A stretch of DNA of 33,506 nucleotides from contig NZ_SMMC01000188.1 in the NCBI RefSeq assembly GCF_009711445.1, positions 1 through 33,506 of the forward strand, given 5' to 3'. Shown in pieces: positions 1 to 33,506 of the stretch (positions are counted from its first letter, which is position 1; each line of letters starts with the position of its first letter). Position numbers and translations under genes: made by a program. Under the pieces are notes generated by a model. That model saw only the letters and a list, made by a program, of their open reading frames with translations. It did not search any database and was not told the origin of the DNA. The DNA is from Curvivirga aplysinae. Lineage in GTDB: Bacteria > Pseudomonadota > Alphaproteobacteria > UBA8366 > Aestuariispiraceae.

Positions 1-29
1 TATACAAAATAAACCAATCTGTTTATATT
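1..29 (+). promoter_or_regulatory. Putative promoter of the tetR gene, probably giving a leaderless mRNA
   Basis: TATACA at 1-6 and TATATT at 24-29 are separated by 17 bases and resemble -35 and -10 boxes. The -10 ends only five bases before the ATG at 35, so transcription would start at or next to the start codon. No Shine-Dalgarno sequence is visible before that ATG, which agrees with a leaderless transcript. The -35 box touches the window edge. This is inference from box similarity only. Confidence 0.4.
9..26. promoter_or_regulatory. Palindromic operator candidate for the adjacent TetR regulator
   Basis: ATAAAC at 9-14 and GTTTAT at 21-26 form a perfect inverted repeat with a 6-base spacer. 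It lies between the candidate -35 and -10 boxes and overlaps the -10. TetR-family dimers usually bind palindromes of this size at their own promoter, so autorepression is likely. It may also control a divergent gene left of the window. Confidence 0.45.
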
Positions 30-34
30 AAATT

Positions 35-598
35 ATGCAAAATTCGAAACGACAACATATTATTGAAAGCGCACTTCCCCTATTTAATGAATATGGGTTC
101 CATAATACGGGTGTTAATTTGATTATGGAAAAAGCTAGAATTTCAAAGAAAACTCTCTATGCGCATTTTCGAACTAAAGACGATTTAATCGCAGCTGTCC
201 TTCAATATGGGGATGCTATATCTCGAAATAATTTCATGCGAGTCGTCGATAAATCTTCAGAAGATCCAAAAGAAAGATTACTAGCTGCCTTCGATGCGAC
301 AAAGGATTGGTTTAATCAAAAAGATTTTTTTGGTTGCACGTTTGTAAATGTGATCGCTGAATATTCAGAAGATACCAGTCAGATTCGTAATATTTGCCAA
401 CAATCCAAAAAACTGAAACGTGACTATCTTTACGAAATTTGCCTTGAAGCAAACCTTAAAACGCCAGAGGCTTTAGCTGACAAACTTGCGCTCTTAATTG
501 AAGGCGCCACGGTGACTGCGCAAGTTTCCAAATCTGACGAAGCTGCCAATACCGCAAAAATGATTGCCGTCCAATTAATCGAAGCTGCTTCGCCATAA
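35..598 (+). CDS. TetR/AcrR-family transcriptional regulator
   Basis: A 187-residue protein of the size usual for TetR repressors. The N-terminal DNA-binding region covers about residues 5-50, with the helix-turn-helix around 27-46 and the typical recognition-helix end KKTLYAHFRTKDDL. The rest is a helical ligand-binding and dimerisation domain with a Cys-containing patch (FFGCTFVN, near residue 100), a pattern often seen in TetR proteins that answer small electrophiles or metabolites. The ligand cannot be read from sequence. The ATG at 35 is the first possible start in the window, has no ribosome-binding site and sits just after a candidate -10 box. The gene converges on priA, with two bases between the two stop codons. 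Its target is probably itself plus a gene left of the window. Confidence 0.9.
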   Translation: MQNSKRQHIIESALPLFNEYGFHNTGVNLIMEKARISKKTLYAHFRTKDDLIAAVLQYGDAISRNNFMRVVDKSSEDPKERLLAAFDATKDWFNQKDFFGCTFVNVIAEYSEDTSQIRNICQQSKKLKRDYLYEICLEANLKTPEALADKLALLIEGATVTAQVSKSDEAANTAKMIAVQLIEAASP

Positions 599-600
599 GC

Positions 601-2835
601 CTAAAAGAAACTATAGGGATCAATATCAACCTGAACTCTGACGGATGAAGGAATCTTCTGGGCATTCAACCAGGGCTTCAATAATTTCTGGACAGAAATA
701 TTTTTACTTACCTTCAACAACATACGACGACGATGCTTCCCTCTTAAGACGGCCAAAGGTGCAGGCGTTGGTCCCAAAACAATAATCCCCTCGCCAAATG
801 GGGCAGATTGCGCAAGACGCTTACTGACTGCATTGACCATATCCGGATCAGGGCCAGAGATAATTAAAGCAGCCAAGCGACCATAGGGCGGCATTTCCGC
901 CGCCTCTCGCTGCTCTGCCTCAGCAGCCATAAACCCATCGCGATCCCCATTTGCAAGTGCGGCCATCACAGGTTCTTTTACATTACTGGTCTGAATCATC
1001 ACACGCCCCGGACGATCAGAACGCCCCGCACGGCCTGCCACCTGATGCAAGAGTTGAAAACATCTTTCAGAGGCACGAAGATCACCGCCACTCAATCCCA
1101 AATCCGCATCAATCACCCCCACAAGTGTTAAATCCGGAAAGTGATATCCTTTTGCCACAATCTGCGTGCCAATTATCACATTGGTTTCATGCGAGGTCAC
1201 CCGATCCACAAATGCAGAGGCCGCCACAGGTCCATATAAAGTATCAGAGGTCACAACTTCCACACGGGCATCAGGTAATAAATTTGAGACCTCTTCCGCC
1301 AAACGCTCCACCCCCGGACCACAAGCACGAAAACTATGCTGATCATTACATTCCGGGCATTCTGTAGGCATAGGGGCCTGATATCCACAATGATGACATT
1401 CAAGACGATTTGAAAAACGATGCTCCACCAACCACGCGGTACAATTGGGGCATTGCAAACGATGCCCACAAGTATTGCAAAGTGTAAGAGGCGCATATCC
1501 CCGACGGTTCAAGAACAACAAGACTTGCTCACCTTTGTCGAGCGTTTCTTTAACCGCATCTGCAAGTGGTGGGGATATCCATTGCTGTCGTCCAGGCTTA
1601 TCTTTTAACAGATCAATTAAGGTCACTTCCGGTAAAACGGCCTGACCATGTCGTTCAGGCAGAACCAAATGATCAAAGCGCCCTTGAGATACATTAATCG
1701 TTGTTTCCATAGATGGTGTTGCAGAGGCCAATACCACGGGACAATTTGTAATCTGCCCACGCACGATCGCCATGTCCCTTGCATGATAGATCACGCCATC
1801 TTCTTGCTTGAAAGATGCTTCATGCTCCTCATCCACAATTATCAAACCAAGATCAGCAAATGGAAGATGCAACGCAGAGCGCGCACCAACAACGACTTTT
1901 AACCGACCCGCAGCAATCGCTTGCCAACAATCACGTTTTTTACTTCCGCCCACATCAGAGTGCCATTCACCCGGACGTACACCAAAGCGAGCTTCAAATC
2001 GTGATAGCCATTGTGCGGATAAAGCAATTTCAGGCAGCAGGATGAGTACTTGTTTATTCTGACGTAACGTTTCGGCTATTGCCTCAAAATAAACTTCTGT
2101 TTTACCGGACCCGGTCACACCATCTAACAAAGACACTGCAAATTTATGCTTCTTCACTTCTTCACAAATATGATCTGCAGCGTTTTTTTGCGCTTCTGAC
2201 AATTTGAAACCTGTACTATCAGGATGAGGTTCAGGCCATAATCCACCAACAGGGATCATAATTGCATCCAGCGCATCTGCCGCCATTAACCCTTTTACCA
2301 CGGAAGCTGACACCCCTGCCTCTCGCGCAATATCGGCGGATGACATAGGCGGGAATTCACGCACGACATTTAAAACCCGCTGACGGGCCGCAGTCATTTT
2401 TATAGAAATCTCCCCCTCTTTCGCGGTCAGAAGATATTTTGGCTTTTGCGGTTCAAAAACAGCGGGCACAGACATCGCCATTCGTAAAACAGCACCCGGA
2501 GCCGCTAAACAATAGGCCGCCATCCAATCTACAAATTTCCGGTTGGCTTCAGGCAAACGTCCAATATGAAGGACACTGTCTATATCTTTTAATTTTGAGG
2601 CCGCAACATCACTTTCTTCCGCATAGCCCCATACCACCCCAATCAATTTTCTTGGGCCAAGCGGGACTTTCACAAAATCACCGGGTGTCAGATCCATACC
2701 GTCAGGCACACCATAATCATATGTTCCAGCCAAAGGCAGCGGTAAAAGAACTTTTACCCGTGTTTTCTCTGCCCCCTTGACGAAGGGGTCATCTTTGGCG
2801 AAAAGGTCCTGTGAATATTGATCCGATGGGGCCAT
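601..2835 (-). CDS. priA: Primosomal protein N' (replication restart helicase PriA)
   Basis: A 744-residue superfamily 2 helicase that reloads the replisome at stalled or repaired forks. The N-terminal 3'-DNA-binding domain is followed by a winged-helix-like stretch, then the helicase core: Walker A GVTGSGKT at 239-246 and the DEEH box at 335-338. The zinc-binding insert has eight cysteines in four CxxC pairs between about 453 and 496 (CNTC, CPNC, CHHC, CPEC). SAT near 371-373 and the late QVAGRAGR element are the remaining helicase motifs. Length and all key residues fit a functional PriA. The ATG at 2835 is followed by a short polar N-terminal extension; a start some 20 codons later is possible, as the upstream ribosome-binding site is weak. 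It is divergent from the transaldolase gene across 124 bases. Confidence 0.96.
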   Translation of the reverse strand: MAPSDQYSQDLFAKDDPFVKGAEKTRVKVLLPLPLAGTYDYGVPDGMDLTPGDFVKVPLGPRKLIGVVWGYAEESDVAASKLKDIDSVLHIGRLPEANRKFVDWMAAYCLAAPGAVLRMAMSVPAVFEPQKPKYLLTAKEGEISIKMTAARQRVLNVVREFPPMSSADIAREAGVSASVVKGLMAADALDAIMIPVGGLWPEPHPDSTGFKLSEAQKNAADHICEEVKKHKFAVSLLDGVTGSGKTEVYFEAIAETLRQNKQVLILLPEIALSAQWLSRFEARFGVRPGEWHSDVGGSKKRDCWQAIAAGRLKVVVGARSALHLPFADLGLIIVDEEHEASFKQEDGVIYHARDMAIVRGQITNCPVVLASATPSMETTINVSQGRFDHLVLPERHGQAVLPEVTLIDLLKDKPGRQQWISPPLADAVKETLDKGEQVLLFLNRRGYAPLTLCNTCGHRLQCPNCTAWLVEHRFSNRLECHHCGYQAPMPTECPECNDQHSFRACGPGVERLAEEVSNLLPDARVEVVTSDTLYGPVAASAFVDRVTSHETNVIIGTQIVAKGYHFPDLTLVGVIDADLGLSGGDLRASERCFQLLHQVAGRAGRSDRPGRVMIQTSNVKEPVMAALANGDRDGFMAAEAEQREAAEMPPYGRLAALIISGPDPDMVNAVSKRLAQSAPFGEGIIVLGPTPAPLAVLRGKHRRRMLLKVSKNISVQKLLKPWLNAQKIPSSVRVQVDIDPYSFF

Positions 2836-2959
2836 GAAACTGGTTTCTTCTGGTTGTTGCGAAAGTTTTACAATTTAAGACTAGGCAGACTAGAGCGATT
2901 CGGACAGAATTAATCATATGAGGCGAGCTCCCTCCACCCTTTTTTAACGGAAGAGATAA
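2836..2959. other. Divergent intergenic region between priA and the transaldolase gene
   Basis: These 124 bases must hold the promoters of both divergent genes. I see no convincing -35/-10 pair on either strand. The only clear element is the Shine-Dalgarno GGAAGAG just before the transaldolase ATG. Confidence 0.5.
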
Positions 2960-3613
2960 ATGAAATTCTTCGTAGACACCGCAGATATCGACGAAATCAA
3001 AGACCTTAACAGCACAGGCTTGGTTGACGGCGTAACAACAAACCCATCCCTGATCGCACAATCCGGTCGTGATTTCTTAGAAGTTATCCAAGAAATTGCA
3101 GCTGTTGTTGACGGTCCGGTAAGTGCAGAAACAGTTGCACTTGACCATGAAACAATGCTGAAAGAAGGCCTAAAACTTGCTAAACTAGCTGATAATATCG
3201 CTGTTAAAGTGCCATTAACAGCAGATGGCTTGAAAACATGTAAAGTCCTATCTGACGAAGGCATTCCGGTGAATGTGACATTATGCTTTTCTGCTGGTCA
3301 GGCGTTGTTAGCAGCAAAAGCAGGCGCTGCGTATATTTCACCATTCGTTGGACGTTTAGATGATATCGGTCTTGATGGTATGGATTTGATCGCAGATGTT
3401 TGTCAAATTTATGCAAATTATGATTTCAAGACAGAAGTATTGGTTGCTTCTATCCGTGGCCCGGGTCACGTGATTGAAGCCGCTAAAATGGGTGCTGATG
3501 TTGGCACTCTTCCACCAAAAGCATTGCGTGCTCTGTATAACCACCCATTAACAGATAAAGGATTGGATGCCTTTATGAAAGATTGGGAAAAAACAGGTCA
3601 AACAATTCTGTAA
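2960..3613 (+). CDS. Transaldolase / fructose-6-phosphate aldolase-like, single-domain type
   Basis: A 217-residue cytosolic aldolase of the short transaldolase subfamily (TalC/Fsa type). It would transfer a dihydroxyacetone unit between sugar phosphates in the non-oxidative pentose phosphate pathway, or act as fructose-6-phosphate aldolase. Visible landmarks are Asp6 in the opening FFVDTAD, the TTNPS motif at 26-30, the Schiff-base lysine Lys83 in AVKVPLT, and the later VASIRGP strand. Length is typical. The ATG follows a good GGAAGAG ribosome-binding site. Transaldolase and aldolase activity are hard to separate from sequence, so the symbol is left open. A hairpin terminator lies just downstream, so the gene is probably transcribed alone. 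Confidence 0.93.
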
Positions 3614-3623
3614 TTTCTTTTAG

Positions 3624-3660
3624 GGCAGGCAAGCATATTTCTTGTCTGCCTTATTTCTTT
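3624..3660 (+). terminator. Intrinsic terminator after the transaldolase gene
   Basis: GGCAGGCAAG at 3624-3633 pairs with CTTGTCTGCC at 3641-3650, ten pairs with one G-T, around a 7-base loop. The T-rich stretch TTATTTCTTT follows. It lies between the transaldolase stop and the DUF484 start. Confidence 0.7.
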
Positions 3661-3680
3661 GATGTTGGAGAGATTTTCAA

Positions 3681-4418
3681 ATGGCAGAACATACCATTCG
3701 CGCTGCAAATGAAAACCTGACTGCGGAAATAGTTGCTGACTATTTACGGGATCATCCTGATTTTTTATCTGGCTTTCCTGACTTACTTGGCATTTTGCAA
3801 CCACCTTCCCGCGAAATGGGTGAAGGAGTAAGCGACCTCCAGCAAACAATGATCCATCGATTGCGTGATCAGGTAGAACGCACCGAAGATCTCGCCAATG
3901 TTATGATTGTTAACAGCCGCGACAACCTATCTAGCACTACACAGATTCATGAATGTGTTTTGCAACTGATGTCTACCGAATCCTTTGAGGAATTATTAGA
4001 AGTTATCAGCCGCGATCTACCTCAGATTCTGGAACTTGACTGTGTTGCTTTATGTGTCGAGAATGATGATATGAGTATGCCACCAATTGATGGCTTACGA
4101 GTCATTCCGACGACTCTCATTGATTATCTGCTGCCCGATGGAGAAGTTATCGCCTTACGTGACAACACCATGCCAGATCCAAATGTTTATGTCGAAAAAT
4201 TTGAAGTGGTAAAATCTGAGGTTTTGGTGCGTTTAGAAATTTCACCAGAAGTTCCTCCGGCATTATTGGCATTTGGTAGTAGTGACCCAGAAAGATTTGA
4301 CCCCGGCCAAGGTACTGAACTTATTCTTTTCCTTGCACAATCCATTTCCGAACTCATCCGTATCTGGCTTGCCCTACCAAGTCCTGAAGTCATTTTTGGT
4401 GACGATGACGACCAATAA
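3681..4418 (+). CDS. DUF484 family protein (GAF-like)
   Basis: A 245-residue cytosolic protein recognised as DUF484 from its N-terminal motif (VADYLRDHPDFLSGFPDLL, about residues 18-36). A helical, probably coiled segment with LRDQVERTEDL follows, then a GAF-like C-terminal domain. Its molecular role is unknown. In many proteobacteria DUF484 genes sit directly before the tyrosine recombinase gene xerC. Here the start codon of a short recombinase-like remnant overlaps its last codons instead. The ATG follows GGAGAG at a slightly long spacing. The C-terminus ends in an acidic run (GDDDDQ). Confidence 0.87.
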   Translation: MAEHTIRAANENLTAEIVADYLRDHPDFLSGFPDLLGILQPPSREMGEGVSDLQQTMIHRLRDQVERTEDLANVMIVNSRDNLSSTTQIHECVLQLMSTESFEELLEVISRDLPQILELDCVALCVENDDMSMPPIDGLRVIPTTLIDYLLPDGEVIALRDNTMPDPNVYVEKFEVVKSEVLVRLEISPEVPPALLAFGSSDPERFDPGQGTELILFLAQSISELIRIWLALPSPEVIFGDDDDQ

Positions 4419-4596
4419 CCCTTGTCTGGATGAGTTAAGCAAAAGGTCAGATGTCAAGTTCACTTATGTAACCTTAACTTGGAAGCGTGCCCTTAAGAAA
4501 ACAAAAATCGGTGACGTGGATGGAACTGTTAACAGGATCTATCAAAAACACCATCCCGCTACATTACGACAGAATGGTGTTCAATACTTGGAGTAA
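4405..4596 (+). pseudogene. Collapsed tyrosine recombinase (phage-type integrase) remnant
   Basis: This is a 63-codon frame whose ATG overlaps the last codons of the DUF484 gene. One stretch, FTYVTLTWKRALKKTKIGD, resembles the segment before the first catalytic Arg in phage-type integrases (F...AWKRALKRAGI.D). The following VNRIYQKHHPATLR resembles their C-terminal catalytic-Tyr region (typically RVYGHHHPDHLR). The roughly 50-60 residues that should lie between, with HDLRHT and the HxxR box, are missing. If the reading is right, an in-frame deletion removed the catalytic centre and the product is dead. The resemblance rests on memory of family motifs, not on a search. A small unrelated gene is the alternative. 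The C-terminal motif does not resemble XerC. Confidence 0.45.
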
Positions 4597-4612
4597 TAAT
4601 TACTGAAAGGAT

Positions 4613-5239
4613 CTACTGAACCAAGGCTAAAACATCTTTGGCCATTTGTTCTGGCTTACTGCCATGCTTGAACATGGTTACAAACTCACCATTAGGATCC
4701 ATTAGATATGTAAAAGCAGAATGGCTCATAACATAGTCACCATCTTCGTCCGGTTCTTCTTTATTAAAATAAACGCGATAAGCTTTTGCTGTTTTCGCAA
4801 TTTCAGGTAATTCACCTGTTAAACCAACCATACGTTCATGGAAATGATCTGTATATTCTGCAATGGCGTCGGGCACATCACGTTCGGGATCAATAGTAAT
4901 GAAAATTGGCGTTATTCTACTCGCTTTATCATCATCTTCATCTTCCATCATCGCCATTGCCTCTCCCATGACAGCAAGGTCGGTCGGACAAACATCAGGA
5001 CAATAAGTAAAACCAAAATAGATCAACATATATTTACCAGCAAAATCTTTTTCAGTTACTGGTTTTCCGGCTTCATCAATCAAATTAAACGGACCACCTA
5101 ATTCTACCTGTCCCATCGCCAAAGAGGAATTACTGCTCTTTTGTTGCGTTTGATACAAATATAAATATGTTGCAATCAACGCAGCCGCAGCCACAGCAAA
5201 AATCGCCATAAAGGCGGGCGACAGAATCAAGCGTTTCAT
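4613..5239 (-). CDS. SCO1/SenC family copper chaperone for cytochrome oxidase assembly
   Basis: A 208-residue protein anchored by one N-terminal membrane segment (about residues 8-30), with a thioredoxin-like domain outside the inner membrane. The copper ligands are visible: Cys80 and Cys84 in CPDVC, and His172 in MSHSAFTYLMDP. Sco proteins deliver copper to, or reduce, the CuA site of cytochrome c oxidase subunit II. The acidic loop near 98-103 (EDEDDD) is unusual but in a tolerant position. No oxidase genes are nearby, so the gene is a stand-alone unit facing away from chvI. Confidence 0.93.
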   Translation of the reverse strand: MKRLILSPAFMAIFAVAAAALIATYLYLYQTQQKSSNSSLAMGQVELGGPFNLIDEAGKPVTEKDFAGKYMLIYFGFTYCPDVCPTDLAVMGEAMAMMEDEDDDKASRITPIFITIDPERDVPDAIAEYTDHFHERMVGLTGELPEIAKTAKAYRVYFNKEEPDEDGDYVMSHSAFTYLMDPNGEFVTMFKHGSKPEQMAKDVLALVQ

Positions 5240-5402
5240 AATTACTAATCCTTTAAACCGTTACATCCGAATAATCGGACATCATCTGCGATAGAAATAG
5301 GCAGCTATCCAAATAATTGCAAGTCACGAAATCGTAATAATAAACCACTTTTGCCACGTTGATTTCCTATTGATGCCCCAATTGTGCCTTAATTGGAATT
5401 GA

Positions 5403-5431
5403 TTGTAGCATACTAGAAATTCCATTATGTT
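5403..5431 (+). promoter_or_regulatory. Candidate promoter of the chvI-chvG operon
   Basis: TTGTAG at 5403-5408 and TATGTT at 5426-5431 are 17 bases apart and each match four of six consensus positions. A short inverted repeat, CCAATT at 5378-5383 with AATTGG at 5391-5396, lies just upstream and could be a binding site. Support is limited to box similarity. Confidence 0.3.
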
Positions 5432-5450
5432 ATGTAACAACCAAAGTTGA

Positions 5451-5483
5451 ATGAGGGACTGGCATAAGCCAGACACAAAATGA
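5451..5483 (+). promoter_or_regulatory. Ten-codon upstream frame plus hairpin at the chvI start
   Basis: ATG at 5451 opens a frame reading [10 protein letters not shown], whose TGA at 5481-5483 overlaps the chvI ATG as ATGA. Inside it, CTGGC at 5459-5463 pairs with GCCAG at 5468-5472 around ATAA. The only Shine-Dalgarno-like sequence, GAGGGA at 5453-5458, is about 21 bases from the chvI ATG, too far unless the hairpin closes the gap. Either translational coupling or a structure-shortened spacer could serve initiation. Both are inference. Confidence 0.35.
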
Positions 5484-6181
5484 GCCATAAGATTGCACTT
5501 GTCGACGACGATCGTAATATCCTGACTTCCGTTTCCATCGCCTTGGAATCAGAAGGTTTTGAAGTAGTCACCTATAATGACGGGGAAACTGCACTGGCAG
5601 GAATCAACACCGGCACCCCCGACCTGGCTGTCCTCGACATCAAAATGCCACGTATGGACGGCATGGAGTTATTACAACGTTTGCGCAAAACCAACACAAT
5701 GCCTGTCATCTTCCTTACCTCAAAAGATGACGAGGTAGACGAACTCCTTGGTTTACGGATGGGGGCTGATGACTATATCAAAAAACCCTTCTCTCAACGC
5801 CTTTTGATTGAACGTATTCGCGCACTTCTACGCCGTAAAGAACTAGAAACCAGCGGCGGTGATAATTCCGCAGGCGGCGTCATGACACGTGGTAAACTGG
5901 TATTAGATTCTGATCGCCACATTTGTAGCTGGAACGGAAAAGTGGTGAACCTAACTGTGACAGAGTTTTTATTGATCAAAACATTAGCGCAACGCCCAGG
6001 TCACGTAAAAAATCGTGATCAATTGATGGATTCTGCCTATGGCGAAAATATCTATGTGGATGATCGTACAATTGATAGCCATATCAAACGCCTGCGTAAA
6101 AAATTCCGTGATATCGACAATGAATTTAATGAAATTGAAACCCTCTACGGGGTGGGTTATCGTTATAAAGAACCAGCCTAA
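5480..6181 (+). CDS. chvI: ChvI-like OmpR-family response regulator
   Basis: A 233-residue two-component regulator. The receiver domain has the acidic pocket DDD at 9-11, phospho-acceptor Asp53 ([13 protein letters not shown]), Thr80 and Lys102 (IKKPF). The winged-helix output domain occupies about 135-231 and ends in the usual YGVGYRY wing. The opening ([18 protein letters not shown]) is very close to ChvI of alphaproteobacteria, which with ChvG controls envelope, exopolysaccharide and acid responses. The start is fixed by the conserved N-terminus, though its ribosome-binding site is oddly placed. It is 23 bases from the kinase gene, clearly one operon. Confidence 0.93.
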
Positions 6182-6204
6182 AACCACTTCATTAAACGAA
6201 TAAT

Positions 6205-7869
6205 ATGTTAAAAGCTGACCCCGCTAAGGCGCCCAATAAAACTCTACAACCGGAAAAAGGCTCGACGGTCAAAAAGTCCCGCTTTTTGACGCCTTTGGCA
6301 CGTAAAATTTTAGCAATTAATATGCTAACGCTCGCCATACCGGTTGCAGGGCTTCTATATCAAGGCGTGTATAAGGACCAATTAATCCAGCAAGAATTAG
6401 AAGCCTTACGGACACAGGGTGAAATATTTTCCGGTGCATTAGGTGAAGCAGCAATCACTCGCTTAAACACTGGACAAGAAATTTTAAATCTGGTGCCTGC
6501 TCGACATATTATTCATAGATTATCTGTTCCGGGCCGCGTTCATGCCCGCCTGTTTTTGAATGATGGAAAACTAGCCGCAGATAGTGAAAGGTTAGGTGGA
6601 CTCAATCAAATCGTTGAGGTCGAAGACTTACCTGAACATGATTCCACAGCCGAACAAATCCTAGAACCATTCTTGGAAATGATGGAAAACTTAACGGAAT
6701 TCACATCCAGTCATGATCTCCCTCTCTATCCAAACAATGCCATTCCTGTTGCCAGTGATTTTCCAGAAGCACAAAACGCGCTACGCGGTGGAATCACAGG
6801 CGTTGTCAGGCAAAAATCAAATGGAAACTTGGTTCTATCAGTCGCCTTTCCAGTTCAGCGATATTATCAAATTGCGGGCGCATTAATGCTTTCAAAAGGT
6901 GGGGCAAAAATTGACGCTGCCATGCGCGAAATTCGCTTTAATCTATTAATTTTATCCGGGCTCGCCTTTGTCCTAACCATCAGCTTATCGCTTTATTTAG
7001 CAGCTAGTATCGTTAGTCCTATCCAACGTCTAGCCCATGCAGCCGAAAGAATTCGCGAAAATGTGGGCCGACAAGATGATATCATTCCAGACTTCACCTC
7101 TCGTCGAGATGCGATTGGTGAGTTATCAGGTGTTTTAAGAGAGATGACAGATGCATTACGAAAAAGACTATCCGCCATTGAAAGCTTTGCCGCAGATGTA
7201 TCTCATGAGATTAAAAATCCTCTAACTTCTCTTAAAAGTGCCGTTGAAACTTTATCCTTTGCCAAAGATGAAGCACAAAAGAAAAAATTACTGCGGATCA
7301 TTGAAGATGATGTTACGCGGCTTGATCGTTTGATAACCGACATTTCTGATGCCTCGCGTCTTGATGCTGAATTATCACGAACAGATGCAACGCCTGTCAA
7401 CATGGCAGAAATGCTTGATACCCTCGTTGATATGCATAACACAACGGCCGAAGAAAGAAACCGTCCACAACTTCATTTAGATTGCCTTGGGAATGGTCCT
7501 TTTATGATCCAAGGGATAGAAGGGCGACTTGTGCAAGTTTTCAGAAATTTATTTGGTAACGCAGAAACATTTTCCCCTGACAACGGACGTATCTCAATAC
7601 GCTTAGAAAGTAGCGACAAACAAATAACGATCACGGTAGAAGATGAAGGCCCTGGCATACCTGAGAATAAATTAGAGGCAATCTTTGATCGCTTTTATTC
7701 TGAGCGACCAGAGGGGGAAGCATTTGGAAAACATTCCGGTCTTGGCTTAGCGATTTCCAAACAAATTATCGATGCTCATCATGGTCGCATTTATGCCGAA
7801 AACCGACATAATCCTGACGGCAGCCCCAAAGGAGCACGCTTTATTATCAAGCTTCCTATGAGCAATTAA
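6205..7869 (+). CDS. chvG: ChvG-like sensor histidine kinase
   Basis: A 554-residue inner-membrane kinase. Membrane segments lie at about 38-54 and 246-270 and enclose a periplasmic sensor domain of about 190 residues. A HAMP linker follows (about 271-322), then the dimerisation helix with phospho-His334 in SHEIKNP, and the ATPase domain: N-box around Asn452 (NLFGNAETFSP), G1 DEGPGIP at 480-486, F-box IFDRFYSERP, and G2 GLGLAI from 512. All catalytic motifs are intact. It pairs with ChvI encoded just upstream. In many alphaproteobacteria hprK and phosphotransferase genes follow chvG; here a solute-binding pseudogene follows, so the usual link to the nitrogen phosphotransferase genes is absent locally. 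Confidence 0.93.
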   Translation: MLKADPAKAPNKTLQPEKGSTVKKSRFLTPLARKILAINMLTLAIPVAGLLYQGVYKDQLIQQELEALRTQGEIFSGALGEAAITRLNTGQEILNLVPARHIIHRLSVPGRVHARLFLNDGKLAADSERLGGLNQIVEVEDLPEHDSTAEQILEPFLEMMENLTEFTSSHDLPLYPNNAIPVASDFPEAQNALRGGITGVVRQKSNGNLVLSVAFPVQRYYQIAGALMLSKGGAKIDAAMREIRFNLLILSGLAFVLTISLSLYLAASIVSPIQRLAHAAERIRENVGRQDDIIPDFTSRRDAIGELSGVLREMTDALRKRLSAIESFAADVSHEIKNPLTSLKSAVETLSFAKDEAQKKKLLRIIEDDVTRLDRLITDISDASRLDAELSRTDATPVNMAEMLDTLVDMHNTTAEERNRPQLHLDCLGNGPFMIQGIEGRLVQVFRNLFGNAETFSPDNGRISIRLESSDKQITITVEDEGPGIPENKLEAIFDRFYSERPEGEAFGKHSGLGLAISKQIIDAHHGRIYAENRHNPDGSPKGARFIIKLPMSN

Positions 7870-7910
7870 TTCTTCTAAATATTGCTCTCATATGCCATGG
7901 ATATACTGGG

Positions 7911-7919
7911 TGATATAAT
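7911..7919 (+). promoter_or_regulatory. Extended -10 promoter of the dead solute-binding gene
   Basis: TGATATAAT at 7911-7919 is a perfect extended -10 (TGn followed by TATAAT). No good -35 box is at the right distance, as is common for extended -10 promoters. Predicted transcription start is near 7926, just before the AGGGGA ribosome-binding site at 7929-7934. Confidence 0.5.
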
Positions 7920-7940
7920 TTAATTTCTAGGGGAAAAAGA

Positions 7941-8240
7941 ATATTCGGATTTAAGGCTCTTTGCCTCTTATATTTAGTCATTGGTGTCAGCTTTAACATA
8001 TCCACTGTATCTGCAAGTGACTTACCAAAAAAAATTACGTTATCGACAACTGAATGATGTCCTTATACTTGCCCCAATAATTTTTCCTCTAAAGACGAAA
8101 TCACAGAAGGCCTATTTGTTGAATACTTAACTTCTATTTTCGATTGGACAAATAACTTTTTGCAGCGCTTAGATAGCACCTTGGCTAAACTGGCGAACCC
8201 AAAACTTCTTTCTGAATTAATTACCAAATACACCCACTAA
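7941..8240 (+). pseudogene. Solute-binding protein (family 3, SBP_bac_3-like) pseudogene
   Basis: A 100-codon frame runs from ATA at 7941 to TAA at 8238, with one in-frame stop. The ribosome-binding site AGGGGA at 7929-7934 is perfectly placed for 7941, so ATA looks like a mutated ATG. The first 26 codons read as a signal peptide (FKALCLLYLVIGVSF, then VSASD). Next comes ITLSTTE-stop-CPYTCPN: the TGA at 8055-8057 falls where amino-acid-type periplasmic binding proteins have Trp (LxxATGEWPPY), a likely TGG to TGA change. After about 60 codons the frame jumps to a C-terminal tail, and some 150 residues of the domain are missing. Three lesions make this a dead gene. The family call rests on motif resemblance. 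Confidence 0.7.
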
Positions 8241-8246
8241 ACAAAT

Positions 8247-8282
8247 AGAAAAGCCCATGATACAAATCATGGGCTTTTCTTT
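8247..8282 (+). terminator. Strong intrinsic terminator after the pseudogene
   Basis: AGAAAAGCCCATGAT at 8247-8261 pairs perfectly over 15 bases with 8266-8280 around the loop ACAA. The right arm ends in CTTTTCT followed by TT. Because the left arm begins AGAAAA, the structure may work on both strands. From 8283 to 8379 I see nothing further. Confidence 0.85.
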
Positions 8283-8379
8283 GGCAAGAGTAACAAACTA
8301 TATCTTTCTAAGGTGGGGCAAAACCAACCACGACATAGCTCATTACAGAGAGAGCTCTTTGTTTTGGAATTACTGTAAA

Positions 8380-8871
8380 TTAAGCAACTTCCCCGGCAGC
8401 TTCCACACGACCAAGGATCGTCAAAGCACGGCTTCCTTGATCTACAGATTGAAAATCATGAGCCGCCATATCTTTATGCAATTTACCCTGCCATGCAGAA
8501 ATCATATCCAAGGTAATTTTATCTTCCTCCAGAGCGCCGGAACGTTTTACCGGACCATCTGTCAGAATACGATGGTCACGGCGATTAATCGCACCTGCAT
8601 CCAACAATAATGCCGCTAAGCGACGATTATCATCACGTGTCATATTACGTGGGTCAAATTTGCGATTGGCTAAACGAAATACCGCTTGAGTGTCAATTTT
8701 TACCGATGTCTCAAACCCATCAGGCAAATAATGCCGAGGCGCAGATCGTTTTACAGAAGATGCAGAAACACGTTCACGAGAAGGCGTCAGCAAATAAGGC
8801 TCTTGTGTTGTGCGGCTTAGCGCCTCTTCACGAGTCCAACCAAGCGCATTGAAAATATGTCCTAGCTTCAT
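8380..8871 (-). CDS. Hypothetical protein, 163 aa
   Basis: I do not recognise this family. The start is the ATG at 8871 (MKLGHIFNALGW), because AAGGAGG lies six to seven bases upstream; a longer frame opening at 8901 has no such site. The protein is soluble-looking, rich in Arg, Ala and Asp, without signal peptide or membrane segment. A polar, probably disordered part near residues 25-50 (SRERVSASSVKRSAPRH) separates an N-terminal helix from a helical C-terminal half with DDNRRLAALLLDAGAINRRDHRIL. It lies 76 bases downstream of the flavoprotein gene on the same strand and may share its transcript. The excellent ribosome-binding site argues for a real, well-translated gene. Confidence 0.8.
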   Translation of the reverse strand: MKLGHIFNALGWTREEALSRTTQEPYLLTPSRERVSASSVKRSAPRHYLPDGFETSVKIDTQAVFRLANRKFDPRNMTRDDNRRLAALLLDAGAINRRDHRILTDGPVKRSGALEEDKITLDMISAWQGKLHKDMAAHDFQSVDQGSRALTILGRVEAAGEVA

Positions 8872-8947
8872 TTTTTGCCTCCTTAAATCTCTGAAAAACA
8901 CATACTGAGATTAAGAAAGCAATTTTAATGCCACTCAGAACTATCAA

Positions 8948-10375
8948 TCAGGAAAATTTCATCAGGAAGGAAACAATCTTACGAACACGATCAGAAAAAA
9001 GTTTCGGTGTATAATAGCTTCCAGCCACTCTTTTGGAAATTTCTGAACGTGTTGGATAAGGTAAAATCATTCCCGCAATATCTCCGATCTTTAATCCTTT
9101 TGAAATCGCCAAACACCATGGAGCAATTAATTCCCCTGCCCCATCACCGACCATGGTGCATCCGAGGATCTTACCTTTTTTATCAACAATAGCTTTTGCA
9201 AAACCTTTTGTTTTACCTTCTGCCTGCGCACGGTCATTTTCTTTAAAATGCCATTCCAACATATCATAATTATCGGCATATTTTTCTTTGACTGTTAACT
9301 CATTCACACCCACTTGTGCAATTTCAGGGGATGTATAAGTTACCCAAGGAACGGCTGAATGACTCACTTTTGCAGGCATTTTGAAAAGCGCATTTCTAAT
9401 AACGATACCAGCATCATATCCAGCCATATGAGTGAATTGATATCCACCAGTTACATCACCGATCGCAAAGACACGTTTATTACTACTACGTAGTCTTTCA
9501 TCCACTTCAATCCCGCGCGGAGAGAACTTGATATTTGCTTTTTCCAAATCCAAACCATGCACATTAGGTGCTCGCCCGACTGCCATTAAGATATGACTTC
9601 CATCGATAACGGCTTGCTCACCATTTTTTTCAATTTTGACTTCAATACCGGCTGCAGTTTTTGCAACGGATTGCACAGATGTTCCTTCATAGAGATCAAT
9701 GCCATCCGCGACCAACTGCTCTCGTACGACTTGAACAGCTTGTTCATCATCTTTGTTCAAAATAGTTAATGCATCCACAACCGAAACTTTGATCCCAAGT
9801 TGGGCATGTGCTTGCGCCATTTCTGCGCCAATAGGACCGCCGCCAATAACCACTAGATGATCTATTTTCTCTTCATTAAAGAAAATGGTTTCATTGGTGA
9901 AATATGGCGTATCTTCAACGCCTGAAATGGGTGGCACAAAAGCAGATGACCCAGTGGAAACGACAATGTATTTTGCCTGAATAATCGTGTCGTTTACTTG
10001 TACTTCACGCGGCCCAACAAACTTGCCCGCCCCCTGATAAACTTTGACACCCAGACCTTCAAAACGTTCCACGGAATCATGTGGTTCAATGGTCTTAATA
10101 ACTGAGTCCACATGACCGCGTATTGCTGACATATCAATCTTGGGATCGTCATATGTAACCCCGAAATTTGCTGCATGTTTATGCGATTGCGCTGCGTGGG
10201 ATGCTGCAAGCAAAGCTTTTGATGGCACACATCCATAATTTAGGCAGTCGCCACCCATTTTGCCTTTTTCAATTAAAGCAACAGAGGCCCCCATTTGCAC
10301 AGCACCTGCGGCAACAGACAAACCACCGGATCCGGCACCAATCACACAAATATCAAATTTCACTGTTTCGGTCAT
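8948..10375 (-). CDS. Mercuric reductase-like / dihydrolipoamide dehydrogenase-like flavoprotein
   Basis: A 475-residue class I pyridine nucleotide-disulfide oxidoreductase. FAD binding is shown by GAGSGG at 13-18. The redox disulfide is Cys44/Cys49 in GGDCLNYGCVPSKA. The NAD(P) site is GGGPIGAEMA in the middle, the second FAD motif is AIGDVTGG, and a C-terminal dimerisation domain follows. Lipoamide dehydrogenase ends with HxHPTxSE, where His is the catalytic base. Here the segment reads ILPYPTRSE with no His, as in a subgroup of mercuric-reductase-like proteins of unknown substrate that lack the metal-binding N-terminal domain. It is therefore probably not the pyruvate dehydrogenase E3. The ATG follows AAGGTGA. 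No metal-resistance genes are adjacent. Confidence 0.87.
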   Translation of the reverse strand: MTETVKFDICVIGAGSGGLSVAAGAVQMGASVALIEKGKMGGDCLNYGCVPSKALLAASHAAQSHKHAANFGVTYDDPKIDMSAIRGHVDSVIKTIEPHDSVERFEGLGVKVYQGAGKFVGPREVQVNDTIIQAKYIVVSTGSSAFVPPISGVEDTPYFTNETIFFNEEKIDHLVVIGGGPIGAEMAQAHAQLGIKVSVVDALTILNKDDEQAVQVVREQLVADGIDLYEGTSVQSVAKTAAGIEVKIEKNGEQAVIDGSHILMAVGRAPNVHGLDLEKANIKFSPRGIEVDERLRSSNKRVFAIGDVTGGYQFTHMAGYDAGIVIRNALFKMPAKVSHSAVPWVTYTSPEIAQVGVNELTVKEKYADNYDMLEWHFKENDRAQAEGKTKGFAKAIVDKKGKILGCTMVGDGAGELIAPWCLAISKGLKIGDIAGMILPYPTRSEISKRVAGSYYTPKLFSDRVRKIVSFLMKFS

Positions 10376-10472
10376 AAGTCACCTTTTTCATTCTGATATC
10401 TATCATGTAAGGCATATGGTCCAAAAAATCCCTTAAACATTGCCTAACATTTCTGTGATCGGATCGGATTTT

Positions 10473-13103
10473 TTAGACGAGTGACTTGCTGACCACCTCA
10501 AAAACATCTCGGCTTAAACCATCCACATCTGCAACACGTTGTAGCGCAGATTTCATTTTTATTTGACGGCCCTCATCAAATCTTTTCCATTGCCCTAATG
10601 GCCCCGCTAATCGCGCAGACACTTGAGGATTCATCTTATCTAATCGGATGATAATATCAGCTAAGAAGTTGTATCCGGAACCATCTGCTGCGTGGAAGCG
10701 AACCATATTACCTATACAGAATGATCCGACTAAAGCACGTAGACGATTTGGATTATTAAAATTAAAGACAGGATGATCCATCAATGTTTTCACATCAGAT
10801 AATACATCAGGATGTGAGGAGATTGCTTGTGCACCTAGCCATTTATCCATCACAATTGCATTATCTTTCCAGATGTCGTGGAAATGATCAAAAACAGCCT
10901 TTTTCATTTCGCCCGGATAATCGGTGATCAATCGCATACCTGCGACTGCGTCCGTCATATTGTCAGCGGCCTCATAATGAGCCTTCAGTAATGCAGGCGC
11001 TTCATTAGCATCCGCAGCCGCCATATAAGCCAAAGCTGTATTGCGAAGATCACGCAAACCTGCTTGTTCAGCTGTTGGTTCAAATACACCATGAACGGTG
11101 GAATGATCATAGATTTCTTCAAAAACAGCTCTATGCGCTGTTGCCACAGCAACACGCAAGGCTTCACGTGCTGCGTGAATCGCATCTACATCAATCAAAT
11201 CCATTTGTTCTGAAACGAATTCTTCAGATGGTAATTTCAATGCACAGGCTTTAAAGGCAGGTTCTAAATCTTCATTTCTGGCGATATGCCCCATAGCGGC
11301 AACAAAGTCGTTATCAATACTGAAATCTTTTCCAGTCTGATATTCAGCAACCATCTTGGTTAAGAGCTCTGCGGCATATTGTTGACCGGCTTCCCAACGG
11401 TTAAAGCTATCATGATCATTCCCCATCAGAAATGCCATTTCAGCTTGGCTTTGGCCTGTTTTTAAATGAATAGGTGCAGTGAAACCTCGATTTAAAGATA
11501 ACACAGGCTTCGTCACAACATTTCCAAATACAAATGTTTGTTCTTCTTCTTTTAAATGCAAAAGATGTTCACTTGCTTCAACACCGTCTAGATAGCATTT
11601 CTGATCTTCACCGGCTTCACCTAAAAGGCCAACACGTAAAGGGATATGTAGAGACTGCTTGGACGCTTGTCCTGCCGTTGGTTTTGTTTCCTGTCGTAAG
11701 GTCAAACTATAACGTTGCGTTTCTTGGTCATAATCCGCAGATTTCACATCCACATTTGGCGTGCCGGATTGACTATACCATAATTTAAAATGTGTTAAAT
11801 CAAAGCCACTGGCATCCTGCATGGCTGCCACAAAATCATCACATGTAACTGCTTGCCCATCATGACGTTCAAAATACAACTTCATACCTTTCTGGAAGTT
11901 TTCTTCTCCCAATAAAGTATGCATCATACGGATAACTTCTGCGCCCTTTTCATAAACGGTTGCTGTGTAGAAATTATTAATTTCAATATAGCTTTCTGGT
12001 CGCACGGGATGGGATAAAGGTCCTGCATCTTCTGGGAATTGACGAGCACGTAACATACGTACATCTTCAATGCGCTTTACGGCATGACTACGCTGGTCAC
12101 CAGAAAATTCCTGATCTCGGAAAACGGTTAAACCTTCTTTTAAACTTAACTGAAACCAATCACGACAAGTGACACGGTTCCCCGTCCAGTTATGAAAATA
12201 TTCATGGGCAACAATACCTTCGATGAGATCGAAATCTGTATCTGTTCCTGTTTTTTCATCTGCGAGAATATATTTATCATTGAATATATTCAGGCTTTTA
12301 TTTTCCATCGCGCCCATATTAAAATCGGACACAGCCACGATATTAAAAATATTCAGATCATATTCCAGATCAAAGCGCGTCTCATCCCAGCGCATGGATC
12401 GTTTCAGACTATCCATCGCATAATCACAGCGTGTCTCATTTCCATGTTCCACAAAGATACGCAAGGTCACATCTTGGCCCGACTTAGTTGTAAAAGTGTC
12501 TTCTACTTTCGCTAAATCACCTGCTACCAACGCAAATAGATAACTCGGTTTTGCATGCGGGTCTTCCCAAACAGCGTAATGGCGTCCACCTTCCAATTCA
12601 CCATTTTCAATATTGTTACCATTAGAAAGCAATACCGGATTTGTCTCTTTATCAGCACGGATTGTCACCTTATAGGTGGTCATCACATCTGGTCGGTCCA
12701 TAAAATAGGTGATCCGGCGAAACCCTTCCGCTTCACATTGTGTACAATACATCGTGCTAGAACGGTATAGACCTTCAAGACGTGTATTGGCAGCCGGATT
12801 GATTGTATTTTGGATCGTTAACGTAAATTCGTCAGGCAAATCGGATAATGTCAGAAGTTCATCTGTCAATGTAAATTGATCTTCGCGCAATTCACGACCA
12901 TTCACACGAATGGAATTCAAACCTAATTCTTCCCCATGTAAGACCAGATCATCATTTCCGCCATCGCAACGTTTTAAATATTGAGTTGCTGTTACCAAGG
13001 TAAATTCAGGTTCTAAATCAAATTCAAGTTCGACCCGCGACACCGAAAAAGCAGGCGCCGTGTAATCGGCAAGTTGTATAGCAACTGGTTGATCGACGCG
13101 CAT
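10473..13103 (-). CDS. pepN: Aminopeptidase N (M1 family zinc metallopeptidase)
   Basis: An 876-residue cytosolic aminopeptidase, close in length to E. coli PepN. The exopeptidase motif GAMEN is at 264-268 and the zinc site is HEYFH at 300-304 with the third ligand Glu323 (the full run continues NWTGNRVTCRDW). The N-terminal beta domain, catalytic domain, small beta domain and helical C-terminal domain appear in order. I chose the ATG at 13103 because AAGGA precedes it and the protein then begins like PepN. The frame stays open 27 codons further, but that overlaps the upstream gene. The start lies five bases after the CCA-transferase-family stop, so it is the last gene of the DUF1285 operon. 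Confidence 0.95.
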   Translation of the reverse strand: MRVDQPVAIQLADYTAPAFSVSRVELEFDLEPEFTLVTATQYLKRCDGGNDDLVLHGEELGLNSIRVNGRELREDQFTLTDELLTLSDLPDEFTLTIQNTINPAANTRLEGLYRSSTMYCTQCEAEGFRRITYFMDRPDVMTTYKVTIRADKETNPVLLSNGNNIENGELEGGRHYAVWEDPHAKPSYLFALVAGDLAKVEDTFTTKSGQDVTLRIFVEHGNETRCDYAMDSLKRSMRWDETRFDLEYDLNIFNIVAVSDFNMGAMENKSLNIFNDKYILADEKTGTDTDFDLIEGIVAHEYFHNWTGNRVTCRDWFQLSLKEGLTVFRDQEFSGDQRSHAVKRIEDVRMLRARQFPEDAGPLSHPVRPESYIEINNFYTATVYEKGAEVIRMMHTLLGEENFQKGMKLYFERHDGQAVTCDDFVAAMQDASGFDLTHFKLWYSQSGTPNVDVKSADYDQETQRYSLTLRQETKPTAGQASKQSLHIPLRVGLLGEAGEDQKCYLDGVEASEHLLHLKEEEQTFVFGNVVTKPVLSLNRGFTAPIHLKTGQSQAEMAFLMGNDHDSFNRWEAGQQYAAELLTKMVAEYQTGKDFSIDNDFVAAMGHIARNEDLEPAFKACALKLPSEEFVSEQMDLIDVDAIHAAREALRVAVATAHRAVFEEIYDHSTVHGVFEPTAEQAGLRDLRNTALAYMAAADANEAPALLKAHYEAADNMTDAVAGMRLITDYPGEMKKAVFDHFHDIWKDNAIVMDKWLGAQAISSHPDVLSDVKTLMDHPVFNFNNPNRLRALVGSFCIGNMVRFHAADGSGYNFLADIIIRLDKMNPQVSARLAGPLGQWKRFDEGRQIKMKSALQRVADVDGLSRDVFEVVSKSLV

Positions 13104-13108
13104 AATGA

Positions 13109-14350
13109 TTATTCCTTCTTCGCGATTTTCTCTAATCTGGATAAACAGGTTTCGCGATCTATTTGAAAACCGCTGCCAATCCATTCATCTTCCACTTTTT
13201 GAAGAATTTGCCCCACTTCGGGACCTGCTTCAACCCCCATATTTATCACGTCTCGCCCTAATAATGGGAATTCAGGCTGTCCCGTTTTCTCGGCAAAACA
13301 ACCTAACTTATCCCAGCCTCCATCTTCATCACGAATCTGGCCCAGTTGGGCGATATCCCTCACTAAATCAGGTCCTATTTTATTATAGACCTGAAAGAAC
13401 ATTCTGTTAGATAAATCTTTGAAAATCTCACGTGGCGTATAAAGGCCAATAAAGTATTTTTTTTCTGCATTTGAAAAACGTAACGCATTTGCAAGTTGTC
13501 TTGCTTCTTTTTGATCAAAATGACCATGCAGCAATGCTAAGCGTTGCAATGGGTTGCCCCCATTCAATTGATCTAAGAAAGCAATATCTTTATCCGTAAC
13601 CTTAACGGGCATCTTTCGATACATCTGATCAAACATACCAATCTGATTCATCGCAGATAGAGTAGATGAAATCTTGGGTATTGTAAGTAATTTAGACCAT
13701 TCCTGCCAAATACGTTCTGTGGCCAAACGTGGAAGATGACTTACAAATTCTTTACAAATCGCCAGAACATTCTGGTCAAATCCTTGACGTTCATAGCGCG
13801 CAGAGAAACGAAAATAACGTAATAAACGCAATGCGTCTTCTGTCATACGTAGACGCGGGTCACCTACAAATCGCACATGCCCGTCTTTTAAATCATCCCA
13901 TCCACCGAAATAATCATAAAGAGTGCCGCCAACATCCATATATAGGGCATTCATCGTAAAATCCCGGCGAGCTGCATCCTCTTGCCAGTCATCGGTGAAT
14001 TCTACAACAGCATGCCGCCCGTCTGTTTCTACATCCTTACGAAGAGTAGTTAACTCATAGGGAACATGATCTAAAACCGCTGTTATTGTGCCATGAGACA
14101 ATCCCGTCGGGATCACCCTCAGGCCCGCTGCCTCAAGAGATTTCATCACATATTCAGGATCACGATTAACAGCGATATCAAAATCGTGAACCTCACGCCC
14201 AACCAGAAAATCTCTTACACAGCCACCAACGAAACGCCCTTCGATACTTGCAGCCTCCAATACCTGAAACAGACGTAAGATATTTGGATCATCAAGCCAA
14301 TCAGGCCTCATGGATAACTTCGTCGTAACAAGAACCGCATCTGAAAGCAT
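13109..14350 (-). CDS. CCA tRNA nucleotidyltransferase / poly(A) polymerase family protein
   Basis: A 413-residue class II nucleotidyltransferase. The GG-VRD signature (VGGCVRDFLVG) is at 41-51, the catalytic carboxylates Asp56 and Asp58 follow in HDFDIA, and the ARRDFTMNALYMD motif is at 127-139. A helical RNA-binding tail follows. In alphaproteobacteria this type normally adds or repairs the CCA end of tRNAs. The very similar poly(A) polymerase cannot be excluded, though a CCA role is more likely in this lineage. The ATG overlaps the stop of the DUF6111 gene as TAATG, which supports both the start and translational coupling. Confidence 0.92.
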   Translation of the reverse strand: MLSDAVLVTTKLSMRPDWLDDPNILRLFQVLEAASIEGRFVGGCVRDFLVGREVHDFDIAVNRDPEYVMKSLEAAGLRVIPTGLSHGTITAVLDHVPYELTTLRKDVETDGRHAVVEFTDDWQEDAARRDFTMNALYMDVGGTLYDYFGGWDDLKDGHVRFVGDPRLRMTEDALRLLRYFRFSARYERQGFDQNVLAICKEFVSHLPRLATERIWQEWSKLLTIPKISSTLSAMNQIGMFDQMYRKMPVKVTDKDIAFLDQLNGGNPLQRLALLHGHFDQKEARQLANALRFSNAEKKYFIGLYTPREIFKDLSNRMFFQVYNKIGPDLVRDIAQLGQIRDEDGGWDKLGCFAEKTGQPEFPLLGRDVINMGVEAGPEVGQILQKVEDEWIGSGFQIDRETCLSRLEKIAKKE

Positions 14351-14646
14351 TACTCGTCTGTTTCTTTGACAAATTGGCCCGGCACCAATTCACCATTCTC
14401 CATATGTGGTGGTATATATTTACCATGGAATCCATCATAATTTGGAAAACCGAATACCAAAAAAGTAAGGATCAATAGGACTCCACCAAAACCAATCAAA
14501 CGAAACCACGGCCATGCATGATAGGCTGGAATATGCTCCGCTGTTTCATCTTCTTTTTTCCATTTGGCACGCAAGCGAACCAAAAAGAAATATATTAAAG
14601 TCGGTGTGATAAGTGGTAAAACCACTGTCAAAATTATCCGGATCAT
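14350..14646 (-). CDS. DUF6111-like small membrane protein
   Basis: A 98-residue protein with two predicted membrane segments, about residues 4-24 and 50-68, linked by a basic then acidic loop (RLRAKWKKEDE). A short polar C-terminal tail carries a YIPPHMENGELVPG motif. From its position between the CoA pyrophosphatase and CCA-transferase genes, and from its opening, I take it for DUF6111, whose function is unknown. Its ATG overlaps the Nudix stop (ATGA) and its stop overlaps the next start, so all three genes are translationally coupled. Confidence 0.8.
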   Translation of the reverse strand: MIRIILTVVLPLITPTLIYFFLVRLRAKWKKEDETAEHIPAYHAWPWFRLIGFGGVLLILTFLVFGFPNYDGFHGKYIPPHMENGELVPGQFVKETDE

Positions 14647-15254
14647 TTTCCCTCCAGGATATCAACCAGATTAACTAACATGCCCGCCGTCGCACCCCAT
14701 ATATGATAGTCTTTATAGGGTAAAACATAAAAATGACGACGGATGGATTCAAATTCATATGCTTGTTTTACGTGGTTCTCACGGTTCAAGAAAAAGGTTA
14801 ATGGGACTTCAAAAATAGAGGCAACCTCAAAATCATCCAATTCAGTTTCAAAAGGAGGTGTTACAACCCCTACCACAGGCGTCACGTCAAATCCCGTACG
14901 CGTAATATACGGATCCAATTGCCCAATAGTTTCCACATGCCGACGATTAAGCCCTACTTCTTCTTCTGTCTCTCTTAACGCCGTGTCTATGGCATCTGAA
15001 TCGTCTTTTTCTGCTCGTCCACCCGGAAAACTGATTTGTCCAGCATGATCATGCAAATGATCCGTACGCTGCGTCAAAAGGACTGTTATTCCATCATTTC
15101 TTTGCACTAATGGCACAAGAACCGAAGCTGGTGTCAATGGATCCCGCATAGGTTGCATGCCCGGATTTAAATCTGCATCGCCCCGTTTACGTGTATCCTC
15201 AGATTGTCTGATTTTATGCGCTTCAAGAGCAGCAATCACGTCAGTTATATGCAT
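14643..15254 (-). CDS. CoA pyrophosphatase (Nudix hydrolase)
   Basis: A 203-residue Nudix enzyme that would split coenzyme A or its derivatives into phosphopantetheine and 3',5'-ADP. The CoA-pyrophosphatase signature LLTQRTDHLHDHAGQISFPG runs straight into the Nudix box, where Gly, Glu and the REtEEEVG helix are spaced as required (G-x5-E-x7-RExxEEVG). The ATG at 15254 overlaps the stop of the DUF1285 gene as TGATG. A TTG one codon earlier is not needed. The gene lies in the DUF1285 to pepN operon. Confidence 0.93.
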   Translation of the reverse strand: MHITDVIAALEAHKIRQSEDTRKRGDADLNPGMQPMRDPLTPASVLVPLVQRNDGITVLLTQRTDHLHDHAGQISFPGGRAEKDDSDAIDTALRETEEEVGLNRRHVETIGQLDPYITRTGFDVTPVVGVVTPPFETELDDFEVASIFEVPLTFFLNRENHVKQAYEFESIRRHFYVLPYKDYHIWGATAGMLVNLVDILEGK

Positions 15255-15856
15255 CAACCTTCTTCCAAAGAACCAATTTCAAAGAAATTCCCTGAAGACC
15301 AAACACCAAATTTTAATTGTTCGTCGCGTTCAACCTCTTCTGCCAGTTCCACAAGATCATAAAACACACTTCGCACAATCAGAGCTTCAAGGTTATCTCT
15401 TATTAAGACGTAGGGTTTCGGTTCATTTGTTTCAAGATCAACAACAATGCGTATTGGATGGTTCTCATCCACTGTTACCCAATGATCTAAATTACTACGA
15501 AAGGATAAAGTTTGTTTCTTACCTTGCCCTTCAACTCTCATTTCAACAGCAACAAAAGGTGCATCCTCGACCTCAATCTTACCCTTCTCGGCAGGTGTTA
15601 CCAACCAGAACTGATCGTCTTCATCTTTCTGCAAAATAGTGGAAAAGAGTTTGCATAAAGCTTGACGTTTAATAAGGCCACCCTCGTGATACCAATCACC
15701 ATTCCGAGCAATCTTCATATCATAATTACATATTTTCTCCGGCCATGGGGAAACATGTAAACCTTGCCCACTCTCCATAAGCTCTTTGATATTTTGCGCA
15801 GCGGCTTTTCCTGCCTCGTTCATACCAGATTCTATTTGTTTTATTGGGTCATTCAT
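15254..15856 (-). CDS. DUF1285 family protein
   Basis: A 200-residue soluble protein matching DUF1285. After a variable N-terminus comes the family segment with IARNGDWYHEGGLIKRQALCKLFS (about residues 49-72), then a beta-rich body with DHWVTVDENHPIRIV and a C-terminal helix (YDLVELAEEVE). The function is unknown. It is the first gene of a minus-strand operon continuing with CoA pyrophosphatase, DUF6111, the CCA-transferase-family gene and pepN, a common alphaproteobacterial order. It is divergent from the MoxR operon across 107 bases. Confidence 0.88.
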   Translation of the reverse strand: MNDPIKQIESGMNEAGKAAAQNIKELMESGQGLHVSPWPEKICNYDMKIARNGDWYHEGGLIKRQALCKLFSTILQKDEDDQFWLVTPAEKGKIEVEDAPFVAVEMRVEGQGKKQTLSFRSNLDHWVTVDENHPIRIVVDLETNEPKPYVLIRDNLEALIVRSVFYDLVELAEEVERDEQLKFGVWSSGNFFEIGSLEEG

Positions 15857-15963
15857 AATTCTGTGATCCGGTTTCTATAGTCTGCTTAGAAAGCATGTGT
15901 TAGACTTACCTCATAAAGTGTTATGCTAACCTTTATATCTTATCTCTAGTTTAAGGTTTATCC

Positions 15964-16992
15964 ATGTCCGCGACAAATGAAACTTTTGAAATCAATTCAT
16001 TAAACGAAGATCTGGAAACAACGTTGGCTCAACCCCTTGCGGAAGCATCAACTAAAATCCAGAAAATACGTGCCGAGATTGCACAAGTCATAATTGGTCA
16101 AGACAACGTAGTGGAACAAAGCCTAATTACTGTTCTCGCAAGTGGGCATGCAGTTTTAATTGGTGTACCTGGCCTTGGTAAAACTCTGTTAGTTGAGACA
16201 TTAGGTCAGGTATTGGGTCTCTCAGAAAAACGGGTACAATTTACACCTGATCTGATGCCTGCAGATATTTTAGGTTCAGAAGTCTTAGAAGAAAACGAGA
16301 GTGGTCGACGGAGCTTTCGCTTCTTGCAAGGTCCAATTTTCAGTCAACTTTTAATGGCTGATGAAATCAACCGTGCCAGCCCACGTACTCAGTCTGCTTT
16401 ATTACAAGCGATGCAGGAACGCCGTGTTTCTGTCGCTGGTCACTATCATGACTTACCAAAGCCTTTTCACGTTCTGGCAACCCAAAACCCATTAGAACAA
16501 GAAGGAACTTATCCTCTTCCTGAAGCTCAGCTTGATCGATTCCTGATGGAAATCAGCATTGAATATCCTGATAAGGAAACAGAAAGAGAAATCATTCTGA
16601 ACACAACTGGCATAGACGCAAAGAAGCCAGAACCTGTTATAACACCCAAGGATTTGATCGATATCCAACAACTTGTAAAACAAATCCCGGTGGGAGAGAG
16701 TGTTGTAGAAGCTATTCTTGAATTAGTTCGTTCTTGTCGCCCCGAACAAAGTGACCATCAACTCGTTAAGGAACATGTGGCATGGGGACCTGGCCCACGT
16801 GCTAGCCAAGCATTCATGCAAGCCATTCGCGCAAGGGCCGTTTTACATGGAAGGTTTTCGCCATCCATTGACGATGTTATTTCCCTAGCTAAGCCGATTT
16901 TAAGACATCGTATGGCGCTGGGTTTTGCTGCATATAGCGCCAATATTACTTTAGATAATCTAATCAATGAACTGCTAAATCCGCTTCGGTAG
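15964..16992 (+). CDS. MoxR-family AAA+ ATPase
   Basis: A 342-residue cytosolic AAA+ ATPase of the MoxR group. Walker A is GVPGLGKT at 67-74, Walker B LLMADE at 129-134, and sensor 1 the ATQNP element near 172. The LPEAQLDRFLM arginine-finger region follows, then a C-terminal lid. MoxR proteins are thought to act as chaperones that mature von Willebrand-type metal-binding partners, and here a DUF58 gene follows 18 bases later. AAGG lies seven bases before the ATG. First gene of a four-gene operon. Confidence 0.94.
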   Translation: MSATNETFEINSLNEDLETTLAQPLAEASTKIQKIRAEIAQVIIGQDNVVEQSLITVLASGHAVLIGVPGLGKTLLVETLGQVLGLSEKRVQFTPDLMPADILGSEVLEENESGRRSFRFLQGPIFSQLLMADEINRASPRTQSALLQAMQERRVSVAGHYHDLPKPFHVLATQNPLEQEGTYPLPEAQLDRFLMEISIEYPDKETEREIILNTTGIDAKKPEPVITPKDLIDIQQLVKQIPVGESVVEAILELVRSCRPEQSDHQLVKEHVAWGPGPRASQAFMQAIRARAVLHGRFSPSIDDVISLAKPILRHRMALGFAAYSANITLDNLINELLNPLR

Positions 16993-17010
16993 AGAGAAAT
17001 AATTAATCTG

Positions 17011-18021
17011 ATGATTGGATCAAAAACCCAAAAGAAAAAAAACAAACTATCTCTGCTTGGCTTATCCCTAAGAAAGCAGAAAAAACTTCATGTTTTTGAT
17101 GATCAAACGGACTACCTCACATACCTACAAGCCGATGCACAAGATATGGCTAAATCGTTGCCCGCTTTATTACTTGCTGCAGAGCGGGTTGCTTCAACGG
17201 TTGCACAAGGCGTCCATGGCCAGCGTCGTGCCGGAATAGGGGAAAGCTTTTGGCAATACCGCCCCTTCAATGTCGAAGATAGTCGACAAAAAATTGATTG
17301 GCGCCGCTCTGCCAGATCAGATGCACTTTATGTGCGGGAAACTGAATGGGAAGCAGCACAATCTTTATGGATATGGCGAGATTCTTCTCCATCAATGAGT
17401 TATTCTTCTAGCCAGAAGAAGATCAAAAAAGGCATTCGCGCCGATATTCTGGCCTTGGCTATTTCTCATCTCGCCTTACAAGCAGGTGAGAGAGTTGGAT
17501 TACTCGAACATATGCAATCCGCAGGTCAAGGGCGAATGATGCTCCAAAAACTAGCTCATGCTCTCATTGAAAACCGGGAAATTAGTCCAAATGAAGACAA
17601 TCTTCTAAATGCTTTACAAAAGTTACCACCAAATGCCCATATCCTTCTGATTAGTGATTTCTTGGATAACCCAGAAATAATTGAGAAGAGAATCAAAATT
17701 CTAGCAGATCGCAAGATCAAAACCAGCTTCTTATGCATCTTTGACCCTGCTGAAAAGTCTCTTCCTTTCAAAGGCCGCATAAGATTTAATGGCTTGAAAA
17801 ATGAGCTGCCTGTCCTAATACGACGCACACAATCTATCCGACCGGATTATAAAGAGAAACGCAACGCTCATTTCTCTTATTTGCAAAATTTAGCTCACCA
17901 CCATAATTGGCAATGGTTGTCACATAATACTAAAAATTCAGCTGAAAGTTGTTTGATGGCTTTGTATCAGATGATGGATCGACCACAACATATGACAAAG
18001 ATCAGGGAGACGATATCATGA
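17011..18021 (+). CDS. DUF58 domain protein (von Willebrand A-like)
   Basis: A 336-residue protein with the DUF58 core at about 68-165: GIGESFWQYRPFNVEDSRQKIDWRRSAR in two pieces, then LYVRETE. A von Willebrand A-like fold follows with a metal-site motif DSSPS (D-x-S-x-S) at 124-128. No membrane segment is evident, unlike many DUF58 proteins. It is the usual MoxR partner. Its stop overlaps the next ATG as ATGA, so it is co-translated with the DUF4159 gene. Confidence 0.9.
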   Translation: MIGSKTQKKKNKLSLLGLSLRKQKKLHVFDDQTDYLTYLQADAQDMAKSLPALLLAAERVASTVAQGVHGQRRAGIGESFWQYRPFNVEDSRQKIDWRRSARSDALYVRETEWEAAQSLWIWRDSSPSMSYSSSQKKIKKGIRADILALAISHLALQAGERVGLLEHMQSAGQGRMMLQKLAHALIENREISPNEDNLLNALQKLPPNAHILLISDFLDNPEIIEKRIKILADRKIKTSFLCIFDPAEKSLPFKGRIRFNGLKNELPVLIRRTQSIRPDYKEKRNAHFSYLQNLAHHHNWQWLSHNTKNSAESCLMALYQMMDRPQHMTKIRETIS

Positions 18022-20837
18022 TCCCTGACCTCTTAGGAAGTATACTTAATCTAAGTTTCTCAATACCATGGCTACTGTTGGGTTTACTAGGATTACCAGC
18101 TCTCTGGTTTTTCTTGCGTGTCACACCACCTCCGCCAAAACAAGTTTCCTTTCCAGCCATCATGTTATTGACTGGCATATTCAATAAAAACCAGTCTTCA
18201 GATAAAGCACCGTGGTGGTTAGTTACTTTACGGTTAACATTATTATCTGCCCTGATCCTCGCTTTTGCTCATCCACGAATTTATCAAGAGCAAACAATTC
18301 CCGGTCAAGGATCAATAGTATTAATTATAGAAAACGATTGGGCCAGTGGGCAAAATTGGTCAGATTTCATCAATGTAACAGAATCAATTCTTGAAGATGC
18401 TGCACGTCAAAATCGTGAAATTTATATTGCTTCGACACAACCGCTTGATGTGGAAAAAAAAATAACCTTGCTTGGACCTTTGTCACCACAAGTTGCAGAA
18501 GATCAACTCACACAATTATCGCCTAGTCCAGTCATTATTGACTACCAATCCTTACTTAGTCATTTAAATAAAAAAGATTTTAACTCCCCTCCATCTATCG
18601 TTTGGCTACAAAGTGGCATTCAACATCCAGGCACCCAAGAGTTCGAAAAACAGCTAACGCGAATTGGTGTTGTCCATATATATCAACCGAAAGGTCATAA
18701 CTTACCTGTGACGCTTTCTCTTACAAAAAACAGCTTGGCAGAACCATCCGGCATCCAATTATCAGTGAAAAGAACGAAATCGGCAAAGCCCTCTCATACC
18801 GATGCAATCAATATTGCCAGAGAGGTTCTTCTTTCCATTAAGGCACAAAATGGACGTTTGTTGGGTCAACAACTTGTTCAGTTCAATCAAGGCGAGTTTG
18901 AAAAATCAACTCCATTAAATCTACCGAAAAACTTAGTCAGTGAAATCAAATATATCTCAATTGATGGCCAATCAAATGCAGGTTCTATCTTCCTTCTTGA
19001 TGATCGTTGGCGTAACACACAAATAGGCATCTTGCAGCCGGAAGGGGAAAATGGATTACCTCTTTTATCGGAAAGTTACTTTCTTGACAAAGCAAGTACA
19101 GATCTTGGAACTGTAAGTATTGGGCCTTTACAGATGTTACTAAGATTAAGGACTGGTGTGATTATGATGCCGGATGCTGTCTCTCTTTCATTTGAAGAAA
19201 TGGAAGAGTTAAGTAACTGGTTGAAACAAGGTGGCGTGTTAATTCGATTTGCAGGAAGAAACCTTGCACATAATGTTGAAACTGACCCATTACTCCCTAC
19301 AGCTTTACGCCATGGCGGCAGGGCACTAAATGGGATGTTGCAATGGGAGAAACCGGCAAATTTAAAGAGTTTTAATAGCGACAGCCCTTTAGCGGGGCTT
19401 AAAATCCCCAAAGACGTCGTAATCAAGCAACAAGTCTTAGCCAAATCCACCTCAGAAATAAAAAAAACCAGTTGGGCCGAACTTGAAGATGGTACAAGTT
19501 TAATTTCTGGCAAAAAAATAGGGCAAGGATGGCTTGTATTATTTCATACAACTGCGAACGCAGAATGGTCCAATCTGGCTTTATCTGGTATTTTCCCAAA
19601 AATACTGGACCGCTTAACACGTCTCTCTTTTCTATCTGACAAGAAAAATATTATTGATACAACTGATACATTTTCACCTTATCTTCCGCTACAAATTGTT
19701 AACGGGAAAGGTCAATTATCGCCACCACCTGCATATATCCAATCAATAAACTTAAAAGACACACCTAAAATCACCTCTTATACACCACCTGGCTTTTATG
19801 GCGGCCAAGGATACAATCTTGCATTAAATCTCACACAAGATATTAGCGAATTAAAACAATACACACCGAATAAAAATAATCTACACCAACTAGGGAGTGA
19901 AATTGCTAAATCAACAGATTTAAAACCTGTTCTGCTACTCATCGCACTTATTCTACTATTTGCAGATTCTATATGTTCTTTAGCTTTACGAGGACAACTA
20001 CCTCAACTTTCGGGTCACTTAAAACATCTCATCCTTGGTGGTATTTTGATTTCAGGGTTAAGTATTTTGTTCACAGGCCCGTCAGCAGCGCAAGAAACGG
20101 AACTAGAAGCCACAATTGTTCGACCCTTAATCCCGCCCCAAAGCAACAGTTTTGATACAAGTACGGGGCTGGCATATGTCGTAACAGGCAATACAAAAGT
20201 GGATCGAATAAGCCATGAAGGATTGGCGGGATTAGCTTTCATACTAAATCAACGTACCGCAATCGAAGCCGCTAATCCTGTCGGTATTGATTTCAAAAAA
20301 AGTGAATTGGCTTTTTATCCTTTAATCTATTGGCCCATAACCCCAGACCAGAAGAACCTTAGCCAAACAGAGATTGATAATATTAATAACTATTTATCCT
20401 TTGGCGGTAGCATTTTTTTTGATTCACGTAGTCCGGGACAATCAAATACGGCCATGATGACGCATCTACAACGTTTGACCAAGGGTATCAATATACCTGC
20501 CTTGGTACCAATTGAAACAGACCACGTACTGACAAAAAGCTTCTATCTTCTTCAAGATTTCCCGGGCCGCTGGCAAGACGGGAATTTATGGGTAGAGCCC
20601 ATTCAAGCTGGTACTGCAGATGGTGTCAGCCGCATTATGGTTGGACAAAACGATTGGGCAGGCGCATGGGCCATGGATGAGTATGGGCGCCCTCGATTTC
20701 CGGTTACACCTGGTGGTGAAGCTCAACGTGAAATGTCCTATCGTTTCGGAATAAATCTGATGATGTATATGCTGACCGGCAACTATAAAAAAGATCAAGT
20801 TCATATCCCTGCTATACTTGAACGCCTCGGACAATAG
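18018..20837 (+). CDS. BatA-like N-terminus / DUF4159 C-terminus membrane protein
   Basis: A 939-residue inner-membrane protein. Two membrane segments near the N-terminus (about 15-35 and 57-80) resemble the BatA aerotolerance N-terminal domain. A large extracytoplasmic part follows, containing an amidotransferase-like strand (MMPDAVSLSFEEMEELSNWL) and a FAGRN element. Two more membrane segments lie near 635-690, and the last 200 or so residues match DUF4159 (GLAGLAFILNQRT, FYPLIYWP, GGSIFFDSRS). The chosen ATG at 18018 overlaps the DUF58 stop and follows AGGGAGA; the frame is open further upstream only inside DUF58. The role is unknown beyond membership of the MoxR operon, which suggests envelope maintenance. 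Confidence 0.87.
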   Translation: MIPDLLGSILNLSFSIPWLLLGLLGLPALWFFLRVTPPPPKQVSFPAIMLLTGIFNKNQSSDKAPWWLVTLRLTLLSALILAFAHPRIYQEQTIPGQGSIVLIIENDWASGQNWSDFINVTESILEDAARQNREIYIASTQPLDVEKKITLLGPLSPQVAEDQLTQLSPSPVIIDYQSLLSHLNKKDFNSPPSIVWLQSGIQHPGTQEFEKQLTRIGVVHIYQPKGHNLPVTLSLTKNSLAEPSGIQLSVKRTKSAKPSHTDAINIAREVLLSIKAQNGRLLGQQLVQFNQGEFEKSTPLNLPKNLVSEIKYISIDGQSNAGSIFLLDDRWRNTQIGILQPEGENGLPLLSESYFLDKASTDLGTVSIGPLQMLLRLRTGVIMMPDAVSLSFEEMEELSNWLKQGGVLIRFAGRNLAHNVETDPLLPTALRHGGRALNGMLQWEKPANLKSFNSDSPLAGLKIPKDVVIKQQVLAKSTSEIKKTSWAELEDGTSLISGKKIGQGWLVLFHTTANAEWSNLALSGIFPKILDRLTRLSFLSDKKNIIDTTDTFSPYLPLQIVNGKGQLSPPPAYIQSINLKDTPKITSYTPPGFYGGQGYNLALNLTQDISELKQYTPNKNNLHQLGSEIAKSTDLKPVLLLIALILLFADSICSLALRGQLPQLSGHLKHLILGGILISGLSILFTGPSAAQETELEATIVRPLIPPQSNSFDTSTGLAYVVTGNTKVDRISHEGLAGLAFILNQRTAIEAANPVGIDFKKSELAFYPLIYWPITPDQKNLSQTEIDNINNYLSFGGSIFFDSRSPGQSNTAMMTHLQRLTKGINIPALVPIETDHVLTKSFYLLQDFPGRWQDGNLWVEPIQAGTADGVSRIMVGQNDWAGAWAMDEYGRPRFPVTPGGEAQREMSYRFGINLMMYMLTGNYKKDQVHIPAILERLGQ

Positions 20838-20846
20838 AGGTGGATT

Positions 20847-22979
20847 ATGGATAGCATTCTAAATCTTTTGACAGAACCAAATACCGCGAGTTCTATTCTA
20901 TGGGATCCATATTTTTCTATAACTTATTTGTGGATAGGGTTCAGTGCTGCTGCATTTCTATTACTCTATTGCTTCTTCAACAGAATTAAGGGAAGCATTC
21001 TAAGATTCCTTATATCTCTATTCTTATTGCTAACTCTCGCGAACCCTATTTGGGTAGAAAAAGAAAAAGAACCTCAACGTGATATTGCTATACTATTGAT
21101 AGATGATAGCCCTTCTCAAAATATTAATGACCGCATTAAGCAGGTTCAGGACACTCGTGACTACATTAAAAAATCCATAACCGCTCAAAACGCCCCTCTT
21201 GAAATAAGAGAACTAAAACTTAGCGAACTCGTTAATACAGATAATGGTCGATCTGAAACTTTGGTCATAGAAGCATTAAGTCGTGCAATATCCGAAATTC
21301 CCCCAGAGCAATATGCCGGGACCGTGCTTATCACCGATGGTCAAATTCATGATACTATCGAAGAAATAGAAACACTTAGGGATCAGAAGAATTTTCAAGA
21401 CAAACCACTTCATGTATTACTGACCGGATCCACAACTGAAATTGATCGCAGAATAACGCTTATTGATGTTCCATCTTATGGCATGGTAGACGAAGAAGTA
21501 ATGATTAATTTTCGAGTTGATCAGGTTGGAAGGTCTCTGCCCCAGAATGCTTGGATTACAATACGTGCTGACGGACAAAAACCACGGCGTATGAATGTGG
21601 TCATAGGCCAAACGACTAGCATTCCAATCCCTCTTGAAAGACGCGGCCCTTTAAATGTAGCTCTTCAAGTGGAAGAAATCCCAAATGAGATTAGTTTTGG
21701 GAATAATCAAACAGCATTTTCCATTAATGCCGTACGTGATCGATTGAAAGTCTTATTAGTTTCTGGCGTTCCGCATCCTGGGGAACGTACATGGCGTAAC
21801 CTTTTAAAATCGGATCCTTCCGTTGATCTCGTGCATTTTACAATTTTACGCCCTCCAGAGAAACAAGACGACACGCCTGTACACGAATTATCTCTCATAG
21901 CTTTTCCGACAAGGGAGCTGTTCCAAACTAAGCTTCATGAATTTGATCTGGTTGTCTTTGACCGATATAGACGTAGAGGTGTCTTACCCTCTATCTATCT
22001 TCGTAACATTGTCAGCTATGTAGAAGAAGGCGGCGCGTTACTAGAAATTGGCGGGCCGAGTTATGCTAGTCCGTATAGCCTTTATCGAACTTCCCTTGGA
22101 GACATTCTCCCAGGAGAACCCGATGGTGACGTTCACCAAGAAGCATTCAAACCCAAGGTGACTGAAGAAGGCATCCGACACCCAGTAACAGCGCGTTTGC
22201 CAATGGGACCTGTAATTGCCATGAATGATGACATTCGGTGGGGACGATGGTTACGTCAAATAAGTGTTGAGGCGAAAGAAGGAAATGTTCTAATGCATGG
22301 TGTCGCAGATCAACCGCTTCTCATACTAAATCGAGTTGAAAAAGGTCGCGTCGCCCAACTATTTTCAGACCAGATATGGCTTTGGGCGAAAGGCTACGAA
22401 GGTGGAGGACCATATTCAGAACTTATTAGGCGTTTATCACACTGGTTAATGAAAGAACCTGAACTTGAGGAGAATGACCTTAAGGCATATATCGAAGGTG
22501 ATCGGATTTTCGTGGAAATGCGTAGCCTTGTTCCACAAGAACCCATCGTTTCTATAGAAGGCCCAGATGAGAATATAACAGAACTACCATTACGCGATAT
22601 AGGCAATGGTCGATATATAGGTGAAAAGAAATTAGACTTCATCGGCCTCCATCAGGTGAGCAATGGCGAACGAACTGTTTTAGCAACTGAAAATGTGGGG
22701 CAAAATAAAGAATGGCAAGCGTTGAATGCTACGACCGCCCATATCGAACCTCTCATCAAAGACATGTATGGCAGCTATCGTTTCATAGAGATGGGACTAC
22801 CCGATATACGTCATAAAAAACCCAGTCGACAATATACAGGAAAAAACTGGATAAGCTTTGTTAAAAATAATTCTTATAAAATTACGGGTGTAACCTATAG
22901 AAATTTAATTAACGGATGGGTGGGATTAATCTTGGCAGTTTTATTTATTATGCTGTGTTGGCGGCGAGAAGCACGTTAG
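20847..22979 (+). CDS. Membrane protein with von Willebrand A-like and amidotransferase-like domains
   Basis: A 710-residue protein ending the MoxR operon, nine bases after the DUF4159 gene. Two membrane segments lie near 26-44 and 51-68. A von Willebrand A-like domain follows, with D-x-S-x-S metal motif DDSPS at 86-90. A region from about 290 (LKVLLVSGVPHPGERTW, then VVFDRY and the GGALLEIGGPSY loop) resembles class I amidotransferase-like folds without a visible catalytic Cys. One membrane segment closes the protein near 690-705. This is the layout of the last gene in many alphaproteobacterial MoxR-DUF58-DUF4159 clusters. Function is unknown. The ATG follows AGAGGTGG. Confidence 0.83.
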   Translation: MDSILNLLTEPNTASSILWDPYFSITYLWIGFSAAAFLLLYCFFNRIKGSILRFLISLFLLLTLANPIWVEKEKEPQRDIAILLIDDSPSQNINDRIKQVQDTRDYIKKSITAQNAPLEIRELKLSELVNTDNGRSETLVIEALSRAISEIPPEQYAGTVLITDGQIHDTIEEIETLRDQKNFQDKPLHVLLTGSTTEIDRRITLIDVPSYGMVDEEVMINFRVDQVGRSLPQNAWITIRADGQKPRRMNVVIGQTTSIPIPLERRGPLNVALQVEEIPNEISFGNNQTAFSINAVRDRLKVLLVSGVPHPGERTWRNLLKSDPSVDLVHFTILRPPEKQDDTPVHELSLIAFPTRELFQTKLHEFDLVVFDRYRRRGVLPSIYLRNIVSYVEEGGALLEIGGPSYASPYSLYRTSLGDILPGEPDGDVHQEAFKPKVTEEGIRHPVTARLPMGPVIAMNDDIRWGRWLRQISVEAKEGNVLMHGVADQPLLILNRVEKGRVAQLFSDQIWLWAKGYEGGGPYSELIRRLSHWLMKEPELEENDLKAYIEGDRIFVEMRSLVPQEPIVSIEGPDENITELPLRDIGNGRYIGEKKLDFIGLHQVSNGERTVLATENVGQNKEWQALNATTAHIEPLIKDMYGSYRFIEMGLPDIRHKKPSRQYTGKNWISFVKNNSYKITGVTYRNLINGWVGLILAVLFIMLCWRREAR

Positions 22980-23122
22980 ATTAAATTATATTTCAAAATG
23001 CACATATAAAAAGAAATATTACACAAACGCAAAATTTACTTGCAAAATCTTCTAAATGAGACACATATCGGGGTAATTAATCAAACAATCAATAATAATC
23101 GGTATCGAAGCAAGGGATTTAA
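22980..23122. other. Intergenic region before the aminotransferase gene
   Basis: These 143 AT-rich bases separate the MoxR operon from the aminotransferase gene and should hold the latter's promoter. TTGCAA followed 17 bases later by ACATAT is the best pair I see and is weak. No hairpin terminator for the MoxR operon is visible. Confidence 0.35.
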
Positions 23123-24334
23123 ATGTCGGCAACACCCGCTCTGCGTGACCAAAACGAACCTATCACTGAAACAGGACATGCTGTCCGTGATTATTGGCTA
23201 TTAGAGCCTGATATTTCGTATTTAAATCATGGTGCTTTTGGGGCCCTTGCGAAAGACGTTCATGACGTTGCCAATAATTGGCGTATATTGATGGAACGAC
23301 AACCATCTGAATTTATCCGTGAAATCCTACGTCCTAACTTGCGGAAAACAGCAGATTTTTTAGGTAACTATGTTGGTGCGCAAGGCGAAGATATTGTTTT
23401 TGTAGACAATGCCTCAACAGCGATCAATGCTGTTCTCCGTTCATTAGTTCTGCTTCCCGGTGACGAAGTCGTTACTACCAATCATGCACATGAAACAGTC
23501 TTACGTACTTTAGAATTTATTTGTGAACGTGCTGGTGCACGTCTACATATTGCAACTATCCCTTTCCCGATCGAAGAGCCTGATGATGCCGTTGATGCCA
23601 TCACAGATCGACTATCACCACGTACACGTTTGGTTGTTATAGATCACATTACCTCTTTAACCGGCCTCGCCTTACCTTTACAAAACATTCTGGATGAATG
23701 TAGCGAACGCGCAATTCCAACATTAGTGGATGGTGCCCATGCACCAGGACAGGTAAACCTTAATATCGAAAAAATGGGATGTGGCTGGTATGTGGGGAAT
23801 GCCCATAAATGGCTGGGGGCTCCTCGAGGATCTGCTTTTCTATGGACACAACAAGATTTACAGGCGCGTGTTCGACCAACAACGATCAGTAACTTTATCA
23901 GTGACGGTTACACGGCCGCATTTGATTGGCCGGGTACAAAAGATTTTTCCTCATATCTCTCTATTATAGCAGCCATTGAGTTTCGGGCCCGCTTTGGGGA
24001 AGAAAAGATCGCTGAATATTGTCAGGATTTGATCATTAAAGCCGCTGACTATCTGAGTACGGTATTAGACGTAGAACGCGGCGCCCCAAATAACATGACA
24101 GGCTTTATGACCTCATTTGCCTGGCCTGGTAAAGATAAAGCCACGTTAGAGAATGTGAATAATATCCGCCTCATTTTGCGAAATGAATATCAAGTAGAAG
24201 TAGAGCCTAAAATCATCAATGGTAAAATCTGGATTCGGATTTGTGCCTATATTTACAACGAAATGGATGATTATAAAAAACTAGCTCGCGCTGTTCAGGA
24301 TATAGTATCTAAGGACCTAATTAGTCAGGCTTGA
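23123..24334 (+). CDS. Class V aminotransferase, isopenicillin-N epimerase-like
   Basis: A 403-residue PLP enzyme of fold type I, class V. The N-terminal YLNHGAFGAL motif is characteristic of the isopenicillin-N-epimerase-like branch. The cofactor Asp lies in LVDGAHAPG and the Schiff-base Lys in GNAHKWLGAPRG. The branch also includes cysteine desulfurase-like and ergothioneine-pathway lyase-like enzymes, so the substrate is open; no beta-lactam genes are near. The ATG is preceded by AGGGA. It converges on the HAD phosphatase gene with a shared hairpin between them. Confidence 0.88.
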   Translation: MSATPALRDQNEPITETGHAVRDYWLLEPDISYLNHGAFGALAKDVHDVANNWRILMERQPSEFIREILRPNLRKTADFLGNYVGAQGEDIVFVDNASTAINAVLRSLVLLPGDEVVTTNHAHETVLRTLEFICERAGARLHIATIPFPIEEPDDAVDAITDRLSPRTRLVVIDHITSLTGLALPLQNILDECSERAIPTLVDGAHAPGQVNLNIEKMGCGWYVGNAHKWLGAPRGSAFLWTQQDLQARVRPTTISNFISDGYTAAFDWPGTKDFSSYLSIIAAIEFRARFGEEKIAEYCQDLIIKAADYLSTVLDVERGAPNNMTGFMTSFAWPGKDKATLENVNNIRLILRNEYQVEVEPKIINGKIWIRICAYIYNEMDDYKKLARAVQDIVSKDLISQA

Positions 24335-24337
24335 ACA

Positions 24338-24364
24338 AAAGGCGCAGAAACTCTCTACGCCTTT
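24338..24364. terminator. Bidirectional hairpin between convergent genes
   Basis: AAAGGCG at 24338-24344 pairs with CGCCTTT at 24358-24364, and after one mismatch AGA can pair with TCT inside the loop. The A-run on one side and T-run on the other suit termination on both strands. It sits between the aminotransferase stop and the HAD stop. Confidence 0.55.
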
Positions 24365-24375
24365 CAATTCACATA

Positions 24376-25245
24376 CTACCAAACAAAACGATAACTTGAA
24401 TATTTCGGCACGATATTACGTTTGGAAGTAAGAGCATCAATCTTAGCCTGTTGTGGTGGATGACCTAATTCATCACCATGAATTCCACCACATATAAATA
24501 AGCCTTCACCGCCTGCAATATGAGCGCCTTCAATATCATGGGCTAGCGAATCTCCAATTCCCAAAATACGTTTCGCATTCGGTGCAAGGGATTTACAATA
24601 TTCATAGGTCTCTTCTTGCGGTTTACCATGCCAACGCACTATGCCACCCATATTTTCATATTCCAACGCTACCTGACCTGGACACATGTTCAAAGTACCA
24701 TCCGGTGCAACACTTACTAAATCCGGGTTCACACAAATCAATGGCAGCTTCTTGTCCAAGGCAACCTGTAAATAGGGACGATAATAATCCAGATCACCTT
24801 CATTCGTCCCTGTACATAAAATAAAATCGGCTTCTGCTGCTGTTTCAACAACTTCTTTACCCGTACCATCAAGTATCGCCAGATTGTCATCATTCCATGT
24901 GAAGGGAAGTGTTTTCTCACCTAACGACGCAAATATAGGATCAGTTTTTGCCATAAAATTACGATGGCATAGTTCACCCGATGTCACCACATGATCATAG
25001 AGACCTTTATGGATACCCATCCCTTCCATACGGTCATAGGAATCATCAACACGCTTACCAGAGTTTGAAAGAATGATAATCGTTTTGCCATCGACCTTAC
25101 GTAATTCTTCCATGGCTTCAACAGCGCCCTCATGTGCGGTTTCACCATTATGCAGAACCCCCCATTGATCAATGAGGAATAAATCAAATTCATCGACAAT
25201 TTCCGATAAACCAGAAATCATCTTACTGGTCGCATGTGCAGACAT
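24376..25245 (-). CDS. HAD-superfamily class IIA phosphatase (TIGR01459-like)
   Basis: A 289-residue HAD hydrolase of the NagD-like class IIA. Motif I is LIDQWGVLHNG (first residue of the catalytic pair Asp, second replaced by Gln-Trp-Gly as in the TIGR01459 group), motif II is IILSNSGKR, and motif III/IV is RWHGKPQ with ILGIGDSLAHDIEGA. Substrates are probably small phosphorylated metabolites; the exact one is unknown. I took the ATG at 25245 (MSAHATSKM). TTG at 25269 extends the frame by eight codons, and GTG directly precedes the ATG; none has a strong ribosome-binding site. It lies 39 bases after the TipF-like gene. Confidence 0.85.
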   Translation of the reverse strand: MSAHATSKMISGLSEIVDEFDLFLIDQWGVLHNGETAHEGAVEAMEELRKVDGKTIIILSNSGKRVDDSYDRMEGMGIHKGLYDHVVTSGELCHRNFMAKTDPIFASLGEKTLPFTWNDDNLAILDGTGKEVVETAAEADFILCTGTNEGDLDYYRPYLQVALDKKLPLICVNPDLVSVAPDGTLNMCPGQVALEYENMGGIVRWHGKPQEETYEYCKSLAPNAKRILGIGDSLAHDIEGAHIAGGEGLFICGGIHGDELGHPPQQAKIDALTSKRNIVPKYSSYRFVW

Positions 25246-25284
25246 CACATTTCTACTTTCAAAATTCAAAGAAACAGATAAGGC

Positions 25285-26817
25285 TTAGGCAATCCGTAAG
25301 CCACTAGAAGGGTCTTTAACGGGTTTAGCCTCTCCAAACAAGATGCCCTGCCCATATTCAATGCCCAAATCCATCACATCCATCAACATCCGTTCGGATG
25401 CGATATGATTACCAATCAGCTCAATATTCTCTTTCTCCAGATTGGCTTTCATATGCTGGAAACGTGCATCACCAATACGTTTGATCAACGCTAATACAGT
25501 TGGGCTATCCAATTTCACATAACTGATATGGGACCGCCCCATAGCCATTGCATCTAGATTGAAGTCACGCACATTGTCCAGCGCGAAACGTAATCCAATA
25601 CCAGCTAAACGTCCCATAGGTTCACGTAAGTCATCCAATAATGGATCGATGGTTTCATGATCAAGTTCCAGAACCAAACTGCGTGCTAACGTGCGTCGTT
25701 TTTCCATATATTCAGAAAAATCACGCAAGAAGGATACATCAGATAAAGTTGCAGGTGATACGTTACAGAAAATCGCACGATCAAATTCAAGCCCGCCATT
25801 CTGTTTCAAAATCTGTGCACAACGATAAAGAAGCAATGTATCTGAAGTCGGGTTAAGCCCATCTTCATCCATCAACATCTGAATGCGTTCAGGCACCAGT
25901 AACTCGCCATCCTTGGAGCGCAATCGTCCAAAAGCTTCAAAGAAGCGACGTTTACGTTGTGGCAATGTATGAATAGGCTGTAAATGTGCGTCTAGACGTT
26001 TAGATTCTAGTGCTTCACGAACAATTGGGAGCAAGGATTCATCAAGTTCTACATGTGGTTTGATACGTGGTGTACCATCTTCATAAATATCATTACCACT
26101 ATCCTCTTCGACAGCACGATCCTTAACTTGTGGCGGTAAACCATCAGAATATAATTTATCTACAAGACCTTGCAGAACTTCAACTTCCTTCGCCATAGCC
26201 TGACGGCGCTCATCTTCGGTTTCTTGAGGCAGCTCATCATCCTCATCATATTCTTCGTCATAGTCTTCATCCTCGAAATCAGACCCCTCTCCCTCTTCCA
26301 AGGCATCTAACCAATGAGGCTCTTCTTCACCTTCTTCCACGCTATCTTCGTCATAATATTCTTCTTCATAATTCTCCTCTTCAGGAGCCTCATGTTCACC
26401 AGCTAAGAAAGACGGCATTTCAACATTTTCAGATACTGATGATTGTTGTGGATTTGATGTCGCCGCCAAAGGTCTGACTGGTTTCATTGCAGGCTTATTT
26501 TTTGGAAGAGATGCGACCTCATCTGATACAGGATCGGCTTTTTCCTCTTTATCGAAAACCAACATATCATTACGGATATCAAGCAGTTCCAGCTTGGTTT
26601 TATCATATGCTTTTTTAAGAAGAAGTAAGTGACGCGCTTGTTTTGCCTCAATCTGGCGGCGATGGATATTTTCATGAACTAGACCTGAAACGGCTGCAAC
26701 CAAAATTCCAACCGTAATCCCCTCACCTAATGACACAGATGCCATAAAAGTCGGCAAAGCAATGCCCAAGGTCAGGGAAAGTAACAAATACCCTATAATA
26801 ATAAAGATCTGCTGCAT
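25285..26817 (-). CDS. TipF-like membrane EAL-domain protein, degenerate EAL
   Basis: A 510-residue protein. The ATG at 26817 follows AGGTGG; a TTG start 13 codons earlier is less likely. Two membrane segments (about 3-27 and 30-50) precede a basic coiled-coil (50-90), then a strongly acidic Glu/Asp/Tyr-rich linker at about 141-203, then a C-terminal EAL domain (about 265-500). The layout matches TipF, the cyclic-di-GMP-binding flagellar assembly factor of Caulobacter. In the EAL domain Glu294 (EAFGR), Asn352, Glu384, Lys435, Glu475 and Gln490 appear kept, but the DD motif reads Asp414-Asn415 (LDNVRDF). Catalysis is therefore doubtful and a binding role more likely. No flagellar genes are adjacent, so the name is inference. 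Confidence 0.75.
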   Translation of the reverse strand: MQQIFIIIGYLLLSLTLGIALPTFMASVSLGEGITVGILVAAVSGLVHENIHRRQIEAKQARHLLLLKKAYDKTKLELLDIRNDMLVFDKEEKADPVSDEVASLPKNKPAMKPVRPLAATSNPQQSSVSENVEMPSFLAGEHEAPEEENYEEEYYDEDSVEEGEEEPHWLDALEEGEGSDFEDEDYDEEYDEDDELPQETEDERRQAMAKEVEVLQGLVDKLYSDGLPPQVKDRAVEEDSGNDIYEDGTPRIKPHVELDESLLPIVREALESKRLDAHLQPIHTLPQRKRRFFEAFGRLRSKDGELLVPERIQMLMDEDGLNPTSDTLLLYRCAQILKQNGGLEFDRAIFCNVSPATLSDVSFLRDFSEYMEKRRTLARSLVLELDHETIDPLLDDLREPMGRLAGIGLRFALDNVRDFNLDAMAMGRSHISYVKLDSPTVLALIKRIGDARFQHMKANLEKENIELIGNHIASERMLMDVMDLGIEYGQGILFGEAKPVKDPSSGLRIA

Positions 26818-26919
26818 CGATCCACCTGCCAGATAAAAACCCCAATTGCAAAGCAAATTAAATACTTCACTAAAAAGGGTTTAGCCTGAGTCGCCCCAAT
26901 TTGACTAGAGGCATAATAC

Positions 26920-27984
26920 CTATCTATGGTCTGCACCCACAGCTTGGCCTACATTTTCAAACCCGTCTTTTGACAAACACTCAGATAACTCACGCTTAAT
27001 CCGTGGAATTAGGCTTGGTCCATGATAAACAAGTGCAGAATATAGCTGAACTAAAGAGGCGCCCGCTCTAATTTTTCGATATGCATCTTGCCCTGATGCA
27101 ACACCACCAACGCCAATCAACGGAATCTTTCCGCCTGTACGCTTATAAACATCTGCTAACACATCGGTAGAAAGCTCCATCAATGGCTTACCGCTCAATC
27201 CACCTGTTTCTTCTGCCGTTTTCTTGTCTTTCAAAGAGTCAGGCCGCGATATGGTTGTGTTGGAAACAATCAACCCATCAATGTTCATATCAAGCGTAAG
27301 ACTCGCAATATCACTCAAATCATCACTATTCAAATCCGGCGCAATTTTCACTAGCAATGGTGGCTTTCGCTTCTCTCCCATTGCTTTATCACGTGCTTCT
27401 AAAGTAGCTATAACCAGATTGGCCAGTTCATCTTTATCCTGCAAAGCACGCAGGCCCGGTGTATTTGGTGATGAAACATTAATCACCAGATAATCCGCAA
27501 ATGGGGAAAGCTTTTCTGCACCAACCGCATAGTCCGACGCAGCGTCTTCTGTTGTTTTGTTTTTCCCCAGATTAACGCCAACAATACCGCTACTATAACG
27601 ATGAGCCAGATTCTTGGCCGCGACATGCATTCCTTTATTATTAAAGCCCAAACGATTAATAACGCCGCCATCTTTTGGCAAACGGAAAATACGTGGCTTC
27701 GGATTTCCATCTTGCGCCTTTGGGGTAATAGATCCCACTTCAACGAAACCAAGTCCCGTATCTAACATAGCATCGGCAACTTCTGCATTTTTATCGAACC
27801 CGGCTGATAATCCGATAGGGCTTGGGAAATACATATCCCAGACCTTAGTCACTAAACGTCCGTCTTCATCTGCAAATGCCTTTGGCCCCAATCCCGCCTT
27901 TAAAGCAGCCAATGTCATATTATGTGCCTTTTCAGGGTCAAGGCAGCGTAAAAAGGGTAAGGCGAAATCAGCTAATACAGACAT
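26920..27984 (-). CDS. pyrD: Dihydroorotate dehydrogenase (quinone), class 2
   Basis: A 354-residue FMN flavoprotein oxidising dihydroorotate to orotate in pyrimidine synthesis, with electrons passed to quinone. Class 2 is shown by the N-terminal membrane-associating helices (LADFALPFLRCLDPEKAHNM) and the catalytic Ser in INVSSPNTPGLR. FMN contacts GLSAGFDKNAE, GFVEVGSITP, VKIAPDL, VSNTTI and GVGGVASG are all present. Length is typical. DUF952 lies directly upstream, a frequent neighbour in this lineage, with a 28-base gap. Confidence 0.96.
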   Translation of the reverse strand: MSVLADFALPFLRCLDPEKAHNMTLAALKAGLGPKAFADEDGRLVTKVWDMYFPSPIGLSAGFDKNAEVADAMLDTGLGFVEVGSITPKAQDGNPKPRIFRLPKDGGVINRLGFNNKGMHVAAKNLAHRYSSGIVGVNLGKNKTTEDAASDYAVGAEKLSPFADYLVINVSSPNTPGLRALQDKDELANLVIATLEARDKAMGEKRKPPLLVKIAPDLNSDDLSDIASLTLDMNIDGLIVSNTTISRPDSLKDKKTAEETGGLSGKPLMELSTDVLADVYKRTGGKIPLIGVGGVASGQDAYRKIRAGASLVQLYSALVYHGPSLIPRIKRELSECLSKDGFENVGQAVGADHR

Positions 27985-28012
27985 AGTCTATCCATTCATC
28001 TTGTCTAGATTA

Positions 28013-28357
28013 TTAATCTTCCATTTCGGGAAAAACATGAAGCCCCTGATCATCAAGAGCAAGAGGCGTTGCCCAAATCACAGCCTCTAGCGGCAATTCA
28101 CCATAAAGATGAGGAAATAAAGAACCACCACGAGATTCTTCCCATTTCAGTTCATCACCCAACATGCCTTCATCCACCGCAAGAAGGACTAGATCGGGAT
28201 TACCCGCTTTATGTACCGCAGCAGATTTTATAATTTGCTCTTTATTCGAGAAATGAAGAAAGCCATCACTTAAATCTTCTTCACGACCTGCATAAACACC
28301 TTCTTCAGCTTGTTTTATCCAGCAAGATTTGTCCGCCAGATGATAGATCGTTGCCAT
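28013..28357 (-). CDS. DUF952 family protein
   Basis: A 114-residue soluble protein recognised as DUF952 by its opening IYHLADKSCW, the core DGFLHFSNKEQI with conserved Asp, His and Ser, and the C-terminal FPHLYGELPLEAVIWATPL. The fold is thought to be related to ADP-ribosyltransferase-like small domains, but no activity is established to my knowledge. It is immediately upstream of pyrD, probably one transcript. Confidence 0.9.
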   Translation of the reverse strand: MATIYHLADKSCWIKQAEEGVYAGREEDLSDGFLHFSNKEQIIKSAAVHKAGNPDLVLLAVDEGMLGDELKWEESRGGSLFPHLYGELPLEAVIWATPLALDDQGLHVFPEMED

Positions 28358-28433
28358 GATTTAGTTTCCTATAAATTGATAATATCTGATGGCGCTATAC
28401 ATAGCCTGTCCAATATTAACAAGCAAAGGGAAT

Positions 28434-29471
28434 CTATATTTCTGAAACCAACCACTTTGTCATATCTACCGCTGAAATCTCTTTACAACCTGTTGTATTT
28501 TGCCCCGCCCAAAGAGAGGAAAAATCATGAATACCTTGTTCTTCAGCGGCTGTTTTTAATGGGCCAATAAGCCCGCCAGCAAGTGGAAATTCAGGAGCTA
28601 AGTCACTGATAGGGCCAAGTTCACGCATCAATCTATTCACAATACCGCGGGCAGGCCGTCCTGAAAATAGGTTCGTAAGGGCTGTATGTTGAGCATCGCT
28701 AGATTTAAGCGCCTTCCTATGCAAGAAGGTGGTACTCGCCTCATCACAAAGCATATAACTTGTCCCAACTTGCAACATATCTGCGCCAAGTTCCAACATT
28801 GCTTTCACCTCTCTAGGCGATGCAATCCCGCCTGCAGCAATAACTGGTAGGTCTATTGCTTGTTTTATTTGAGGGAGTAAAGAAAAAATACCAAGTTGTT
28901 TGGAGATATCATCTGACAAAAAATGTCCACGGTGACCGCCGGCTTCCAAGCCTTGCGCAATCACCGCATCCACACCTTGATCCGACAAAACAATAGCTTC
29001 TTCAACTGTGGTGGCCGAAGATAGAATTCGCGCGCCCCAAGACCGAGCTCTTTGTAACAACTCAGATGAAGGCAGACCGAAATGAAAACTAACAACTTCG
29101 GGTTTAAACTTTTCCAAGACATCAGCCATCTCGCTGCTGAAAGGCGCACGGCCGGGCCCTGCTTTCACTTCCGCTGAATTTAGACCGACTTCTTGGAAAT
29201 ATGGCGCAAGCGTTTCCCGCCATTTAACATCACGACTTGCATTAGGAGCAGGGTCTTCATGAGCAAAAAAATTCACATTAATTGGTTTAGAAGTAGCAGT
29301 ATTGATAGTTACCAATTCTTCTTCCAATTTTTCAGCATTCAACATTGCACAAGGAAGCGACCCAAGAACACCAGTTTCGCTACATGCAATCGCCATAGCA
29401 CTTCCTTGTATTCCTGCCATGGGAGCTTGTATCAAAGGATATGAAAGGCCTAAGCTTTTATAAAATGACAT
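28434..29471 (-). CDS. Nitronate monooxygenase (2-nitropropane dioxygenase family)
   Basis: A 345-residue FMN-dependent TIM-barrel enzyme that detoxifies alkyl nitronates such as propionate-3-nitronate. Family signatures: PLIQAPMAGIQG near the N-terminus, VSFHFGLP with the catalytic-type His, VIAQGLEAGGHRG binding the FMN phosphate, LPVIAAGGIA, and GADMLQVGTSYMLCDEA. Length is usual for class I enzymes. It is the last host-type gene before the phage block, 69 bases from the holin stop. No broken end or duplication shows here. Confidence 0.92.
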   Translation of the reverse strand: MSFYKSLGLSYPLIQAPMAGIQGSAMAIACSETGVLGSLPCAMLNAEKLEEELVTINTATSKPINVNFFAHEDPAPNASRDVKWRETLAPYFQEVGLNSAEVKAGPGRAPFSSEMADVLEKFKPEVVSFHFGLPSSELLQRARSWGARILSSATTVEEAIVLSDQGVDAVIAQGLEAGGHRGHFLSDDISKQLGIFSLLPQIKQAIDLPVIAAGGIASPREVKAMLELGADMLQVGTSYMLCDEASTTFLHRKALKSSDAQHTALTNLFSGRPARGIVNRLMRELGPISDLAPEFPLAGGLIGPLKTAAEEQGIHDFSSLWAGQNTTGCKEISAVDMTKWLVSEI

Positions 29472-29540
29472 ATTGTGGACTCTCTAAATATCTAGAAGCT
29501 TTATTATGGCAGATCACATCTATATGTCATGAGAAACTTC

Positions 29541-29921
29541 TTATTTATCTTTCCAAAGACTTATTCCTTTTTCAGCACCTCGGCTGACGATGTAGCCACC
29601 GACGCCGATTTTTAATAGTTCCCATAGATGGTCGGGCATGACAACTGAAGCGACACCAAAAACCGGGGCGATTACATAGTTATGAGCCACGATATATCCA
29701 AACAACACCATCAACATAGGTCGCCAGTTTCGTTGTAACCAACTTTCACCTTTTGCCTCGGCAATTACGACGGAAGCCGCAGCTTTTTCAATATCTGCTG
29801 CATGAGACAGAAGTGCGGTTTCTAATTCCAACCTTACTTTATCTCTTTCAACTTGATCGGGTATCACCCGATCCAAAACACCTCCTATCAAAGGAGTTAA
29901 GGCCGATAGTAACGGAATCAT
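29541..29921 (-). CDS. Three-TM phage holin (GTA_holin_3TM-like)
   Basis: A 126-residue protein of the holin family first noted in gene transfer agents and common in alphaproteobacterial phages. The N-terminus (MIPLLSALTPLIGGVLDRVIPD) forms one hydrophobic helix. After a charged helix comes WLQRNWRPMLMVLFGYIVA, a second membrane segment, and near the end KIGVGGYIVSRGAEK, a third. It would permeabilise the inner membrane so that the hydrolase encoded just upstream reaches the wall. The last gene of the phage block on this side. Confidence 0.88.
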   Translation of the reverse strand: MIPLLSALTPLIGGVLDRVIPDQVERDKVRLELETALLSHAADIEKAAASVVIAEAKGESWLQRNWRPMLMVLFGYIVAHNYVIAPVFGVASVVMPDHLWELLKIGVGGYIVSRGAEKGISLWKDK

Positions 29922-29932
29922 AATGCCATCTC

Positions 29933-30388
29933 CTAACCAATATTTTTATAAAATTTATGATGACCAATTTCTGCAATTGGAGTACGCCCCTTGGCCCACC
30001 ATGGTAATATTTGAGCGGCATGATAGTGGGTAGCTCCATTTGTACGATCCACTAAAGAGCCACGTAAGGCACGCTTGGCGATGCGTTTAGCAGATGCAAA
30101 AGCTTTGTCTTCTTCGTTGACCTCTAACATCTTCGATAGATTAGGATCTTCTTTATTCCAACATGAAAACTGATAAGGCTTTTTACACACATCAATCACA
30201 TCATTCCCCCACCAATGCCCGCCACGCGCCTGAGATTTAATAACTCGGTTCATAATACAGGAGGCAACAGCTTCCATTCCTGGAAGTTTCTCACCACGTG
30301 CTTCCCCCCAAATCGTGCGCGCCAGTATATTAACCTCTTCAAAGCTTAAAATTTTTATCGATTTTGATCTCATTGATTTACAAAGCAT
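29933..30388 (-). CDS. Phage cell wall hydrolase (SleB / Hydrolase_2 type endolysin)
   Basis: A 151-residue muralytic enzyme. The SleB-type core begins at about residue 22 with ARTIWGEARGE, whose Glu29 fits the catalytic acid. GMEAVASCIMNRV follows, then the FSCWN segment and the C-terminal NGATHYHA that marks this family. No signal peptide is visible, so it depends on the holin downstream. Its ATG at 30388 directly abuts the stop of the preceding gene (TAA then ATG); an internal ATG six codons later is possible. Confidence 0.9.
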   Translation of the reverse strand: MLCKSMRSKSIKILSFEEVNILARTIWGEARGEKLPGMEAVASCIMNRVIKSQARGGHWWGNDVIDVCKKPYQFSCWNKEDPNLSKMLEVNEEDKAFASAKRIAKRALRGSLVDRTNGATHYHAAQILPWWAKGRTPIAEIGHHKFYKNIG

Positions 30389-30694
30389 TTATTTACCCTC
30401 CGCAGAATGATGAGTAAGCTTTGCTTCAATTCGCAATAAATGCCCTGTCAATCGACGTTCAACATCTTTCAAGTAAGAAATGGTTACATAACTTTTCGCG
30501 ACTTCTAACTTATACGCAGCTAAGCTTTCTCTTGCTTGCGCAATTGATACTGACACCCTTTGGTCCACTTCATCCAATCGATTATTCAATTCTTCTCGGC
30601 TTCGCCAGTTCATCCAAAATAGCGCTGCTAGTGCTGGTAATTCCACAGCCGTAATCCACCAGATAATATCTAGTCCCACAGAAGTTTCTTCCAT
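30389..30694 (-). CDS. Small phage membrane protein with coiled coil, lysis-cassette member
   Basis: A 101-residue protein with one N-terminal membrane segment (about 8-28, IIWWITAVELPALAALFWM) and a long amphipathic helix. The stretch SLAAYKLEVAKSYVTISYLKDVERRL resembles a conserved small protein of alphaproteobacterial prophages that sits beside a SleB hydrolase and holin. The topology would suit a spanin or holin partner, but function is unproven. AGGAAGG lies seven bases before the ATG. Between TerL and the hydrolase. Confidence 0.8.
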   Translation of the reverse strand: MEETSVGLDIIWWITAVELPALAALFWMNWRSREELNNRLDEVDQRVSVSIAQARESLAAYKLEVAKSYVTISYLKDVERRLTGHLLRIEAKLTHHSAEGK

Positions 30695-30706
30695 GATTTA
30701 ACCTTC

Positions 30707-32239
30707 CTAAATTTCAAATTGTGTTTGAGCCTGATGTTGCTGTCCGACGCCTTGCCAATGCCGTTGTTTATGTTTATGCGATTTGCTATTTGCCTCAAAC
30801 ATGTAACGATTTAAACGTACAGGCTCACTCAGAAGACAGCCTGCCACTGCGTCCAACCCATCATCGACACCAGTCCGATTTTGACCCGGCTTCCATTCGC
30901 GCATCTCTGTAATAAAAGGGCTTTGCCAGACCGATTGATGCGCTTTAAGCTGACCTGCAGCTAAAACAGCATCAAATGCTTCCATCAAACGCTTGTCTTT
31001 ATTGACCGTTGAATGATGTTCCAAAACTGCAGTTCTACATCCTTTTTCTCTAAAAATAGCTCTAAGTAACCCGGGCAAAAACTTGCCTATTCCGTTTGTT
31101 TCAATTGTCACACTTGGTAAATGCAACTCACGTACAAAATGAAAAACCTGATTGCATTGTTGACGTGCTTCATCCAATTCTGCGCTTACTTCTGTTCGAA
31201 GGTATTTTATGCGATGAAGCCAGTATCCGCCTTCTTCATCTGTATAAACGCATGCAATTACCGAATGATCACCCTTCACAGGGTTTCCATAAGATGGATC
31301 CCACCAACAGCTAGCAGAAATTAATCTTTGTTGCTTGAGCAACAAGATATCTTGACCGTTACTTTGCTGATATTTCAACTCGGCAGTATAGCTACCTAAC
31401 TTATCCAGATCCAAACGCCCTCCGTTGATACTAACGGGCTCTAACATCATTTGACTTCTATACTTATTTGGACCTTGTTTGCGCTTTAAGTTAGCAATAG
31501 TTGCTGGTCCAAACCTTTCAGGCCAATTTGATTCTCCAGTCTTATTACATACCGGGATTTTTAATCGCTTAAAGCCATTAAGAAATGGAAATTCTTCACC
31601 CGTTTCTTTCCGTGCGGCATCAGCATAAATCGTGAAAAAACTATGCGGTGTGCCGACAAAAAGTTGGGTTCCATCAGGGGTTAAAACGTAATCAATTTCC
31701 GATAATCTTTGACGCAGGTCTTCGCGCTTTCCAGCCGTGTCACATGTATTAGGTACTTCAACGTCGTCACATATAACCATATCCGCCCGACTACCAGTCA
31801 TATTTGACTGTATCCCCTTAGCCATCATTGAGGGGTCCCGTAACTCCATAGATCTATTCAATGTAAATCTGTCTGAAGCCCATTGATCTGCACGGCTTGG
31901 TTTAAGCCCTTGTGTTAGAGGATGACGTTCAACAATACGTTTTACATTCCGCACCATCTTAATCGCCAAAGCTTGCTCAGCAGCAAGAACCAAAATACGT
32001 AAGTTAGGATCAAGGTATAAAACCCAGGCACAGAATAATCCAATAATTGTCGATTTACCTGCCGCCCGAAATGCCATTAACAAAAGACGGGGATCTTTTT
32101 GTTTCCAGCGCCTATTCAGCCAATGCGCCATGCGACGATGAATACGAGGAGTCGTTTGTCCCTGAGTTTCATTCCAAATCCAGATAAATTCCGCAAATGT
32201 TATAGAGTTTCTTCTTTTAGAGGTGGAAGAGGTTTTCAT
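30707..32239 (-). CDS. Phage terminase large subunit, T7-like
   Basis: A 510-residue packaging motor. The ATPase part has the Walker A variant FRAAGKST at 57-64, in the style of T7 gp19, and Walker B MVICDDVE at 154-161. VGTPHSF near 195-201 fits the coupling motif. The nuclease part keeps likely metal ligands Asp314 (WWDPSYG), Glu380 (VTIETNG) and Asp459-Asp460 (VDDGLDAVAG). Both activities look intact. The ATG overlaps the stop of the upstream gene as TAATG. It faces the lysis genes, as in T7-like phages where the terminase closes the late region. Confidence 0.92.
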   Translation of the reverse strand: MKTSSTSKRRNSITFAEFIWIWNETQGQTTPRIHRRMAHWLNRRWKQKDPRLLLMAFRAAGKSTIIGLFCAWVLYLDPNLRILVLAAEQALAIKMVRNVKRIVERHPLTQGLKPSRADQWASDRFTLNRSMELRDPSMMAKGIQSNMTGSRADMVICDDVEVPNTCDTAGKREDLRQRLSEIDYVLTPDGTQLFVGTPHSFFTIYADAARKETGEEFPFLNGFKRLKIPVCNKTGESNWPERFGPATIANLKRKQGPNKYRSQMMLEPVSINGGRLDLDKLGSYTAELKYQQSNGQDILLLKQQRLISASCWWDPSYGNPVKGDHSVIACVYTDEEGGYWLHRIKYLRTEVSAELDEARQQCNQVFHFVRELHLPSVTIETNGIGKFLPGLLRAIFREKGCRTAVLEHHSTVNKDKRLMEAFDAVLAAGQLKAHQSVWQSPFITEMREWKPGQNRTGVDDGLDAVAGCLLSEPVRLNRYMFEANSKSHKHKQRHWQGVGQQHQAQTQFEI

Positions 32240-32622
32240 TAAACCTCTCCTCCAATTTCATCTCCTTCTTCGGGTAAGGCTTGAGACTCACCAACAGCCT
32301 GTTTTGCACGCTTAAGCATTAATGAAAGTTCATCATCATTTTCCACAGACTGACCAATTACATCAGGTTGAAGCATGACCGATTGAGCCAGCTTTAATAG
32401 TGCTTCCATATGCGTTAGTGCTGCTTTAGCTCCGCCTTGTTGGGCAGTAAATGCCCTCGGGTCCTCCGATGCAGGCTGGCCTGTAATCGTATCATATGCT
32501 TCTAAAGCTAAAGACAACATTTCTGGCAAGCGGCCAGCAAGGTGTATTTTCAATTCATCCGCACTTGATAAAACTGTGTCAGAAGCACTTAAGGACGACA
32601 TTTTATTTTTCTTCCGAGACAC
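32239..32622 (-). CDS. Phage small protein, terminase small subunit candidate
   Basis: About 127 residues if read from GTG at 32622, which has AGAGGA six bases upstream. An ATG seven codons later is possible, while the open frame to TTG at 32661 would overlap the previous gene. The basic N-terminus is followed by helices (HLAGRLPEMLSLALEAY; GGAKAALTHMEALLKLAQ) and an acidic tail ending EEGDEIGGEV. I do not recognise the family. Its place directly before TerL, with coupled stop and start, makes it a candidate small terminase. Confidence 0.7.
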   Translation of the reverse strand: MSRKKNKMSSLSASDTVLSSADELKIHLAGRLPEMLSLALEAYDTITGQPASEDPRAFTAQQGGAKAALTHMEALLKLAQSVMLQPDVIGQSVENDDELSLMLKRAKQAVGESQALPEEGDEIGGEV

Positions 32623-32651
32623 TATAATCCTCTTTTCAATTCGTGCTAAAC

Positions 32652-32987
32652 TTATCCCCAACAGATATCATCACGCCAATTGCGCGGCAGGTTTCCCTCT
32701 TCTGCTCTACGTTCCAATTCATTGGATATCTGTCGAATTGCATCAATTTGCTGCCATTCATTTTTCAACTCTATCCAAAGCTTTTTCTCAGATTTGGAGA
32801 GTTGACCTGCTTGCTTTAAATGCAACAAAAGCTGCAGCGCAGTCATAAGAATATTCCGTTGCTTAAACTCTGGAACTTTCTGCAAAATCCGACGTCTTGC
32901 TTCTTGCTGGATCTCAAATGTCAGCTGATCCAGAAGCCTTGCCTCTTTAAGCATAGCTTCTTCGGCCTTATTCAAAAATTCTCTCAT
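32652..32987 (-). CDS. Phage hypothetical protein, helical, 111 aa
   Basis: An almost entirely helical, charged protein (FLNKAEEAMLKEARLLDQLTF; LMTALQLLLHLKQAG; KKLWIELKNEWQQIDAI). It has no signal peptide or membrane segment. I do not recognise it. It lies two genes before TerL, so it is a second small-terminase or head-assembly candidate. The ATG has a weak ribosome-binding site (AAGTGA). A 29-base gap separates it from the next gene if that starts at 32622. Confidence 0.7.
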   Translation of the reverse strand: MREFLNKAEEAMLKEARLLDQLTFEIQQEARRRILQKVPEFKQRNILMTALQLLLHLKQAGQLSKSEKKLWIELKNEWQQIDAIRQISNELERRAEEGNLPRNWRDDICWG

Positions 32988-33009
32988 CTTATATTCACTT
33001 TTTGTTCCA

Positions 33010-33357
33010 TTAATTATTCATCAGAAAATCTAATGTAAGTAACTCTAATTCTTCTGGCGTCTCAGCTTCTTCAAGACGTATATCAGCAGGTAAATCACGA
33101 AGCTTCTGTTTTTGCAAAGTAATGCCTAAAGTTGTTTCTCCACTTTCCAACGCTTTCATAAAATCTGCATCTAATGTTCTAAAGAATGCTGAACGCTCTT
33201 CTCTCAGCTTTTCTCTGTGAATATGTCTGGCCTTGGACATATTTACTGTAATCACATCGCCTTCTAATTGCCACGCCTCTCGGAAAACACGGCGCTGTGG
33301 TTTTGGGATTGATGCACTTATCTGTTTTCCTGTAATTTGAATATAAGATTTTGTCAT
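33010..33357 (-). CDS. Phage tail-fibre-associated small protein
   Basis: A 115-residue protein. After a beta N-terminus (YIQITGKQISASIPKPQRRVFREAW) comes MSKARHIHREKLREERSAFFRTLDADFMKALESGE, here split into its halves, then KQKLRDLPAD and EEAETPEELE. This pattern (basic helix, L-D-x-x-F/Y-M-x-A-x-E, then K-Q-x-L-R-D) recurs in small proteins encoded right after tail fibre genes in many phages. The function is unknown. AGGAG lies about nine bases before the ATG. It suggests that tail genes lie beyond the right edge. Confidence 0.7.
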   Translation of the reverse strand: MTKSYIQITGKQISASIPKPQRRVFREAWQLEGDVITVNMSKARHIHREKLREERSAFFRTLDADFMKALESGETTLGITLQKQKLRDLPADIRLEEAETPEELELLTLDFLMNN

Positions 33358-33386
33358 CTTGCCGATCTCCTCATATTTCTGAGCAT
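33354..33386 (-). promoter_or_regulatory. Ten-codon upstream frame coupled to the tail-associated gene
   Basis: On the minus strand, AAGGAGG precedes ATG at 33386, which reads MLRNMRRSAR and stops at TGA overlapping the next ATG as ATGA. The Shine-Dalgarno is better than that of the following gene. It could be a coupling leader or a decoy. Evidence is layout only. Confidence 0.3.
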
Positions 33387-33445
33387 TTAATTAAGCCTCC
33401 TTCTCATTAACCAATATTAGTTCAATTTAAAATTTTAAGGAAAAA

Positions 33446-33506
33446 TCATAATTTCGGATATCTTTTCTTAACAATTTGACAAGCCTTAATGTATTCATCA
33501 ATTTGC
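33446..33506 (-). CDS. Possible 3' end of an upstream phage gene, partial
   Basis: The last 60 bases of the window read on the minus strand as QIDEYIKACQIVKKRYPKL followed by TGA at 33446-33448. A second open frame with stop further left is also possible, so the frame is uncertain. No product can be named. Confidence 0.3.
   Translation of the reverse strand, partial: QIDEYIKACQIVKKRYPKL

Follow-up and report, generated by a model that had tools for sequence, protein, structure and literature searches.

The gene transfer agents (GTAs) of Alphaproteobacteria that have been formally classed go back to two viral origins, both different from the one considered here (PMC9662315). A survey of 1,423 genomes reported no RcGTA-like clusters among its 24 Rhodospirillales and none among its 13 Azospirillales (PMC6821227). 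The GTA of Caulobacter is under RogA, a protein of 213 amino acids with HTH and S24-like domains and the operator GGAA-N4-TTCC (PMC9632790). Further afield, the FpGTA of Faecalibacterium, described in 2026, is podovirus-like and encoded by two operons of 10.5 and 5.5 kb. Its small terminase subunit (TerS) is described as lacking an obvious DNA-binding domain, and each particle carries 8.4-8.9 kb of host DNA (PMC12946183).

Particles have also been reported from Azospirillum. Phages of about 10 kb from Azospirillum sp. B510 and A. lipoferum have been held to be GTA (Boyer 2008, cited in PMC3899980). Judging from gene order, the citing authors placed the B510 particles in prophage regions other than the cluster discussed below (PMC3899980). 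No paper describing a T7-type GTA from these orders turned up in a search of open-licence PMC articles, which is no proof of absence.

The window, meaning the whole stretch of DNA analysed, is an entire contig of 33,506 bases (C203) from Curvivirga aplysinae, and the assembly cuts through a block of phage genes at its end. In our view this block is probably one half, the one with the packaging and lysis genes, of a podovirus-derived (T7-type) GTA that is inherited vertically.

The Packaging and Lysis Genes

The initial annotation described seven phage genes running in one direction. All seven open reading frames were found, on the minus strand at 29541-33357, in the order first given and reaching the contig end. 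It also took them for T7-type (podoviral) packaging and lysis genes carried in a chromosome, and the family matches agree. The block is conserved in relatives at 53-64% identity, so chance open reading frames are excluded.

The best supported member is the large terminase subunit, TerL (30707..32239), which matches phrog_38 at 1.4e-79; the Pfam T7 RNase-H-like model gives 0.0021, below its cut-off. Across an alignment of seven relatives, residues G61, K62, S63, T64, D158, D159, E161, D314, E380, D460 and D463 do not vary. The gene beside it (32239..32661) is a putative TerS. It is named from its position, since a fold search returned nothing at E 0.001 or better, and it is conserved. It matches phrog_31793, its conserved part begins at the ATG at 32601 and its predicted fold is a three-helix hairpin.

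The lysis side consists of a small membrane/coiled-coil protein (30389..30694, phrog_29007) with relatives in 93 of 134 compared rows, a SleB-type cell-wall hydrolase, an endolysin (29933..30388, PF07486; 79 of 134 rows) and a three-TM holin (29541..29921, PF11351 and phrog_3427). This holin is 76% identical in the relative G001, but its type is uncommon, with 14 of the 134 rows having it. At the other end lie two small genes for which family searches gave no function. The 111-aa protein (32652..32987) has no convincing family in Pfam and PHROG-type searches and no counterpart among the compared relatives. The 115-aa protein (33010..33357) matches phrog_20196, a family of unknown function. The earlier label "tail-fibre-associated" holds for the place of this gene, in that its relatives adjoin fibre-type genes in G001 and in contig C24. 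Beyond the holin, also on the minus strand, are the host genes DUF952 (28013..28357) and pyrD (26920..27984), the ancestral right-hand flank of the cluster.

The Rest of the Element

An unrelated non-phage region to the right would have told against the phage reading from the start. Contig C95 opens with the same 12 bases that close the window (33495..33506), and on it the same element continues with no host region. In the same orientation as the block, C95 carries genes for a fibre, a gp14-like protein, gp12, gp11, an 89-aa protein and the capsid. A further contig, C177, carries the portal and scaffold genes together with a gene for a LexA/S24-type repressor. Family models identify the portal (PF12236, 1.5e-121), scaffold (PF05396, 5.9e-12), a Bbp19-like protein (PF25181), the capsid (PF19821, 2.4e-81), gp11 (phrog_394), gp12 (phrog_376) and the gp14-like gene. 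For gp12 and TerL the PHROG matches are strong, whereas the Pfam scores of both, like that of gp14, stay under the curated cut-offs. The T7-type virion module is present with portal, scaffold, capsid, gp11, gp12, gp14 and TerL; a reading of the gene content showed neither gp15 nor gp16.

Contig C24, brought up by DNA similarity as a candidate for the missing half, was rejected: it has a terminase (phrog_2) and a portal (phrog_156) of its own and looks like a separate prophage.

An Ancestral Locus and Its Division

In many Alphaproteobacteria the element forms one locus, in which the repressor is followed by the portal, scaffold, capsid, tail, terminase and lysis genes and then by DUF952 and pyrD. 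G070 and G387 carry this arrangement, from repressor and portal through TerL to DUF952 and pyrD, in a single piece. The family to which the window belongs has split the locus into a portal and scaffold part and a capsid, tail, terminase and lysis part, and each half has kept its old flank. The flanks of the element are host genes. In eight of nine TerL-less genomes that were read, the repressor gene stands divergent to pyrD, as an empty site. In G001, capsid and DUF952 are 15 kb apart, and the stretch between them was considered as a phage region and rejected: six of nine scanned proteins match cellular families, including tRNA pseudouridine synthase and homoserine succinyltransferase, three lack a Pfam match and none has a structural PHROG match.

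A sample of 385 genomes from across the class yielded TerL in 57, mostly in single copy. With a threshold of 375 bits, this type of portal is present in 59 of the 385, and 55 have both; the same scan gave 26 weaker portal matches. Within Azospirillaceae, 68 of 82 genomes have TerL, one genus has none (0/7), and TerL and the portal were each found in all 45 Azospirillum genomes searched.

TerL, portal, capsid and pyrD agree with one another in their distances. The correlation of TerL with the repressor is weak (r 0.30), and that with the aminotransferase flank is not significant (r 0.14; 266 of 2000 permutations as high). In the TerL tree, genera and families mostly stay together and 11 phage or viral rows stand apart. 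Taken together, the flanks, the tree, the distances and the empty site indicate co-inheritance with the host at a fixed place. IMG/VR supplied 15 loci. Two of these, L046 and L047, at 59-60% identity, carry scaffold, capsid, tail, TerL and endolysin genes and fall inside the family of the window in the TerL tree; we read them as pieces of host genomes catalogued as viral.

A grouping of TerL with headful or GTA terminases had been named at the outset as an outcome that would overturn the T7-like assignment. TerL is of the phrog_38 kind, and the tree, which sets host TerLs beside phage and viral rows, bears on this point in part. The RcGTA marker DUF2460 was found in none of 13 genomes from outside Azospirillum, with a positive Caulobacter control; by this marker the cluster does not belong to the RcGTA-like Rhodogtaviriformidae.

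The Repressor and Control of the Loci

The repressor gene is present in 51 of the 57 TerL genomes, and in 42 of 50 it is divergent from the portal and less than 3 kb away. Compared by description, its size and its HTH and S24-like domains fit the make-up of RogA. The exact RogA operator occurs in none of 36 upstream regions. The near form GAA-N4-TTCC, a motif chosen after looking, occurs in 15 of the 36 against 0.48 expected. As a promoter motif common to both split loci it was rejected: in split genomes it precedes the capsid operon in 1 of 14, against 0.38 expected, which is no enrichment. A CtrA pattern, TTAA-N7-TTAA, precedes the repressor in 1 of 36 (0.36 expected). Repeats in the repressor-c6 stretch mean little because in many genomes a further gene lies there. 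Joint control of the two split loci is unproven.

Prophage, Killing Particle or Remnant?

Is the window simply the end of a prophage? Temperate T7-type podophages might have integrated repeatedly at one att site beside pyrD. T7-type phages with an integrase and a similar TerL do exist. Alcaligenes phage Piluca shares with the cluster the TerS-TerL pair, portal, holin and endolysin, and its TerL is 29% identical; however, its single genome of 35 kb also encodes an integrase, repressor/Cro, recombination and replication functions. These hosts do have further portals of podovirus type, in G003, G004 and G006 and among the weaker matches of the class scan. However, in 12 of 13 genomes over 20 kb separate integrase-family genes from TerL and portal (8.7 kb in one), the cluster has no integration genes of its own beside it, and replication genes are absent by reading of the gene content. 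Nor does repeated integration sit well with genes that are split over distant loci, yet with the old flank kept by each half, or with a mostly single copy whose distances go with those of pyrD. Among hosts TerL is 55-64% identical, against about 30% for the phage TerLs that rank highest; for the best-ranked phage portals the figure is about 35%. We regard repeated integration as very unlikely. The initial annotation had left a working prophage, a satellite and a domesticated particle as options. The split into distant loci, the mostly single copy, the fixed locus with its empty site and the lack of an adjoining integrase leave the first two unsupported and favor the third. On this contig, a prophage or satellite was rejected with capsid, tail and portal elsewhere in the genome and the place fixed in relatives; there is neither the adjoining integrase nor the single piece of a T7-like temperate prophage. 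A PICI-like satellite does not fit a genome that holds the virion set, with the integrase distant.

A domesticated particle need not transfer DNA. It could act in competition among kin, as a headed killer or by lysis only, much like PBSX. Fibre genes that differ in number and length between relatives would suit such a role, as would lysis genes that belong to the cluster. However, purifying selection acts on 11 genes of the cluster about as it does on pyrD (median dN/dS 0.11-0.21, compared with 0.18). Portal, scaffold, capsid, TerL and the putative TerS are among them, and a plain tail particle needs none of these five, so that killing without transfer appears unlikely. The same values bear on whether the cluster is a decaying, functionless remnant of an ancient prophage. 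Losses do occur in some lineages, the portal is interrupted in 5 of 45 Azospirillum genomes, and in-frame stops break the TerL match in 4 of 57 genomes, as they do the portal match in several. However, the reading frames are open over most of the class sample, and the dN/dS medians refute decay for most lineages; we give it hardly any credence.

A Probable Podovirus-Derived Gene Transfer Agent

The GTA reading has in its favor that virion and packaging genes of viral origin lie in a host genome, as in GTAs generally. We infer from the genes that the cluster packages and transfers DNA. Release of the repressor, probably in few cells and under stress, would allow both loci to be expressed. Scaffold and capsid would build a small head on the portal, and TerL, with a small subunit that has no evident DNA-binding domain, would fill it with pieces of the host chromosome. 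gp11, gp12 and the fibres would form a short tail, holin and endolysin would burst the cell, and the particle would inject host DNA into relatives. In the family of the window and in many Azospirillum, the parts of the cluster are far apart, and therefore the full set could not travel in a single head. This fits transfer that serves the host and not selfish spread.

How does this compare with the described agents? Like RcGTA and CcGTA, the cluster is a vertically inherited set of virion genes in Alphaproteobacteria, in several loci and without phage replication or integration genes, and a gene similar to that of RogA in size and domain make-up is linked to it. RcGTA has a siphovirus-type tail. 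It differs in its gene families, whereas here the portal, scaffold, gp11/gp12 and TerL are T7-type and the lysis genes lie inside the cluster. With BaGTA (Bartogtaviriformidae), described with a capacity of about 14 kb, it would share the standing of an alphaproteobacterial GTA that is not RcGTA-like, but BaGTA has an HK97-type capsid, is tied to run-off replication and is reported from Bartonella (PMC9662315). The FpGTA, likened here by its published description, is also podovirus-like, in two parts and with a TerS without an obvious DNA-binding domain; it differs in its Gram-positive host and in having particles, whereas here there are genes alone.

Azospirillum sp. B510 (G443), a plant-growth strain, carries this cluster, with portal, capsid, gp11 and gp12 genes on its contig C1 near 199-201 kb and 2.82-2.83 Mb. 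A small head would suit DNA of about 10 kb. However, the citing authors, as noted, proposed other prophage regions, and the particles come without a linked gene set. With the queries used, relatives of the endolysin, holin, TerS and fibre were undetected in B510, which has a second, weaker portal match. A tentative scenario, possible but on balance doubtful, is a GTA lineage of its own, as old as the class, that goes back to a single capture of a T7-type podovirus next to pyrD and a repressor of RogA type when Alphaproteobacteria were young. The captured virus may then have become the GTA of deep orders (Rhodospirillales, Azospirillales and small-genome lineages) and the maker of the ~10-kb Azospirillum particles, under a repressor family that now controls the unrelated RcGTA-type agent of Caulobacter, one cellular switch serving two GTAs that differ in viral origin.

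Few GTAs are known. If the GTA reading is true, this would be a further independent capture, this one podoviral, in orders for which the survey reports no RcGTA-like cluster. It would offer a concrete gene list for the reported Azospirillum particles, and genomes such as those of Magnetospirillum, Azospirillum and Skermanella may contain regions annotated as "prophage" that should be reconsidered. It may also be that a family of GTA repressors has persisted after the loss of the agent originally under its control.

A T7-type virion gene set at two places in one genome

Seven ORFs occupy the minus strand of the window from 29541 to 33357. According to ORF reading and family models, the first to be transcribed is the gene of a 115-aa protein (phrog_20196). 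It is followed by genes for a 111-aa protein that has no convincing family, a putative small terminase (TerS), a T7-type large terminase (TerL; phrog_38), a small phrog_29007 protein, a SleB-type hydrolase and a holin with three TM segments. The genes to the left are those of the host: a gene at 28434-29471, between holin and DUF952, which from its sequence we take to be nitronate-monooxygenase-like and which has no relative among the 82 loci compared, then DUF952 and pyrD. The source assembly comprises 3.56 Mb in 216 contigs and the window is one complete contig (C203), so the block's end was made by assembly rather than biology.

The initial annotation suggested looking to the right for further virion genes, and these were indeed found. 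Searching with a relative's gp12-like protein uncovered contig C95 (8,177 bases), whose first 12 bases are the last 12 of the window in matching orientation and which has an ORF continuing into that end. Towards the window it carries genes for capsid (PF19821, 2.4e-81), an 89-aa protein, gp11 (phrog_394), gp12 (phrog_376), a gp14-like protein and fibres. The portal (PF12236, 1.5e-121) and T7-type scaffold (PF05396, 5.9e-12) are on contig C177, with a Bbp19-like protein and a short protein resembling the end of the scaffold. These adjoin a divergent S24-domain gene (the repressor gene) and a class-IV aminotransferase gene. Since C95 and the window carry capsid to lysis and C177 carries portal and scaffold, a T7-type virion set lies at two places in one genome. 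The same genome holds a separate prophage (contig C24; L007, L008) with lysis and fibre-end genes in common with the window block. The holins are 95% identical and the endolysins, phrog_29007 proteins and 115-aa proteins 45-53%, which may reflect recent exchange between a phage and the inherited element.

One ancestral locus

TerL was found at E < 1e-100 in 16 of 59 genomes searched, its own included, with relatives 55-64% identical. It lies 0-23 kb from pyrD or DUF952 in nine relatives read; seven loci are too short to show this distance either way, and pyrD is absent from the 27.6 kb read around TerL in G007. All 16 genomes have a portal-family match, 13 of the window's type (at least 311 bits) and three weaker (G003, G004, G006). 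Of 12 portal loci read, 11 share the neighbouring genes; that of G004 does not.

In G070 and G387 there is a single locus: repressor, c6, portal, scaffold, capsid, 89-aa gene, gp11, gp12, TerS, TerL, phrog_29007 protein, endolysin, DUF952 and pyrD. The order in G244 is identical as far as it was read, the repressor being just outside that stretch. The window's family has this locus in two parts, with the break between scaffold and capsid. One part, with the portal, retains the repressor and aminotransferase genes; the other, with capsid and TerL, is near DUF952-pyrD and inverted in some genomes. The parts are 1.23 Mb (G009), 0.23 Mb (G001) or, in another family, 0.16 Mb apart (G216, identified through an identical replicon as Niveispirillum cyanobacteriorum). 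About 15 kb separate capsid and DUF952 in G001, where six of nine proteins scanned are of cellular families. The c6 gene (L078:11998-12396 and relatives) encodes 120-170 aa upstream of portal with conserved RHC and CVE-KR motifs. It has no convincing match in Pfam or PHROG models and may be a virion or processing protein that has so far gone unrecognised.

Genomes with the repressor gene and no TerL, 62 in a sample of 385 across Alphaproteobacteria, offer a view of the empty site. The gene occurs in 113 of the 385 genomes, among them 51 of the 57 TerL carriers. Where both are present (50 genomes), it is divergent to portal and less than 3 kb from it in 42. Nine of the 62 were read, picked for good assembly. 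Eight have the repressor and pyrD in divergent orientation no more than about 4 kb apart, four of these with DUF952 directly next to the repressor, and the ninth (L239) has no pyrD in the 11 kb read. The cluster thus stands between two otherwise adjacent genes, a pattern that fits insertion and loss alike.

Spread among hosts

In the class sample TerL occurs in 57 genomes, as a single match in 53, and a portal of the window's type (at least 375 bits) in 59. They occur together in 55 (hypergeometric value 3e-59, which ignores relatedness). Counting any portal match, 56 genomes have both; 37 have them on one contig, where in 32 of the 37 they share a strand and are no more than 18.1 kb apart. 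A scan of named genomes gave 506 relatives, the best 80 of which include Magnetospirillum, Paramagnetospirillum, Telmatospirillum, Terasakiella, Magnetovibrio, Caenispirillum, Skermanella, Defluviicoccus, Roseospira, Rhodovibrio, Marivibrio, Pacificispira and others.

TerL is present in 68 of 82 genomes of Azospirillaceae, the family of G216, and in 45 of 45 of Azospirillum (one partial, one as two pieces), as is the portal (45 of 45). Azospirillum sp. B510 (G443; 100% identity across 20 kb to NC_013857.1) has portal at 0.20 Mb and TerL at 2.82 Mb of a 3.31-Mb replicon; relatives of endolysin, holin, TerS and fibre were undetected there with queries from this cluster. Inserts of about 15-46 kb interrupt the portal in five of the 45 (G093, G427, G438, G460, G464), near the same codon in four. 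Genes for a tyrosine integrase, a GpA-type terminase and a lambda-type portal, as well as DUF927 genes, are found in the G093 insert (L181, about 5.4 kb onwards). The cluster's portal gene may serve a small phage or capsid-forming satellite as its attachment site. Elsewhere, three genomes of about 0.9 Mb in one genus (G110, G229, G399) have the TerL match in two pieces about 3.4 kb apart, either a split terminase or decay. In-frame stop codons within the match in small genomes G242, G333, G410 and G322 mark either pseudogenes or another code.

Descent and selection

Is the cluster simply a phage? That reading was rejected on integrase distance and low identity to phage TerL and portal. Of 13 genomes, 12 have no integrase-family gene within 20 kb of TerL or portal; in the other, G240, one is 8.7 kb from TerL. 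Identity to the top-ranking phage TerLs is 28-30%, none of the 2,614 phage records that match reaches 60%, and copies in a plasmid collection reach 32%. The portal is 34.6% identical to the best named phage portal and 46.9% to an unannotated 5-kb faecal record. Fifteen IMG/VR loci matched, two at 59-60% identity (L046, L047). These two fall inside the window's host family in the TerL tree and appear to be fragments of this cluster catalogued as viral genomes. In that tree (FastTree, 131 rows, three short rows excluded) 11 phage or viral rows are set apart with support 85. Rows of one genus or family are mostly together, long branches meet and Niveispirillum is separate from Azospirillum.

Descent was assessed by correlating the distances of one gene with those of another, with 2000 permutations for each pair. 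None reached the values for TerL with portal (r 0.76, n=45), gp12 (0.79, n=99), capsid (0.67, n=78) or pyrD (0.56, n=31), for pyrD with portal (0.79, n=24) or capsid (0.85, n=24), or for portal with aminotransferase (0.73, n=17). Counting against co-descent are TerL with aminotransferase (r 0.14, n=19; 266 of 2000 permutations as high), TerL with repressor (r 0.30, n=37; 9 of 2000) and pyrD with aminotransferase itself, which gives only r 0.36 (n=16; 54 of 2000). Median Nei-Gojobori dN/dS across close pairs, which are not independent, is 0.21 for TerL (202 pairs), 0.17 for portal (19) and capsid (139), 0.13 for gp12 (34), 0.16 for gp11 (54), 0.14 for scaffold (12), 0.20 for the 89-aa gene (59), 0.14 for the phrog_29007 protein (46), 0.165 for endolysin (11), 0.16 for TerS (12) and 0.11 for holin (3). 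Host pyrD and DUF952 give 0.18 (14) and 0.16 (9).

Relation to known gene transfer agents

The S24-motif serine, which we take to be a key residue, is missing in five of nine aligned repressors, one of them that of the window's genome. In size and domains the gene agrees with the published description of RogA, the Caulobacter GTA repressor; the paper likewise reports missing key residues and gives the operator as GGAA-N4-TTCC (PMC9632790). This exact operator is in none of 36 repressor upstream regions. Two forms picked after looking at the data do occur: GAA-N4-TTCC, close to the RogA operator, in 15 of the 36 (expected 0.48, maximum 4 in 1000 shuffles; upstream regions of DUF952 have it in 0 of 26 and those of aminotransferase in 0 of 19) and the longer dyad GA-N5-TTCCTA in 12, 48 bases before the repressor start in 10 of these (e.g., L213, B510). 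TTCCTA also precedes the gene in six of nine TerL-less genomes, and none of the motifs is enriched upstream of capsid operons in split genomes. The repressor protein would hold the portal operon off.

The putative small terminase is predicted to have three helices and no separate DNA-binding domain, as a review reports of known GTAs (PMC11841831). T7-type small terminases may also be built this way, so the shape is weak support for a GTA. Conservation of the whole set, the split loci and a report on Azospirillum phages suggest that the particle packages host DNA. That report regards phages of A. lipoferum and B510, of about 10 kb, as rather GTAs, states for A. lipoferum 4B that random host fragments are inside the phage, and proposes genome regions other than this cluster (PMC3899980).

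The cluster differs from RcGTA-like elements, whose marker DUF2460 (PF09343) is in none of 13 genomes here (Caulobacter control positive). A survey of 1,423 genomes confines RcGTA-like clusters to a clade of seven orders and has none in Rhodospirillales (24 genomes), Azospirillales (13), Kiloniellales (5), Acetobacterales (62) or Rickettsiales (70) (PMC6821227). No T7-type GTA was found described for these orders in the open-licence papers searched. By each genomic feature tested, the cluster is GTA-like. It is almost certainly an inherited podoviral particle cluster maintained by the host, and probably a gene transfer agent.
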